Of a DNA stretch of 64,000 nucleotides, positions 1 to 64,000 are shown piece after piece. The notes below the pieces were generated by a model, which made no database searches, was not told the origin of the DNA, and was given only the letters and a program-made list of their open reading frames with translations. The translations under genes and the position numbers were made by a program. The DNA comes from Methanobrevibacter sp. V74 (GTDB lineage Archaea; Methanobacteriota; Methanobacteria; Methanobacteriales; Methanobacteriaceae): NCBI RefSeq assembly GCF_963082495.1, contig NZ_CAUJAN010000001.1, positions 372,001 to 436,000 of the forward strand, read 5' to 3'. Position 1 is the stretch's first letter. Each line of letters begins with the position of its first letter.

Positions 1-126
1 CGTTTGTTTGCTATGAGGCATATTAAAACAGACAATGCTCTTTTAAGAATTATTGATAAAAGTCAAGATAAAGGAATTGTAAAAATCGCCAAAGTAGTAA
101 GAGAAATCAATGCCTCAAAACAATGA
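1..126 (+). CDS. C-terminal end of an unrecognised protein (partial)
   Basis: An open frame runs from the first base of the window to a TGA at 124-126, giving the last 41 residues of a protein that begins outside the window. The end is basic (KIAKVVREINASKQ) with no motif I can assign. It is followed by about 108 bases of AT-rich DNA before mch. Frame and codon use look like the neighbouring genes, so I take it as real. The function is unknown. Confidence 0.5.
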   Translation, partial: RLFAMRHIKTDNALLRIIDKSQDKGIVKIAKVVREINASKQ

Positions 127-194
127 TTTAATCTATTTTATTAAGATTCATTTAGGCAAATATAAATAATAATAAAAATAAATTTTTACTCAAT

Positions 195-211
195 AACTTA
201 ATATTTAAGTT
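195..211. promoter_or_regulatory. Palindrome in the leader/promoter of mch
   Basis: AACTTAA-TAT-TTAAGTT is a perfect 7-bp inverted repeat ending about 23 bases before the mch start codon and just upstream of the GAGG ribosome binding site near 222. It could be an operator or a short leader hairpin. A similar ACTTAA/TTAAGT pair with a longer spacer lies upstream of the XRE-cupin gene (10863-10880). The regulatory role is inference; only the symmetry is seen. Confidence 0.35.
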
Positions 212-234
212 AAATTTTTTTAGAGGTTAAAACT

Positions 235-1206
235 ATGGTAAGTGTAAACTTAGAAGCTAAAAAAACCGTAGATGTAATGATTGAAAAAGCAGATGAAATA
301 AACATCGCTGTTGCAACTTTAAAAAATGGTGCTACAGTTCTTGATTGTGGTGTTAATGTAGATGGAAGTTTTAAAGCCGGAGAACTTTATACTAAAGTTT
401 GTCTTGGTGGAGTTGCCGATGTTGGAATTTCAATTCCTGGAGATTTATCTGAAAAATTCGCACTTCCTTCAGTAAAAATTAAAACTGACTCACCTTCTAT
501 TTCAACCTTAGGTTCTCAAAAAGCGGGCTGGTCTGTTTCTGTGGGTGATTTCTTTGCATTAGGTTCAGGACCTGCAAGGGCAATCGCTTTAAAACCAGCA
601 GAAACTTATGAGGAAATTGGTTATGATGACAAAGATGCAGAATTAGCAATTTTAACTCTTGAAGCTGATGTATTGCCAGGTGAAGATGTTGCTCAATATA
701 TTGCTGATGAATGTGATGTTAATGTTAAAAATGTTTACTTGCTTGTAGCTCCTACTTCTTCTCTTGTTGGATCTATTCAAATTTCAGGCAGAGTAGTTGA
801 AAACGGAACTTACAAAATGTTGGAAGCTATTAAATTTGATGTAACTAAAGTAAAACATGCAGCAGGTATTGCACCAATAGCACCAATTGACCCAAACGGA
901 TTAAAAGCAATGGGTAAAACAAATGATGCAGTATTGTTCGGTGGAAGAACCTATTACTATATTGAATCTGATGAAAATGATGATATTGCTGATGTGGCAG
1001 CTAAATTACCATCTTCTGCAGCTGATGGGTATGGCAAACCGTTCTTCGACGTATTTAAAGAAGCTGAATTTGACTTCTATAAAATCGATAAAGGAATGTT
1101 TGCTCCTGCTGAAGTAGTAATTAATGATTTAACTACTGGTAAAATTTACAAAGAAGGTTTTGTTAACGTGGATTTGCTTAAAAAATCCTTTGGGGTAGAT
1201 GGATAA
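235..1206 (+). CDS. mch: Methenyltetrahydromethanopterin cyclohydrolase
   Basis: Cytoplasmic enzyme of hydrogenotrophic methanogenesis; it interconverts 5-formyl- and 5,10-methenyl-tetrahydromethanopterin. The 323-aa product is full length for the family and colinear from the N-terminus (VSVNLEAKKTVDVMIEKADE) through the glycine-rich SVGDFFALGSGPARA segment (about residues 101-115) to the FGGRTYYY region (about 236-243). The start at 235 is supported by GAGG about 9 bases upstream. It appears monocistronic: an AT-rich gap precedes it and a T-rich stretch (1206-1223) with a weak GATG/CATC hairpin follows. The family is diagnostic of methanogens and a few relatives, so it anchors the identity of the organism. 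Confidence 0.96.
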   Translation: MVSVNLEAKKTVDVMIEKADEINIAVATLKNGATVLDCGVNVDGSFKAGELYTKVCLGGVADVGISIPGDLSEKFALPSVKIKTDSPSISTLGSQKAGWSVSVGDFFALGSGPARAIALKPAETYEEIGYDDKDAELAILTLEADVLPGEDVAQYIADECDVNVKNVYLLVAPTSSLVGSIQISGRVVENGTYKMLEAIKFDVTKVKHAAGIAPIAPIDPNGLKAMGKTNDAVLFGGRTYYYIESDENDDIADVAAKLPSSAADGYGKPFFDVFKEAEFDFYKIDKGMFAPAEVVINDLTTGKIYKEGFVNVDLLKKSFGVDG

Positions 1207-1363
1207 TTTTTCATCTATTTTTTTTAATAAACATTTTAATGTTAATTTTGTATTACATTTTTTAAACAATTTATTCATTGTTTATTTTTCTTCCTTTTTT
1301 TAGAAAATATCTATCATTTATATTTAAATAGTATAAAATTTATAATATTTAATGGTGAATATT

Positions 1364-2143
1364 ATGGAAATATTTGAAATTTTAAAAAATTCTATTAGAT
1401 ATCCATTTACAGACATTAAAACATTTTTAATTATTGGTGTGCTATTTTTTGCGAGTTTTATTTCTAATTTTCCCGGCACATTTCTTAAAAATGAGTTTAT
1501 GGTTATAGTTGGAGGTATTGTTTCATTAATAATTACAATAATTGTTATTGGTTATGAATTAGATGTTTTAAAATTTGGTATTGAGTTAAAAGATGAATTA
1601 CCTTCTATTGATATTAAAAGAAATCTTAAAAATGGAATTAAATTGTTTATTGTAGATATTATATATTATTTTATTCCACTGGTTGTTATTACCATAGCAT
1701 TATTTATTTTCACTGGAATTGCTGCAACAAAGGTGACTAATCTGGAGTTTGTAGGTAATGTAACTCCTGTTGATTTGTTAAATACTATTTTAACACCAGA
1801 TTTTGCTGCATCTATAATTATTGTTGCTATTGTTTTAATAATAATGTGTATAATGTTTTCATTATTGGCATTAATGGGACAATCTAGACTGGCAAAAACA
1901 GGCAGTATTGATGATGCAATACGTTTTGGTAAATCTTATAGGGATTTAAAAGAAATTGGTGTTGGAAAAACATTAGCTTTAATAATTTTGCTATATATTT
2001 TAATATTGGTTATTTTTTTAATAATGGCAGTTATCAGTTTGATTCCAGTTATTGGTATAATTATAGCATTTATTGTTGGCGATACATTTATTGCATTTGT
2101 ACAATATAGGGCATTTGGTTTATTATACTCAGAAATAGCTTAA
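1364..2143 (+). CDS. DUF4013-type multi-pass membrane protein
   Basis: A hydrophobic 259-aa protein with about six predicted membrane segments (roughly residues 20-40, 44-70, 100-122, 150-180, 205-230 and 232-255) and few charged loops. The layout, with an N-terminal IRYPF segment and glycine-rich later helices, resembles the DUF4013 family common in methanogens, whose function is unknown. An in-frame ATG lies at 1352, but GGTGA at 1354-1358 places the ribosome binding site five bases before the ATG at 1364, so I prefer that start. It is a single gene ending in a strong hairpin terminator that overlaps its stop codon. Confidence 0.75.
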   Translation: MEIFEILKNSIRYPFTDIKTFLIIGVLFFASFISNFPGTFLKNEFMVIVGGIVSLIITIIVIGYELDVLKFGIELKDELPSIDIKRNLKNGIKLFIVDIIYYFIPLVVITIALFIFTGIAATKVTNLEFVGNVTPVDLLNTILTPDFAASIIIVAIVLIIMCIMFSLLALMGQSRLAKTGSIDDAIRFGKSYRDLKEIGVGKTLALIILLYILILVIFLIMAVISLIPVIGIIIAFIVGDTFIAFVQYRAFGLLYSEIA

Positions 2144-2171
2144 TTTTTAAGCTATTTTTTATTTTTTTTAG
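2134..2171 (+). terminator. Hairpin plus T-tract after the DUF4013 gene
   Basis: AATAGCTTA and TAAGCTATT form a perfect 9-bp stem around a 5-nt loop (2134-2156), followed by a T-rich run to about 2170. The left arm includes the end of the coding region and its TAA. It has the form of an intrinsic terminator. Confidence 0.6.
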
Positions 2172-2207
2172 GTTTGCCTAAAATTATGTTCATTTTTTTT
2201 AAAAAAG

Positions 2208-2218
2208 TTTTTAAATAA
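2208..2218 (+). promoter_or_regulatory. Probable TATA box of the first rubrerythrin gene
   Basis: TTTTTAAATAAT is preceded by a purine-rich BRE-like AAAAAAG. It lies about 40 bases upstream of the chosen ATG at 2255, which puts transcription start near 2240, just before the GGAG ribosome binding site at 2242-2245. This is an inference from archaeal promoter spacing. Confidence 0.4.
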
Positions 2219-2254
2219 TGAAACTAATATCATATATTATTGGAGATGTATATC

Positions 2255-2800
2255 ATGACTGATTTAAAAGGTACTCAAACTGAAAAAAATTTGGAATACG
2301 CATTTGCTGGTGAGTCTCAAGCTCACACAAAATATCAATACTTTGCTAATAAAGCAAAAGAGGAAGGATATGTTCAAATCCATGATATTTTCATGGAAAC
2401 TTCTAAAAATGAAAGGGAACATGCTAAAATCTGGTTCAAATTATTACACGATGAAAAAATTCCAGACACAATAGCTAACCTCAATGCAGCAGCAGATGGT
2501 GAAAACGAAGAATGGACTTCAATGTACAAAGGATTTGCAGAAACCGCTAAAGAAGAAGGTTTCCCAATGATTGCATTCTTATTTGAAAAGGTTGGAGCAA
2601 TCGAAAAAGAACATGAAGAGAGATACAGAACATTACTTGCTAATGTAGAAAACAATTCTGTATTTGAAAAAGAAGAAGAAATTGAATGGAAATGTGAAAA
2701 TTGTGGATTTGTTTTCAAAGGTCCTAATGCGCCTGAAAAATGTCCAGTTTGCGGATTTCCAAAAGCACACTTTGAAGAAAGAGCTACTAACTTTAAATAA
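2255..2800 (+). CDS. rbr: Rubrerythrin (diiron plus rubredoxin domains)
   Basis: Non-heme diiron peroxidase that reduces hydrogen peroxide with electrons from a rubredoxin-type centre; cytoplasmic, used by anaerobes against oxidative stress. The 182-aa protein has the ferritin-like four-helix domain (about 1-135) with ligand motifs in [16 protein letters not shown] and [10 protein letters not shown], then a C-terminal rubredoxin domain with C147-x2-C150 and C163-x2-C166. I take the ATG at 2255 (MTDLKG), nine bases after GGAG; the ATG at 2246 would abut the ribosome binding site. It is closely similar to the second rubrerythrin at 3306, down to identical cysteine positions, so the two are paralogues. 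Confidence 0.93.
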
Positions 2801-2809
2801 GTGCTCTAC

Positions 2810-2826
2810 TTTTTTTTATTTTTTTT
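2810..2826 (+). terminator. T-rich terminator after the first rubrerythrin
   Basis: A nearly pure T tract (interrupted by one A) begins ten bases after the stop codon. Oligo-T runs are typical archaeal termination signals. No strong hairpin is present. Confidence 0.4.
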
Positions 2827-2854
2827 AGATATTTATCATCTATTCGGTGATTAA

Positions 2855-3187
2855 ATGAATAAGATGGTTGTATTTTTCATCAAACACCCTAATCATCCAG
2901 ATGTATCAATTAAAGGATTAATTGATGGGGATTACTTATTAGATGAAGAAGCTATGCAATATGCAGGTGGAATTATTCAATATTATCAAGGAGATAATCT
3001 TAGATGGGATTTTCCAGTTAATCCATTTATGAAAAACTCTATTAAATGGAATGATTTTGAGGAATTAAAAGGAATTATCTCAAGAGATGAGAAATCTTTT
3101 GCTTTCATGGTATTTGAAGGTGATGAGAATGTATCTAATTTTGGTAATGATGAAATGATAATTGAAAGAGAAGTCATTACTTGGTGA
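2855..3187 (+). CDS. Unrecognised small acidic protein between two rubrerythrins
   Basis: A 110-aa soluble protein with no signal peptide, membrane segment or cysteine. It begins MNKMVVFFIKHPNHPD and is rich in acidic and aromatic residues (QYYQGDNLRWDF in the middle). GGTGA at 2846-2850 lies four bases before the ATG, so the start is well supported. I do not recognise the family. It sits between two peroxide-detoxifying rubrerythrins in the same orientation, separated from each by a likely terminator or promoter. A role linked to oxidative stress is only suggested by position. Confidence 0.7.
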   Translation: MNKMVVFFIKHPNHPDVSIKGLIDGDYLLDEEAMQYAGGIIQYYQGDNLRWDFPVNPFMKNSIKWNDFEELKGIISRDEKSFAFMVFEGDENVSNFGNDEMIIEREVITW

Positions 3188-3257
3188 TTTTAGAGTAGAA
3201 GAGTCTTCATTGTTTAATTATTTAGTTGTGACTAAATTTTTTGCACAGTAAAAGGCA

Positions 3258-3271
3258 ATATTTAAATATTA
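3258..3271 (+). promoter_or_regulatory. Probable TATA box of the second rubrerythrin gene
   Basis: ATATTTAAATATTA, preceded by AAAAGGCA (BRE-like), lies about 42 bases upstream of the start codon at 3306. The spacing matches the promoter of the first rubrerythrin. The element is itself palindromic (AATATTTAAATATT). Confidence 0.4.
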
Positions 3272-3305
3272 TATTAAAAATAAAATTACTAACGGAGATG
3301 TTATT

Positions 3306-3851
3306 ATGGCAGATTTAAAAGGAAGTAAAACTGAAGAAAATTTAAAAACTGCACTTGCAGGAGAATCTCAGGCACGTGTAAAATATGAATTTTATGCTTC
3401 TCAAGCTAAAAAAGATGGTTATGTTGAAATTAAAGAAATTTTCCAAGAATCATCTGACAATGAAAAAGAACATGCAAAAATTTGGTTTAAATTATTAAAC
3501 GGTGGAAAAGTGCCGGACACTGAAACCAATCTCGCAGATGCGGCAGCGGGTGAACATGAAGAATGGACTTCAATGTACAAAGGATTTGCTGAAACCGCAC
3601 GTGAAGAAGGTTTAGAGGATATTGCAGATTTATTTGATGCAGCCGGTGCAACTGAAAAAGCACACGAAGAAAGATATAATGCATTATCCTCTAAAATCAA
3701 AGCAGGTAAAGTATTTAAAAAAGATGAAGAAATTGCATGGAAATGTAATAATTGTGGATACATCCATTATGGAAAGGAAGCTCCAGAAGTATGTCCATTA
3801 TGTGATCACCCACAAGCACACTTTAGAAAACAGGATACTAGTTATATCTAA
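3306..3851 (+). CDS. rbr: Rubrerythrin, second copy
   Basis: The same peroxidase family and architecture as the gene at 2255: 181 aa, diiron helical domain with AGESQARVKYEF, NEKEH and ATEKAHEERY, then a rubredoxin domain with C147-x2-C150 and C163-x2-C166. A GGAG ribosome binding site lies 8-10 bases before the ATG. It has its own TATA-like promoter and a T-rich terminator (3854-3878), so the two copies are probably transcribed separately. Some segments are identical to the first copy ([14 protein letters not shown]), which points to gene duplication. Confidence 0.93.
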   Translation: MADLKGSKTEENLKTALAGESQARVKYEFYASQAKKDGYVEIKEIFQESSDNEKEHAKIWFKLLNGGKVPDTETNLADAAAGEHEEWTSMYKGFAETAREEGLEDIADLFDAAGATEKAHEERYNALSSKIKAGKVFKKDEEIAWKCNNCGYIHYGKEAPEVCPLCDHPQAHFRKQDTSYI

Positions 3852-3853
3852 AT

Positions 3854-3878
3854 CTTTTTTTCTATTTTCTTTTTTTTT
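3854..3878 (+). terminator. T-rich terminator after the second rubrerythrin
   Basis: Two long T runs broken by CTA and C follow three bases after the stop codon at 3851. There is no clear hairpin; this is a typical archaeal oligo-T end. Confidence 0.4.
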
Positions 3879-3964
3879 ATTAACCGTCCCTCACCAATTT
3901 TAAAACAACTTTTTAGTTAAATATATATTTCATAATAATCTAATAACCTTTTAAAAGTGATATT

Positions 3965-5371
3965 ATGATTGAAAACAATATTTGCCTTTTAACAGATAGT
4001 TATAAAGTAACTCATCACTATTTCTACCCAGAATGTACTGAAAAAATGTATTCCTATCTTGAAAGTAGATTAGGTGCTGAATTTAATAAAACTATCTTTT
4101 ATGGGCTTCAATATATAATTAAAAAGTATTTGGAAGGTCAAATTGTTACACAAGAAAAAATTGATGAAGCAGATAAATTAATCACCGCTCATATTGGTGA
4201 TGATATTTTCAATAAAAAAGGTTGGGAGTATATTCTTGATAACTGTGATGGTAATTTGCCTATTGAAATCAAAGCAGTAGCTGAAGGAACACCTGTTGAG
4301 GTAGGCAATGTTTTAATGACTATTGAAAACACTGATAAAAAATCTTTTTGGTTAGTAAATTATCTTGAATCATTATTATTGTAAGTTTGGTATCCATCAA
4401 CAGTTGCAACATTGTCTGCGGAGGTTCGTAAATTATGTACTTTTTATTTAAATGTTACAGGTTCTAGCTTGGACAATTTAAATTTTATGTTGCATGATTT
4501 TGGATATAGGGGAGCTACATCTACTGAATCATCACGATTAGCTGGTTCTGCTCATTTATTGAGTTTTTCTGGAACTGATACTATTCCAGCATTAGCAATC
4601 CCCGATAACTATTACAATGATCCAGATGTATATGGTTTTAGTGTTCAAGCAACAGAACATAGTGTCATGACTTCTCTTGGTCCTGATGGTGAATTAACAC
4701 AGGTTCTTAATGTGATTGATAATGCTAAAGATGGAATCTTATCTATGGTTATTGATTCTTATAATTATAAGAATTTTTTAACTCAGGCGGGAATTAAAGG
4801 TTCTGTTTTAAATAATGCCATCAATAATTTCTTAAAAATCAAAGGCAATAAAATAGTTTTCAGACCGGACAGTGGAGAACCGGTATCTACAACTATTGAT
4901 TGTTTAAATATCTTGGAGAAAGTTTTGGATCTCATTTGACAGATAAAGGATATAAGGTATTCGATGCCAATATTGGACTGTTATGGGGTGATGGACTGGA
5001 CTATCATAAAATCCGTGATATACTATTCGCCATGAAAACTAATGGATGGGCGGCTGAAAATATTATATTTGGAATGGGTGGTGGATTACATACTTCTGTT
5101 AATCGTGATACTCAGAGAAACGCTTTAAATGTTCCGCTCAATTATGCAATGGTGAATGGAAGGATATATTTAAAAACCCATTAGACTCAAGCAAAAAGTC
5201 TAAAACAGGTAGATTCAAATTAATAAATGAAAATAATTCATTTAAAACTATTCCAATTGATAATGATGGTGAAAACATGTTGCGCACTGTTTTTAGAAAT
5301 GGGGAACTATTAATTGAGGATAAATTTTCATATATTAAAGATAGAACGTTAAATTATTCGAGCAGGTAGTT
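3965..5371 (+). pseudogene. Nicotinamide phosphoribosyltransferase (NAMPT), disrupted
   Basis: Pieces of one NAMPT-like protein lie in order. An N-terminus starts at 3965 (LLTDSYKVTHHYFYPE). An in-frame TAA at 4382-4384 interrupts LESLLL-stop-VWYPSTVAT. A middle piece runs to about 4938 (HDFGYRGATSTESS, FSGTDTIPAL, FRPDSGEP). A frame change near 4920 leads to GYKVFDANIGLLWGDGLD and GMGGGLHTSVNRDTQRNAL. Another near 5160 leads to FKNPLDSSKKSKTGRFKL and a stop at 5369-5371. The intact enzyme would make nicotinamide mononucleotide from nicotinamide and PRPP for NAD salvage. Three separate lesions argue for a true pseudogene over a single sequencing error. It stands alone, without other NAD genes. 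Confidence 0.85.
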
Positions 5372-5569
5372 ATTCTTCATATTTCAGGTTCTGCCAAATA
5401 GTGGAAGGATTATATATATTTATTGATTGATGATGAATTTAACTTCATTAATCAAATTCTTTTTTTTTCAAACCAACATTATTTATATTATAGTAAACTT
5501 AAATACAAATACTTTACACATTTTACCAAGTTTTTGTGTTTAATTTGGTATAATGGAGGAAATTATTAG

Positions 5570-8500
5570 ATGAAATTTAAATTTATAGCGATTATATCAA
5601 TATTTATATGTTTATTAATTCTAATTCCATCAAGCTTTGCAGTTGATAATGAAACAAATAATAATGGGGGTAATGTTTTAACCGCAGATTACTATTTTAA
5701 TGCAAATATCGAAAATGACACTGGAAATGGAACTGCAGATAACCCTTACAAAAATTTGAATTATTATAACCTTAAAGATGATTCAATTATTCATTTAGCT
5801 AGTGGTACGTATGATTTTAATGGCCACAAAACAATTAGAAATGTAACGATTATTGGTGAAAATGCAAGTACAACATTTGTTAAAAATGCAATGTTTATCT
5901 CTTCAACTTCATTAGCTATTTATAATGTCACGTTTGTTTCATCAACTATTATTAGTAAAGTTAATTTTACAGCCGTCAATACAGTATTTAGGGACTCATC
6001 ATCTACAAATGGCGGTGCAATCAGATCTAATGGCAATGTTAATTTGGATAGTTGTAGTTTTATAAACAATACAGCTAAATTTGGTGGGGCAATTTATATT
6101 AAAGGTGGTGTTTTGAATATTTCAAATTCTGAATTTATTAACAATAGTGCAACACTTTTCGGAGGAGCTATAATTTCTATAAGTTCAAATTCATCTTTAA
6201 GCAACATGTCTTTTAAAAATAACAAAGCTGGTTATTATGGTGGTGCAATATATTCGCTGTACTCTTTATTTAACCTAACCAATTCTTATTTGGATAATAA
6301 TTCTGCAAAAGAAGGGGGAGCATTGTTCATTGATGATGCAGATTCATGTCATATTTACTTAAATACATTTTCAAACAATAATGCAAGTACTGTTGGAGCT
6401 ATCTATTCAATATCTAACAATGTTGTAAGTTCTCTTGAAAATGGCAATACATTTATTAATAACTTCGGTTATTTTGCAAATGATGTTTTTGAAACTGATA
6501 CTCCAAATATGACAATTTCTAATGGGGAGTATATTTTAGTTTATTGTAATTCAACATATAATGGTCAATTGCCAAGCAGTTATAATCTAAAAACTTTAGG
6601 TTACGTAACTCCAGTTAAAGATCAAAAGACTGGAGGTAACTGTTGGGCATTTGCAACATTAGCCGCACTAGAATCATGTATCCTAAAAGCATCAAACGTT
6701 ACTTATGATTTGTCTGAAGAGAATATGAAGAATTTAATGTCATATTATTCAGATTATGGTTGGGATATGAAGCCTAATAATGGCGGATTTGATGATATGG
6801 GTGTTGGTTATCTTGTAAGTTGGTTAGGTCCTGTAAATGAAAGTGATGATGCTTATAATCCTTCAGGATTCTTATCACCAGTATTAAATAGTTTTTATCA
6901 TATTCAGAATGTCGTGTATTTGTCAAGAAGTTCATATACTGATAATAATGCAATAAAAATGGCTATTATGAATTATGGTGCTGTTGCAACAAGTATTCAT
7001 TGGAATGGTTCTTATGTAAATAATAATAATCACTATTATTATGGATCTTCAGGTGCAAATCATGCTATAACTATTGTTGGATGGGATGATAACTATTCTA
7101 AATATAATTTTAAAACTGCCCCGCCGGGTGATGGAGCATGGATAATTAAAAATAGTTGGGGGACTGATTCTGGAGATAAGGGATATTATTATGTTTCTTA
7201 TTATGATACCAAATGTGCTCAACCTGGAAGAGTAGATATCACTTATACTTTTATTTTAAATGACACTATTAAATATGATAAAAATTATCAATATGATATT
7301 CCCGGAAAAACTGACTACTTCTTAAACTCCTCAAGCACTATTTGGTATAAAAATAAATTCACTGCAACTGATTATGAGTATTTAGCGGCTGTTTCAACTT
7401 ATTTCAAAAAGGTAACTAATTATACATTTTATATTTATGTTAATAATGTTTTAAAGCATGCACAAAGTGGAATTTCTAATATGGGTTATTATACTTTGAA
7501 TTTAAATCAATTTGTATCACTTAGTAAGGGAGATATTTTTGAAGTTGTCTTTAAAATTACTGTAGATGGCGAAGCGGAGTTTCCTATATCCGAAGCCGTT
7601 TCTTTAAATAAATTATTATATTCAAAAAACACCTCATTTTTAAGCTATGATGGGAAAAACTGGGTAGATATATTTAATTTAACTTGGAATTACTCATCTC
7701 ATACTTATACCTCACAAGTAGCTTGTATTAAAGCATTCACTGTGTTAAATCTTATAAACACTACAACTAATTTAATTGTTAATATTTCTGGTGATAATTT
7801 TTATATTGCAGCAAATGTTTTAAATCAATATAACCGACCAGTAACTGGTGGAAATGTCACATTTAACATTAATGGAGTGGAATATGAAGTTCCAGTGGTA
7901 AATGGATTTGCCGTTCTTAATCTATCCAAACTTCCTTGGGAGATCAATATTAGTGCCATTTATGAAAATAATGGTTATATCTCATCAGATGATAATGATA
8001 ACTTTGTGATTAATTTTTTAAATACTACAATTTCTTTAATGTCCAATCATTATAATCCTGTCAATATTACTTTTACAATTTTAGACCAAAATGGGGATTT
8101 AGTTAATGCAGGTAATGTAACTATTAAAATTGATTCTAAAGAGTATACTGTTAAGGTAGTTAATGGTACTGCTAGTTTAAATCATGTTTTTGAAACTTTT
8201 GGTTTACATAATGTTTCAGCTATTTATAATGGGGCATATGCTTATAATTCATCAAGTATTAGTTCAAATGTCACTGTTTATTCATCAATCATTTCACAAG
8301 ATGAAGTCAAAACTTTAAATTCACAATATATATTTCAATTATTTGATAGATATAGTGTTCCTTTAAATAATGCTAAGGTATCTGTTATTATTAATTCTAA
8401 GTATTATCATGTGGTCACTGATGGGAATGGAATTGCTAGGTTAACCATTGGTTTAGCTCCTAATAATTATGTTATCCATATTATCAATCCGGCTACTGGA

Positions 8501-9043
8501 GAGATTAAAACTCAAAATATTAAAGTTGTAGCTAGAATAACCGAAAATGCATATTTAAAAATGTATTATGGGGAAGGTAAATATTATAAAGTTAAAGTTG
8601 CAGATGATAATGGAAAGGTTGCAGCAGGTGTTAAGGTAAAATTCAGCATAAATGGAAGAACTTATACTAAAAAAACTAATAGTAATGGCTATGCATCACT
8701 TAAAATATCCATAAATCCTGGAAAATATACTATCAAAACTACTTATAAGGGTTATAGTGTTTCCAATACGATCAATGTCAAAACCACCATAATCACTAAG
8801 GATCAGAGTGTTAAAAAAGGTGAAACCTTAAAATTCAAAGTTAAACTTTTAAACAAAAAAGGCAAAATCCTGAAAAAGAAAAATGTCAAAATAAATTTTA
8901 AGGGGAAAACCTATAAAGTAAAAACTAATTCTAAAGGAATAGCTACTTTAAAAATTAAAATCAAATATAAAATTGGAAAATACAATATTAAAACTAAATA
9001 TGGAAGTTTAACAGTTAAAAACAAGATAAAAATTAAAAAATAA
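5570..9043 (+). CDS. Secreted adhesin-like protein with papain-like (C1A) protease domain
   Basis: A 1157-aa surface protein. A signal peptide covers about residues 1-25 (hydrophobic IAIISIFICLLILIPSSFA). A beta-helix region (about 45-310) follows, with repeated N-N-S/T-A-K/x-x-G-G-A-I motifs as in archaeal adhesin-like proteins. A papain-fold domain (about 340-560) has Gln352, Cys358 in GGNCWAFATLAALES, His498 in NHAITIVGWDD and Asn528 in WIIKNSWG: the full C1A catalytic set. Two or three Ig-like repeats follow, then a strongly lysine-rich C-terminus (about 1080-1157) that could bind the cell wall. GGAGG lies ten bases before the ATG. A role in cleaving wall peptides or surface proteins, or in self-processing, is inference. 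Confidence 0.88.
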   Translation: MKFKFIAIISIFICLLILIPSSFAVDNETNNNGGNVLTADYYFNANIENDTGNGTADNPYKNLNYYNLKDDSIIHLASGTYDFNGHKTIRNVTIIGENASTTFVKNAMFISSTSLAIYNVTFVSSTIISKVNFTAVNTVFRDSSSTNGGAIRSNGNVNLDSCSFINNTAKFGGAIYIKGGVLNISNSEFINNSATLFGGAIISISSNSSLSNMSFKNNKAGYYGGAIYSLYSLFNLTNSYLDNNSAKEGGALFIDDADSCHIYLNTFSNNNASTVGAIYSISNNVVSSLENGNTFINNFGYFANDVFETDTPNMTISNGEYILVYCNSTYNGQLPSSYNLKTLGYVTPVKDQKTGGNCWAFATLAALESCILKASNVTYDLSEENMKNLMSYYSDYGWDMKPNNGGFDDMGVGYLVSWLGPVNESDDAYNPSGFLSPVLNSFYHIQNVVYLSRSSYTDNNAIKMAIMNYGAVATSIHWNGSYVNNNNHYYYGSSGANHAITIVGWDDNYSKYNFKTAPPGDGAWIIKNSWGTDSGDKGYYYVSYYDTKCAQPGRVDITYTFILNDTIKYDKNYQYDIPGKTDYFLNSSSTIWYKNKFTATDYEYLAAVSTYFKKVTNYTFYIYVNNVLKHAQSGISNMGYYTLNLNQFVSLSKGDIFEVVFKITVDGEAEFPISEAVSLNKLLYSKNTSFLSYDGKNWVDIFNLTWNYSSHTYTSQVACIKAFTVLNLINTTTNLIVNISGDNFYIAANVLNQYNRPVTGGNVTFNINGVEYEVPVVNGFAVLNLSKLPWEINISAIYENNGYISSDDNDNFVINFLNTTISLMSNHYNPVNITFTILDQNGDLVNAGNVTIKIDSKEYTVKVVNGTASLNHVFETFGLHNVSAIYNGAYAYNSSSISSNVTVYSSIISQDEVKTLNSQYIFQLFDRYSVPLNNAKVSVIINSKYYHVVTDGNGIARLTIGLAPNNYVIHIINPATGEIKTQNIKVVARITENAYLKMYYGEGKYYKVKVADDNGKVAAGVKVKFSINGRTYTKKTNSNGYASLKISINPGKYTIKTTYKGYSVSNTINVKTTIITKDQSVKKGETLKFKVKLLNKKGKILKKKNVKINFKGKTYKVKTNSKGIATLKIKIKYKIGKYNIKTKYGSLTVKNKIKIKK

Positions 9044-9060
9044 GGTTTCAAACCTTATTT
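9038..9060. terminator. Shared bidirectional terminator
   Basis: AAATAAGGTTT-C-AAACCTTATTT is a perfect 11-bp inverted repeat spanning the stop codons of the two convergent genes, which are only 11 bases apart. A and T runs on either side fit termination on both strands. Confidence 0.65.
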
Positions 9061-9753
9061 ATTTGTTTTAATTAATTTACGAGCTGCTTTTAAATCAGTA
9101 TTATATATGTGGCCTGAGGTTGAGTGGTAGTGAACTCCACTGAAGTTTAATTTTTCACTCATAATTTCTTTGTTTACTTCATCTTTCATTTTAATTCCCA
9201 AATAGGCGATGAAAAACATGTTGGAGTAAAAAGCACCAAAAATATCATTACTTCTAAATAAACAATGGATGGTTAATTCCTTATTTCGAACAATACATTG
9301 TAAAAATTGAAGGCATGGGATATCTTCTCTGTCTGCATCTAAGTGTGGGTCAATTGTAACTGCAACTGCACGATTTGAACCGGTGGCAGTTAAAATTCTT
9401 TCTTTCATGGTATTGAATTGGTCAATATCAAAATGAGCAAAAATCCTGTTTGGATAAGTATAAACAAATCCTTGGTCATCTGAATTTTCTGCTGATTTAA
9501 CATATTCGTATAGTGCATCGCTTTTAATTGGGCAAGCATCAATATCAAATTTCCCGGATTTAATATCTGCTAACATCATGTCGGTTGTGTAATGTTGATA
9601 TTTTGCTTTGTATTTTAAGTTTAACGGGTCATCAATGATGTAAAAGTTCCCTAAACTTTCAATCAAATGATGATTTGAATCTTTGTATGTTTCTTTTCCA
9701 GTTTTTAAGATTTTATCAACAAAATCTAGGTAGCATTGATTAATACTTAACAT
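9055..9753 (-). CDS. thyA: Thymidylate synthase (short archaeal ThyA type)
   Basis: A 232-aa protein matching the compact thymidylate synthases of Methanobacteriales; the enzyme methylates dUMP to dTMP. The catalytic set is visible: Cys147 in REDIPCLQFLQC, Arg167-Ser168-Asn169-Asp170 binding nucleotide phosphate, Asn178 in FYSNMFF, and His215-x-Tyr217 in SGHIYNTD. The N-terminal third differs from bacterial ThyA, as is usual for this archaeal group, which may use a tetrahydromethanopterin-type cofactor. dCMP hydroxymethylase is a related alternative, but Asn178 favours uracil. It converges on the protease gene and shares its terminator. Confidence 0.8.
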   Translation of the reverse strand: MLSINQCYLDFVDKILKTGKETYKDSNHHLIESLGNFYIIDDPLNLKYKAKYQHYTTDMMLADIKSGKFDIDACPIKSDALYEYVKSAENSDDQGFVYTYPNRIFAHFDIDQFNTMKERILTATGSNRAVAVTIDPHLDADREDIPCLQFLQCIVRNKELTIHCLFRSNDIFGAFYSNMFFIAYLGIKMKDEVNKEIMSEKLNFSGVHYHSTSGHIYNTDLKAARKLIKTNK

Positions 9754-9977
9754 ATAAAACAGTCCTTAAAATTATTTAAAGTTTTGTTTGTATTAATATA
9801 TATTTTTAATTAATAAATAAATCCTATTAAAATTAATAGTTGATGTACTTAATACTATTTCAAAGTTAGTATTTTTATTTTAAATGCTGTTAACCCAATT
9901 GTAGCTATTGTAATTTCAATACTTTCAATATTGACTATACTTTTAGTTGGTCATTAAATTGATAATCTGCAAAGTTA

Positions 9978-10367
9978 TCATTCATCTATTTTTTTAATAA
10001 TTTTTGCAGGAACACAGCCAACAATACTATTGGATGGAACATCATTAGTTACAACAGCTCCAGCAGCAACAACAGAATTTTCACCAACTCTCACTCCCTG
10101 GAGGAATTGTGACATTAGAACCTACCACACATGATTTTCTAAATGAATTGGAGCAGGTAGAAGATTGGCATGTTTTTTTGGGTTTAATTCATAATTTAAT
10201 GTTAAAAGACAAACATTATGTCCAATAAGAACCTCATCACCAATATAAATTCCGCCTTGATCTTGCATAGAACAATTTGAATTAATAAAAACATCACATC
10301 CTATGTGGATATTTTTACCACCCATTTTTTTACTAATAAGTCAAATAATTTTTTTAGGTCTATTTGT
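9978..10367 (-). pseudogene. Hexapeptide-repeat acetyltransferase relic
   Basis: Reading the minus strand gives KNIHIGCDVFINSNCSMQD and IYIGDEVLIGHNVCLLT, then a frame break after HLENHVW, then [18 protein letters not shown] and [13 protein letters not shown] before a TGA at 9978-9980. This is the left-handed beta-helix part of a maltose/galactoside O-acetyltransferase-like protein. Further upstream KKLFDLLVKKM is in frame without an obvious start codon, and the N-terminus decays beyond about 10367. At least one frameshift plus N-terminal loss makes it non-functional. Confidence 0.75.
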
Positions 10368-10830
10368 TGAATCCTGGGAGGTTATATTTTCTGGAATTCA
10401 TATGAGGATGGTCTTTTTCAACTTTGGCAACTTGACTAAAATCAGATCAAACAATTTTATTTTAAATAATTATTAAATGAAATATGGATTATGTATAAAT
10501 TTCTATTAAAAATAATAAGGTTGGATAATCCAAACCTTATTTTTCCTCATTTACTAATATAGATTTTTCTACATAATGAATTGTAAAGAAACGGGGAAGA
10601 TTCTCTACATTAATTCATTAATCCTCAAAGTATATATTATTTTTCTTTTATTTAAATCCAATATTTTCTTTTAAAGTCAATTCAATAGACGTGTGGCATT
10701 TAATATTGGCAATTGTATATTTGTATGAAATTCAAATCTTTTTTATCTGATCATGTTTCTATTCAAGTTTTTATATTATTTTTTTAATCAAAAATTAAAA
10801 TTTTTAATTAAAATGCTTGAATTCAGATAC
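10368..10830. other. Gene-free stretch with an orphan hairpin
   Basis: About 460 bases without a convincing gene. Weak minus-strand similarity to an acetyltransferase N-terminus may continue to about 10430 (RKYNL), which fits further decay of the neighbouring relic. The stretch also holds the hairpin at 10514-10541. I see nothing else I can support. Confidence 0.4.
10514..10541. terminator. Orphan terminator-like hairpin
   Basis: AATAAGGTTGGA and TCCAAACCTTATT pair with a single bulged base around a short TAA loop, followed by TTTT. It uses the same AATAAGG/CCTTATT core as the terminator at 9038-9060, but no intact gene ends here. It may be left from a lost gene. Confidence 0.4.
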
Positions 10831-10880
10831 TTTTAAATATATTATTAATGATAATTATACATACTTAAATATTTTTAAGT
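10831..10880 (+). promoter_or_regulatory. Promoter and candidate operator of the XRE-cupin gene
   Basis: TTTTAAATATATTA at 10831-10844 is a good archaeal TATA box. ACTTAAA-TATT-TTTAAGT at 10863-10880 is a perfect 7-bp inverted repeat near the expected start of transcription and just before the ribosome binding site GTGAG (10896-10900). An XRE-type protein binding a palindrome over its own start site would repress itself; that is inference from position and symmetry. Confidence 0.45.
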
Positions 10881-10906
10881 GAAAAAATCCAAAAAGTGAG
10901 AAAAAT

Positions 10907-11479
10907 ATGACAAACGAAGATTTTGCACAAAAAATCAAAGATATTAGAACTAGACAAGACATGTCTATAGATGAACTTGCTGAGACAAGTGGGGTAAAAC
11001 TTGAAGTTTTACAAGCCATGGAAGAGGGAGAAGTAATTCCATCCCTTACACCATTAACTAAAATGGCAAGGGCATTAGGTGTACGTTTAGGAACATTTTT
11101 AGATGATACTCCTGAACTTGGCCCTGTTATAACTCGTGGTGGAAAAACCGAAAATTCATTATTCTTTTCCGGCAGGGAAGATGTTACAAATGCAACTAAT
11201 TTAGAATTCCACTCTTTAGGGGCAGGTAAGATTGATAGAAACATTGATCCATTCTTAATTGATATTGAATATGAAGAAGGAGAAAAGGAACTGTCCTCTC
11301 ACGAAGGTGAAGAATTCATTTATGTTTTAGAAGGGGAAATTGAAGTCATCTATGGTAAAGACACTTTTACAATTGGTGAAGGCGACACAATATTTTATGA
11401 CTCAGTAGTGCCGCATCACCTTCATGCAAGTGATAAAAATAAAGCTAAAATACTCGCTGTATTATATACACCGTATTAA
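10907..11479 (+). CDS. XRE-family transcription regulator with cupin domain
   Basis: A 190-aa protein with an N-terminal helix-turn-helix (about residues 5-62: IRTRQDMSIDELAETSGV and the recognition-helix region SLTPLTKMARALGV) and a C-terminal cupin barrel (about 105-185: HEGEEFIYVLEGEIEV, GEGDTIFYDSVVPHHLHA). Such proteins sense a small ligand in the cupin and control nearby genes. The acyl-CoA synthetase 157 bases downstream in the same direction is the likely target or partner. GTGAG precedes the ATG. A candidate operator palindrome lies in the promoter. Confidence 0.88.
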   Translation: MTNEDFAQKIKDIRTRQDMSIDELAETSGVKLEVLQAMEEGEVIPSLTPLTKMARALGVRLGTFLDDTPELGPVITRGGKTENSLFFSGREDVTNATNLEFHSLGAGKIDRNIDPFLIDIEYEEGEKELSSHEGEEFIYVLEGEIEVIYGKDTFTIGEGDTIFYDSVVPHHLHASDKNKAKILAVLYTPY

Positions 11480-11492
11480 GGAGAATGAAAAA

Positions 11493-11585
11493 ATGAATAA
11501 AATAACTTATAGTCCAAAAATTGATAGATTTTTCACAGCTAGTTTGGATTTGAGCTTAAAAAGATTGCAATTGAGGTTGCATTAA
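11493..11585 (+). CDS. Possible 30-aa peptide or gene fragment between regulator and synthetase
   Basis: A GGAG ribosome binding site (11480-11483) lies nine bases before an ATG that opens 30 codons (MNKITYSPKIDRFF and so on). The good ribosome site hints at translation. However, a shift of frame near codon 24 gives a longer hydrophobic continuation (KKIAIEVALMNCILVSYF) ending near 11622, so it may instead be the relic of a slightly longer small gene. I do not recognise it. Confidence 0.3.
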   Translation: MNKITYSPKIDRFFTASLDLSLKRLQLRLH

Positions 11586-11636
11586 TGAATTGTATTTTGG
11601 TTAGTTATTTTATTAAATAAATTTTGAGGTGAAAAT

Positions 11637-13301
11637 ATGAGCGAATTATTTACAGAACTGTCATTAGGCAAGTTCTTTGAATCAATGGTTGAAAAACAAC
11701 CAGATCATGAATTCATTGTTTATCCAGATAGAAATTTAAGATTTACTTATAAAGAATTTGATGAAAGGGTGGATAATCTAGCAAAAGGAATGCTGGCTAT
11801 TGGAATTGAAAAAGGTGACCATGTTGGTATTTGGGCTAAAAACGTCCCTGAATGGTTAACTTATATGTTTGCAACTGCTAAAATTGGAGCAACTATTGTA
11901 ACGGTCAATACTGCTTACCAATCACATGAATTAGAATATGTGATTAAACAATCAGATATGAAAGCATTAGCTATGACTGAAACATTTAGAGATACAAATT
12001 ATTTTGATATTATACATGAACTTGTACCTGAGATGAAAACTTGTGCTCGTGGAAGGTTAGTTGCTGAAAAATTCCCACATTTAAAATTTTTATTCCATGT
12101 AGGTCAAGAAAAACACCGTGGAATGTATAATACTAATGAATTATTATTGCTTGGAATGAATTATGATGAAGAAAAGTTCCAATGTGTTAAAGATTCTGTT
12201 TCCCAGCATGACGTAATAAATATGCAATATACTTCCGGTACAGAAGGATTTCCTAAAGGAGTAATGCTTACTTCTCGCAATATTGTAAATGATGGATATT
12301 ATATTGGAGAAAACATGAATTACACTAACAAAGACCGTTTACTCTTACAGGTACCTTTATTCCATTGTTTTGGAACTGTGCTTGGGGTAATGGCTGTCAT
12401 AACTCATGGTTCAACAATGGTTGTTCTTGAAGAGTATGATCCATTACTTGCTATTTCATCAATTCAAAAAGAAAAATGCACATCAATTTATGGGGTTCCT
12501 ACAATGTTTATTGGAATGATGAACCATCCAATGTTTGACATGTTTGACATGTCTTCATTACGTACAGGTATTATGGCTGGTTCAACTTGTCCTGTTGAAA
12601 CAATGAAAGATGCTATTGAAAAAATGAATATGAAAGAGATTACAAGTGTATATGGGCTTACTGAAGCGGCACCGGGTTTTACACAAACTAATGCTTCTGA
12701 TTCATTTGAGAAAAAAATCAACACTGTTGGTCGCAAATTCCCTAATATTGAAGTTAAGATAGTTGATCCGGATACTGGTGAAGAGTTAGGGCCTGGTCAA
12801 AAAGGAGAGATCATGTGTAGAGGTTTCAATGTTATGAAAGGATATTATAATATGCCTGAAAAAACCGCCGAGACAATTGAGCCTGATGGATGGTTACACT
12901 CAGGAGACCTTGCAATAGTTGATGAAGAGGGATATTATTCTATTGTAGGCCGTATTAAAGACATGATTATTCGTGGTGGGGAAAATATTTATCCCCGTGA
13001 AATAGAAGAATTCCTATTCACTCATGATTGTGTTCAAGATGTTCAAGTAGCTGGAATTCCTGATGAGAAATATGGTGAAATAGTTGGTGCTTTTATTATT
13101 AAAGATGATGGCTTTGATGATGTTACTGAAGCGGATATTCGTGATTTCTGTATTGGGTCTATTGCAAGGTATAAAGTTCCTAAATATGTATTCTTTGTTG
13201 ATGAATTCCCGCTTACAACTAGTGGCAAAATTCAAAAATACAAATTAGGAGATTTAGGTCTTGAACTGTTAGATGAAAGGCGCAAAAATGGAGAATTATA
13301 A
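11637..13301 (+). CDS. AMP-forming acyl-CoA synthetase (FadD/acetyl-CoA synthetase-like)
   Basis: A 554-aa member of the ANL superfamily that adenylates a carboxylic acid and transfers it to CoA. The signatures are the phosphate-binding loop [14 protein letters not shown] (from about residue 198), YGLTEAAPG, the hinge region [35 protein letters not shown], and the C-terminal catalytic lysine in [18 protein letters not shown] precedes the ATG. The substrate cannot be read from sequence; medium- or branched-chain acids are typical of this subgroup. The XRE-cupin gene just upstream probably regulates it. A perfect palindrome terminator overlaps its stop. Confidence 0.88.
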
Positions 13302-13323
13302 TTCTCCCATATTATCTTTTTTT
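13290..13323 (+). terminator. Palindromic terminator of the acyl-CoA synthetase gene
   Basis: GGAGAATTATAATTCTCC (13290-13307) is a perfect 18-bp palindrome that includes the TAA stop. It is followed by seven T residues at about 13317-13323. Confidence 0.6.
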
Positions 13324-13358
13324 AATTTACCTCAATTTTGGGTCATAAAAACAAAAAC

Positions 13359-13371
13359 TTTATATATTATA
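13359..13371 (+). promoter_or_regulatory. Probable TATA box ahead of a long leader
   Basis: TTTATATATTATA follows AAAAACAAAAAC (BRE-like). It would start a transcript near 13395 that runs through the tiny ORF at 13486 and reaches the gene at 13651 after a leader of roughly 255 bases. Confidence 0.4.
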
Positions 13372-13485
13372 TGAAAATAATATGTAAATGTACTTTGAAT
13401 TATTGATATACATAAAGACCATACCATTATATTAAATTTCAAATTAAAATCTATATGAACTTCTCAAATATTAGGGGTTGATAAA

Positions 13486-13536
13486 ATGACACCACAAGTT
13501 AAATTAACTGCATACTGGAATGCAGTATTCTTTTAG
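13486..13536 (+). promoter_or_regulatory. Possible leader ORF (16 codons) with internal hairpin
   Basis: GGGG (13474-13477) precedes an ATG that opens 16 codons (MTPQVKLTAYWNAVFF) ending in TAG. Inside it, ACTGCAT (13507-13513) and ATGCAGT (13520-13526) form a 7-bp stem with a 6-nt loop, followed by ATTCTTTT. A short ORF containing a hairpin followed by T residues resembles an attenuator leader for the gene at 13651. It could equally be the first codons of a deleted gene. Only the structure is seen; the role is inference. Confidence 0.35.
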
Positions 13537-13650
13537 ATTTATTTATAGTTACTTAGTTTATATTTAGCTAATTCTAGACTTGTGACTATTATTATTCAGC
13601 CAAGGATTTAATCCTAAAACTTATAACCTATCATCATTTAGAGGAATAAA

Positions 13651-14172
13651 ATGGAAATTAAGAAAAATTGTACTATAAATGTTAAAAAGACAGTTGAAAA
13701 CTCAGTATGTGGAAATGATGAATTTCATTTCTTTGTAGATGAACTCACATCAAATAATTACATGCCGACTTATGCAGGTATGGCAGATGAAAAGTATGAT
13801 TTTGATGAAATGAATGTGAACTTCTTTGAATTTTTGAATCGCAAAATCAATGAAGATGGAGCATACATTCGTCTTGTATATGCTACTGCTTGTAAAATTG
13901 ATGGTGAGGCTGTATTTGAACTAGAGTATGGTGGAACCAGTGAAAAATTTAAAACAAGTGACATTGATAAAGTATTGGTATTTGAATTTGCAGATTTTGG
14001 TATAAAAGTTAAAGGAAATGAAATAACTTTTGGAGCTACAATTGATGGAGATTGTTGTCATACTCCTTACTTTGCTGAATTTGGATCCAGTAAAGCAAGT
14101 GAGGAATTTATATCACTTGAAAATCCTTTAAACAGAAGAATTATTGAGATTATGAGGGAAATGATTAAATGA
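13651..14172 (+). CDS. Unrecognised cytoplasmic protein, 173 aa
   Basis: A soluble acidic protein without signal peptide or membrane segments. GAGGAATAAAATG gives a well-placed ribosome binding site. Four cysteines are present, including a CC pair in GDCCHTPYFAEFG near residue 135, which might bind metal. The N-terminal half is mixed charge (NVKKTVENSVCGNDEFHF). I do not recognise the family. A similarly sized unknown gene lies 100 bases downstream in the same direction, so the two may be co-transcribed. Confidence 0.65.
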   Translation: MEIKKNCTINVKKTVENSVCGNDEFHFFVDELTSNNYMPTYAGMADEKYDFDEMNVNFFEFLNRKINEDGAYIRLVYATACKIDGEAVFELEYGGTSEKFKTSDIDKVLVFEFADFGIKVKGNEITFGATIDGDCCHTPYFAEFGSSKASEEFISLENPLNRRIIEIMREMIK

Positions 14173-14274
14173 TTGTCAGAATATAACTGTTTTCATTGAT
14201 TTTCTTATCACTAATACTTAAACTTTAATTTAGATGATATGCTCATGTAATGCTAATAATTTAAAGAGGTTTCA

Positions 14275-14634
14275 ATGAAGCTTGATTTGTTTAAATATTC
14301 AGAAGAGGTTGTTGAATTTTTAAATGTTGAGACATTAAGAAAAATTGATTATGGAATCTTGGACTTATCAAAAATCAAGAATTCTGAACTGAAAGAAATT
14401 TTTCTATATTATGAAGAACTTCTCACATTGGAATTAAAATTTAATTATATGGATAATGATACGGGAATATTTAGAGTTCGTATAATTGGAGATGTGTATT
14501 GTTATGAGGAATCTGCCTATGTAATAAAAGCAGATTCTCTTGTTGAGTTAAAAAAATTAGTATTGGAGGAGAATAGGATATGGTATGTATTTGATGATAT
14601 TTCAGCTAGTAAATTAGCAAAATCTCATCAATAA
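14275..14634 (+). CDS. Unrecognised small acidic protein, 119 aa
   Basis: Begins MKLDLFKYSEEVVEFLNVE after a GAGG ribosome binding site. It is leucine- and glutamate-rich, probably helical in the first half (LSKIKNSELKEIFLYYEEL), then beta-rich (IFRVRIIGDVYCYEESAYV). No catalytic motif or membrane segment is evident. It lies just upstream of a transposase relic. Confidence 0.6.
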   Translation: MKLDLFKYSEEVVEFLNVETLRKIDYGILDLSKIKNSELKEIFLYYEELLTLELKFNYMDNDTGIFRVRIIGDVYCYEESAYVIKADSLVELKKLVLEENRIWYVFDDISASKLAKSHQ

Positions 14635-14812
14635 TACTTTTATTTGGATTAATTGAATTTAGAGAGCATTATTTAAAATAATTATGATGGCCGATGTTTG
14701 TTTATTGTATTCATTTTCTATTTACCTATAATTTTTTATTTAAATATCTTAATTATAGGATTCAATTCAGTATTTATCAAAAAAATAGCACTACACCTAT
14801 ATTAAACTAATA

Positions 14813-15001
14813 TATCTTCCACCAGACTCTCCAACTTAAATCCAATCGAACAAATATGGAGACAAATAAAGAGAAATAAAACATTATTGCCTAGAATCTA
14901 AAGGATATTTGCAAAAATTAACTATTACAACACATGTTGAGTCGATTTCAAAAACAGAAGTTCATTACAAATGGCTCGAAACATTTATGCCGAAAGTTTG
15001 A
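14813..15001 (+). pseudogene. IS630-type transposase, C-terminal relic
   Basis: Reading across two frames gives LPPDSP, LNPIEQIWRQIKR and KWLETFMPKV before a stop at 14999-15001. The P-D-S-P-x-LNPIEQ-W motif is the end of the DDE catalytic domain of IS630-family transposases. Frame breaks and a missing N-terminal part show a dead fragment. The bases between 14635 and 14812 hold nothing else I recognise. The relic is a different lineage from the IS630-type element at 49651-51033, whose corresponding motif is PVHSPHLNPIEQVW. Confidence 0.7.
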
Positions 15002-15091
15002 TAATTAACTATAAAAACATATTCACTTTGATTTTTAAAAAATTCGGCTCCCTAAATTATTTATCTTATTTTAGATAAATTATAAACAAAT

Positions 15092-15940
15092 ATGATTAAT
15101 GAAGTTATTATAAATAGATTAGATGAACTTATAGGTGATTATGATACTCCTTTTTTTAATTACTTGCTTTATTCTTATGATTTAAGTTTAAACGAATGTG
15201 AACTTATTATTGAAGAGTTAAAAAGTGATATTGACTCTAATAAATTTGTTTCAGACAATATTGTAGCTACATTAGATGATTACTTTAACAGGAGAGTTAC
15301 AAGTTTAGAAAAACAAGATAAAATTGAGTATTTATCTAAACTCCTCCAGAAAGACAGTCCATTTTATATCAAATGCCTGAAAAAATATGATCTTTCGGAT
15401 GAAGATGTTAATTTGATTTATTCTAGGGTTGAATCTAAAATTTATGATGATAATATTAGTGATTTTGAAATTAAAAGGTATTTGGAGTATTATTTTGATA
15501 ATTCAGTTAAGCAAGTTTCATATCTCAATGAATTAGATAATATTGTAGGAAGGGATTATGATACTTTATTAATAAGCAGGGTTAAAAAGAAATATCCGAT
15601 TTTACAGGACAGGGACATTGTTGGAATTATTTTCAATATTCATGGGGAAATAATTGAAGCTAAAGAATTTAAAAAAGGTATTAAACATGAATTTAAACGT
15701 CAATGCTTACTTAAAAGTGAAGAAAAAAAGGCTAAATGTCGTTTAAATTTAAATAAATTTGTTGAGGGTAGTGGGGATTCATTTTCTAAATTAATCGAAT
15801 TTAAAAAACTTTCTAAAAAAGACGGCATGATTATTGTATCTCAAATAGAAGAGGATATTTCAAAAGGATTGATTCAGCCTGAATGGATTGATAGTGTTTT
15901 TATAACTAAATGTTTTAATGATTATAATGAGAGAGAGTAG
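15092..15940 (+). CDS. Unrecognised helical protein, first gene of the helicase cluster
   Basis: A 282-aa protein, very acidic and probably all-alpha, with repeated short helices (LDELIGDYDTPFFNYLL, LSKLLQKDSPFYIKCLKKYD). An internal repeat is suggested: D-S/T-P-F-F/Y is followed each time by L-x-x-E-D/C-x-x-L/V. No membrane segment. Its 3' end overlaps the start of the 1225-aa helicase-nuclease by 23 bases, so the two are translationally coupled. I do not recognise the family; a partner or regulator of the helicase is the simplest inference. No ribosome binding site is obvious before the ATG, so it may be leaderless. Confidence 0.65.
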   Translation: MINEVIINRLDELIGDYDTPFFNYLLYSYDLSLNECELIIEELKSDIDSNKFVSDNIVATLDDYFNRRVTSLEKQDKIEYLSKLLQKDSPFYIKCLKKYDLSDEDVNLIYSRVESKIYDDNISDFEIKRYLEYYFDNSVKQVSYLNELDNIVGRDYDTLLISRVKKKYPILQDRDIVGIIFNIHGEIIEAKEFKKGIKHEFKRQCLLKSEEKKAKCRLNLNKFVEGSGDSFSKLIEFKKLSKKDGMIIVSQIEEDISKGLIQPEWIDSVFITKCFNDYNERE

Positions 15941-18900
15941 TGTTTTTACTTTTCTTAAACCTAAATTTAAGAAGTTGTATGACTTGTGCAGTGTCATGGA
16001 AAAATTGATTGTAGTTAAAAAATACAAACTAGCTATGGCTACGGCTAAAGTTATTTTAGATTTATTTTGCAGACAAACTAAAAAGGAACTTGTCTTTACT
16101 ATTGATGTTTTCAACGACCCTTCTTTAACATTAACACTAAATGATATTGAAAGTGTTCATAAAATATTATTTGAATATATCTATGAAGATTATTTCGTTG
16201 GTTTTGAAGAGTTTTTACAAGTTGACTATGAGTTCGATTTCACATTTTTAGGTCATAATCCAAAAATAACAAATGAAGATATTTATTTGATATTTGATAG
16301 TCTTGAAGTAGACTCCATCATGCCTTCATTGATTAATCAGGAAGGTGACGATTTAATACTGATTGAAGATTTGTCCCCTAAGGATAAAGTGGATGTTTTA
16401 AACTTGGTTGAAGGCAATTTAAATAATTTTATTAATGAAAACATTTTAAATCTTAAATTGTTTGATAGTGAAGGAAATCTCCTTTCACATAATCTAAATT
16501 TTCAGGCTGTTAAAAAAACAGATAAGTGTATTGTTCGTGAAATCCCACCGTTAGTTGAATTGGATGATTATCAAAAAGAAGCTGTTGAGTATATTGGAAA
16601 ACCTTTACTAATTAATGCAGGTCCTGGAGCTGGAAAAACACGTGTAATTATTGAAAGAGTATTGTATTTAATTGAAAATGGAGCAGTTCCCGAATCGATT
16701 CTTGTAATTACATTTACAAATAAAGCCGCTGAAGAATTGAGGGAACGCTTTAAAAAGGACACAAAATTAGAAGTAAATATCATTAACAAGATGAGAATAA
16801 GTACAATTCATAGTTTTTGCAGATCAATATTATTTGATTTCTGCGATATTCCATATAATTTACTTAAAAGGGAATCTGAGAGGAATTTATTTTTCAACAA
16901 ACACAGAACCGACTTAGGTTTTAAGGGCAAGTCATTTTTAAGAAATCATGAATCAGGCCAGGTTCTTAAAAAATATGATGAATATGCATTATTTGAAATT
17001 GACTCTGATGCCTTAATTGACTATATTGAGTCAAAATATCAAATTGATGGAGAATATCTGACATATATTGATGAATTTTATAAAACTCACCCAAGTAATC
17101 AATATCCTTCTAAAAAAGAAATCAAATCATTAGGTTTTCAATGTGATGTTTACAAGGCAAGGTATCTGCAAATTGCAAAATCATACAGTGATTGGATCGA
17201 GCTAATGGAGAGGGAACATGTCTGTGATCAAAATTATCTGCTTGTTAAGGCATTGAAAATTTTATCTAATAAAAATAATTTAAAGCAAGTACAGTATCGC
17301 AATGTGTTAATTGATGAGTTTCAAGATACTGATGCTATTCAAATGCAGATTTTTGAACTTTTACGGGACATATCTGACACATTCACTGTTGTAGGCGATG
17401 AAGACCAAAGTATTTATTCATTTAGAGCAGCCAGTCCTCAATTTTTCAATGATTATTCAAGAAGTGATGAATTTGAAAATAAGATTCTCGTAAACAACTA
17501 CCGTTCTACCTCTGATATTGTCGAGTTTAATGAGAAGTATATAACTGAAAAGCGTGTAAGTCCAAAGAGCTTGAAAACGGATAATAAATCTAAAATGCCT
17601 GTTTACATGCTTGAAAATACTCGCGATGAAGAGGAATATAAAGGAATAGCATATATTATTAAAAACTTAAAAAGTTCAGGTAAGATATCTAAATATAGTG
17701 ATGTTTGTGTTCTTTTTAGAAGCCATAAAGATAAAAAAGATATTTTGGAAGAATTTGAAAAAGAGAAAATTCCATATTATCTTAAAGGAATTAATGATTT
17801 AATTTACCAGGATGAGGTAAAAGCGATTCTAGCTTTATTTTGGTATATGCTACCATTCAATCCAACTCGTATTGCTTATTATGGTGATGGAGGGCAATGG
17901 ATTAACTTATCATCATTTACAGATAAATATTATGATTCGTCAAAGATATTTAAACTATCTAATAAGACCCAGGAAATTTTAAATGACATTGAGTTAAAAT
18001 ACCATGCCAATGTGGTTAATTTTAAAAATAACTTTAAACCATTGGTTTCATCATCAAAATCAGTTTCAATAATGGATGTTGTTCGTGATTATTCAGATGA
18101 GGATTTGGAGGAAATATTTAAAAAAGTTGGTGGAGTTGCTGATTTAAGCAGTTGTTCTCGCGAGGAACTAAAAGCTATTGGAATTGATGATGAACATGAT
18201 TTGGATTTTTTTGTTTCTTTAAATGATTTAAAATCATCAATTAAGGAAGCCCGATTAACCTCTCTTCAGATATTTTATGAACTGCTAAAAACAACTGGTT
18301 ATATGGATGAATTGCTCACCAGAAGTGATTTTGAAGCTAAAAAAGCTACACTTAACTTATCATTAATTTCTGAAATAATCTCTGATTATGAAAATATTAT
18401 GGGAAAATACGATTTAATTGGTCTATTTAATTATATTTACCGTTCACTTAAGTATTATTCTTGTCCGATTAACGAAGAGGAAGACAATTCAAAAAAAGTT
18501 CATATAATGACAGTTCACAAAGCTAAAGGTTTGGAATATCCAGTTGTAATAACTGCATCTATTAAAGATAGAAGTTTTCCATTAAAATTTTCAGCTCAGA
18601 GAAAATCGCATATTTATAATAATTATCCGGTTTATCCAACACCTAATAGATTCTTAAAATATAAAATATCCGAAGATAAAGAGCCTTTTGAATTTGATCA
18701 TGAAGAAGAACGTGTTGTTTATGTAGCCAATACTCGTGCTGAGGAATTATTGATTTTATCAACAGTACTTCCAAGAACAGGTAGTGAGATGCCTATGGTT
18801 TTAAGAGATTTTGAAAAGGATTTAGTAAAAATAGAACCATCTGATGTTTTTGACATGAAAAAAATAACTTCTCACATGCTAAGGGATACAAAATTGTTTA

Positions 18901-19595
18901 ACCAAATTGAATTTGAAAACATTCTGGATGATTATCTGGTCTGTCCTTTGAAATACAATCTTGAAAATAACTTGAAGTTTAAAAATCCAAAGAACATTAA
19001 TAAGTTCATTGATTCAAAGCTTAAAATAATCGTAAATCGATTGCACAATGATAAACTTGTAACTGACTGGGATAGGGAAAGTATAGAAAATCTCATCTCG
19101 CAGGTAATCGAATCATATTCTTTTGCTTCAGGTAAAGGCAATTTAAAAAAATTATTCAGTAATTTTGCTGATTACTGGAAAGAGTATGGTGAAAACTTTG
19201 AAGCGGTTAACACTTCCTATCCTGTTAGTTTAGAAGTTAATGGATATGATATTAATGGAGTAATTGATTTAATTATTAATGATGGTGATGGTGTGAGTTT
19301 AGTTCATTTTATTCGCACACGTGATGATATGAGAAACTACCATTCATTTTACATGGAATTATTAAGCTATTATGCATTGGCTTTAAGTGAAAGGGAAGAT
19401 GTTTGTGTTGAAAATTTGATTTTATATGTGTTAGATGAAGGAAAACTGTATGAAGAAGAGTATGTTAAAAATGAGTTTATTTTAGAGTATTTAAGTAGTG
19501 TAGTGGATAAAATATCAAAAGATAAGTACTCAAAATTTACAACAAATTGTCATTCCTGTGAATTTAATGGATTATTATGCCAATTTGAAAAATAG
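15918..19595 (+). CDS. UvrD/Rep-type DNA helicase fused to an iron-sulfur PD-(D/E)XK-like module
   Basis: A 1225-aa superfamily 1 helicase. Residues 1-215 are an unassigned N-terminal domain. The motor follows: Walker A GPGAGKT (235-241), IDEFQDTDAIQ with Asp466-Glu467, VGDEDQSIYSFRAA, NNYRST, TVHKAKGLEYPVV and VVYVANTRAEELL. The C-terminus has Cys1009 in VCPLKYNLE and Cys1211, Cys1214, Cys1221, the four-cysteine cluster pattern of AddB/Cas4-type nucleases, around a nuclease-like core (NGVIDLII). Where the family has D/E-x-K this protein reads LVHFIRTRD, so catalysis may be lost. It starts inside the previous gene (ATG at 15918, or 15927). A role in DNA end processing, repair or defence is likely; which one is unknown. 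Confidence 0.85.
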   Translation: MIIMRESSVFTFLKPKFKKLYDLCSVMEKLIVVKKYKLAMATAKVILDLFCRQTKKELVFTIDVFNDPSLTLTLNDIESVHKILFEYIYEDYFVGFEEFLQVDYEFDFTFLGHNPKITNEDIYLIFDSLEVDSIMPSLINQEGDDLILIEDLSPKDKVDVLNLVEGNLNNFINENILNLKLFDSEGNLLSHNLNFQAVKKTDKCIVREIPPLVELDDYQKEAVEYIGKPLLINAGPGAGKTRVIIERVLYLIENGAVPESILVITFTNKAAEELRERFKKDTKLEVNIINKMRISTIHSFCRSILFDFCDIPYNLLKRESERNLFFNKHRTDLGFKGKSFLRNHESGQVLKKYDEYALFEIDSDALIDYIESKYQIDGEYLTYIDEFYKTHPSNQYPSKKEIKSLGFQCDVYKARYLQIAKSYSDWIELMEREHVCDQNYLLVKALKILSNKNNLKQVQYRNVLIDEFQDTDAIQMQIFELLRDISDTFTVVGDEDQSIYSFRAASPQFFNDYSRSDEFENKILVNNYRSTSDIVEFNEKYITEKRVSPKSLKTDNKSKMPVYMLENTRDEEEYKGIAYIIKNLKSSGKISKYSDVCVLFRSHKDKKDILEEFEKEKIPYYLKGINDLIYQDEVKAILALFWYMLPFNPTRIAYYGDGGQWINLSSFTDKYYDSSKIFKLSNKTQEILNDIELKYHANVVNFKNNFKPLVSSSKSVSIMDVVRDYSDEDLEEIFKKVGGVADLSSCSREELKAIGIDDEHDLDFFVSLNDLKSSIKEARLTSLQIFYELLKTTGYMDELLTRSDFEAKKATLNLSLISEIISDYENIMGKYDLIGLFNYIYRSLKYYSCPINEEEDNSKKVHIMTVHKAKGLEYPVVITASIKDRSFPLKFSAQRKSHIYNNYPVYPTPNRFLKYKISEDKEPFEFDHEEERVVYVANTRAEELLILSTVLPRTGSEMPMVLRDFEKDLVKIEPSDVFDMKKITSHMLRDTKLFNQIEFENILDDYLVCPLKYNLENNLKFKNPKNINKFIDSKLKIIVNRLHNDKLVTDWDRESIENLISQVIESYSFASGKGNLKKLFSNFADYWKEYGENFEAVNTSYPVSLEVNGYDINGVIDLIINDGDGVSLVHFIRTRDDMRNYHSFYMELLSYYALALSEREDVCVENLILYVLDEGKLYEEEYVKNEFILEYLSSVVDKISKDKYSKFTTNCHSCEFNGLLCQFEK

Positions 19596-19625
19596 TTAAA
19601 TATCTTAATTACCTAAATTAAATTT

Positions 19626-19919
19626 ATGAATATCCAAGAAAGAATTTTAAGTCTAAACCAGGAATATACTCATGAAATTGTTGATATAAAGGATTTGTTA
19701 TTAACAATAATTACTGAATCCCAAATATTCGAACCCTGTTGTTATTTGTCTGAAGATGATGAATGGTTAAATGTAATTATGCTCTTTCTAGAAGATACAG
19801 AGGTTTCTCAAGCATTATCTATTAAAAAAAGTGAGATTGCTGCTTTTGGTGTATTTAATAAAGAAGAAATCGAACTTGACTTCATACTTCAAAAAGGATC
19901 AGAGGATTTATACCAATGA
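19626..19919 (+). CDS. Unrecognised 97-aa protein, third gene of the helicase cluster
   Basis: A small acidic protein beginning MNIQERILSLNQEY 30 bases after the helicase stop. It has a CC pair near residue 38 (EPCCYLSEDDEW) and no membrane segment. The last four bases overlap the next gene as ATGA, indicating coupled translation. Family unknown. Conserved linkage to the helicase, if shown in other genomes, would imply a shared process. Confidence 0.6.
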   Translation: MNIQERILSLNQEYTHEIVDIKDLLLTIITESQIFEPCCYLSEDDEWLNVIMLFLEDTEVSQALSIKKSEIAAFGVFNKEEIELDFILQKGSEDLYQ

Positions 19920-20209
19920 AAGAAGTGTTTTTAGACGAAAATTTTGATGTGGATAAACTCACAACTCGAATTAATATTATAATGACTAGGTGGTCAATTA
20001 AACTTTTAGATATTAATGGTCCTACTTGGGTAATATATGACCAGAATATGGAAATTAAATATGTTTTTGAGTTTGAAGTAGATTTTTCAGATGTTGAAAC
20101 CCGTATAAAATTAGAGGATTTAAAATTAAATATCATTCATCATATTGAAGGATTAAGGGACGACACGACTTATAGGGATAATTTAGTTAATTCTGTGTTT
20201 TTAAAATAA
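19916..20209 (+). CDS. Unrecognised 97-aa protein, last gene of the helicase cluster
   Basis: Begins MKEVFLDENFDVDKL at an ATGA overlap with the previous gene. The central part is beta-rich and aromatic (PTWVIYDQNMEIKYVFEFE), then helical. No cysteine, signal or membrane segment. It ends at a bidirectional terminator, closing a four-gene unit of about 5.1 kb (15092-20209). I do not recognise the family. Confidence 0.6.
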   Translation: MKEVFLDENFDVDKLTTRINIIMTRWSIKLLDINGPTWVIYDQNMEIKYVFEFEVDFSDVETRIKLEDLKLNIIHHIEGLRDDTTYRDNLVNSVFLK

Positions 20210-20217
20210 AAAAGAAA

Positions 20218-20242
20218 AAGAATTAACACTTAGTTAATTCTT
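20218..20242. terminator. Bidirectional terminator between convergent genes
   Basis: AAGAATTAAC and GTTAATTCTT form a perfect 10-bp stem with a 5-nt loop (ACTTA). It lies just past the plus-strand stop at 20209 and includes the stop of the minus-strand gene. Confidence 0.65.
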
Positions 20243-20595
20243 GTATTGTAGTATCTTACTCCGTCAGTGTCGTAAGTATACCATCTGTCAACTTCATCAT
20301 CATAACCTTCGCCGATTACAGTTACATATGAATCAGATTGAGGGTTATAGACTCTGTGCGTTTTATTACTTTGATTAGTGTCGTTTCTTTTGGAATCATC
20401 TCCAACAACAGTATCATTTTTAACATTACCCTTTTCATCAATCATAACAACGCCTGTTGTGTTAGTGGTATTGTTTTCAGTAGTATTATTTGTATCTACA
20501 GTATTTCCATCGTTAGTGATGATATATGCACTAATTATTATAAGAGCGACAACTAAAATAGCAATTGTGACTAAAATAATATTTTTATTATCCAT
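20230..20595 (-). CDS. Small single-pass membrane-anchored protein
   Basis: About 121 aa. The N-terminal hydrophobic segment (about residues 5-28, IILVTIAILVVALIIISAYI) is followed by a Thr/Asn-rich linker with many N-x-T sequons (NNTTENNTTNTT), suggesting an extracellular glycosylated stalk, then a short tyrosine-rich end (DRWYTYDTDGVRYYN). GGTGAT precedes two ATGs in tandem; spacing favours the second (20595) over 20598. Function unknown; it is of the general type of archaeal surface lipoprotein-like or stalk proteins. Confidence 0.65.
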   Translation of the reverse strand: MDNKNIILVTIAILVVALIIISAYIITNDGNTVDTNNTTENNTTNTTGVVMIDEKGNVKNDTVVGDDSKRNDTNQSNKTHRVYNPQSDSYVTVIGEGYDDEVDRWYTYDTDGVRYYNTRIN

Positions 20596-20632
20596 CATAT
20601 CACCTTAATTAATAATTAGATTAAACTAGTAT

Positions 20633-21721
20633 TTAATCACTTATATCATAATCATCAATCATACAATATTCAAATTGCGGGTGTTTAAATTTTATTTCAT
20701 TTAATATTTTGTTTTTAACTATTTCACGATCAGCATCGAAATCAATGATAATATCAAAAGTAATGAAATTTTCCTCTTCATAGACTATAAATCCATGTAT
20801 TTCTAAAACTTCAGGGTATTCAGAAGCTATTTTCTGTAAATCATCATAAATTTCTTTGTATGCATCATTATGAGCATATATTCCCACAGTTAAAATAATG
20901 GAGAATTCATTGAATATTTTACCTGAAATTTGTCTTGTTAACTTCTGAATTTCTAAAGCAGTTAAATCATCATCAATTTCAACATGAACAGATCCCTGCA
21001 TATCTTCAGGTCCGTAATTATGTAAACTTAAATCATATGCACCATAAACTTCTGGCACTTCACAAATTGATTCTTTGATTTTTCTGGATAATTCAGAATC
21101 AACTCTAGCACCAATCATACTATCTAAGGTTTCTTTTAACATGTCGATACTTGCTTTAATAATCACGATTGAAATAATGACTCCTAAAATACCTTCAAGT
21201 GAAATATGGAATAATATTGAAATAATTGCTGCGATTAGAGTAGACAAAGATAGTATTGCATCGAAAAATGTATCACTTCCGCTTGCAACAAGTGCTTGTG
21301 AATTAATGGTTTCTCCAACACTTTTCACATATCTTCCTAAAATAAATTTAACAGCTACTGCGACTGCAATAATTATAAGTGAGACAGAAGTATATTGTTA
21401 CATCAGGAATAAATATTTTAGGCCATGATTCTGTTAATGCTGTAATTCCAGCCCATAAAACAATTGCTGCAATTATTTTGATGAAAAATACTCAATACGA
21501 CCATAACCATAAGGGTGTTTTTTATCAGGAGCTTTATCTGCAAGTTTTGTTCCGAGAATTGTAATAATTGAAGAAAGTGCATCAGTTAAATTGTTAACTG
21601 CATCTAATGTGATTGCAATTGAATTTGTTAAAATCCCAACAAATGCTTTAAAAGCAACAAGAATAAGATTAACTACAATTCCAATCATGCTAGTTTTAAC
21701 TATTTTTTCTTGTCTTGTCAT
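20633..21721 (-). pseudogene. Cation diffusion facilitator (CDF) family efflux protein, frameshifted
   Basis: The N-terminal piece (21721-21473, MTRQEKIVKTSMIGIVVNL, with ITLDAVNNLTDALSS and KKHPYGYGRIEYFSS) and the C-terminal piece (21328-20633, SQALVASGSDTFFDAILSL and a cytoplasmic regulatory domain) belong to one transporter. Between them, reading IIAAIVLWAGITALTESWP and SLIIIAVAVAVKFILGRY needs two frame changes, near 21480 and near 21385. Restored, it would be about 360 aa: six membrane helices with the D-x-x-N/D-x-x-x-D metal site, plus a long C-terminal domain. Intact relatives export zinc, iron or manganese. It may be dead, or an assembly artefact if both shifts are errors. Confidence 0.78.
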
Positions 21722-21824
21722 AGTTTAATATATTATCTGTTTTTTAATTTAAACTAATTGGAATTTTGGTATACAAAAATATAAATATATTATAGTGTTA
21801 TATTAAAATTAAGGAGGCATTATT

Positions 21825-22364
21825 ATGTCAGTATATGATTTTGAAGTAAAAGATGGAGATGAAAATACTGTTTCATTATCTCAATATGAGGGAAAAGTAC
21901 TTTTAATTGTAAACTCAGCAATAAAATGTGGATTTACACCACAATATACTGAGTTAAATGAAATTTATGCTGAGTTCAATGAACAAGGTTTTGAAATACT
22001 TGATTTCCCATGTAATCAATTTGGTAAACAAGCACCAGGCACAACAGAAGAAATCACAGAAGTTTGCAGAAGTAAATGGTTAGTTCCATACACAATCTTT
22101 GACAAAATTGATGTAAATGGTGAAAACGCTTCTCCATTATTCGAATATCTCAAAAACGAACAACCTTTCACAGGTTTAACTGGCGATGGTGCAGGCAAAC
22201 TCAAATTAGTTGTTAAAATGATGGATAGGCATTATAAAGACAACAATGACATTAAATGGAATTTTACTAAATTTTTAGTCGATCGTGAAGGAAATGTAGT
22301 ACGTAGATTTGAGCCAACTGAAGATTTAGTTGATGTAAAGGAAGCTATTAAAGCTCTTTTATAA
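21825..22364 (+). CDS. Glutathione peroxidase-like thiol peroxidase
   Basis: A 179-aa peroxidase with the catalytic Cys35 in NSAIKCGFTPQYTELN (cysteine in place of selenocysteine), LDFPCNQFGKQAPGT and the WNFTKFLVDREG segment that positions Gln and Trp/Asn around the active site. Cysteine-type members usually accept electrons from thioredoxin, not glutathione, which methanogens lack. A strong AAGGAGG ribosome binding site precedes the ATG. Together with the rubrerythrins and the flavodiiron protein in this window it forms part of an oxygen and peroxide defence set. The family is mainly bacterial and eukaryotic, so transfer is plausible. Confidence 0.93.
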   Translation: MSVYDFEVKDGDENTVSLSQYEGKVLLIVNSAIKCGFTPQYTELNEIYAEFNEQGFEILDFPCNQFGKQAPGTTEEITEVCRSKWLVPYTIFDKIDVNGENASPLFEYLKNEQPFTGLTGDGAGKLKLVVKMMDRHYKDNNDIKWNFTKFLVDREGNVVRRFEPTEDLVDVKEAIKALL

Positions 22365-22519
22365 TTTTTTTTATAATGGCAGTATCGGACAAAATTAATT
22401 GTTGGTTCTATGTTTTTTTCATTTTTTGAGCGTTAAGAGAATATTAAATCTTTTCAATTTAAATACACTAAATTGATTAATGATGGTATTGTAAAATTAA
22501 ATTTTGACGGATACCTCGA

Positions 22520-22566
22520 TTTTTAATAGTTTATACTATTTAACAAAGATTATAAACTATTAAAAA
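22520..22566. repeat. Perfect 16-bp inverted repeat upstream of uspA
   Basis: TTTTTAATAGTTTATA (22520-22535) and TATAAACTATTAAAAA (22551-22566) are perfect inverse complements around a 15-nt spacer. The right arm carries TATAAACTA at the distance expected for a TATA box for the gene at 22602. It could be an operator pair, a structured leader or a small mobile remnant; nothing in the sequence decides. Confidence 0.55.
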
Positions 22567-22601
22567 CAAAATTATTATTACATATTAAAAGGTGTAACTA
22601 A

Positions 22602-23027
22602 ATGTATAAAAAAATTTTATTGCCCACAGATGGTTCAACCTATGCAGATCAAGAAGTCGAAAGAGTAGAGAAACTAATTGCTGACGATGGTGAAATAATC
22701 ATTTTATCTGTTGCAGGTCAATTAACTTCTAGTGCTTTTCAATTTAAAAGCAAAGTTAAAAATGTTAATAAAAAACTTAAAATTGAAGCTAAACAAGCAG
22801 TAGATAATATGGCATCTAAATTTGATGATAGTTATAATGTTAAAAAATTAGTTTTAACAGGTTTTCCAGCTGAAACAATTAATAAAGTTGCTAAAGATGA
22901 AGGTGTTGATTTAATAGTTATATCCGCATCTGGAAAAAGTGGAATTCGTAAGTTTATCATTGGAAGCGTTGCTGAAAAAGTTCTTAAAACTAGTGAAATT
23001 GATGTTTTATTAGTTCATAATAATTAG
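22602..23027 (+). CDS. Universal stress protein (UspA family)
   Basis: A 141-aa single-domain Usp. It begins MYKKILLPTDGSTYAD, the usual first strand and loop. The ATP-binding signature G-x2-G-x9-G-S is present in SGKSGIRKFIIGSVAEKVL, followed by the last strand DVLLVHNN. AAGGTG precedes the ATG. Archaeal Usps bind ATP or AMP and respond to stress, but the target here is unknown. It is followed after seven bases by a small membrane-anchored protein gene, so the two may be co-transcribed. The promoter carries a perfect 16-bp inverted repeat. Confidence 0.92.
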   Translation: MYKKILLPTDGSTYADQEVERVEKLIADDGEIIILSVAGQLTSSAFQFKSKVKNVNKKLKIEAKQAVDNMASKFDDSYNVKKLVLTGFPAETINKVAKDEGVDLIVISASGKSGIRKFIIGSVAEKVLKTSEIDVLLVHNN

Positions 23028-23034
23028 ATGATCT

Positions 23035-23418
23035 ATGAATTCAAATAAGATTGTAATTGTAGTGATTATACTTTTAATTATTGCAATTGGAGTGTTTTTA
23101 TTCATCCAATCTAACTCACATAATACTCAAGTTGATGTAATTAGCAATTCTACTTTAAAAAATGGAGATAGTGTTGAGATAGTGTTAAAAGATGAATATA
23201 GAAATGTTTATCCAAATGAAGTAGTTCATATTAAAATTTTAGATGATTCTGGTTGGGCAGATAATTATGATGTCACAACTGATAATGAAGGTAAAGCATC
23301 AGTTGCAGTATCTGCCTTGGAAAATGGAAATTACACTATTCATACAAATTATAATGGAACTTTATTTAATAAAGCTTATCATGGCGTAAACTCTTTAGTA
23401 ATAGATGATGGTTACTAA
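23035..23418 (+). CDS. Small membrane-anchored protein with one Ig-like domain
   Basis: 127 aa: an N-terminal membrane segment (about residues 5-25, IVIVVIILLIIAIGVFLFI) and an extracellular beta-sandwich of the carboxypeptidase-regulatory/Ig type (DVTTDNEGKASVAVSALENG, then NYTIHTNYNGT). Such modules also occur as repeats in the large adhesin-like protein at 5570, which suggests cell-surface placement. It sits seven bases after uspA and just ahead of the polymer island; the functional link to either is unclear. Confidence 0.65.
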   Translation: MNSNKIVIVVIILLIIAIGVFLFIQSNSHNTQVDVISNSTLKNGDSVEIVLKDEYRNVYPNEVVHIKILDDSGWADNYDVTTDNEGKASVAVSALENGNYTIHTNYNGTLFNKAYHGVNSLVIDDGY

Positions 23419-23428
23419 TTGTGGTATA

Positions 23429-25798
23429 ATGGGTTTTAAATCTAAATTACAGAATATTAAAGATTGTGCTATAAATTCAATGATTTATAATGAGTATTAT
23501 AATGGTAATTTAGATGATAATTTGGTTTATTTAGAATCTCGTGATGGTTTGGATTTTACAGGAAACATATTCCGTATTGTTGAAGAGTTATCAACAGGTG
23601 AATATGGTAATTTAAAGATTAATGTTCATGCAAAACCACATGTTGTTGATAAAATAAAAGCATTACAAAAGAATTATAATTTAAAAATTGATAAAATCAT
23701 CACTAAAGAGGCAATAGCAACCAAAACATTAGAAAAAGCCAAATATATTTTTACAGATTCAGGAATCAGACCTAAATATGTTAAAAAAGAAGGACAGATT
23801 TTCATCAATACTTGGCATGGGACTCCTTTAAAATTAATGGGTAAGGATAACATTGCTGAAGAGCATCGTTTGGGTAATGTACAGCATCCGTTACTTTCTA
23901 GTGATTATTTAATATTTCCGAATAATTATATGATGAATAAAATGCTCAAGGCATATATGATTGAAAAGATTTTTCCAGGAAAAATATTACTTGCGGGATA
24001 TCCAAAAAATACTGTGTTTTTCACGGGATCTGAATTAAAGCAGAAATTAAATCTTTTTGATTTTGAAATATTTGTGTATATGCCAACATTTCGTGGAATT
24101 TTAATGGACCGTGATGATGAAGTGCAAAAACAAGATGTTGAAAAGTATTTACGTCAATTAGATTCTCAACTTAAAGATAATCAAATTTTATTTGCAAAGT
24201 TACATGTTTTAAACGAATCTTTAATTGATTTTTCCCAATTTGACCATATTAAATCTTTTCCTGTAGGTTATGAGACATATGATGTTTTAAATATGGCGGA
24301 TGTATTAATCACTGATTATTCAAGTGTTTTTTTTGATTTTGCTAACACCAAAAGAAAAATAATATTATTTAATTATGATGAGGAGGATTATATCTCTTAT
24401 AGAGGTTTTTATTTTGATTTAGATGAATTACCCTTTCCTAAAGTTCAAACTGTTGATGATTTAATCATTGAGTTGAATTCACAAAAAGATTATGATGATT
24501 CAGAATTCTTAAAGAAATTCTGTACTTATGATAATTCAAATGCTACTAAAAATATATGTAAAACTATTTTCAATGGGGAAAAAGTTTGTAAGATGAGGTA
24601 TGTTAAAAATAAGAATCCTAATATTCTAATTTTTGCAGGAGCTTTATATAAATTCGGTATAACTTCATCATTATTTAATTTACTTAATAATCTTGATAGA
24701 AAGAATTATAACTTCTTTATTACTTTCAAGCAATGGGAAGAAAATATCTTAGAAAATCATGAAGAAATTTTTCAATCAATCCCTAAAGGTGTTGAAGTAT
24801 TGCCCATTCGTTTTAATTTAACTCCAACTGTTAGGGAAAAGATAGATTATAATAAATACTATTTATCTAATGAGGATATGGATTGTCCTAAATCACTATA
24901 TAATCTATTTAAAAGATCTTTTGTAAAGCAATTTGGTAATGTTGATTGGGATATGGTAATTGACTTTGATGGTTATAATCATGATGAGACTTTAATGTTT
25001 AGTTTATCTGGTTTTAAAAGTTCTATATGGGTTCATAATGATATGATTCAAGAGATTAAAACTAAAGGAAATCAAAACAGAAACATTTTAAGAGAATCAT
25101 ATTCTCATGCTGATAATGTTTGTATAGTTTCACCTTCTCTTTTAAATCCAACTAGTCAAATTAGTGGGAGAGATGATAATATTAAAGTAGTTCATAATCT
25201 AAATGATTATGAATCGGTATTTATTAAAGCTGAGGAATGTTTAAAAATTAATGAAAATACTAATGTTTATAATAATGATATTTTTGAGGTATTAAAAAAA
25301 GATAGCTTTAAATTCATTAATATTGGCAGATTTTCACCTGAAAAAGGGCATATTCGTTTAATAAAGGCTTTTAACCGCTTTTGCAATGATTTTCCTGATT
25401 CTCAATTAATCATAATTGGTGGTTATGGAGTATTATATGAGGATATTTGTAATTTGATTGATTCTATTGAGTATGGAAAAAACATTACTTTGATTAATAA
25501 TATTTCTAATCCTATGCCAATTTTAAAAGAATGTGATTTATTTATTTCATCTTCTTTTTATGAAGGTTGGGCAATGGTTTTAATGGAGGCGGATATATTA
25601 AATATTCCTATTATTTCAACCGATATTGAAGCCACACGTGAGATGGGAGATTATGCGGGGCATATTGTTGAAAATTCAGAAGAAGGTATTCTACAGGGGA
25701 TGCATGATTTTATAAATGGCAATGTTGTTTGTAAAAATTCTAATTTTGAATATTACAATCAAAATGCAATAAGTGAGTTTAATCAACTATTGGATTAA
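23429..25798 (+). CDS. Two-domain transferase: CDP-glycerol glycerophosphotransferase plus GT4
   Basis: About 790 aa. The N-terminal half has the TagB/TagF-type signature WHGTPLKLMGKD (near residue 129) and VLITDYSSVFFDFA (about 290-303), the CDP-glycerol-dependent polymerase fold. The C-terminal half (about 395-790) is a GT-B family 4 glycosyltransferase with FINIGRFSPEKGH (near 629) and SSSFYEGWAMVLMEAD. Fusion implies that one protein adds both glycerol phosphate and a sugar to a surface polymer. An in-frame ATG lies at 23405 inside the previous gene; the ATG at 23429 after GTGGT gives the more usual short N-terminus. It is the first gene of the polymer island. Confidence 0.85.
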   Translation: MGFKSKLQNIKDCAINSMIYNEYYNGNLDDNLVYLESRDGLDFTGNIFRIVEELSTGEYGNLKINVHAKPHVVDKIKALQKNYNLKIDKIITKEAIATKTLEKAKYIFTDSGIRPKYVKKEGQIFINTWHGTPLKLMGKDNIAEEHRLGNVQHPLLSSDYLIFPNNYMMNKMLKAYMIEKIFPGKILLAGYPKNTVFFTGSELKQKLNLFDFEIFVYMPTFRGILMDRDDEVQKQDVEKYLRQLDSQLKDNQILFAKLHVLNESLIDFSQFDHIKSFPVGYETYDVLNMADVLITDYSSVFFDFANTKRKIILFNYDEEDYISYRGFYFDLDELPFPKVQTVDDLIIELNSQKDYDDSEFLKKFCTYDNSNATKNICKTIFNGEKVCKMRYVKNKNPNILIFAGALYKFGITSSLFNLLNNLDRKNYNFFITFKQWEENILENHEEIFQSIPKGVEVLPIRFNLTPTVREKIDYNKYYLSNEDMDCPKSLYNLFKRSFVKQFGNVDWDMVIDFDGYNHDETLMFSLSGFKSSIWVHNDMIQEIKTKGNQNRNILRESYSHADNVCIVSPSLLNPTSQISGRDDNIKVVHNLNDYESVFIKAEECLKINENTNVYNNDIFEVLKKDSFKFINIGRFSPEKGHIRLIKAFNRFCNDFPDSQLIIIGGYGVLYEDICNLIDSIEYGKNITLINNISNPMPILKECDLFISSSFYEGWAMVLMEADILNIPIISTDIEATREMGDYAGHIVENSEEGILQGMHDFINGNVVCKNSNFEYYNQNAISEFNQLLD

Positions 25799-25897
25799 TT
25801 CTTTTTGCTTTGCAGCAAATCCTTTGTAATTTTTGAAAAAATATCTGAAGTTTTAAGTGAAATATGTTTATTTTAATTGGTTATTACAGGAAATAAA

Positions 25898-26051
25898 AGG
25901 ATTTTATAGATATTGATGAAGAAATTTCAGGTTCAATATTAGAACTGCTGAAGAGGTTATTTGTGCTTTAGACAATTTTGATGAAATAAATTTACAACAT
26001 TTAAAAAAATATGATAATTCTACAATAAATATTACTGTATTTAAGAGTTAA
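25898..26051 (+). pseudogene. C-terminal relic of a CDP-glycerol glycerophosphotransferase
   Basis: Reading two frames gives DFIDIDEEISGS, then RTAEEVICALDNFDEI and LQHLKKYDN before a stop. This lines up with the end of the intact enzyme at 35042 (FYIDIHEEVPGP, RTTEEVIDAIKNIES). The gap between the gene at 23429 and the cytidylyltransferase (25799-26153) therefore contains the tail of another lost transferase. Nothing else is recognisable there. Confidence 0.6.
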
Positions 26052-26153
26052 ATTCATTGAAGATATTTTTTGATAGGTTTTGGAGTAGAAAAGTATAGAT
26101 ATAAAACTAATGAATTACTAATTTAAATATAATTAAATTAATAGAGGAATAAA

Positions 26154-26588
26154 ATGATTATAGGATATACTGCAGGAGTATATGATTTATTTCATATAGG
26201 TCATTTAAATTTATTAAAAAATGCAAAAGGAATGTGTGATAAACTAATAGTTGGTGTTACTGTTGATGAATTAGTTTCATATAAAAACAAAAAAGCTTTT
26301 ATACCTTATGATGAGCGTATTGAAATGGTTAGATCATGTAGATATGTAGATGCAGTTGTACCTCAGAATGATATGGATAAATTAGCTATGTGCAAAAAAT
26401 TAGGTGCTTCCTATTTATTTGTTGGTGATGATTGGTATGGATCTGAAAAATGGAAAAATTATGAAAAAGAATTTAATAAAAATAATATTAAAATAATTTA
26501 TTTCCCATATACAAAAGGAATTTCATCAACAAGAATTAGAGAATTATTATTACAAGAAAGAGGAGCTTCTCTATCTGATTTAAAATAA
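26154..26588 (+). CDS. tagD: Glycerol-3-phosphate cytidylyltransferase (TagD type)
   Basis: A 144-aa nucleotidyltransferase that makes CDP-glycerol from CTP and glycerol 3-phosphate, the donor for the CDP-glycerol transferases around it. The HxGH motif is His14-Ile-Gly-His17 in GVYDLFHIGHLN, and the ISSTRIRELL signature is at about 123-132. Length and motifs match TagD/GCT of teichoic acid synthesis. GAGG precedes the ATG. Ethanolamine-phosphate or FAD-type cytidylyl relatives are less likely given the neighbours. In a pseudomurein-walled archaeon this points to a teichoic-acid-like glycerol phosphate polymer. Confidence 0.9.
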   Translation: MIIGYTAGVYDLFHIGHLNLLKNAKGMCDKLIVGVTVDELVSYKNKKAFIPYDERIEMVRSCRYVDAVVPQNDMDKLAMCKKLGASYLFVGDDWYGSEKWKNYEKEFNKNNIKIIYFPYTKGISSTRIRELLLQERGASLSDLK

Positions 26589-27005
26589 TTAATATTAATT
26601 GATTATTATGGTTCAAAACTAAAAGAATTTTTTATTCCGATGCTTTGTGGACAATTCTGTTTAGCTGTTTTTGCTTCAGCATCATATCTTATTACTTAAT
26701 ATCTGATGCTAATCATAGTTTATTGTTATTGGGAAATTTCTCTAAATTTAATTTCCATCCAATTTTTACAGAGTAATTATGGAAATCGTTCGTTGATATT
26801 TTAAACATGAATATCATTCGTCCATGTTATAGTATTGTTTTTAGCAACATTTTTCATAACTTTGGATAGGATGATTTGTAATAAGAGCTTTTATTTAAAT
26901 GAAATAATAATTCTTTTTTGAAAGAGTCTGAGTTTTTACTTTAACTATTAATAAGATAAAAAACAAATAATATTAATATATTATTATTTTATCACAGAGG
27001 ATACT
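26589..27005. other. Intergenic stretch without a recognisable gene
   Basis: About 415 AT-rich bases. Short hydrophobic open stretches occur near 26640-26800, but none has a start or a family I recognise. GAGG at 26997-27000 is the ribosome binding site of the next gene, and a TATA-like AATATATTATTA lies near 26977. Confidence 0.4.
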
Positions 27006-28124
27006 ATGGAAAACTTAAAATTTAATGAGCCAATTTTAGTTACAAGGCCTTTATTACCGCCTATTGAGGAATATGAAGAAAAATTAAATGAAATTTGGGA
27101 AAATAGATGGATTACAAATAATGGTCCAATAGAACGTGAATTTCAAGAAAAACTTAAAGAATTTTTAAGTGTCGATAACATTGAATTATTTGTTAATGGT
27201 CATTCTTCATTGGAAGTAGCTATTAAAGCTCTAAATTTAACTGGCGAAGTAATTACAACTCCTTTTACTTTTGCATCAACTATTCAAGCTATTGTTAATA
27301 ACGGTCTAACTCCGGTTTTTGCAGATGTTGACAAAGAGTATTATAATTTAAATCCAGATAATATTGAAGAATTAATCACTGATAAGACTTCAGCTATAAT
27401 GCCAGTTCATGTTTTTGGAAATCCTTGCGATGTTGATAAAATTGAAAAAATAGCTAAAAAACATGATTTAAAAGTTATCTACGATGCGGCTCATGCATTC
27501 GGGGTTAAAATTAATGATAATCCAATCGCATCTTATGGGGACATTAGCATGTTCAGTTTCCATGCAACTAAAGTATTTAATACTATTGAAGGTGGAGCAC
27601 TTATTTATGATGATCCTGAATTAGAATATAAATTCAAATCAATTAAAAATTTTGGTATTACTCCTGATAAGGAAGAAATTCAATTTTTAGGCATCAATGC
27701 TAAAATGAACGAATTTGAAGCAGCAATGGGTTTAATTAACTTAAATCATATTGAAGAGGCCATTGCAAAAAGAAAAATAATCTATGAAAAATATTTAGAA
27801 TGTTTATCTGGTCTTGAAAATGAGGGGGTAATTAAAGTATTAAGGCCAATGAAAAATGTGGATTATAATTATTCTTATTTCACCGTTAAATTGAATACTT
27901 TTGAAGAAAAAAATCATTTATTTGAAAAATTACCGGAATATAATGTATATGCTAAAAGATATTTCTATCCTCCATGTAATGAATTTCCAGCATATGACTT
28001 TGACAAAAATACTCCAATAGCTAAAAATATTAGTGATACTATCCTTTCTTTACCTTTATATTTAGATTTAACAGTTGAAGATATTGAAAAGATTTGTAAA
28101 ATAATTGAATATGAATTAAAATGA
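27006..28124 (+). CDS. DegT/DnrJ/EryC1-family sugar aminotransferase
   Basis: A 372-aa PLP-dependent enzyme that adds an amino group to a nucleotide-linked keto sugar. Recognised by VNGHSSLEVAIKALNL, the aldimine pocket DAAHAFGVKI, and the Schiff-base lysine Lys189 in MFSFHATKVFNTIEGG. Length and order match the family. It probably supplies an amino sugar for the surface polymer made by the neighbouring transferases. The next gene starts 17 bases after its stop, so they are likely one transcript. Confidence 0.88.
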   Translation: MENLKFNEPILVTRPLLPPIEEYEEKLNEIWENRWITNNGPIEREFQEKLKEFLSVDNIELFVNGHSSLEVAIKALNLTGEVITTPFTFASTIQAIVNNGLTPVFADVDKEYYNLNPDNIEELITDKTSAIMPVHVFGNPCDVDKIEKIAKKHDLKVIYDAAHAFGVKINDNPIASYGDISMFSFHATKVFNTIEGGALIYDDPELEYKFKSIKNFGITPDKEEIQFLGINAKMNEFEAAMGLINLNHIEEAIAKRKIIYEKYLECLSGLENEGVIKVLRPMKNVDYNYSYFTVKLNTFEEKNHLFEKLPEYNVYAKRYFYPPCNEFPAYDFDKNTPIAKNISDTILSLPLYLDLTVEDIEKICKIIEYELK

Positions 28125-28140
28125 TTGTGGTGTTTTGTTA

Positions 28141-30162
28141 ATGAATATTAAAAGTAAAGGAAAAAATCTAGCCAAAAAGCTTTTAATGAGACATTTTGAT
28201 TATTATTTGCAACCAACTATTGATTTAAAAGTCAATGGTGATGAAATAATAATTAAAACTAATCAAAAAGTTATATCTCATTCATATATAGAAATTAAAC
28301 ATAGAACAAGTGGCAGGAGATTAGTTTCAAAAATAAAATCATCAACTGCAATATTTAAGGTTTCTGAGTTACTTGAAATGGCTGATAAAGGATTATTGGA
28401 TTTTTATTTCAAAATTATGGGTAAATTAATATTTTATAAAAAAAGAATTTTATTTATTCCTACAAATCACTTATTCAAAGCAATATTTTACGAGAAAAAT
28501 CTTGTTTTAAATGCTTATAAAACTAATTACGGTAACTTATCTGTAAAAATTGAAGATATTGATTTTGATTATACAATTAATGAGCTAAAAACTGTTGATG
28601 ATAATAAGATATTAATTGAAGGTACTTTTGATGTTTTAAATGAGGATATTCATAATATTGATAAAACTACAATAATTGCTAATCATCGTCTTGAAAGTCA
28701 AAGTAATGTTTTTGACCTTGATTTTAAAGTAGATGAAACAAATAAAAAACATTATACTTTTAAAGGCGTCATTGATGAGATTAAAAGTTCATCAGATAAC
28801 ATATTAGATTTGAGAATGGATTTCTATTTAAGAATTTATGATGAGGATATTTATTACCAGTCTTTAATTGATTTATCAACATTCAAGTACTTTGAGAATG
28901 ATGAAGATAGGTTTCTAATTAAGTTTGAAAAAGATGGTAAAGTATATTCATTTTATGCAACTGAAAATAGACATTCTCTTGCATTATGGATTACTACAGA
29001 ATCTGCATGGTTGAAATCATATACTATTGCATGTGGGAGAACTGTTTATTCAAAAACTTTAAAAAAACCATTAAATAATAAAATGATTTTCTTTGAAAGC
29101 TTTTTCGGCAAATCATATTCAGGCAATCCTAAATATTTATATGAAGCAATGCTTGAAATGGGGATGGATAAAGAATATACTTTTGTATGGGCTTATTCTG
29201 GAAAAAACAAAGATATTATTCCGGGTAATCCAATTATAGTTGATCGATTCGAATCTGGGGATTATTATAAGTACTTAGCCTTATCAAAATATTGGATTAA
29301 TAATATTATTTTCCCAATTCATAAAAAAAGGCCTGGAAATGTCTATTTACAAACTTGGCATGGTACTCCACTTAAGAAATTGGGTTATGATATTACAATT
29401 CCTGGGCCTGAAGTTCAAGGAAGGCAAAATTTCTATAACGAATCTAGAAACTGGGATTATTTAATTTCATCAAATCATTATTCAACAAAAATATTTAGAA
29501 GAGCATTTAAATTTGAAAAAGAAATTTTAGAGGATGGTTATCCTATTAATGATATATTCTTTAGAGATAACATGGACTTTGTTAAAACTTTAAAATCAAA
29601 ACTAGGCATCGATGAGGATAAAAAAATCATTTTATATGCTCCAACTTGGAAGGATGATGAACAAAATGGATCATGGGAACATTATTTTAATTTAGAAATT
29701 GATTTTGAAAGGTTATATAAGGAATTTTCAGATGAATATGTCATAATTTTAAAAATGCATCATTTAGTTTCTGAAAATCTCAAAATTGATGAAAAAATGA
29801 AAGATTTTGCAATAGATTTATCAAGTTATGATGATATTCAGGAGTTATATGTTTTATCTGATATATTAATAACTGATTATTCGTCAGTATTTTTTGATTA
29901 TTCACATTCAAGAAAACCTATTTTATTCTTCGTTCCTGATTTAAATCATTATATTGAAAATGTACGTGGTTTGTATTTAAATATGGAAAAGGAACTTCCA
30001 GGACCACTTATAAAAGATAATGATGAATTGATTGAGGTAATTAAAAATATTGATGATGTTTCAATAGATTATCGTGATAAATACAATGAATTTTATAATA
30101 GATTTTGTAATTTATGTAGTGGGGATTCTGCTAAAATAATTATCGAAAAAATTTTCAAATAA
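28141..30162 (+). CDS. CDP-glycerol glycerophosphotransferase (TagF/TagB-like), block A
   Basis: About 673 aa. The N-terminal third is a beta-rich module with the repeat signature IEIKHRTSGRRLVSKIKSS (about 60-80), also found in three copies in the paralogue at 52653. The C-terminal catalytic domain (about 305-673) has FFESFFGKSYSGNPKY, TWHGTPLKKLGYD (about 405), APTWKDDEQN and ILITDYSSVFFDYSHS (about 577). It transfers glycerol phosphate from CDP-glycerol to a growing polymer at the inner membrane face. I use ATG 28141, eight bases after GGTG. First gene of a block (transferase, LicD, ATP-grasp/HAD, long GT2) that recurs in decayed form at 52.6-57.5 kb. Confidence 0.88.
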   Translation: MNIKSKGKNLAKKLLMRHFDYYLQPTIDLKVNGDEIIIKTNQKVISHSYIEIKHRTSGRRLVSKIKSSTAIFKVSELLEMADKGLLDFYFKIMGKLIFYKKRILFIPTNHLFKAIFYEKNLVLNAYKTNYGNLSVKIEDIDFDYTINELKTVDDNKILIEGTFDVLNEDIHNIDKTTIIANHRLESQSNVFDLDFKVDETNKKHYTFKGVIDEIKSSSDNILDLRMDFYLRIYDEDIYYQSLIDLSTFKYFENDEDRFLIKFEKDGKVYSFYATENRHSLALWITTESAWLKSYTIACGRTVYSKTLKKPLNNKMIFFESFFGKSYSGNPKYLYEAMLEMGMDKEYTFVWAYSGKNKDIIPGNPIIVDRFESGDYYKYLALSKYWINNIIFPIHKKRPGNVYLQTWHGTPLKKLGYDITIPGPEVQGRQNFYNESRNWDYLISSNHYSTKIFRRAFKFEKEILEDGYPINDIFFRDNMDFVKTLKSKLGIDEDKKIILYAPTWKDDEQNGSWEHYFNLEIDFERLYKEFSDEYVIILKMHHLVSENLKIDEKMKDFAIDLSSYDDIQELYVLSDILITDYSSVFFDYSHSRKPILFFVPDLNHYIENVRGLYLNMEKELPGPLIKDNDELIEVIKNIDDVSIDYRDKYNEFYNRFCNLCSGDSAKIIIEKIFK

Positions 30163-30171
30163 GGTGTTTTA

Positions 30172-31152
30172 ATGGGAATTAAACAAAAAATAGGAAATAA
30201 AATATTAAACAGTAGTGGCTCAATTCAGCATTATAAATATGAAATTAATAAATTAAGTAAAAAAGTTGAAAGACTTGAAAAAGAAAATAAATCAACAAAC
30301 AGACTTCTTAATACATTATTCCTTGATTATGAATTAACTCCATCTCCTTTACTTAAAAATTTTAGGGATTTATCTCTGGAACTTTTAAGATTCATGGATA
30401 ATATTTGTATTAAATATGAGTTTGAATGGTGGATAAGGGGAGGAACATTCCTTGGTGCAATCAGACATGATGGATTTATTCCTTGGGATGACGATATGGA
30501 TTCTGGAATGATGAGGGATTATTATGATAAATTTATTGATGTGCTCCCGGAAGAAATTGAAAGAAACAATTTACAAGATAATATAACATTTGAATTTAGA
30601 CAAAGGAATGCATTTGTTCAAGGTGCAACTTCATTTTTACAACTGATATATTATGATGATTTAAAAAATGGCACTGATTTAACTGCTTTGGATATTTTCC
30701 CATTTGATTATATGAAAGATTATAATGGAGAAGATTTTGGTCAATTATATGAAGATGTTAGATTACAATATTATCATGATTTGGTTGATACGGGGGATTA
30801 TGAAGCATCTATTGCTAAAGTTTATGAAAGTTTGAATTTAACAAGAGAAAAAACTAATTTCATATTAAATGGGGTTGAAGGATCCGCTGGTCCAAATAGG
30901 ATTAATAAACTTCAAGTTTTCAATACTGATGACATTCAACCTTTTAAAAGAGTTAAATTTTGTAAATATGAGTTTCCAGGACCTAAAGATAAAGATTATT
31001 ATTTAAAAAATTATTATGGTGATTATTGGAAAGTTCCCAGTGTTTTAACATTCCATCCAAGAATGGGTAGACTTAGAAAATATCAAGATATTGTTGAAAT
31101 TTTAGAAAATGAAACTATTAAATTTAAAGAAATTAATGATAATTTTGAATAG
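30172..31152 (+). CDS. LicD-family phosphotransferase
   Basis: A 326-aa protein with the LicD nucleotidyltransferase-fold signature WWIRGGTFLGAIRHDGFIPW (86-105) followed by Asp106-Asp107-Asp108, the metal-binding acidic group. An N-terminal coiled coil (about 15-50, INKLSKKVERLEKENKS) precedes it. LicD proteins transfer phosphocholine or related phospho-groups from CDP-linked donors to surface glycans. With CDP-glycerol made nearby, a phosphoglycerol or similar decoration is plausible. It lies ten bases after the transferase and six before the ATP-grasp gene: a tight operon. Confidence 0.88.
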   Translation: MGIKQKIGNKILNSSGSIQHYKYEINKLSKKVERLEKENKSTNRLLNTLFLDYELTPSPLLKNFRDLSLELLRFMDNICIKYEFEWWIRGGTFLGAIRHDGFIPWDDDMDSGMMRDYYDKFIDVLPEEIERNNLQDNITFEFRQRNAFVQGATSFLQLIYYDDLKNGTDLTALDIFPFDYMKDYNGEDFGQLYEDVRLQYYHDLVDTGDYEASIAKVYESLNLTREKTNFILNGVEGSAGPNRINKLQVFNTDDIQPFKRVKFCKYEFPGPKDKDYYLKNYYGDYWKVPSVLTFHPRMGRLRKYQDIVEILENETIKFKEINDNFE

Positions 31153-31157
31153 ATAAT

Positions 31158-32474
31158 ATGAAAAATATTTTAGTGTTTCCATGTGGTTCTGAAATAGGGT
31201 TGGAAATCCATAATGCTTTAAAATACAGTAAAGATTTTAAATTATTTGGTGGGTCTAGTGTAGATGATCATGGTAAATTTGTATATGCGAATTATATTTC
31301 AGATATTCCCTTTATTGACGATGAAAATCTTTTAGATTGCTTAAACAGCATTATTGATGAATATGATATTGATTTAATTTATCCTTCACATGATGATGTT
31401 GTTTTAAAATTAGCAGAACTTAAAAATGATTTAAATGCTCATGTAGTCGTATCTAATGATGAAACTTGTGACATTTGCAGATCTAAAAGTAAAACTTATA
31501 AATATTTCTCAGATTTTGATTTCATACCTAAAGTGTATGATATTTCAATAGATAGTTTTAACAACATGGAAAAAGTTATAAAAGTTGCAAAAGATGAATT
31601 TCCTATATTTTTAAAACCTGATATAGGTCAAGGAGCCAAAGGAGTTGCTATTGCAAATAATGTGGACGATTTAGAACATCATTTCACGGAAAACCCATCT
31701 TTAATAGCTGTCGAGTATTTGCCCAATGAAGAATATACTATTGATTGTTTTTCAGCTAATGGGGAATTATTGTATTGTGAGATGAGAGAAAGAATTCGTG
31801 TAAAAGACGGGATTAGTGTAAATGCAATAACCATTAAAACTGAAAAGCGTGTTAGAGAAATTGCTCAAATTATTAACTCTAAATTAACTTTTTATGGGGC
31901 ATGGTTTTTTCAACTTAAAAAAGATAAGAATGACGAATATAAACTTCTAGAAATAGCTCCAAGAATTGCCGGCACCATGGCATTACATAGGAATACTGGA
32001 ATAAATTTCCCATTATTAACATTATACACTCATTTAGGAATAGATGTAAGTATAATTTCTAATGAAAATAAATTAACCATTGATAGGGCATTAACTAATT
32101 GTTTTATTTATGAAATTGATTATGATAGGGTTTATCTTGACTTTGATGATACAGTATTTGTCAAAGGTAAAGTTAACACTTATCTAATGATGTTTTTATA
32201 CCAATGTGTAAATGAAAACAAACAGATTATCCTGATTACAAAACACCTTAAAGATATAAATGAAACATTAGAAGCTTTAAAAATAGATATTAACTTATTT
32301 GATGAGATTATAACATTGACAAAAGACGATGATAAATTTAAATATATGGATAATGATGTGCCCTCAATTTTCATTGATGACTCATTTTCAGAAAGATTAG
32401 CTATTTCAAATAAACTTAAAATCCCCGTATTTGATTTAGATGCTGTAGAATCATTAATTAATTGGAGAATGTAG
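31158..32474 (+). CDS. ATP-grasp ligase fused to a HAD-type phosphatase domain
   Basis: 438 aa. Residues 1-310 form an ATP-grasp protein of the carbamoyl-phosphate-synthase-like type: FLKPDIGQGAKGVAI loop, VEYLPNEEYTIDCFS and the metal-binding LLEIAPRIAGTMALH. Residues 320-438 are a small HAD domain with Asp328-Phe-Asp330-Asp-Thr in YLDFDDTVF, Thr in LITKHLK (motif II-like) and Asp407-Asp408 in FIDDSFSER. The ligase would attach an acid or amino acid to a polymer precursor, and the HAD part might remove a phosphate; both are inference. It is coupled to licD upstream (6 bases) and GT2 downstream (4 bases). A relic of its HAD end survives at 55444-55609. Confidence 0.82.
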   Translation: MKNILVFPCGSEIGLEIHNALKYSKDFKLFGGSSVDDHGKFVYANYISDIPFIDDENLLDCLNSIIDEYDIDLIYPSHDDVVLKLAELKNDLNAHVVVSNDETCDICRSKSKTYKYFSDFDFIPKVYDISIDSFNNMEKVIKVAKDEFPIFLKPDIGQGAKGVAIANNVDDLEHHFTENPSLIAVEYLPNEEYTIDCFSANGELLYCEMRERIRVKDGISVNAITIKTEKRVREIAQIINSKLTFYGAWFFQLKKDKNDEYKLLEIAPRIAGTMALHRNTGINFPLLTLYTHLGIDVSIISNENKLTIDRALTNCFIYEIDYDRVYLDFDDTVFVKGKVNTYLMMFLYQCVNENKQIILITKHLKDINETLEALKIDINLFDEIITLTKDDDKFKYMDNDVPSIFIDDSFSERLAISNKLKIPVFDLDAVESLINWRM

Positions 32475-32477
32475 AAC

Positions 32478-34334
32478 ATGACTAATGAATACAAATTATC
32501 TGTTGTAGTTTTAGTTTACAATACGGAATATTACTTAGATGACTGTTTAGATTCACTTATAAATCAGACATTGGATGATATTGAAATTATATGTGTTAAT
32601 GATGAAAGTACAGACAATAGTTTAAATATTTTAAAACAATATGCAAGAAAATATGATAATATCAAAATAATAGACCAGAAAAATCAAGGTGGAGCTATTG
32701 CTGGAAATAATGGTTTAAAAATTGCTAAAGGAGAATATATAGCGATTATTGATTCCGATGATATTGTTGTAGAAGATGCTTATGAAAAATTATATAAAAA
32801 AGCTAAGAAAACAGATTCTGACATTGTTGCAGGTAAGCCAGTTAAATATGTAAATCAATATCAAAGACAAATTGCATTTAAAAATAATATCTGGGATGAA
32901 GAAAGAACATTTACTGTTGATGAATTTAAAGAAATATATTATGATGTTTTCTACTGGAATAAAATCTACAGACGTAAATTAGTTGAAGAACATGACATCT
33001 ACATGATTCCAGGTAAAATTTATGCTGATGTGCCATTAGTATATAGAGCTTATTCCTTTGCTGATAAAATGAGTATTATTCCAGATGTGGTATATTATTG
33101 GCGTAGACGTGCACAAGAAGACATTATTAAAGGAAATAGCGATACATCTGTAAGTAAAAGTTTACTTGATATTCCGAACATGAAAGATAGACTTTCAACT
33201 TATTATTATGTAAAAGATTACTTTATTGAAGCCGGTTTGGAAAAATACTTTAATTATGTTATTAAAACCTATGTAGAAAGATTTTTCTATCCAATAAAAG
33301 GCATATTAAAAGATGATAATTTCAAAGAAGTTTATTTAAAAGAGATTAAATGCATATTGTCTGAAATTGATGAGTTATATGATAATAATTTGGATAAAAG
33401 ATATAATCTGTTTTTTTACTTTATTTTAAATGATATGGATGATGAGTTAGAAGATTTCTTAAATTTTGATTTAGATGAAAAATCAACCGTTACTCGTGAT
33501 GGAAAAGTATATTGGAATGTTAAATTCTTTGACAATCCTGAATATAACATTCCAGATGAAATCTTTGAAATTAAAAAAGTTGAAGATAATTTCATAAATG
33601 TTGAGGATATTTCTGCTGATTCAGAATATATTTACTTCCACAATATTTCTTTACCTTCAAACTTAAAAATTAAAGATGTAAAAGCTTCTTTTATGGGTTT
33701 AACTAAAAGAGATACAGTTAAGGAAAATAATGTTTATGAATTTAGTTTAGACAACACAGGAAATAACATTTATAATGGTAAAGTTGAAATTAGCAAGATA
33801 AATAACATTAACAATTATGATGTTCACTTAAAAGTTATTTATGACAATGATACTTATGAACTATTTAGATTAAAAGAAATATTATTTGAAAAGAGCAGTG
33901 ATGAGATAGTTAAATTAAATAAAAATGATAATTTAATATTCTTTTTTACATCTTTAGGTAATTTTTCAATAACAAAGGGATATTGTAAAAATTTCTTTGA
34001 GTATAATATTGACAGTAATGGAATGTTTTTAATTCCAAAAACAAATGGTGCGGCTATTTATAAAGTTGTATTCAACTATAAGTATGATAATGTTTACTTT
34101 ACTCAGACAGATAACTCTCCAAAGATTAGATTGCAAAATGAATTAGAATTAATTTGGAAGTATAGTATTGATGAAAATACAAAATATAATCTTTTTGTTG
34201 AAATTCATAAGAAAAAATTTAAATTAAAGAAAAATGCTTTTGTTGATTTTAAAAATCAAGAAATAGAGTATAACGGTAAAAAAATTAGAATTTTCGAAGA
34301 CCCTGAGGGATATATTGCAATAATATTAAAATAA
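32478..34334 (+). CDS. Long GT2 glycosyltransferase with C-terminal accessory domain, block A
   Basis: 618 aa. The N-terminal GT-A domain (about 1-240) shows VVLVYNTEYYLDDCLDSL, VNDESTDNSLNIL and the DxD-type IDSDDIVV (about 91). A helical linker follows, and residues 340-618 are a beta-rich unassigned region. Length and plan resemble bacterial wall-teichoic-acid GlcNAc transferases of the TarS type, which carry C-terminal trimerisation or carbohydrate-binding modules; that comparison is inference. It starts four bases after the ATP-grasp/HAD stop. Its paralogue at 55630 shares the N-terminus almost word for word (VNDESTDNSLNILKKYARKY). Confidence 0.85.
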   Translation: MTNEYKLSVVVLVYNTEYYLDDCLDSLINQTLDDIEIICVNDESTDNSLNILKQYARKYDNIKIIDQKNQGGAIAGNNGLKIAKGEYIAIIDSDDIVVEDAYEKLYKKAKKTDSDIVAGKPVKYVNQYQRQIAFKNNIWDEERTFTVDEFKEIYYDVFYWNKIYRRKLVEEHDIYMIPGKIYADVPLVYRAYSFADKMSIIPDVVYYWRRRAQEDIIKGNSDTSVSKSLLDIPNMKDRLSTYYYVKDYFIEAGLEKYFNYVIKTYVERFFYPIKGILKDDNFKEVYLKEIKCILSEIDELYDNNLDKRYNLFFYFILNDMDDELEDFLNFDLDEKSTVTRDGKVYWNVKFFDNPEYNIPDEIFEIKKVEDNFINVEDISADSEYIYFHNISLPSNLKIKDVKASFMGLTKRDTVKENNVYEFSLDNTGNNIYNGKVEISKINNINNYDVHLKVIYDNDTYELFRLKEILFEKSSDEIVKLNKNDNLIFFFTSLGNFSITKGYCKNFFEYNIDSNGMFLIPKTNGAAIYKVVFNYKYDNVYFTQTDNSPKIRLQNELELIWKYSIDENTKYNLFVEIHKKKFKLKKNAFVDFKNQEIEYNGKKIRIFEDPEGYIAIILK

Positions 34335-34336
34335 TA

Positions 34337-34985
34337 ATGAAAATCATTTGGTTAGTTAAAAATCCTTGTTTATGATGGAAAGTATCTAAAATAGAATTTT
34401 TAAAATGATTTAATGGTGTAAAGTGATATAAAGAAAAATATATTTCATATTTTGGAGATAAGTGCAGAAAACAATTGAAAAGATCTATTCTATACAAATC
34501 CTGAATTATTTAGTGAAATATTGTATCACAGATCTGGGCCATTTTATTTACAAGCTTGGCATGGAACTACATATAAAAAAATAAATCCCATTAAAAATCT
34601 TCTCCACATTAGGCTAAATCCACAGGTAGGGGTGTGTTTTTAATTGAATTATTATTTTACAGAAAAATTTAAATCTTGTATATTAGAAATGGAATATCAG
34701 GTTAATGGTATTTTTTACAATGAATGAAATATTAGTCAAAAATAAGTGAAATTCGCAATAAATTAAAAAGTAAAAAACCAGTTATTTATCATGCTTCTGA
34801 CTTGGAAAGCATGAAAATGTAACTTGATGGCCATACTTTGATGTTAATGAGGTTATGAAGTAGTTTGTAAAAGTGAAGAAGAATTATCTTGATGTAGAGA
34901 TGTCCAGTTCTATGAAGAATTTTTCAATGGGTTTTGTAGTTTTCATGATGGAACTAAAACATATAGAGTCATTGAATACATTTGG
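34337..34985 (+). pseudogene. CDP-glycerol glycerophosphotransferase relic
   Basis: The gap between two intact genes carries scattered remains in several frames: a short KIIWLVKNP start at 34337, GPFYLQAWHGTTYKKI near 34540 (compare TWHGTPLKKLG), EIRNKLKSKKPVIYHAS near 34750 (compare the APTW region), and FYEEFFNGFC, DGTKTYRVIEYIW at the end (compare FYERFCSIDDGNASRRIVEKIW). Order and spacing match one shortened transferase. Many stops and shifts make it dead. Confidence 0.75.
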
Positions 34986-35041
34986 GTGAAAACAACGTTT
35001 CTACAGAAGTTTTGCTAAAATGTACTGAATTTGGTGATTTA

Positions 35042-37204
35042 ATGACATTTATAACTGTAATTATTCCATTTAATAGATCTAAAAGATATTTAAAAGATTG
35101 TTTAGATAGTTTATCTCAACAAAATTTAGAAGATGAAGAAATTATATTAATATTAAATGGAGTTAAAGAAGATATTGATGATTTATTGGCGTTTTATGAT
35201 TTAAATATTACTATTAAATCATTTGAAAATGAAATTACTGTATCAAAAGCAAGAAATGAGGCATTAAAAATAGCTAATGGAAAATATGTCTATTTTATTG
35301 ATAGTGATGATTATGTTTATCAAGATGCTTTGGCTAAACTTATTAATGTTGCTAAAGCAACTAATGCTGATTTTATTAATGGGGAAAGGATTAGTACGTT
35401 TTTTATTAGAGAAAGATTTGATGAGGAACTTGAAAAATTAGTAGAAAAGGGAAATTATCTTTTAACTAAAAATAATTTAAGTGATGAAGAATTTTCTTAT
35501 AACTTACTTGTCGGAGATAAGACTGATTCTTTAGAGGTTTTATCGGTTTTGCATTCTTTAATTAAAAAAGAAAGAATTAATAATATATTATTCGATGAAT
35601 CTAGAAGATATTTATGTGATTATGATTTTATGACCGATATTTTAGAAAATATTGATTCATTTGTAGGAGTAGAAGATGCCTTATATGGTAAAAGAAAGAG
35701 TGATGATTCAATTAATCTTGCATCGCTTAATCAGGAAATGGCTAATGATTCTTTTGTAATTTATGTACAGAATTATAAAAAAGCTATTCAAAACATCAAA
35801 AATGACGTATTAATTGATGTGATGAATTCAAAACTATTTAAATATTATTATGAAAATTTTGCGTTTGATTTTTATTCCCATCCCAATAATAAATGGAGAA
35901 ATGAATACTTTGATATGTTAAGTGACTTATTTATAAATCTTAACTTTAAAAAAATATCGTGGGTACAAAAAAGAGAATTAAAAGCTATTAAATCTCACGA
36001 TAAAAATAAACTTCGTAAAATACTTAAATTAAGGATTAATTTTGTTAAACTTCTTGAAATGAATAGTATTTGGAGAATAAAAACTGCAATATACTATAAA
36101 ATTTTCAATAAAAAAGAAATCAACAATAATCAAATAATATTTTGTAGTTTCATAGGGAATTATTACTCAGATAGTCCAAAATATTTATATGAATATTTAT
36201 ATGAAAATTATAATGATAAATATGATTTTGTATGGGTTTTGAATAATAAAAATGTTGAAATTCCAGGAAATCCAAAGAAGGTTAAAAGATTTTCTCTTGA
36301 TTATTATAGGGAAGTTGCACGTTCAAAATATTGGGTTATTAATGGGAGACAATCAGATATATTAGTTAAAAGAGACGATCAGGTAATTGTTTCAACTTGG
36401 CATGGAACCCCCCTTAAAAAATTAGGTCTGGATATTGGAAACATACACTCCAGAAATCCTAATCTTAAACAGTCATATATTGATGTTTCAAAAGAATGGG
36501 ATTATCTAATTTCACCAAATAAATATACTACAGATATTTTAAAAAGCTCATTTGGATATCAAAATGATATTTTGGAAACAGGTTATCCAAGAAATGATAT
36601 CTTGTATAAATATAATGAAGATAAAGTTAACCAAATTAAAACTTCTTTAAATATTCCAGATGATAAAAAAGTCATTTGTTATGCTCCAACTTGGAGAGAT
36701 GATGAATTTGTTGATGCTGGTCAGGTTAAATTTAAATTAAAGCTTGAATTAAATAAATTAAAAGAAGCGTTAAGTGATGAATACATTATTTTAATTAGAA
36801 CTCATTATTTTATTTCTAATAACCTTGATTTAGAAGGGGTTGGAGATTTTGCAATAGATGTAAGCAAATATGATGATATTGGGGAGTTATATTTAATTAG
36901 CGATATTTTAATCACCGATTATTCCAGTGTATTCTTTGACTTTGCAAACCTTAAACGACCAATATTATATTATACATATGATTTAGAAAAATACGAAAAT
37001 GTTTTAAGAGGATTTTACATTGATATTCATGAAGAAGTACCTGGACCACTGTTAAGAACAACTGAGGAAGTTATTGATGCTATTAAAAATATTGAATCTT
37101 TAAAAGAGGAATATGGTGATAAATATGATATTTTTTATGAAAGATTCTGTAGTATTGATGATGGTAATGCTTCTAGAAGAATAGTGGAGAAAATCTGGGA
37201 ATAA
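35042..37204 (+). CDS. Two-domain transferase: GT2 plus CDP-glycerol glycerophosphotransferase
   Basis: About 720 aa. Residues 1-240 are a GT2 domain (VIIPFNRSKRYLKDCLDSL, YFIDSDDYVY). Residues about 355-720 are a TagF-like domain with FCSFIGNYYSDSPKYLYEYL, TWHGTPLKKLGLD (about 452) and ILITDYSSVFFDFANLKRP. The open frame extends 20 codons further upstream into relic DNA, but GGTGA at 35033-35037 sits four bases before the ATG at 35042, and MTFITVIIPFN is a normal GT2 start. The domain order is the reverse of the CDP-glycerol/GT4 fusion at 23429. It likely extends a mixed sugar/glycerol-phosphate polymer. Confidence 0.86.
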   Translation: MTFITVIIPFNRSKRYLKDCLDSLSQQNLEDEEIILILNGVKEDIDDLLAFYDLNITIKSFENEITVSKARNEALKIANGKYVYFIDSDDYVYQDALAKLINVAKATNADFINGERISTFFIRERFDEELEKLVEKGNYLLTKNNLSDEEFSYNLLVGDKTDSLEVLSVLHSLIKKERINNILFDESRRYLCDYDFMTDILENIDSFVGVEDALYGKRKSDDSINLASLNQEMANDSFVIYVQNYKKAIQNIKNDVLIDVMNSKLFKYYYENFAFDFYSHPNNKWRNEYFDMLSDLFINLNFKKISWVQKRELKAIKSHDKNKLRKILKLRINFVKLLEMNSIWRIKTAIYYKIFNKKEINNNQIIFCSFIGNYYSDSPKYLYEYLYENYNDKYDFVWVLNNKNVEIPGNPKKVKRFSLDYYREVARSKYWVINGRQSDILVKRDDQVIVSTWHGTPLKKLGLDIGNIHSRNPNLKQSYIDVSKEWDYLISPNKYTTDILKSSFGYQNDILETGYPRNDILYKYNEDKVNQIKTSLNIPDDKKVICYAPTWRDDEFVDAGQVKFKLKLELNKLKEALSDEYIILIRTHYFISNNLDLEGVGDFAIDVSKYDDIGELYLISDILITDYSSVFFDFANLKRPILYYTYDLEKYENVLRGFYIDIHEEVPGPLLRTTEEVIDAIKNIESLKEEYGDKYDIFYERFCSIDDGNASRRIVEKIWE

Positions 37205-37220
37205 TTTATAATAGGTGTTA

Positions 37221-38333
37221 ATGTTGATTAAAATTTCAGTTATTATTCCGGTTTATAATACTGCAAAATATCTAAAAGAATGTTTAGACAGTGTTTTAAA
37301 CCAATCATTTGATGATTTTGAAGTAATATGTGTTAATGATGGCTCAACGGATAACTCTTTAGAAATTCTTGAAAGTCATGATGATGATAAAATTGTGATT
37401 ATAAACCAAGAACATAAGGGAGCATCTGCTGCACGCAACATAGCTATTAAAAAATCACAAGGAGAATATATATTATTTATTGATTCTGATGATTATATTG
37501 CTTTAGATACATTAAATGAAGTTTATGAATTAGCAAATTCTAAATCACTGGATTTATTGTTTTTTAAACTTATCAATTTTAATGAAAAACGTGACAAGAT
37601 TAAATTAGATTATTTTGAAATGGAGTATATAAAAGACATTGTTGATGGTGAAGTTTTTGATTGGCATTGTGTTAAAGATTTCTTATTTAAACTTCCGGTA
37701 ACTGCACCTTCAAAGTTATTTAAACGGGATTTAATTAAAAATATCGAGTTTCCGGAGGATGTAATCTTTGAAGATAATGTATTTTTCATAAGAACTATTT
37801 TAAATGCAAAAAGAATGTATTTTTATGATAAACATTTATATTTCAGACGATTAAGGGATGAATCAATAACAAACTCATTTTTTGAAAACTTTTCTGATTG
37901 CATAACCATATATGGATTTATTGCTAATCATCTTAAGGAAATGGGTGTTTATGAGGAGTTATTTACCCAATTTTTTAATCGTCAATGCAGTAACATCCAT
38001 ATCAGATTCACACAACTGCCTATTGAATTTAAAAAAGATTACTTTGATAAAGCAAAAGAATACTTCTTGGAAAATAAAAACTCGTTTGAAAATGAAGAAA
38101 CCTTTGATAAATGTCCTAAAAGAAGTTTGATAATATTTAATAGCGCTATTGATTCAGATACATATAAGGAATTTGAATTGTCAGTAGATATTGATTTTGA
38201 TTTGAAAGTAAAAAAAGATAGTTTAAATAAAAAACTTCGTAAGTTAAAAAAAGAAAATAAACAGTATAAAAAAGAAATTAATGCATTAAAAAATTCCAAT
38301 AAATTTAAGATTACAAGTATTTTTAGAAAATAA
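37221..38333 (+). CDS. GT2 glycosyltransferase with coiled-coil tail
   Basis: About 370 aa, starting at the ATG after GGTG (MLIKISVIIPVYNTAKYLKE would be the first residues). GT-A motifs are VCVNDGSTDNSLEIL and LFIDSDDYIAL. After the catalytic part, a charged coiled coil (about 325-360, KLRKLKKENKQYKKEIN) and a basic end (NKFKITSIFRK) follow; related tails occur on other GT2 proteins of this island. It is 16 bases from the preceding fusion transferase, so likely the same transcript. Sugar specificity cannot be read. Confidence 0.85.
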   Translation: MLIKISVIIPVYNTAKYLKECLDSVLNQSFDDFEVICVNDGSTDNSLEILESHDDDKIVIINQEHKGASAARNIAIKKSQGEYILFIDSDDYIALDTLNEVYELANSKSLDLLFFKLINFNEKRDKIKLDYFEMEYIKDIVDGEVFDWHCVKDFLFKLPVTAPSKLFKRDLIKNIEFPEDVIFEDNVFFIRTILNAKRMYFYDKHLYFRRLRDESITNSFFENFSDCITIYGFIANHLKEMGVYEELFTQFFNRQCSNIHIRFTQLPIEFKKDYFDKAKEYFLENKNSFENEETFDKCPKRSLIIFNSAIDSDTYKEFELSVDIDFDLKVKKDSLNKKLRKLKKENKQYKKEINALKNSNKFKITSIFRK

Positions 38334-38381
38334 TTGTGTATAACTAAAATTTTATTAAATATTATTAATTAAAATAAGTAT

Positions 38382-39748
38382 ATGAAAAATTGTGATGAAT
38401 TATATATTTCCTATTTATTCCCACCATCTAGTGAAGTGTCTGGAATAACTGTTTTCAAAAGAATTGTTGAGAATAATAATGTTGTTGATGTTCTACAAGG
38501 AGATTTCAAATCAGATGATTCACAATTAAGTAAATATGTTAAAGAATTTACAAATGATAGATTTTACATTCAAATAGATGAAAAGTTTGATTGGCCTGTA
38601 TTTATTGATAAATTTATTAAAAAAGGATTGAATACAATAAATAAAGACTATAAAAAAATTTATTCAAGATCATGGGCAATGGCAAACCATTTTTTAGCTA
38701 GTGAATATAAATTTACTCGTTCTAACACTTTTTGGACAGCGGAATTCTCAGATCCACTTATTTTTGATTTAAACAATAAACTTAAAACCTATAAAAATAT
38801 GATAATCAAAAACCAAGAGTATATTTCAAAATTAAACAATAAAATTAAAATTTTTAATGAAAATACTGGAAATAATTTTTCTTATATTGAGGATAACTCT
38901 TCAGCATATTTCATTGCTGAATATTTGGTTTATTTATTTGCTGATAAGGTAATTTTTACAAATGAAAATCAAAGAAAAATAATGTTAAATCAGTTTCCAA
39001 TTGATGTAAAAAATCTTGTTTTAAATAAAAGTGAAGTAAGGATGCATCCTACGCTGCCAAATAAATATTATCAAATTATTGAATCAAATTTAAAATTAGA
39101 TGATAACTATATAAATATTGCTTATTTTGGTAAGGATTATTATTCAAAAAGACATTTTGAAAGTTTATTTTATGCTGTTGGTGCTTTAAATCCCATAAAT
39201 TTAAGGACAGAATTAATGTTTATTTATATTTATCTGAAGAAAAACTTTTAGATAGGGTACTGCCTTCAGATAATTTTATTATAAAAAAACCTATCGATTA
39301 TCTTGAATTTTTAAATGTAACAACCAAATATGATGTTTTGATTGTAAATGATATGAATACCAATGATAATTTTGAACTAAATCCTTATTTGCCTTCTAAG
39401 CTTTCGGATTATCTTGGTTCTGGAAGAGATATATGGGCATTATATGAGGATAGAAGTGTACTTTCAGAATTTAATTTAAAATATAAATCAAATATTAATG
39501 ATTATGATGCTTGTTTAACCCAATTAGTTAAAATTCTTGATGATTATGGATTTAAAGATGAGAATTATTCCATTAATCAAAATTATCTAAATAATCGATT
39601 AACATTTTTCAATGAATTGTACGAAAATGAATATAATTCCAAACGTGATTTAAAACGTAAAGTTAAAAAACTTAAAAAAGAAAATAAAGAATTTAAATCA
39701 TCTAATATTGGTAAAATAAGCAAAACTTTAAGGAATTTTATAAAATAA
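38382..39748 (+). pseudogene. GT-B-like glycosyltransferase split by one frameshift
   Basis: Frame one runs from MKNCDELYISYLFPPSSEVS to a stop at 39249-39251. A shift near 39220 continues the same protein: LSEEKLLDRVLPSDNF, then YDVLIVNDMNTNDNFEL, PSKLSDYLGSGRDIWALYE and a coiled-coil tail ending KISKTLRNFIK at 39748. Restored it would be about 455 aa with the two-lobed plan of GT4-type enzymes (donor-site PSKLSDYLGSG is typical). A single shift is compatible either with recent inactivation or with a base-calling error. Confidence 0.72.
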
Positions 39749-39759
39749 TTTCAGCATGT

Positions 39760-40243
39760 TAAAATGTGTGAAACTTCTTTTTATGAGGATTAAAATATCT
39801 GCGAACATGTTTATATTCTATGTAATCAAAGTTTTTGTGATATTGAAATAAATTGTATTAACGGTTCAACAGATAATCAAATGATTTTTATAATAGTTTG
39901 GAATGAGTTTATTTTATTAAATTGTGCAAATATTAATGTATATCAAATTAACTTCAAATGATTATTGTTTTAAAAAATCTAGAAATCAATATTCAAATTT
40001 AGAGATTAAAATGAAAAACTGTTAAAAAACATGCTTTAACGGAATATAATCATGTTTTAAAATCAGATAATTGCTAGGAATAGTTAATTAATGACTGTAA
40101 ATTAAAAATTTCAAAAGAAAAAGAAGAATAAGAAATTAATAAATGAAAATAAAAAATCGAAATAAATTAATGAAAATATTTTATTGTCTTCAAGTTGGAA
40201 GATAACAAAACCATTTAGATTTTTAAAAAATATTAAAAAGTAA
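39760..40243 (+). pseudogene. GT2 glycosyltransferase relic
   Basis: Traces in different frames read LCNQSFCDIEINCINGSTDN (compare LINQTLDDIEIICVNDESTDN) near 39815-39880 and a lysine-rich end SSSWKITKPFRFLKNIKK with a stop at 40241-40243. The catalytic middle is missing or scrambled. The remaining bases up to 40350 hold only the promoter region and GGTG ribosome site of the next gene. Confidence 0.65.
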
Positions 40244-40350
40244 TAATTCATTTTAAACATTAAATAATTAAATTAATATATTTAATTAAATAAAATTAAT
40301 ATTAGTAGATATTTTCTACTGTATAGTTATAACTATTTTGGTGTTTAAAA

Positions 40351-41181
40351 ATGAAAAAGATAGGTATTATATTTGCTTTAGTATTGGTAGCTTTCTTAGT
40401 TATGGGTACTGCAAGCGCTGGTTTATTTGACTTTTTGGGTGGAAATGATGCATCTAGTGATGCTTCTGCTAATGATGATAAAACTTTCATTGTTGGTTTT
40501 GATGCGGAATTCCCTCCATATGGATTTAAAAACGATAGTGGAAACTACACTGGTTTCGACTTAGACTTGGCAAAAGAAGTTTGTAAAAGAAACAATTGGA
40601 CATTCAAAGCTCAACCTGTTGATTGGGATGCAAAAGATGCTGAATTAGAATCTGGTTCTATTGACTGTATTTGGAACGGATTCACTATGGATGGAAGAGA
40701 AAATGATTACCTCTGGTCTGACCCTTACTTTGACAACAAACAAATTTTTGTTGTAAAATCTGATTCAGGAATTAAAACTATTTCTGATTTAGAAGGTAAA
40801 ACTGTTGAAACACAAAAAGATTCCTCCGCACTTGCTGCTCTTCAAGGAGATAACAAAACTATTGCAGATACTTTTGCGACCTTAACTGACGTAGCTGATT
40901 ATAATACTGCATTTATGGATTTAGAATCCGGTGCATGTAATGCAGTTGCTATGGATATTGGTGTTGCAGAGTATGATATCAAAAACAAAAAAAATCCAGA
41001 TGATTTCTCTATATTGGATGAGCATATCACAACTGAAAAATATGGTATTGGATTTAAAAAAGGAAATGACGATTTAAAAAATCAAGTACAGGAAACATTA
41101 AATGATATGTTTGAAGATGGTACTGTTTTAAAAATCGCTCAAAAATATGGTATTTCTGAAGATGCTTTAATCCAACAATAA
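40351..41181 (+). CDS. Amino-acid ABC transporter, substrate-binding protein
   Basis: 276 aa with a signal peptide (about 1-24, IGIIFALVLVAFLVMGTASA) and a family 3 solute-binding fold: FIVGFDAEFPPYGFKNDSG, FDLDLAKEVCKRNNW, IWNGFTMDGRE, and YGIGFKKGNDDLKNQVQETL. It binds a polar amino acid outside the membrane and hands it to the permease encoded next. GGTG precedes the ATG. The three transporter genes lie in order, binding protein, permease, ATPase, with 33- and 8-base gaps. They interrupt the polymer island and have ordinary, well-kept codon use. Confidence 0.92.
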   Translation: MKKIGIIFALVLVAFLVMGTASAGLFDFLGGNDASSDASANDDKTFIVGFDAEFPPYGFKNDSGNYTGFDLDLAKEVCKRNNWTFKAQPVDWDAKDAELESGSIDCIWNGFTMDGRENDYLWSDPYFDNKQIFVVKSDSGIKTISDLEGKTVETQKDSSALAALQGDNKTIADTFATLTDVADYNTAFMDLESGACNAVAMDIGVAEYDIKNKKNPDDFSILDEHITTEKYGIGFKKGNDDLKNQVQETLNDMFEDGTVLKIAQKYGISEDALIQQ

Positions 41182-41214
41182 ATTAAATTAGTTTGAGAGG
41201 GGAGAATTAGTTAT

Positions 41215-41865
41215 ATGATATTAGGTAATGTAATTGCTCAATTATTTGGAGGTTTGGTTACCTCAATTGAAATATTTTTACTTACATTATTATTCTCTCT
41301 TCCTCTAGGTTTAGTTGTGGCTGGAGGAAGAATGAGTAAGTTTGGACCACTTAGATGGTTAATGAAGATATATATTTCAATAATGAGAGGTACACCTTTA
41401 ATGTTACAATTAATTGTTGTATTTTTTGCACCATATTATGTATTTGGTTGGAGTCTTTCTGCTGACTATAGGTTTATATCAGTTATTATTGCATTCACAA
41501 TTAATTATGCTGCTTATTTTGCTGAAATCTATAGGGGAGGAATTGAATCTATTAACAGTGGTCAATATGAGGCTGCACAAGTACTTGGTTATTCAAAATT
41601 AGAAACATTTTTTATAATTATCATGCCTCAAGTATTTAAGGTAATTCTTCCTTCCGTAACTAATGAAGTAATTACACTTGTAAAAGACACTTCACTATCA
41701 TTTGTAATTGCAATACCAGAAATGTTTACAGTTGCAAAACAAATTGCAGCTGCTGATGCTTCAATTGCAGCATTGCTAGTTGCAGGTATTTTTTATTATG
41801 TATTTAATGTTGTAGTTGCATTTGCAATGGAATATCTTGAAAAAAGAATGGATTATTATGAATAG
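41215..41865 (+). CDS. Amino-acid ABC transporter, permease (HisM/GlnP type)
   Basis: 216 aa with about five membrane helices. The EAA loop that contacts the ATPase is seen in [20 protein letters not shown], and [10 protein letters not shown] is the usual family segment. GAGGGGAG lies about 12 bases before the ATG. It forms the membrane channel of the importer together with the products of 40351 and 41874. Probably a homodimer, since no second permease gene is present. Confidence 0.92.
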
Positions 41866-41873
41866 GCGATATT

Positions 41874-42557
41874 ATGAGTTTACTGGAAATTAAAAATCTT
41901 AAAAAAAGCTTTGATGATAATGTTGTTTTAAAAGATATTTCATTAAGCGTAGAAAAAGGTGAAGTTTTAGCAATAATTGGTCCATCAGGTTCAGGCAAAT
42001 CAACATTACTTAGATGCATCACTGACTTAGAACAAGAGGATAGTGGGGATATAAGATTTGATGGAACTTTCGGTTTAGTTTTCCAAAATTTTAATTTGTT
42101 TCCACACCATTCTGTAATAAAAAACATTACTAATGCACCATTAAGAGTTCAAAAAAGAGATAAAAAAGAAGTTTATGCCTCTGCAAGAGATTTACTTAAA
42201 AAAATGGATTTGGAAGATAAGGAATATGCTTATCCATGTGAGTTATCCGGAGGTCAGCAACAGCGTGTTTCTATTGCAAGAGCACTTGCAATGAATCCAG
42301 ATATTTTATTCTTTGATGAACCAACATCAGCATTGGATCCTGAATTAACTGGTGAAATTTTAACTGTTATTCGCAATCTTGCCGCTGAACATATGACAAT
42401 GGTAATTGTTACTCACGAAATGGCTTTTGCTCGTAAAGTTGCTGATAATATTATTTTTATGGACGACGGAGTCATTGTTGAGCAAGGCACTCCTGAAGAA
42501 GTATTTTCATCTGATAATTTGAGGATGAAAGAATTTTTAGGAAAATTCTATGATTAA
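41874..42557 (+). CDS. Amino-acid ABC transporter, ATP-binding protein
   Basis: 227 aa. Walker [10 protein letters not shown] (about 33-41), Q-loop [12 protein letters not shown], signature [14 protein letters not shown], Walker [16 protein letters not shown] and switch histidine VTHEM are all intact. It powers the polar amino-acid importer encoded with the two preceding genes; its start is eight bases after the permease stop. A T-rich stretch at about 42567-42605 follows and probably ends the transcript. Confidence 0.95.
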
Positions 42558-42715
42558 ATCATTTATTTAATCTTTTAACTCTTTTTTTACCTTCACTTTT
42601 TTTTGAATTCTAGCTGAATTGATTTTAATTTCTAGATTTGAATTCAATTACATAACTTTATTAAATATTGTTACTAAAATATTATTATCTAATTAATTTC
42701 ATTGGTGATAATATC

Positions 42716-43360
42716 ATGCGTTGTCCTAAATGTGATAGTGAAAATAATGATGGTGCTAAATTTTGTAAGAAATGTGGAACTCCTCTTAAGAAGAAGGCTA
42801 TTAATCATGAAAACATGATTAATTCAATGAATAATAACTCCGGTAATGATAACACTACTAAATATGTTATTGTTGCATTAATTGTTGTAGCTATAGTTCT
42901 TGCTGGGGCTTTTGTTTATGTTTATGGATTTGGAGATAACTCTCAAGATGATTTTAAGCCAATAGCTAAAAATAATAATTCTGGTCATGTTTCAGATGAT
43001 GATTCTGAAAAAACTTCTTCTCAATCCAGTTCTTCTTCTATGAGTATTTTGGGCGGAATTTTTGAAACAGGTGGTGGTCTTAACGATTTAACTTATGCCA
43101 GTATTTATGTTGGTCCGCAACACTCTGGCGAGAAAGTGGTAATTCAGATTTTCTACTCTCGTGACGGATCTACTTTAAATGATGGAAATATGGTTCCAAA
43201 AACTGTTGATTCTTCAGGATATATTAATGTAAGAAGTGCGGATGCATATAAATACTTCCCGGATTATGCTGAAATTAATTTATATGATGAAGGTGGAACT
43301 AAATTATTAGATTCGCAAAGTGTAAATTTATCTCCAGAAAGCGGTACACAGACTTTCTAA
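42716..43360 (+). CDS. Zinc-ribbon protein with a membrane segment
   Basis: About 214 aa. The N-terminal zinc ribbon has Cys3-x2-Cys6 and Cys17-x2-Cys20 (MRCPKCDSENNDGAKFCKKC). A single membrane segment follows (about 47-70, YVIVALIVVAIVLAGAFVYV), then a Ser-rich linker and a beta-rich outer domain (ASIYVGPQHSGEKVVIQIF). GGTGA at 42704-42708 fixes the start at 42716, although the frame is open further upstream. The type, cytoplasmic zinc ribbon plus external domain, is common in methanogens, with unknown function. Confidence 0.78.
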   Translation: MRCPKCDSENNDGAKFCKKCGTPLKKKAINHENMINSMNNNSGNDNTTKYVIVALIVVAIVLAGAFVYVYGFGDNSQDDFKPIAKNNNSGHVSDDDSEKTSSQSSSSSMSILGGIFETGGGLNDLTYASIYVGPQHSGEKVVIQIFYSRDGSTLNDGNMVPKTVDSSGYINVRSADAYKYFPDYAEINLYDEGGTKLLDSQSVNLSPESGTQTF

Positions 43361-43645
43361 TTTTTTTTAGAAGTCTTAACTCTTTTTTGGAGTGTCTATC
43401 AAATTAATTATTTTGAATTTCAGTATTATTTTTTGAGGTTTATAATAATGTCAACAGTTTTTAGTTAAAATTTTTGATAACAATTTAAATGATTATTTTG
43501 ATTAAATCATACATAACAATTATTTTTATTTGTAGTTGGTTATGTTATTAATTAAATTCCTTATTTTAATAAATATCTAGTTATCGTTAGTTTATTATTT
43601 ATGTTTTGAAAATAAAATAAAATTATAAGAATTATATGGTGTATA

Positions 43646-44752
43646 ATGAGCTTAGATAAAAAACCTTTAGTCAGTATTATTGTTCCTGTTTATAATGCTG
43701 AAGAATATCTCGAAGAGAGTTTGGATTGTTTAGTTAATCAAACACTTGAAAATATTGAGATAATTTGTATTAATGATGCTTCTAGTGATGGATGTCTTGA
43801 AATTCTTGAAGAATATGCTTTAAATGATTCAAGAATTAAAATTTTAAATAATGAAACTAGTTTAGGACCATCTATTTGTCGCAATATGGGTTTGGATATT
43901 GTATCTGGTGAATATATTGCATTTTATGATTCAGATGATGCTATTGATTTAGATGCCTATGAAAAATTATACAATTTTTCAGAAAAATATAATCATGATT
44001 TTGTTGTATTTAATGCAATAAGAACTAATGATAATGGTAGGCAATTTCCAAGTGTTTTACACTCAAAATCAATCACAGGTGAAACTTTTATAAAAACAAA
44101 CATCTTAGAACATGAAGAGTTGGTTTATGATACTACTTCATGGAATAAATTTATTAATAGAAACTTTTTTGAAAAATATGATTTTAGATTTGCTGAAGGA
44201 AGGGTATATCAGGACATATTATTTTCTATGCAACTGTTCTGTTCAAGTGAATGTATAGGAATTTATCCTGAAGTTGTGTATTACTGGAGAATTCGTGGTA
44301 AAAACAGTAAATCAATTACTCAAACAGTATATGATACAAAAAATTTACATGATCGTATTTTTATTATATCCAATACCATACAAGTTATTAAATCAAATGA
44401 AAAATATTTGCCATTATTGGATCCGTTATATGTTAAATTAGTTGAAATTGATGTCTTACAGTTTATAAAAGAATTAGATAGATGTAATGATGAATTTACT
44501 GATATCATGTTTGGTGAAGTTAAATCATTTGTCGAATCGTTGCCTTCACATGTTTTTAATACAATTAGTGAAGAAGACATGGTCAAATATGATTTATTCT
44601 TAAATGATTGTAGGGATAGTTTAAAATTCATTGCGAATAAACAAAGACAAGATAAGATTGAGAATCGAAAAAATAAGTCTGAGAAAAGAAAATTAGAAAA
44701 TAAAGTTACTAAATTAAAAAACAAAAACAAGAAACTCAAAAATAAAAAATGA
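43646..44752 (+). CDS. GT2 glycosyltransferase with lysine-rich tail (possible frame break at the end)
   Basis: 368 aa: GT-A motifs VSIIVPVYNAEEYLEESL, INDASSDGCLEIL and FYDSDDAIDL, a conserved WNKFINRNFFEKYDF segment, then a lysine-rich coiled coil that stops at 44750-44752. A one-base change in the poly-A stretch just before the stop would continue the coiled coil as NEDLKQDLEYLKTPYGWVKH and end at 44840 with KIKKLILKIY, a tail like that of the GT2 at 57468. The present end may therefore be a slippage or frameshift product. GGTG lies a few bases before the ATG. Confidence 0.84.
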   Translation: MSLDKKPLVSIIVPVYNAEEYLEESLDCLVNQTLENIEIICINDASSDGCLEILEEYALNDSRIKILNNETSLGPSICRNMGLDIVSGEYIAFYDSDDAIDLDAYEKLYNFSEKYNHDFVVFNAIRTNDNGRQFPSVLHSKSITGETFIKTNILEHEELVYDTTSWNKFINRNFFEKYDFRFAEGRVYQDILFSMQLFCSSECIGIYPEVVYYWRIRGKNSKSITQTVYDTKNLHDRIFIISNTIQVIKSNEKYLPLLDPLYVKLVEIDVLQFIKELDRCNDEFTDIMFGEVKSFVESLPSHVFNTISEEDMVKYDLFLNDCRDSLKFIANKQRQDKIENRKNKSEKRKLENKVTKLKNKNKKLKNKK

Positions 44753-44840
44753 AGATTTAAAACAAGATTTGGAGTATTTAAAAACTCCATATGGTTGGGT
44801 CAAGCATAAGATTAAAAAACTTATTTTAAAAATTTACTAA

Positions 44841-45143
44841 TTTTATTTTTCAAAGTTTTATCTCATTTTTCTATGTGAGTTTTACTGCTTTTTCTGTTGA
44901 GTTGCTTTTGTGAAGTGAGGATTTTATCATAAAATGATGCATTTCACATTCAAATTAGGATATTTTTTCATAAATATCTTGAGAAATGTCAGTATATTGT
45001 CTACAAGATTGCTTCTGAATCTTTTTTTGTTTTATTACAATAGTCATGAATATGTTTCTGTAAATTTTTATAATTTCACAAATTAATATTAACTTATTTA
45101 TAAGTTAAAAAACTTATTATTAATATTGAGTTTTTTATATTGA
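44841..45143. other. Intergenic stretch, no gene seen
   Basis: About 300 AT-rich bases with T-rich runs after the GT2 gene. A TATA-like TTATTTATAAGTTA near 45094-45107 could serve the dehydrogenase gene downstream. I see no coding signal. Confidence 0.4.
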
Positions 45144-45155
45144 ATGGTGAAGTTA

Positions 45156-46478
45156 ATGAATATTACTGTTATTGGAACAGGTTATGTTGGGCTTGTAACT
45201 GGGGCATGTTTTTCAAAAATGGGAAATAAAGTTTTTTGTGTTGATGTTGATGAATCTAAAATTGAAGGATTGAAAAATGGGATTTTACCGATTTTTGAAC
45301 CTAATCTCGGAACATTAATTAAAAGCGGGCAAGAAAAAGGAGATTTAATATTTACAACACAAATTAAAGAAGCGCTTGATGAAAGTGATATTATTTTCAT
45401 CGTTGTCGGAACTCCAATGACTGAAGATGGATCAGCTAATTTAGACTATATTTTCTCAGCGGCATCCGATATAGCCAATAATATTTCCCATGATTCATTA
45501 GTTGTTATTAAATCAACGGTTCCAATAGGTACCTGTTTTAAAGTTAAAGAATACATTGATGATATTTTAGCGAAGAAGAATTCCCGAGTTAAAATCGAAA
45601 TCGCTTCTAATCCTGAATTTTTAAAAGAAGGAAGGGCTATCGAAGATTGCATGCATCCTGATCGTGTAGTGATTGGTGCTGAAAATTATGAAGTTTTTGA
45701 AACTTTAAAAGATTTATACTCCTCTTTTATTTTTAACCATGATCGTTTTATCTTAATGGACATTAAATCCTCTGAAATGACAAAATATGTTGCTAATGCA
45801 ATGCTTGCAACTAAAATTTCATTAATGAATGAAATAGCTAATATTTGTGAAGTTACTGGAGCAAATATCCAGCAAATACGTCTTGGAATAGGTTCAGATA
45901 AACGTATTGGGTATGATTTTATTTATGCAGGTTGCGGATATGGAGGAAGTTGTTTTCCAAAAGATGTGCAAGCTTTAAGAAATACTGCTCAAGTTCATGG
46001 TTATGAACCAAGGATATTGTCAAATGTTGAAGAGGTTAATTTAAAACAAAAAAAGGTATTAGCAAACAAGGTAGTTGGTAGGTTTGGCAGTAATTTAAAT
46101 GGACTTACTTTTGGAATTTGGGGATTGTCATTTAAACCTGAAACTGATGATGTACGTGAAGCTACATCACTTGTAGTAATTACTTCACTTATTGACAGTG
46201 GTGCAAAAATTAAAACATATGATCCTGAAGCTATGATGGAGTTTAAAAGAACGATTGAGGATAAGTATTTGGATTCAATAGAATTCTGTAAAAATCGTTA
46301 TGATGCAGTTGAAAATTGTGATGCATTAATCTTGATTACTGAATGGAAAGAATTTAGAAATCCTGATTTTGAGTTATTATCTGATAAATTAAATGAAAAA
46401 GTCATATTTGATGGTAGAAATATTTATGATAAAAAAATAAGTAATTTAGGATTCGAATTATTCCAAATTGGTTGTTAA
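45156..46478 (+). CDS. UDP-glucose/GDP-mannose-type sugar dehydrogenase
   Basis: About 440 aa; it oxidises a nucleotide hexose to the uronic acid with two NAD. The Rossmann start MNITVIGTGYVGLVTGACF, the hinge EIASNPEFLKEGRAIEDC, Lys in DIKSSEMTKYVANAMLA, and the catalytic Cys266 with Lys269 in GYGGSCFPKDVQAL are present. FGIWGLSFKPETDDVREA is the NAD/UDP-binding end. GGTGA at 45146-45150 places the start at 45156 over the upstream ATG at 45144. UDP-glucose is the likeliest substrate; it would supply uronic acid for the surface polymer. Confidence 0.9.
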   Translation: MNITVIGTGYVGLVTGACFSKMGNKVFCVDVDESKIEGLKNGILPIFEPNLGTLIKSGQEKGDLIFTTQIKEALDESDIIFIVVGTPMTEDGSANLDYIFSAASDIANNISHDSLVVIKSTVPIGTCFKVKEYIDDILAKKNSRVKIEIASNPEFLKEGRAIEDCMHPDRVVIGAENYEVFETLKDLYSSFIFNHDRFILMDIKSSEMTKYVANAMLATKISLMNEIANICEVTGANIQQIRLGIGSDKRIGYDFIYAGCGYGGSCFPKDVQALRNTAQVHGYEPRILSNVEEVNLKQKKVLANKVVGRFGSNLNGLTFGIWGLSFKPETDDVREATSLVVITSLIDSGAKIKTYDPEAMMEFKRTIEDKYLDSIEFCKNRYDAVENCDALILITEWKEFRNPDFELLSDKLNEKVIFDGRNIYDKKISNLGFELFQIGC

Positions 46479-46545
46479 TTTTTATTTTTGAAAACATGTT
46501 TGATTAAAATTTTAAAAAATAATTAGTAGTTAATTAGGTGATTAA

Positions 46546-47580
46546 ATGGTGGAAGTTTCTGTAATTATTCCTGTTTATAACTCTGAAAATTATTTAGATG
46601 AATGTTTAGACAGTGTTATTAATCAAACATTTAAAGATATTGAAATAATATGTATTAATGACGGGTCAGCTGATACGTCTTTAGAAATTTTAGAGAAATA
46701 TGAAAAATTAGATAATAGGATGTCTGTGTTTACACAAGAAAATAGTGGCCAATCAGTTGCTCGCAATAACGGAATAAAAAAATCTAAAGGTAAATATATT
46801 TATTTTATGGATTCTGATGATTATTTAGAATTAAATGCACTTGAAGAAATTTATAATATTTCTGAGAAAAACAATCTGGAGTTATTGATATTTAAAATGA
46901 TTAATTTCAATGATGGAAGTAACAAGAAGTTCACTTCTAGATATTATGAAATGAATTCTTTAAGCCATTTAGATGGTAAAATATTTAATTATGCAGATAT
47001 TGGTGAAAATGCACTTGATTTTGCTGTTTCCCCTCCAGGTAAACTCTTTAAAAAAACATTGATTGAAAATATTCAATTTCCAGAAAATTTAATTTTTGAA
47101 GATAATTTGTTTTTTGCTAAAGCTATGATAAATGCTAATCGTGTATCATTCTATGATAACCATCTGTATAACAGAAGAATTAGAAAGGATTCTACAACTC
47201 AGGTCAAGGATATTAGATTTGCAGATTCTATTGTTATAACTAATAAAATAATTGATCTAGCTAAAGAACATGGAATTTATAATGATTTTAAATTTGGTCT
47301 TGCTAAAAAAAAGATTGATAAAGCTTTTTTAAGATATTCTATGGTGGATGAAGAATTTAAAGAAGAATTTTTCAAAATAGTTAATGTCGATTTTAAATCA
47401 TATGAAGAGGAATATGAAAATAAAATTTTTAATGATGGATTTGATAATAGACTTAAATATGTTTTCAGAAGTTTTATTTCATCAAATAATCATGAAGAAT
47501 TTGACTTAAAAATGGAAATCTTTGATCTTGAAAAGAATATCAAAAAAATTAAAAAGAAAAATAAAAAAAAACAAAAATAA
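46546..47580 (+). CDS. GT2 glycosyltransferase with poly-lysine tail
   Basis: 344 aa, starting after GGTGA (46537-46541). GT-A motifs are VSVIIPVYNSENYLDECLDS, INDGSADTSLEIL and YFMDSDDYLEL. SPPGKLFKKTLIENIQFPE matches the equivalent segment in the GT2 at 37221, so they are paralogues. The end is a run of lysine and asparagine codons (KIKKKNKKKQK), and A-rich DNA continues past the stop, so the true C-terminus may vary. The tail could hold the enzyme at the negatively charged membrane surface. Confidence 0.85.
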   Translation: MVEVSVIIPVYNSENYLDECLDSVINQTFKDIEIICINDGSADTSLEILEKYEKLDNRMSVFTQENSGQSVARNNGIKKSKGKYIYFMDSDDYLELNALEEIYNISEKNNLELLIFKMINFNDGSNKKFTSRYYEMNSLSHLDGKIFNYADIGENALDFAVSPPGKLFKKTLIENIQFPENLIFEDNLFFAKAMINANRVSFYDNHLYNRRIRKDSTTQVKDIRFADSIVITNKIIDLAKEHGIYNDFKFGLAKKKIDKAFLRYSMVDEEFKEEFFKIVNVDFKSYEEEYENKIFNDGFDNRLKYVFRSFISSNNHEEFDLKMEIFDLEKNIKKIKKKNKKKQK

Positions 47581-47690
47581 TTTAAGCAAGAAAAAGAAAA
47601 AAAAACACTTAAAATAAAAAAACAAAAACTTAAAATTTAAAAAAAAAAAATAAAAAGAACAAAAAATAAACAAAAACCTCTAAAAAAATA
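47581..47690. repeat. A-rich low-complexity tract after a GT2 gene
   Basis: More than 75 percent A, including a run of about 12 A at 47639-47650. It reads as Lys/Asn in any forward frame and looks like the decayed or expanded continuation of the GT2 tail. Prone to slippage. Confidence 0.5.
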
Positions 47691-47733
47691 ATTACCATCA
47701 TTACCCGCCGTAACATTAGTTTTGGAGAATATA

Positions 47734-49473
47734 ATGAATTTTGATGATTGGAATTTGACTAAAAAGGATAGCTTATACTTAATGTTTGTATTTTTATTTT
47801 CCATTGGATTAATGTATATTAAAACTAGGTATGTCATGTCTGGAGGATTGATTTATCCAGATAAAGCACATTATTTAATGAATGCTTTACTTTATAGTGG
47901 ATTAGACTATTATAATATTGTAAATCACTATGATTTATTTTTAAGTCCAGTTATTGCATTTTTAACATCCATATTATTTAGATTAGGCATAGTTAACCAA
48001 TTAGCTATTTCATTAGTATCATCATTTTTTGCATTATTTGGTTTTTTAGGATTATATATTTTACTAAGATATAGGTTTAACTCTTTATTGTCTTTAACTG
48101 GAGTTATTATTTACGGTAGCCTATCTGAACTTTTGATAAATTTGTCCACTGGATTATTAGATGTTCCGGCTATTTCTATTTCTATTTTAATTCTTTTATT
48201 TGGAATAATGGCTATTGATAAGAATTCAAAATATTTTATCATAGCGTTTCCATTATTTATCCTAGGTTTTTTTACAAGGTATACTGTTATATTTATGCTT
48301 CCGACACTATTCTTGTATTATGTTATAAAAAGAGATTTCCTTGAAAATTTAGAAGATGTATTGTATAATAAATCAGAACTTTTTGTAAAAGTAAAAAATT
48401 ATCTAACAAGTAAAGAATTTAAACATATTTTATTATCACTTATTTTAGGTGCTATTTTAACTGTTTTAATTTGTAAATTTTTGATTTTTGATTTTGGCAG
48501 TTCTTTAATATTTCTTGATAGATTTCATAATTCAGCAACTAATATTGGATATGGTAAGGCTGGAATAGATGTTATTTATGATAAATTATTTTATGTTATT
48601 AATTTTTCACAAATTTTATTTAGGGATTATCGTCGTTTGGATGGAACTTTAAATTTTGTATTGTATTTTATCATTGGTTGCGGATGCTTATTTAAATTGG
48701 TTAATGTATTTAAAAATCGTAAGTATTATTTTAAATCAGAAAATACCTATTTCAAACATAATGCTTATAAAAATTTATTAAAAAACTTCTCATTGGTAAT
48801 ATTAATGATTTTTGCATTTTTTGCATTTAAAGTACTTTCTATCCATTTGATTACAAATATTTGTTTTTTGGTTTCATGCGCAATATTTTATTCTTTAATT
48901 AGAGAATTCAAATTTGATGATGATAAAATGGCATTAAATATCCTATTTTTTGCATATTTTGTTATAAATCTCATTTTTATAGCTATACTTCCCACAAAAA
49001 CGCTTAGATATTCATTACCATTATTGCCTCCTTTAATTTATTTTATTATTTATGGTCTTGAAGAAATTTTAGATATTTTAACTAATTTAAGTATATTTAA
49101 AAATAAATCTTATAGAAAGTCTTTAATATCTAAAATTATAATAGTGTTTTTGATTTCACTTTTCATGATATCTGCCTTTTCATTTAGTTCACATATGAAG
49201 ATACAAGAATGCCATAATGATTTGGTTGATGTGACAGATTATATTATTGAAAATGATGGTGATTATCACAATGAATCATTTGGATCTAATAACCGTGATT
49301 ATAGAATAATTAAATGGTATTTGAAGGATAATGTCACGTTTGATGATAATTATACGGCATTCGATTCAAGTAATATATCTTATGTTATCTCGAATTCTAC
49401 AGTTGAATTAGAGAATTATACTGAACTTTATAATAAAGGAATGTATCATGTTTATTATAGAAATCAATATTAA
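47734..49473 (+). CDS. Multi-pass GT-C-like membrane glycosyltransferase
   Basis: About 579 aa with roughly ten to twelve membrane helices. The first external loop carries Asp43 in IYPDKAHYLMNALLYSG, placed like the catalytic acid of ArnT/PMT-type GT-C enzymes, which use lipid-linked sugars outside the membrane. A long soluble C-terminal part (about 485-579) follows the last helix. GGAG at 47723-47726 gives the ATG at 47734. The exact family is uncertain (PMT/ArnT/archaeal GT39-like). In this island it could add a sugar to exported polymer or to surface proteins. Confidence 0.72.
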   Translation: MNFDDWNLTKKDSLYLMFVFLFSIGLMYIKTRYVMSGGLIYPDKAHYLMNALLYSGLDYYNIVNHYDLFLSPVIAFLTSILFRLGIVNQLAISLVSSFFALFGFLGLYILLRYRFNSLLSLTGVIIYGSLSELLINLSTGLLDVPAISISILILLFGIMAIDKNSKYFIIAFPLFILGFFTRYTVIFMLPTLFLYYVIKRDFLENLEDVLYNKSELFVKVKNYLTSKEFKHILLSLILGAILTVLICKFLIFDFGSSLIFLDRFHNSATNIGYGKAGIDVIYDKLFYVINFSQILFRDYRRLDGTLNFVLYFIIGCGCLFKLVNVFKNRKYYFKSENTYFKHNAYKNLLKNFSLVILMIFAFFAFKVLSIHLITNICFLVSCAIFYSLIREFKFDDDKMALNILFFAYFVINLIFIAILPTKTLRYSLPLLPPLIYFIIYGLEEILDILTNLSIFKNKSYRKSLISKIIIVFLISLFMISAFSFSSHMKIQECHNDLVDVTDYIIENDGDYHNESFGSNNRDYRIIKWYLKDNVTFDDNYTAFDSSNISYVISNSTVELENYTELYNKGMYHVYYRNQY

Positions 49474-49650
49474 AAAATGTTTATATTCATGCAGGTTACT
49501 TGAAACTGATGTGGATGATTTGGCACTGATTTTCTAATTTAATGTATGATTTTTTATTATTTTTCTCTTTTTACAGTTGAAATTTCATTTTTCATGATTT
49601 GATTTTATCCTTGATTTGCTTTGGCATTGTTTTATTGATTTTCTGTTGAA

Positions 49651-51033
49651 TTATAGTTTTGGATAAAAAATTTTTTAGTTAAGGTTGGTGAATTTTTTAA
49701 TCCAATTTTTATAATATGAATCATTATTTATAGTCCTATAAAATTCTTTTTCGAATTGTTCTTCCATGGATTCTATTGTATCAAATAAATAGTTTCCTAT
49801 GTGTTTTTTTTATTGATTTCCAGACTTGTTCTATTGGGTTTAAGTGAGGGGAATGTACTGGTAAATGAATTAATTTTATATTTAATATTTTTGATGCTTG
49901 AATCACTAATTTAGCTTTGTGAACTGAGTAATTATCCAATATTGCTACAATTTTTCTTTCTTTTTGTAGATTATTGATTAAATGTTTTTTGTTTAGTGAT
50001 TCAATTAGTATTTCTTTTTGAATATTTTTCTATGTTTGTGTGCTTTTCAGGATTTAATTTATTTGCTTTATTTTTTATTTTTACTAAAAATTATTTCTTC
50101 AGAACTATTATTGTTTGCTATAAATTCTTTAAATTCATTTTTTAATGAGTTAAATTGTGTTTTCAGATTTTAGTTGATTATATATTTCAGTTTCATCTAA
50201 TTTCGTATCTGCCAAAATATTTTTAAGTTCTAATATTAAATTTTCATTTTCGCAATTGACAATTTTAAGCTGGATTAATGATTTTATTTCCTTAAATGTG
50301 CGTGTATTTGGTTGAAATAAGATTAATGAATTGCCATTTACTGCTTGGTATCCATTTGTGTTTAATTTTATTCTCGTAGTTATTTTTGTCTGTCTATTTT
50401 TTTTGTTCCTAATAAATAGTATAATCGGCTTGTATTATCTTTATTTTGCACTGCTGTTTGATCTGCGAATACTAATATTGTCTTTTTTCAAATCTATTTT
50501 CTTTTGTGTTTTTTTTTAGTTGTTCTGAAGCATCTTTTGGTGCTTCAGCAGGAATAATATAGGGTTTTCCATTATCCGAAGCCTAAATTTTTCATTATCC
50601 GCCTAATTTGTCTATCACTATAAGTAACGCCAAATTCTTCGATTATTTCGTGTTTTACTTCTCTAACGCTTGTTAATTGTTTTTTTATAATGTTCTCTTT
50701 TAGTTCTTCAAATTGTTTTTCTGATAATTTTGTTTTTCGTCCAGATCCTTCTTTTCTAAGTAATCCATCAAATCCTTCTTCATTCCAAGCTTTTAACCAT
50801 GCATGGCCTGTTGGAATTGTTTTCCCACGTTTTTCTATTGCATATTTTACTGTTTCACCAGCATAAATGTCTTCAATGAATGTAATTTTTTCATAAAATT
50901 CTATATAATGTTTTAAATCAGCTTTAACTTCATGAATTTTAGAAAGTGGGATTTTTTTGTTAATATAAGCATTCCTACTCATATTAATATTTTAGTCACA
51001 TTTAATATAAATATTTTTTGTCCAAAACTATAA
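49651..51033. mobile_element. Decayed IS630-type insertion sequence with terminal inverted repeats
   Basis: TTATAGTTTTGGATAAAAAA (49651-49670) and the reverse complement of 51014-51033 match at 19 of 20 positions and bracket a broken minus-strand transposase. The length, about 1.38 kb, is somewhat more than a typical IS630 element, in keeping with internal drift. Both ends carry TATA, which fits TA-target duplication of this family, but the exact boundary cannot be fixed. Confidence 0.75.
49675..50982 (-). pseudogene. IS630-family transposase, several frameshifts
   Basis: The N-terminal helix-turn-helix part is intact for 136 codons from 50982 (TGHAWLKAWNEEGFDGLLRK, REVKHEIIEEFGVTYSDRQI). 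After a stop at 50572, the DDE domain continues in other frames: VFADQTAVQNKDNTSRLYYL (first Asp), ITTRIKLNTNGYQAVNGNS, ILDNYSVHKAKLV (second Asp), SPHLNPIEQVWKSIKK (Glu), ending NWIKKFTNLN at 49675. At least three frame changes are needed, more than programmed frameshifting could explain, so the gene is dead. Confidence 0.82.
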
Positions 51034-51097
51034 TAAAAACATATAGAAATTAATAGTAAATCTATACAAACAAATATAAGGACTTGACTATGCTGAA

Positions 51098-52564
51098 TCA
51101 ACCCAGTTAATTTAAGAGATAATTTGAAAAATATTTTTTTATTCTCCTATGTGTTGGGTTGGTTGGATCTTTGACCAGTCTATCAGGGTTTCGGTCATTT
51201 CTTCTATTTTTTTCTACTAAATTTGATTGTGCCATGTTTAGTATTCTTTTAACGGCATCTTTTCTTTCTTTTGGGTCGTTTGATAAGAGATCAGGCATGT
51301 CTAGTTTTATTAGTCCGAATAAAACATTGAAATTGGTTTTGTATTCGTGTTTTAAGTTTTTATCTTTGTGTTTTTCTTGTATTTTTTGGTCTGCGTCGAG
51401 TTTCATTGCCATTAAGTAATTAAACATGAATATGTTGGCGTAGAAGTCCTTGTTGTATTATTCCTTCTGAATATCCACTGAAGTTTTCTATGTGGATTAT
51501 GTTTTTTAATCTGTTAAAATTGGTTTCTATTTTCCATCTCTTGTTGTATAATTCTTTTAAATCTTGTGTGGTGAATTTTTCGAATGGTAAATAGCTTGCA
51601 AGTTTTATTCTTTGATTTAAATTGTCTAAATGTTTTAATGCTAATTCTACTTCGTTTATTTTTTTACTATTGGTTATTGTAGAGGTTAATATGAAATCTG
51701 TTTGTGTATCTGCTTATGCATGAGGACTCTAAAATCTGATTAATTCCTTTTTTAATCTATTGAGGTGAGGATTATTTAATTCTTTTAGTTGTTTTTCAGT
51801 GTATCCAATATTTGGTGCATCGCAGATGCTGGTATCACCTGCCAGTATTGAATATCCTTTATAAAGACCAGGTCTATCCGGGTCATTGTAAATTCCGTCG
51901 ATAAAGTCTTCATTCATGTCTACATAGCAAATATGATTAAGCAATTTTCTTCTTTGATAAAATATTGGATTTAGTTAAAGTCATATTTTTATCCTTCTTA
52001 TCACTTCTAATAAAATTTTATAGCTTCTACAGCAGTTGTTCGACCACAATCATAGAAAGGATATTTGATTATACTTTCTAAAATAGTTTTTCGATTTCGA
52101 ACATAATGCACTTTTCCATCATCATATTATATAATTTTCGATTTTCATATTTATCTAAGTTTGCCCAAGTTTCATTACATTATTCACTAAAATTTATCAT
52201 CAAAAACAACTCCTAAATCAAAAAAATCCAATCATGAAATTCTAAATAACTATTATATAAAAATATAATTTACCAATATTTAATATTAACTATTGTATAA
52301 TACTTAAATTAGATATAAAATAATTTAAACTAATTTAAAAACTATTAAAATAATTATGTCTAATTACAAGTAAATTAAATTAATTTAGAACAAAAAAATA
52401 ATCAAAAATGAAAAATCAAAAACCCCTAAAACAAGTAAAAAAATAAAAAATAAACCATATAACATAATATAATATCAAATAAAGGATTTCAATAAGAAAA
52501 AATAAGAAAATAAAATAATATAATTACAAATTAAAAAATAAATTTCTTAAATTAACTGGGTTGA
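51098..52564. mobile_element. Decayed IS4-type insertion sequence with perfect 19-bp terminal repeats
   Basis: TCAACCCAGTTAATTTAAG (51098-51116) is the exact inverse complement of 52546-52564. Together they bracket a broken minus-strand transposase and about 340 bases of very A-rich non-coding DNA on the right side. Total length 1467 bp. No target duplication is visible in the immediate flanks. It lies 64 bases from the IS630-type element and just upstream of the duplicated transferase block. Confidence 0.82.
51107..52200 (-). pseudogene. IS4-family transposase, several frameshifts
   Basis: Pieces from N- to C-terminus on the minus strand: a scrambled start near 52200 (WANLDKYENRKLYNMM), HICYVDMNEDFIDG, LYKGYSILAGDTSICDAPN (first Asp region, 51944-51729), then YNKRWKIETNFNRLKNIIHI (the Y-x-x-R-W-x-x-E catalytic motif near 51540) and the final 106 codons (51427-51107). 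Stops and shifts between the pieces, and loss of part of the middle, make it inactive. Confidence 0.8.
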
Positions 52565-52652
52565 GGAGTTGTCATTAATAATAAATACTAAAAATATAAT
52601 ATATTATTATATTTAATATTTTTAATTATAAATTTTAAATTTGGTTATTATA

Positions 52653-55443
52653 ATGAAATTAATTAATCTATCTAAAAAATCTAGGAATATTCTTAAAAAA
52701 TATAGAAATGCGCAGAATAATTTATTTTTAAGATATTATAACTTTGATGACTACAAGGATTTTGATTTAAATATTGATGTAGATGGTATTGTTTTTAATT
52801 TTCAAAATGATAAAGTCATTAAAAATTTATTTTTATGTGTTGAACATAGATTATCTAAAAGAGTTTTAGAAAAAGAGATTAATTCATCTGTGGTTTATTT
52901 AACTTTTGAAGAATTATTTGGATTGGCAAACTTCGGTATTTTTGATTTTTATTTTCAAGTTAACATAACATCATTTAAAATCAATGAAAGAATTAAATAT
53001 AAATTAAATACTTGCCCAATTTTTTTAGAAAAGATGATATGTTGTTTAAATTTTATTCAACAGTTGATTCTGATTTATCATTAAATATTACTAAAGCGTA
53101 TATCACTGAATTAGATGTTGTTGATGATAAACTATTAATGAAAGGTAATTTTGAGGGTTTGGATGAAAGTATTGATAGGTATTTGGTGATTAAACATAGA
53201 TCTTCTGGATTGAGGTTGGAAGAGAAAATTGAATCTTCCAAAGTATGTGTCCCTATAAATAAATTATTAGAAATAAGTGAAAACGGTATTTTCGATTTTT
53301 ATTTTCAATTTAATGAAGAATCCTTCAATGCCCAAGACAGAATTAAGTATACCTTAAATAGTCAGTGCTTGAAATCTTTTAAAAAAGAAGATACCTTATT
53401 TGAATTTTATCAAACAATCAACTCCAATTTATCATTAAAGATTAATAAAGATTATTATATTAATGAATTAAAGGTAATTGATGATAAATTAGTATTGAGA
53501 GGTAATTTTAATGGTGTTGATGAAAAAGACAATAGATTCATTGAAATTAAACACAGATCTTCTGGACTGAGGTTAGAACAAAAAATTAAATCTTCTGCAG
53601 CATGCTTTCCTATAAATCAGTTGTTGGAAATAAATGAAATCGGTATATTTGATTTGTATATGAAAATTAATGATGATAATGAATACAACAAAATAAGAAT
53701 TAAGTATTGTTTCAATAATCAATCTTTTAAGTTGCTTTTCAAAGAACAAAATCTTGTATTAACTACTTATTCAACAAAATTCAATGAATTGTCCTTTAAA
53801 CTTCAAACTATGGATTTTGATCATAATATTACATATTTGGATAATTGTGATGATAGAGTATTAATTAAAGGAAATTTTGAACCTTTAAATGAAGAAATAA
53901 AAAATATTGATAAAGTACTGATATTCAGTAAAAATCGTGCAGATTCCAGTATAAATTATTATAAAATGGATTTTAATGAAATTAATGATAATTATTTTAA
54001 TTTTGAGGGTTTTATTGATGAAATAAATGTTTTAGATGAAAAAACTGTAAATTTGAGACTAGATTTTTATATTAGAATTTATGTTGATGATATTTATTAT
54101 CAAAGTTTAGTTGATTTATCTAATTATAAAAGTTTTAAAAATCATGAGGATTGTTTTTTAATTAAAAAAGTATGTTGTAATAAGGTTTATTCTTATTATG
54201 CAACAAGTGATAAATATTCTTTTGCTCTATGGATTACTAAAAGTACTTCTTGGAATAAAGCATATGAAATAGCTAAGGGGAAAACAATTTATGATAAAAC
54301 TTCAAAAGAAGAAATATTAAATGAGAATATGGTTTTCTTTGAGAGCTTTTTAGGTAAGTCTTATAGTGGTAATCCAAAATACATTTATGAAACTATGCTT
54401 GAAATGGGTTTGGATAAGAAATATACATTTGTTTGGGCATATTCCGGTGAAAACAAAGATCTTATTCCTGGCAATCCAATAATTGTTGATAGATATAAAG
54501 CAGGAGATTATTATAAATATCTTGCCCAAGCTAAATACTGGGTAAATAATATTATATTTCCGATACATAAGAAAAGACAAGGAAATGTTTATTTACAAAC
54601 TTGGCACGGTACCCCTCTTAAAAAATTAGGTTTTGATATTACAATACCAGGACCTGAAGTTGATGGCAGACCAAATTTTTATAGTGAGTCAAGAAATTGG
54701 GATTATTTGATTTCTTCTAACGAATATTCCTCTGAGATTTTTGAAAGGGCTTTTAAATTTAATAAAGAGTTTTTGGAAGTAGGATACCCTATCAATGACA
54801 TATTTTTTAGAGACAATGCCGAGTTAATCGATAATTTAAAGTCTAAATTCAATATTTCAAAAGATAAAAAAATTATTCTTTATGCTCCAACTTGGAGAGA
54901 TGATGAACAAAATGAATCATGGGAGCACTATTTTAATATAGAAATAGATTTAAAGAGGCTTTTCATGGAATTTAAAGATGAATACGTTGTATTGTTAAAA
55001 ATGCATCATTTAATTTCTGAAAATCTTACTATTGATAAAGAACTGCAAGATTTTGCTATTGATTTATCTGATTATGAAGATATACAAGAATTATATCTTC
55101 TATCAGATATTTTAATAACAGATTATTCATCAGTATTTTTTGACTATGCTCATTTAAAAAAACCTATTTTATTTTTCACACCAGATTTAAATAATTACAT
55201 AGAAAATATAAGGGGATTATATTTAAATATGAAAAAAGAATTGCCTGGACCAATTATAAAAGATAATAATGAGGGGGGGGGGGGGGTATATATAGGTTAT
55301 ATAAAACTTTAATAAATACAATAAGAAATATTGATAATGTTAAAAAAGAATATGAAGAAAGATATGATGAATTTTATGAAAGATTTTGTTCATTATGTGA
55401 TGGAACATCAGCAAAAAAAATAATTAAACAAGTTTTTAGATGA
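52653..55443 (+). CDS. CDP-glycerol glycerophosphotransferase, block B, currently broken at a T7 and a G14 tract
   Basis: Paralogue of the gene at 28141. Frame one runs from ATG 52653 to the T run at 53020-53026, where a one-base change passes into the main frame (53012-55312). The main frame has three copies of a beta-rich module marked by IKHRSSGLRLEEKIESS and a TagF-like domain (FFESFLGKSYSGNPKY, TWHGTPLKKLGFD, ILITDYSSVFFDYAHL). At the G14 run (55273-55286) the frame leaves the family sequence and stops after VYIGYIKL. Adding one G or removing two restores YRLYKTLINTIRNID, ERYDEFYERFCSLCDG, KKIIKQVF and a stop at 55441-55443. Full length would be about 930 aa. As written it is probably off; a phase-variable state is likely but unproven. 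Confidence 0.75.
55273..55286 (+). repeat. G14 homopolymer inside a transferase gene
   Basis: Fourteen consecutive G in DNA of about 27-30 percent GC, by far the longest G or C run I see in the window. It lies within the coding region, about 45-50 codons before the natural end. The tract codes glycine in the open state. Length changes of one base switch the downstream frame. Confidence 0.85.
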
Positions 55444-55609
55444 TAATAATTTTTTAAGTGTTTTGAATGATATAGCTGAAAAGTATAGATTTATGGATAA
55501 TATTAAATCAATTATTGATGATTCCTTTATTGAAAGATTATCTATAAAAAAAACTTAATATTTGTTTGATTTAGATGTTATCGAATCATTAATAGATTGG
55601 AAAATGTGA
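55444..55609 (+). pseudogene. Relic of the HAD domain of the ATP-grasp/HAD protein
   Basis: The sequence reads EKYRFMDNIKSIIDDSFIER, LSIKKT, a stop, then YLFDLDVIESLIDWKM and a TGA at 55607-55609. This matches the end of the intact protein at 31158 (FKYMDNDVPSIFIDDSF, FDLDAVESLINWRM). The LicD gene and the whole ATP-grasp part are missing between it and the transferase. It shows that block B once had the same gene order as block A. Confidence 0.85.
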
Positions 55610-55629
55610 ATATATAGGGGATGTATTTA

Positions 55630-57462
55630 ATGTTGAATGAATTTGAATATAAATTATCTGTAGTGGTTTTAGTTTATAATACTGAGGATTATCTTGAAGA
55701 GTGTTTAGATTCACTTATTAATCAAACATTAGATAATATTGAGATAATTTGCGTTAATGATGAAAGTACAGATAATAGTTTAAATATTCTTAAAAAATAT
55801 GCTAGAAAATATGATAATATTAAAATTATAGATCAAAAAAATCAAGGTGGTGCTGTTGCAGGCAATAATGGTCTTAAAGTAGCTAAAGGAGAATATGTAA
55901 CTTTAATTGATTCAGATGATATTGTTGTTAGGGATGCTTATGAAAAAATGTATAATAAAGCTAAACAAACAAATTCAGATATAGTAAGTGGAAAACCTTA
56001 TGTATATTCAGGTAATTATTTATTTAATCTGGTAGGTGCAAGGCATGACCTGTGGGATGAAGAAAGAGTTGTTGATGTTAAAAAAGATTTGGATATTTTT
56101 TATGATGTTTTTTATTGGAATAAAATTTACAAAAAAGAGTTTATTGAAAAAAACGATATTTACATGATTCCTGGAAAATTGTATGCTGATGCCCCATTTG
56201 TTTTTAAAGCATATCTCAAAGCAGATAAAATAACTTTAATTACAGATCTTGTTTATTATTGGCGTTCTCGTCGTAAAAATACTTCAATTACAAGAAATAT
56301 TTTGGATTTATATAATTTAAAAGATAGGATGGATAATTTTTATGTTTTGAGGGATTATTTTAGTGACGATGATGAACTTTTTAATAGGGTTATTAAACTG
56401 TATCTTGAGAGGTTTTTTTTCCCTATTACTGGGATTTTAAAAAATTCATCTTATGAAAAAATATATTTAAATGAATTATATGAAATATTGAGCAATATTG
56501 AAGATATTTATGATAATGAATATATTAATATTGTTTATAATTTATGTGCTTATTTTATTCTAAATGAGGAATTTGATAATTTAAAAGAATTTTTATTAAA
56601 TTCTACCACTTTAAAAGATACTTTTGTTGAAAATGGTAAAGTATATTGGGATTTAGAATACTTTAGGAATCCAAAATATAATATCCCAGATAAAATATTC
56701 GAAATCAATAATATTCATAATAATTTTATTAATATAAGTGATATAAAAGTTGATTCGAAATATATTTATATGGATGATATTTCCTTACCAAATAATCTGG
56801 AAATAGATGAATCTAACGTTATATTTGAAGGTTTAACTAAAAAATATGAATCAAAAGATAGGAATACCTATAAATTTAATTTAAAACGAGTTGAAAAGAA
56901 TAAATTCAATGTTAAAATACCTATTAAAGAAATTGATAATATTAATAGTTACGATGTATTTTTAGAATTTAAATATAATGGAAAAAAAGAAGATTTCAGA
57001 ATAAATAAAAAGAATTTTACAAAAAAATTAGATGAAGATGTTATAAATCAGAATGATAATGTTTTAGTTTTTTTTACAAAGTTTAACAACTTATCATTTA
57101 TAAATGCAGATGTTAAAAATATTTTTGAGTTAGACATTAAAAAAGATAGGTTAAAAATAATTCCTAAAAAATATGACAGTATAAACTATAAAATATCTAT
57201 TGATTATAAAAAGAAAATTGAACGGGTATATTTTATTAATAATGATAGTCAGTCATGTAATGATTTTGAACTTAAATGGAAATTTTCATTAGATGAAAAT
57301 GTTTTATATAACCTATATATAGAAATTAATAAAAATAGATTCAAATTAAAGTCTAGACATTTTGAAAACTTCACTAATGAAATAATCCATGGCGATAAAT
57401 TTAAAATAAAGATTTTTGAAAAAGATAATGAGATTTTCATTGTTAAAAAATTAGTGGGTTGA
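55630..57462 (+). CDS. Long GT2 glycosyltransferase with C-terminal accessory domain, block B
   Basis: About 610 aa; paralogue of 32478. The GT-A domain shows LSVVVLVYNTEDYLEECLDS, VNDESTDNSLNIL and TLIDSDDIVV; the middle (KIYKKEFIEKNDIYMIPGKL) and the beta-rich C-terminal region also align along the whole length, but with much more divergence toward the end. An ATG at 55621 directly follows GGGG; the ATG at 55630 has the better spacing and gives MLNEFEYKLS, like MTNEYKLS of the paralogue. Unlike its upstream neighbour it is intact, so it may still act. Confidence 0.84.
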   Translation: MLNEFEYKLSVVVLVYNTEDYLEECLDSLINQTLDNIEIICVNDESTDNSLNILKKYARKYDNIKIIDQKNQGGAVAGNNGLKVAKGEYVTLIDSDDIVVRDAYEKMYNKAKQTNSDIVSGKPYVYSGNYLFNLVGARHDLWDEERVVDVKKDLDIFYDVFYWNKIYKKEFIEKNDIYMIPGKLYADAPFVFKAYLKADKITLITDLVYYWRSRRKNTSITRNILDLYNLKDRMDNFYVLRDYFSDDDELFNRVIKLYLERFFFPITGILKNSSYEKIYLNELYEILSNIEDIYDNEYINIVYNLCAYFILNEEFDNLKEFLLNSTTLKDTFVENGKVYWDLEYFRNPKYNIPDKIFEINNIHNNFINISDIKVDSKYIYMDDISLPNNLEIDESNVIFEGLTKKYESKDRNTYKFNLKRVEKNKFNVKIPIKEIDNINSYDVFLEFKYNGKKEDFRINKKNFTKKLDEDVINQNDNVLVFFTKFNNLSFINADVKNIFELDIKKDRLKIIPKKYDSINYKISIDYKKKIERVYFINNDSQSCNDFELKWKFSLDENVLYNLYIEINKNRFKLKSRHFENFTNEIIHGDKFKIKIFEKDNEIFIVKKLVG

Positions 57463-57467
57463 TTTTT

Positions 57468-58745
57468 ATGTGTGAAAATAAGAAACCTTTTGTAAGTATT
57501 ATTGTTCCAGTATATAATACGGAAAATTATCTGCGGGAGTGCTTAGACAGTATTTTAAATCAATCACTAAAAAATATAGAAGTAATTTGCATCGATGATA
57601 AGTCATCTGATAATTCACTGGATATACTTAAAGAATATAGTGAAAAGGATAAGAGAATTAAGATAATTGAAAATGATGAAAACAAAGGAGTATCAATAAC
57701 TAGGAATAATGGTTTAGATAATGCAAATGGAGAATATTTGTCTTTTGTTGATTCTGATGATAAAATGGATTTGGATGCATGTGAAAAATTATATAATTTT
57801 GCTAAAACGAATGATCAAGATTGTATACTTTTTAATGCTTTTAGATTTAATGATGACGGTAAAGTTTGGTCAAGTGAATTACACAGTATTTCAGTATCTG
57901 ATCATATAATAACTTCTACAAATATTTTAAAGAATAATGAATTTATTTATAACACAACGGTTACTTCCAAATTCATCAGAAAAACTTTTTTAGATGATAA
58001 TGAAATTAGATTTGTTGAAGATAGAGTATATGAAGATGTATTATTCTCAATGGAATTGTTCTTTGCAACAGATTATGTTGGTGTTTATCCATATGTAAAT
58101 TATTACTGGAGAGTTAGATTAAATAAGGAGAATAAATCCATCACACAAAGTTATGATGATACAACTAATATTGCTGATAGATTATTTATTATCCACTCAA
58201 TATTTGATATGCTATATTCATCAGAAAAATATGGAATATTAATTAATGAATTCAATAATAAATTATTAAAAATTGATTATAGACATATTATTAATCAATT
58301 GCCTTTCATAGATAAAGAAATAATTAATATAGTTATAAATAAAATTATGCCTGTTATAAAAAATATGGATATTGAGGCATTTGATGATTTAGATGATTTA
58401 CTTAAACTTAAATATGATCTTTTAATAAGTGGGAAGTTAGAAAATTTGATTTATTTAATTAAATATGAATTAAATAATAAAAAATGGAATGTTAAAAATT
58501 CAGAATTGAAAAATAAAAATAACATATTAATTGAAGAAAATAATTATTTAAAAAGTAAAATCGAAATACTAGCTGAACAAAAAGAAAATTTAGATAATGA
58601 AAATGATTCTTTAAAAGAAAAAAATAAAAATTTAACAGAAAATAACATAAAACTAAAAAATGAAATTAAAACTGTTAAATCGACAAAGGGATGGTTTAGA
58701 TATAAAATAAATAATATTCATGTAAGACTAAAAAATAAATTTTAA
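57468..58745 (+). CDS. GT2 glycosyltransferase with long coiled-coil tail
   Basis: About 425 aa. GT-A motifs are VSIIVPVYNTENYLRECLDS, IDDKSSDNSLDIL and SFVDSDDKMDL. The catalytic part resembles the GT2 at 43646 (TTVTSKFIRKTFLDDNEIRF versus TTSWNKFINRNFFEKYDFRF). A coiled coil of about 75 residues (SELKNKNNILIEENNYLKSK onward) ends in GWFRYKINNIHVRLKNKF, a basic amphipathic end suited to membrane contact. It starts six bases after the preceding stop, so it is co-transcribed with it. Confidence 0.85.
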   Translation: MCENKKPFVSIIVPVYNTENYLRECLDSILNQSLKNIEVICIDDKSSDNSLDILKEYSEKDKRIKIIENDENKGVSITRNNGLDNANGEYLSFVDSDDKMDLDACEKLYNFAKTNDQDCILFNAFRFNDDGKVWSSELHSISVSDHIITSTNILKNNEFIYNTTVTSKFIRKTFLDDNEIRFVEDRVYEDVLFSMELFFATDYVGVYPYVNYYWRVRLNKENKSITQSYDDTTNIADRLFIIHSIFDMLYSSEKYGILINEFNNKLLKIDYRHIINQLPFIDKEIINIVINKIMPVIKNMDIEAFDDLDDLLKLKYDLLISGKLENLIYLIKYELNNKKWNVKNSELKNKNNILIEENNYLKSKIEILAEQKENLDNENDSLKEKNKNLTENNIKLKNEIKTVKSTKGWFRYKINNIHVRLKNKF

Positions 58746-58850
58746 AACAGAATAATCTTAAAAATCAACAAAGTTCTTTAAAGTGTCCTAAAATTTTTAC
58801 TGGTTTCTACAAGGTTATTTTTTATATATTTCAATAAATAAACAATTACT

Positions 58851-59822
58851 ATGAATAAAATTTCAGTAATACTTCCTGTTTTCAATGGTGAAAAATATAT
58901 TAGGAAAGCTATTGAAAGTGTTTTAAACCAAACATTTACGAATTTCGAGTTAATAATTGTTAATGATGGATCAACTGATGATTCGTTAAATATTATTAAT
59001 GAATTTAGAGACAACAGGATTAAATTCATTAATCAAGTTAATCAGGGTCCTGGAGCTTCCAGAAACAAAGCTTTAAAAATCGCCAGTGGAGAGTATATAA
59101 TGTTTCTTGACAGTGATGATTTTTTCACTAGTGATGCTTTAGAAGTTGCATATGGGGAAATTACAAAATTCAGTGCTGATTTAACATTTTTCCAAATGAT
59201 AAACTTTGATGGAGAGAGATACTATGAAAATGATTGGTTTGAGATGAAAACATTTGATGATTCTTTTGAGAATAGAGTTTTCACACCTCAAGAAACTCCA
59301 GGTTCTATTTTCGACCTGTCAGTTGGTGTTTGTCAAAAAATCTACAATCATGAATTTCTAAAAAATATTGATGCGCAATTTCCAGAAGGCATATTTTTTG
59401 AAGACATGCCATTTTTTTATTATGTTTTCCTTAAGGCTAGTAAAATTTCAATTGTTAAAAAGAAGTTGTATGTTAGAAGAAAACATCCAGATTCAATTAC
59501 TAATCGTGTAGATGAAAAATTCTTCGACACGGTTAGGGCTGGCCAAATATTGATGGGCATGTTTATTCAGAATGGATGGTATGAACGCTACAAATATGAT
59601 TTGCTTGCCTATAAAATAAACGGTCCCCGTTTTGCTTTGAGGGACATGCCATTTAAACACAAAAAACACATGTTCGATTTAATAAAAAAAGACTACGCAG
59701 AAATTAAATCAACAAAATATTATGATGACTTTTTAGTTGAGCTTGGACCTGTAAAAAGGAAGTTTTTTTTAGACGTAATTAATGCAAGAGATTATGAGGA
59801 GTTTAAAAAAACATCCCAGTAA
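58851..59822 (+). CDS. GT2 glycosyltransferase
   Basis: 323 aa: NKISVILPVFNGEKYIRKAI, VNDGSTDDSLNII, FLDSDDFFTSD, and IFFEDMPFFYYVFLKASKIS downstream. No coiled-coil tail, unlike its neighbours. No clear ribosome binding site precedes the ATG, and a TATA-like TTTTTTATATATTT lies near 58817-58830, so it may have its own leaderless or short-leader transcript. Its last 20 bases overlap the end of the convergent DUF2115 gene. Confidence 0.84.
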   Translation: MNKISVILPVFNGEKYIRKAIESVLNQTFTNFELIIVNDGSTDDSLNIINEFRDNRIKFINQVNQGPGASRNKALKIASGEYIMFLDSDDFFTSDALEVAYGEITKFSADLTFFQMINFDGERYYENDWFEMKTFDDSFENRVFTPQETPGSIFDLSVGVCQKIYNHEFLKNIDAQFPEGIFFEDMPFFYYVFLKASKISIVKKKLYVRRKHPDSITNRVDEKFFDTVRAGQILMGMFIQNGWYERYKYDLLAYKINGPRFALRDMPFKHKKHMFDLIKKDYAEIKSTKYYDDFLVELGPVKRKFFLDVINARDYEEFKKTSQ

Positions 59823-60270
59823 ATCCAACATTTTTACATACACAATATCTGCAAAGTGATTTTTCATCATGAATAGCGGTCATTCGAGTTTTGCAGAAAT
59901 ATTTCCCATTTTGATAATACACTTCGTCGCGTTTATCATCTGTGAAAGGATGAAGAGGTTTTTTCACAATAAATGCTAAATAAAGAGATATGTTTTCGGT
60001 GAATCGTTTAGTTTCACTTTCTCCATCACCATATCTGTTAAAATAAAACCCAATATCTGAGCGCATGTTTTTTATCACTGCATCTTTTATTTCAAAATCA
60101 TCTAAAATTTCTGTGTCATATATATTGTCATATACATTGGAGTTATACTTTGCAAGTTTTTTAGTTAATGGGTCTTTATATCTTGGGTCTGTTGCCTTGT
60201 TTTTTAAATAATCAATAGGATAGTCTTTCAAATCCTCTTTTATGATTTTTAAAAGTTTAGATGCTTTCAT
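59803..60270 (-). CDS. UPF0305 (DUF2115) family protein
   Basis: 155 aa, matching an archaeal family of unknown function found mainly in methanogens. Recognised by the N-terminal [20 protein letters not shown], the [20 protein letters not shown] segment and a C-terminal cysteine-rich end ([20 protein letters not shown]), which could bind metal. Its start overlaps the stop of the PHP gene as ATGA, so the two are translated together. Its 3' end overlaps the convergent GT2 gene by 20 bases. Confidence 0.78.
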
Positions 60271-60932
60271 AAAATGCCTTTGCTTTTTAAAAGTTCACGG
60301 GGATTATCAACAAGTGCCTTCATTGCTTCTTCATGACTTAAACCAGCGCCTAATGCTATTTCATATGATTTTTCAAATGTTATCAAATCACCTGGTGCAT
60401 GAGTGTCTGTATCAACAACTAATTTATTTCCAACTTCACGTGCCATATTTGCAACATGGCCGTTTCCAAGGCAATGACCTTTACGAGCGGAAATTTCTAA
60501 ATAGACATTGTTTTTAAGTGCAATTTCAGCTTCTTCTCGGGTAATTAATCCAGGATGACCTAAAATGTCAACATATTCAGATTCAACTGCAGCCCTATTT
60601 GTTCCAGGTGTAACAGGTTCATTTAATGTTTCACCGTGAACAACAACAATTTTCGCACCTAAGTCTTTTGCTCTTTTAGCTATTCCATCTATTGACTCAC
60701 AAGGGGCATGAGTAACTTCAGCACCTAATACCACGGTTATGTCCCATTTTGAATTAATATCATCAATCGCATCTTGAATTGCAGGGATTGTATCAACATT
60801 TGACCAGTCAACATGATCAGTAATAGCAATCACTTCATGGTTAAGTTTTAAAGCTCTTCTTGCAAGTTCTGAGGGCAGGAGTTCCCCATCACTAAATAAA
60901 CTATGCATATGTAAATCTATTCTTTTTTTCAT
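60267..60932 (-). CDS. PHP-domain histidinol-phosphatase-like metal hydrolase
   Basis: 221 aa with the PHP signatures: His8-x-His10 in [25 protein letters not shown] near residue 38, a metal-ligand region [23 protein letters not shown], and [20 protein letters not shown] near the end. PHP proteins hydrolyse phosphate esters using two or three metal ions. This group is annotated as histidinol phosphatase-like, but the real substrate is not known. It is the first gene of a two-gene minus-strand unit with DUF2115. Confidence 0.85.
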
Positions 60933-60994
60933 GTAATAATTTATATAACATGTTTAATATATAGTTATATAAATTATATTATTGGAGATATAAC
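60933..60994. promoter_or_regulatory. Divergent promoter region, PHP gene and fprA
   Basis: Sixty-two AT-rich bases separate the two start codons. TTTAATATATA (about 60953-60963) has the right spacing for fprA, whose GGAG ribosome site is at 60984-60987. The overlapping TATATAACTATA read on the minus strand fits the PHP gene with a very short leader. Both boxes share the same bases, so the two directions may compete. Confidence 0.4.
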
Positions 60995-62218
60995 ATGAAA
61001 GCTAACGCAGTAAAAATTGCAGAAGGAGTATATTGGGTAGGTGTTATCCACTGGAATAGCAGAACTTTCCATGGATATGGCATTCCAGGCACCACATACA
61101 ATGCATATTTGGTATTTGGAGAAGAAAAAAATGTATTGATTGACAATACCTATAGGGGATTACAAGATCAATTAGATGCAAGAATTGAAGATGCATTTGC
61201 ACAGGAAGGCAAAGAAATTAAAATAGACGTATTTGTACAGAACCACTCTGAAATGGATCATTCCACTTATTTAAGAGATACTATTGACAAATATAATCCT
61301 GATGCTGAAATTTACGCATCTCAAAATTGCATTAACTTTTTAGAAGCACAATATCATAACTTTTCTGATTTAGAATTAATTCCTGTAGCAACTGGTGATG
61401 AAATTGATATAGGAGGCAGAACTTTAAAATTCATTTCAGCACAAATGCTACACTGGCCGGATAGTATGTTTACTTTTTTAGCTGAAGATGGAATATTGTT
61501 CTCAAATGATGCATTTGGTCAACATGTATGCCAATCCAAAAGGTTTGACAGTGATTACTCAGTTGATTACTTACTTAAAGAAGCTCAAAAGTACTATGCT
61601 AATTTAGTAACTCTTGGATCACCAATGCTTAGAATGAAATTACAGGAGTTAACTGATAATGGTATACTTGAACAAATTAAAATGATTGCACCATGTCATG
61701 GACAAATTTGGACTAATCCTGGTCCTGTTGTAGAGAAATATTCTGAATGGGCATCTGGTGTATGTAAAGATAAAATCACTGTTATTTATGATACTATGCA
61801 CCATTCAACTGAAAAATTAGCATATCAAATCGCTGAAGGCATTATGAGTGAAGGTGTAGAAGTAGAAATGTACTTCATGCAAGAAGACGGCCCTGATGAT
61901 GCAATAACTGATATTTTAGATAGTAAGGCTATAGCTATCGGTGCTCCAACCATGATGAATAAGCCATTCCCAAGAATTGGTAATATGGTCTATTGGTTGG
62001 ATTGTGTTAACTTTAAAGGAACTGGTAGTGAGAAAAATGCTTTAATCTTTTCATCTAAAGGATGGGGTGGAGGTGCTGTTGCCAAACTTCAAAGAGATTT
62101 AGAAGAAGCTGGTTTTACAGTTACTGATACTATGGATGTTTTATTTGTACCTGATGAAGAGGTTCTTGCTGAAGCATTCGAAAAGGGCGCTGCATTAGCA
62201 CGTTCTATTAAAGAATAA
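60995..62218 (+). CDS. fprA: F420H2 oxidase / flavodiiron protein (FprA type)
   Basis: 407 aa. The N-terminal metallo-beta-lactamase-like domain (about 1-250) carries the diiron ligands in QNHSEMDHSTYL, the LFSNDAFGQHVC region and IAPCHGQIW. The C-terminal flavodoxin domain (about 260-407) binds FMN (IYDTMHHSTEKLAYQIAEGI, GAPTMMNKPFPRIGN, FSSKGWGGGAVAKLQ). In methanogens it reduces oxygen to water with reduced F420. GGAG lies eight bases before the ATG. It works alongside the rubrerythrins and peroxidase of this window in oxygen defence. Confidence 0.94.
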   Translation: MKANAVKIAEGVYWVGVIHWNSRTFHGYGIPGTTYNAYLVFGEEKNVLIDNTYRGLQDQLDARIEDAFAQEGKEIKIDVFVQNHSEMDHSTYLRDTIDKYNPDAEIYASQNCINFLEAQYHNFSDLELIPVATGDEIDIGGRTLKFISAQMLHWPDSMFTFLAEDGILFSNDAFGQHVCQSKRFDSDYSVDYLLKEAQKYYANLVTLGSPMLRMKLQELTDNGILEQIKMIAPCHGQIWTNPGPVVEKYSEWASGVCKDKITVIYDTMHHSTEKLAYQIAEGIMSEGVEVEMYFMQEDGPDDAITDILDSKAIAIGAPTMMNKPFPRIGNMVYWLDCVNFKGTGSEKNALIFSSKGWGGGAVAKLQRDLEEAGFTVTDTMDVLFVPDEEVLAEAFEKGAALARSIKE

Positions 62219-62239
62219 TTTAATTATTCTTCTTTTTTT
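62211..62239 (+). terminator. Hairpin terminator of fprA
   Basis: AAGAATAAT and ATTATTCTT form a perfect 9-bp stem with a 3-nt loop (62211-62231), followed by CTTTTTTT. The stop codon lies in the left arm. The remaining bases to 62514 are AT-rich and hold only promoter-like runs for the flavodoxin gene. Confidence 0.65.
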
Positions 62240-62514
62240 ATTTATTGGGATTGAATATGAGTCAAAGTTTCAGAATTTCATATAATCTATTTAAATAAAA
62301 TTATACGGTTCCTTATTTAAACAATTCAAAATAAAATAATTTTTGGAAATATAAATTATTTTGAACACTAAATAACCATATTTCGACTATGTTGGTTATT
62401 GTATTTATTTTGTTACTGTCGTAACTGTAATATTATTTTTTAAATTTTAATTGTTGCAAATCACAATATTAAAATACAATATTTATATAAATATTGACTA
62501 ATGGAGTTAATATC

Positions 62515-63021
62515 ATGTCAAGTTTAGTAATCTATTTTTCAAGAAATGGTGAAAACTACTTTGGTGGCAAACTTAAAAACATTGAAAAAGGAAACACTGA
62601 AGTAATAGCAGAATTTATACAGGAAATTGATAATGCTGAGTTATTTAAAGTTGAACCTGTAAACGATTATCCTGATGATTATATGGAATGTATTGATGCT
62701 GCTAAAAAAGAACAAAATGATAACTTAAGACCTAAAATTAAGAATCCTTTAGATAATATTGATGCATACGATAAAATTTATATTGGTTTTCCAAATTGGT
62801 GGGGAACACTTCCAATGCCAATGTTTACTCAATTAGAAAGACTTGATTTCACAGGCAAAGTTGTGAAACCTTTTGTAACTCATGAGGGATCTGGTTTTGC
62901 TTCATCACAAAAAGACTTAAACAATTTATGCAGTGGAGCTGAAATTAAAAATGGTTTATCAATTGCAGGGGTGAATGTGGCCAATTCTAAAAATACTGTA
63001 AAATTATGGATTATGGAATAA
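62515..63021 (+). CDS. Flavodoxin-family protein
   Basis: About 168 aa. The FMN phosphate-binding loop is at the N-terminus (MSSLVIYFSRNGENYFGGKL), and the isoalloxazine loops are IYIGFPNWWGTLPMPM and PFVTHEGSGFASSQKDL. This is the short-chain flavodoxin_4 type seen in anaerobes, a small electron carrier or quinone-reductase-like protein. GGAG at 62503-62506 sets the ATG at 62515 over the longer open frame. It lies after fprA, but with its own upstream region, so it is probably a separate transcript. Confidence 0.87.
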   Translation: MSSLVIYFSRNGENYFGGKLKNIEKGNTEVIAEFIQEIDNAELFKVEPVNDYPDDYMECIDAAKKEQNDNLRPKIKNPLDNIDAYDKIYIGFPNWWGTLPMPMFTQLERLDFTGKVVKPFVTHEGSGFASSQKDLNNLCSGAEIKNGLSIAGVNVANSKNTVKLWIME

Positions 63022-63084
63022 TGCCTTAAGAAGCATGTTGGGTTTGTCAAAAATTTTAATTAACAAAAAAACAAATTATATATT

Positions 63085-63930
63085 ATGTCAAATTCAGTTT
63101 TCGTACCTGGCCATATTACTGGCTTTTTCACTATTGAAGACCATGATATTTCCCTAAAAAAGGGATCTTGCGGTGCTGGCTTTTTACTTTCACGAGGTGT
63201 TAAAACAACTGTTTCGCCATCAAACAGATTTGAAATCAGTGTTAATCGGGGAGATTATACAGTAATTGATGAAGTTTTAAAGATTTTAGAAATTGATGAT
63301 GATTTTAAAATCACACAAGACATTCAATTGCCTATTGGTGCTGGTTTTGGAACTTCAGCCGCTTCAGCTTTAAGTTTAACATTATCATTAAATGAATTTT
63401 TAGATTTAGGTTATTCACTTGATTTATGCGGTCAAATTGCTCATATGGCTGAAGTGAATCTTGGTGGTGGTTTAGGTGATGTAATAGCTCAAACTGGTCA
63501 GGGTATGGTTTTAAGAGTTGAATCAGGTGCTCCAGGCATTGGCAGGATAAAATCATTTAAACAAGATGCCTATATTGCATGGAAAAGTTTTGGAGGGATT
63601 GAAACTTCAAGCATTATTCAAGACTCTTATCAAAAACAGGTAATATCTGATGTGGGGTTGAAATATCTTGAATATTTTGAAGAAAAGTCTAGTTTGAGAA
63701 ATTTTTTAGATTTTTCAAATAAATTCTCCTATGAAACAGAATTAATGTCAGATGAAGTTAAAGGTTTGGTTGATTATTTTAATTCTATCTCTGATATTTT
63801 AGGCAGTTCCATGGCCATGCTTGGAAATACTGTATTTGCAGTTGCAGAAAACGAAGATGATTTCAAAAATTTAGAAGTTGAAAATTTACATATTGATAAA
63901 ATTAACAATATTGGGATTAGTTATGATTAA
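63085..63930 (+). CDS. Pantoate kinase (archaeal GHMP kinase)
   Basis: 281 aa. Archaeal coenzyme A synthesis uses pantoate kinase plus phosphopantothenate synthetase in place of the bacterial route; this protein matches the kinase. The ATP loop is PIGAGFGTSAASALSL (from residue 83), and the N-terminus SVFVPGHITGFFTIEDH and EVNLGGGLGDVIAQTGQGM are typical. No ribosome binding site is evident, and a TATA-like AATTATATATTA ends just before the ATG, so the start may be leaderless or internal to a longer leader. It overlaps the next gene by seven bases. Confidence 0.88.
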   Translation: MSNSVFVPGHITGFFTIEDHDISLKKGSCGAGFLLSRGVKTTVSPSNRFEISVNRGDYTVIDEVLKILEIDDDFKITQDIQLPIGAGFGTSAASALSLTLSLNEFLDLGYSLDLCGQIAHMAEVNLGGGLGDVIAQTGQGMVLRVESGAPGIGRIKSFKQDAYIAWKSFGGIETSSIIQDSYQKQVISDVGLKYLEYFEEKSSLRNFLDFSNKFSYETELMSDEVKGLVDYFNSISDILGSSMAMLGNTVFAVAENEDDFKNLEVENLHIDKINNIGISYD

Positions 63931-64000
63931 ATTAAGTTATGATGTTAAAAATTACCGCAAGGACTTGCTTGAAATAGTTAAACCTGATGATGTTGTAATT
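63924..64000 (+). CDS. Start of the next gene (partial)
   Basis: An ATG inside the end of the pantoate kinase gene opens MIKLSYDVKNYRKDLLEIVK and stays open to the window edge (PDDVVI). The pattern V-K-P-x-D-x-V-I often precedes the glycine-rich loop of SAM-dependent methyltransferases, but too little is visible to call it. The overlap implies coupled translation with pantoate kinase. Confidence 0.5.

Follow-up and report, generated by a model that had tools for sequence, protein, structure and literature searches.

A 14-G tract set by an insertion in a TagF-like transferase gene of a methanogen: a plausible contingency locus among the many poly-G tracts of the Methanobacteriaceae

Phase variation through homopolymer tracts is a textbook trait of bacteria. 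Long G or C tracts are found in the coding DNA of surface-biosynthesis genes of Neisseria, Helicobacter and Campylobacter, where tract length sets the reading frame, and these genera also carry such tracts in promoters and in restriction genes. The NgoAV type I restriction system of Neisseria has its poly-G switch inside hsdS. The locus described here, a G14 tract, resembles the first group in being a long G tract in the coding DNA of a surface-biosynthesis gene whose frame depends on its length, and differs from it in that the host is archaeal, the tract is part of an insertion near the end of the gene, and it is known from one assembled length. Methanosphaera stadtmanae is presumably a member of the same family as the organism studied here. 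In the passages available from PMC4060949, this species is presented as an extreme case, with a strong excess of runs of at least 8 between genes, and the excess is reported there without a link to surface genes or to switching. The adhesin-like gene Msm_0173 was described as frameshifted in M. smithii KB11 (PMC5814497, available passages). The passages available from PMC9431525, PMC8371274 and PMC13076061 contain nothing on tract switching in methanogens, and no description of homopolymer phase variation in methanogens was found in the open-access literature, among the matches listed; an earlier note on this DNA stated that few well-described methanogen cases are known. C-terminal phase variation was defined in Helicobacter canadensis, in which the tract lies toward the 3' end, so that a change in its length alters the C-terminus and does not switch off expression, as would be the case here; all 29 tracts varied in read data in that species, whereas the present tract is known from the assembly alone (PMC2823697, available passages).

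The window, that is, the whole 64-kb stretch of DNA that was analysed (C1:372001-436000), belongs to a source genome of 2,299,297 bases in 15 contigs. The run of 14 G in AT-rich DNA announced by the earlier note was confirmed at its exact coordinates (Table 1); it consists of exactly 14 G, with A before and T after, in a window of 27% G+C, and is not a product of chance. It was the sole G or C run of at least 8 found by direct scan of the window, none of 100 shuffled windows reached the observed count of such runs, and Markov models of order 1-4, fitted with the tract excluded, predicted between 7e-8 and 1.04e-4 G/C runs of at least 14 in 2.3 Mb, which places its length beyond chance, as at simple-repeat phase-variation loci. 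Slippage at the tract is likely. The source genome as a whole has six G/C runs of at least 8, and the three of at least 10 are this G14, a G11 and a C16.

The open reading frame that carries the tract was found to match the Glyphos_transf family PF04464 with 344 bits against a gathering score of 22.1, which bore out the earlier placement of the tract in the coding region of a surface-polymer transferase and assigns the gene to one of the classes usually switched (surface, restriction). The TagF-like enzyme is a predicted CDP-glycerol polymerase. The domain is incomplete in the assembled frame, where the match stops before the end of the profile. The nearest solved structure, with the intact paralogue as query, was TagF 3l7i, aligned up to chain residue 713, so that the part lost from the window frame belongs to the family. 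As assembled, the protein ends in ...NNEGGGGVYIGYIKL. A second frame 3' of the tract contains no stop before the normal end and reads IYRLYKTLINTIRNIDNVKKEYEERYDEFYERFCSLCDGTSAKKIIKQVFR, this open frame encoding the peptide IYRLYKTLINTIR, and the third frame reaches a stop after YI. This reading of the three frames showed that the earlier statement, according to which the assembled frame leaves the family and another frame continues to the normal end, was correct. The frameshift at the tract takes off the last 44 family-like residues, and tract length shifts the gene between full and truncated frames, as it does at a switching locus.

Table 1. Features of the transferase locus and related sequences (window positions).
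Feature	Positions	Strand	Basis
Intact paralogue, no tract	28135..30162	+	PF04464 match to 367/367
Two small upstream ORFs	50572..51427	-	50572-50982 transposase-type HTH domains; 51107-51427 no Pfam match
N-terminal piece of transferase gene (first repeat), different frame	52653..53084	+	ORF reading
Assembled TagF-like CDP-glycerol glycerophosphotransferase (766 aa, C-terminus cut short)	53012..55312	+	PF04464 E 9e-103, profile 9-323/367
T7 tract, second frameshift, at which N-terminal piece and main ORF diverge in frame	53020..53026	+	ORF reading
G14 tract	55273..55286	+	Direct scan
Insertion, 35 nt = 13 G + 22 nt, out of frame as assembled	55274..55308	+	No junction gap in five homologues once omitted
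21-nt exact inverted copy of 57301-57321	55287..55307	+	Sequence identity with reverse strand
Remaining family C-terminus, 44 codons + stop, out of frame with preceding ORF	55309..55443	+	16/16 columns invariant in the other five sequences retained
Remnant of internally deleted ATP-grasp gene, between transferase and next gene	55427..55606	+	BLASTP and by eye
Probable source of 21-nt copy, in next glycosyltransferase gene	57301..57321	-	Aligns by eye with L115 homologue

The tract was found to lie within an insertion, a feature missed by the earlier note. Five homologues were aligned, namely the paralogue, L046 (G037), L047 (G052), L048 (G033) and L115 (a reindeer MAG), the last being the sole homologue from a named genome collection, with its own N-terminal part also split across two frames and its 784-aa ORF used in the alignment. 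After removal of the 35 nt, the window protein aligned without a gap from IIKDNNE to LINTIRNID with all five. No G or C run of at least 6 was present in L046-L048 (3.9 kb each), and no conserved tract was found in these three closest homologues of other species, so that the tract at this site is not conserved by descent, which weighs against switching. Comparison with related genomes had been proposed as a check; the insertion was absent from five of five homologues, and comparable G tracts are present elsewhere in the genus. The 22 nt beside the Gs include one member of an exact 21-nt inverted pair about 2 kb apart, the second member lying downstream of the tract, and the longest inverted matches obtained by chance were 14 nt (600 random 35-nt window pieces, within 3 kb) and 18 nt (400 points drawn at random from all loci, within 4 kb). 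Since the downstream region lines up with its homologue in L115, it is probably the copy next to the Gs that was derived, and the insertion is probably a template-switch or end-repair scar. Expansion in place of a native glycine run was ruled out, no glycine being present there in the five homologues. Templated insertion as a general origin of the tracts was also rejected, given that an inverted copy of at least 15 nt adjoined none of the 44 other tracts scanned, for three of which a single side was covered; the direct matches seen in L107 (19 nt), L082 (20 nt) and L093 (28 nt) resemble paralogous or repeated sequence.

The gene is not otherwise intact. A second frameshift, at the T7 tract, was also missed by the earlier note and could be a sequence error. 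It falls within an in-phase T TTT TTA heptamer (window 53021-53027) of the -1 slippery type, which we take to be a candidate ribosomal frameshifting site. BLASTP aligned the first 42 residues of the ATP-grasp remnant (55427-55552), which lies between the transferase and the next gene, with residues 51-69 and 392-416 of an ATP-grasp protein (31158-32471), and the last 16 residues of the remnant were placed by eye against L115. The upstream ORF with transposase-type domains is, judged from domain type, presumably transposon debris. Together, the T7 frameshift and the surrounding gene debris suggest that the window gene may be decaying. Evidence of constraint, drawn from comparison of the homologues, appears mixed. 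Against the paralogue, dN/dS was 0.07 in the catalytic part (dS 1.76, near saturation) and 0.40 in the short stretch after the tract, where the paralogue gave values of 0.13 and 0.21 against L047 and L046, respectively. Otherwise invariant catalytic columns were changed in 15/219 cases in the window gene and 17/221 in L115, followed by L048 (8/212), L046 (5/209), the paralogue (2/206) and L047 (1/205).

The two other long tracts of the source genome differ in setting. The G11 on contig 2 (C2:342284-342294; L006/L075) follows the signal-peptide region of an adhesin-like DUF11-domain protein and leaves the 1,128 codons behind it out of frame; this locus is a second, more classical candidate switch of the source genome. 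The C16 (L076 9098-9113, contig 7) lies, together with a TTT, in one broken transposase copy, and the 19 nt of TTT + C16 are absent from two sister copies that are 95-96% identical. Judged against these sister copies, TTT + C16 is a de novo homopolymer insertion and an event related to the insertion in the window. It follows that long tracts also arise where switching is implausible, which weighs against switching of the transferase. In another group of that transposon (L137-L142), one site is occupied by C9, C7 or C6 in three copies whose cores share 97.0-98.5% identity and by C5TC4 in two further copies, and a second C run differs too. A runs near those C runs also differ, and the differences thus represent homopolymer change between copies and not a rate.

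Tracts of the same kind were surveyed in a genus set of 67 genomes, the source genome and 66 others, with one genome per species. Runs of at least 10 G amounted to 51 tracts in 25 of the 67 genomes, and 46 tracts were classified, one flanked by N and four in G062 being left out. The class was taken from an ORF of at least 100 aa within 30 nt of the tract or, failing that, from the next ORF starting within 500 nt. With this upstream limit judged by eye and the classes fixed after the tracts had been inspected, 10 tracts were assigned to adhesin-like or secreted proteins, six to sugar or glycerophosphate transferases or nucleotide supply, five to DNA methylases or specificity subunits and 25 to other genes or none, the last number weighing against the switching reading. 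The 21 of 46 tracts in or just upstream of the three classes compare with 3 of 38 controls, or 4 of 38 if one nuclease-like ORF is counted (one-sided Fisher p of 1.0e-4 and 3.8e-4, respectively), and stricter counts of 19/44 and, as the strictest, 17/44 against 4/38 gave p values of 9e-4 and 3.3e-3. For the controls, 18 points were taken 30 kb from tracts on their own contigs and 20 at round positions of four genomes, and Pfam was run on each of the 38 ORFs; the positives were L171, L179 and L193 (secreted Ig-like or beta-helix) and L185 (restriction-endonuclease-like domain). Of these 21, L104 gave no Pfam match over the part scanned, L114 had a sub-cutoff match only, L110 (IspD) is a loose fit, L089 and L090 are copies and L108 was counted twice. 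Arguable cases counted as other were L100 (SpaA-type domain above cut-off), L092 (ParB-like ORF preceding a DNA methylase) and L081 and L087 (small ORFs near adhesin-like genes).

Two of the genus tracts, in L080 (3699-3708, G006) and L102 (3609-3618, G050), are G10 runs that lie out of frame between the two Methylase_S domains of HsdS. In this they resemble NgoAV, from which they differ in being archaeal, in species other than that of the window. A search with one HsdS half found relatives in 4 of the 67 genomes, the frame being open in G055 and G049, and we regard the two tracts as marks of an archaeal type I restriction system that is a candidate for phase variation. An out-of-frame G10 was also found in the HsdM of G019, and a C12 that precedes an adhesin-like DUF11 gene by about 160 nt in G007. 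Tracts in L104 (adhesin-like) and L107 (glycosyltransferase) are in frame. The family motif of the hydrolase L095 is, as we assume, glycine-rich at the position of its G10, and that run may therefore be an ordinary site. In L084, L114 and L182 (G012, G022), a G10 was seen by eye in a look-alike context, aaatgaacac..[G10]cgtt, upstream of adhesin-like genes, lying between divergent adhesin-like genes in L084 and L114. In L093 and L094 (G036), an intergenic G10 with the repeated flank atatacgcctaat was observed near transporter-like genes.

Across the Methanobacteriaceae, runs of at least 10 G were present in 66 of 138 genomes and in 13 of 17 genera. The tracts inspected came from genomes chosen as tract-rich: eight of eight in G079, six of 20 in G078 and 25 of 42 in G076. 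A common downstream motif, ctattgttt or ggttgttt, followed 11 of the 14 tracts of G079 and G078 (L144-L157). Each of these 11 is followed, 137-279 nt on, by the ATG of an ORF whose start resembles a secretion signal; their lengths are G10-G15, all six of G079 being G11. In G076, which belongs to another genus than the source genome, 21 of the 25 tracts (L158-L163, L203-L221) were followed by a tagtctatgg-type motif, in most cases after ...tatgttta, and had 12 G (nine tracts), 13 G (ten) or 14 G (two). Fourteen of these 21 lie 241-457 nt, and one 709 nt, before a secreted-protein-like ORF, and for the remaining six no ORF was found within the sequence piece examined. Pairs of G076 tracts with flanks 93-97% identical can differ in G number, as in L158 and L160 (13 and 14) or L158 and L217 (13 and 12); the most similar pair (98.9%) had the same G number. 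Five proteins downstream of shared-motif tracts were found by Pfam to have beta-helix or Ig-like surface domains. A TATA-like stretch, recognised by eye, precedes many of the shared-motif tracts, so that tract length could alter the spacing from TATA to start. In G076, a G13 was also seen 103 nt upstream of an ORF that by eye resembles a DNA methylase (L210), and another beside methyltransferase-like sequence, likewise judged by eye (L212).

For the window gene, we propose that the G14 is a young C-terminal contingency tract, born of the insertion event and prone to slippage, whose length would decide the end of the transferase, a reading that we place just short of an even chance. One insertion event would have brought both the G run and the 21-nt inverted copy of nearby DNA. 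One length class would then add 11-12 residues (glycines plus IYRLYKT) and keep the C-terminus normal, and the other two would stop 2 or 8 residues past the glycines and lose the last 44 residues, the assembled length corresponding to an OFF length. Tract length would have to change in cells, the short form would be inactive and the surface would change with it; in addition, the T7 lesion must be an error, be bypassed or leave a working internal start. The tract would be one of many G tracts kept by the archaeal family at surface and DNA-modification genes. The retention of 16/16 invariant columns after the tract, the low dN/dS of the catalytic part, the G11 locus, the C runs of the transposon, the enrichment within the genus, the HsdS tracts and the tracts of G076 count for switching. 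The late C-terminal position of the tract, the 15/219 changed catalytic columns and the dN/dS of 0.40 after it weigh against. The claim of phase variation made in the earlier note was thus upheld in part, in that a non-chance tract sets the frame of a surface-polymer transferase and like tracts occur at phase-variable gene classes, and was weakened by the T7, the debris, the late position and the C16. Given the T7 lesion and the surrounding debris, phase variation of a working window transferase is plausible, its chances being about even.

The rival that comes nearest is that of a decaying gene, in which a repair scar and the T7 indel inactivated a redundant transferase, so that the tract may slip with nothing useful being switched; we consider this quite possible, at somewhat below an even chance. 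The two frameshifts in one gene, the ATP-grasp remnant directly downstream with a transposase-type fragment upstream, the intact paralogue 25 kb away, the C16 that arose de novo in a broken transposase of the source genome and the raised dN/dS after the tract all speak for decay. Nevertheless, the invariant columns after the tract are all retained and the catalytic part looks constrained, so that any inactivation would be recent, and the gene-class enrichment of tracts across the genus counts against decay. A sequencing or assembly artefact, by which the tract length or the whole insertion would be wrong, is improbable. Homopolymer lengths are error-prone, the T7 may be an error as well, and 21 nt is a common k-mer size; however, the tract lies inside a 551,700-base contig, and long G tracts also occur in single-contig genomes (G002, G007) and on a 2,393,271-base contig of G079. 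A false join at the shared 21-mer would have imported the flank of the other locus and was ruled out, transferase sequence being present on both sides. That the exact 21-bp inverted pair serves as inversion sites for the 2-kb segment between its members is scarcely credible: one copy has the look of coding sequence native to the next gene, the two genes are co-directional and would both be broken by inversion, and the scan of the 44 other tracts yielded no comparable inverted copy.

The family-wide pattern of tracts is a stronger result than the switching of the window gene. We consider it somewhat better than an even chance that the Methanobacteriaceae possess genome-wide poly-G phase variation, with tracts in common promoter-type elements ahead of families of adhesin-like genes and coding tracts in adhesins, sugar and glycerophosphate transferases and HsdS and further DNA methylases, which would vary both surface and methylation and of which the window transferase would be a newly born member by templated insertion. 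If true, these methanogens would resemble pathogens in varying surface and methylation pattern, and a switching trick known from bacteria would also be archaeal. If the pattern holds, these archaea could change adhesins, polymers and DNA methylation through random slippage, with a bearing on attachment, phage escape and strain differences.
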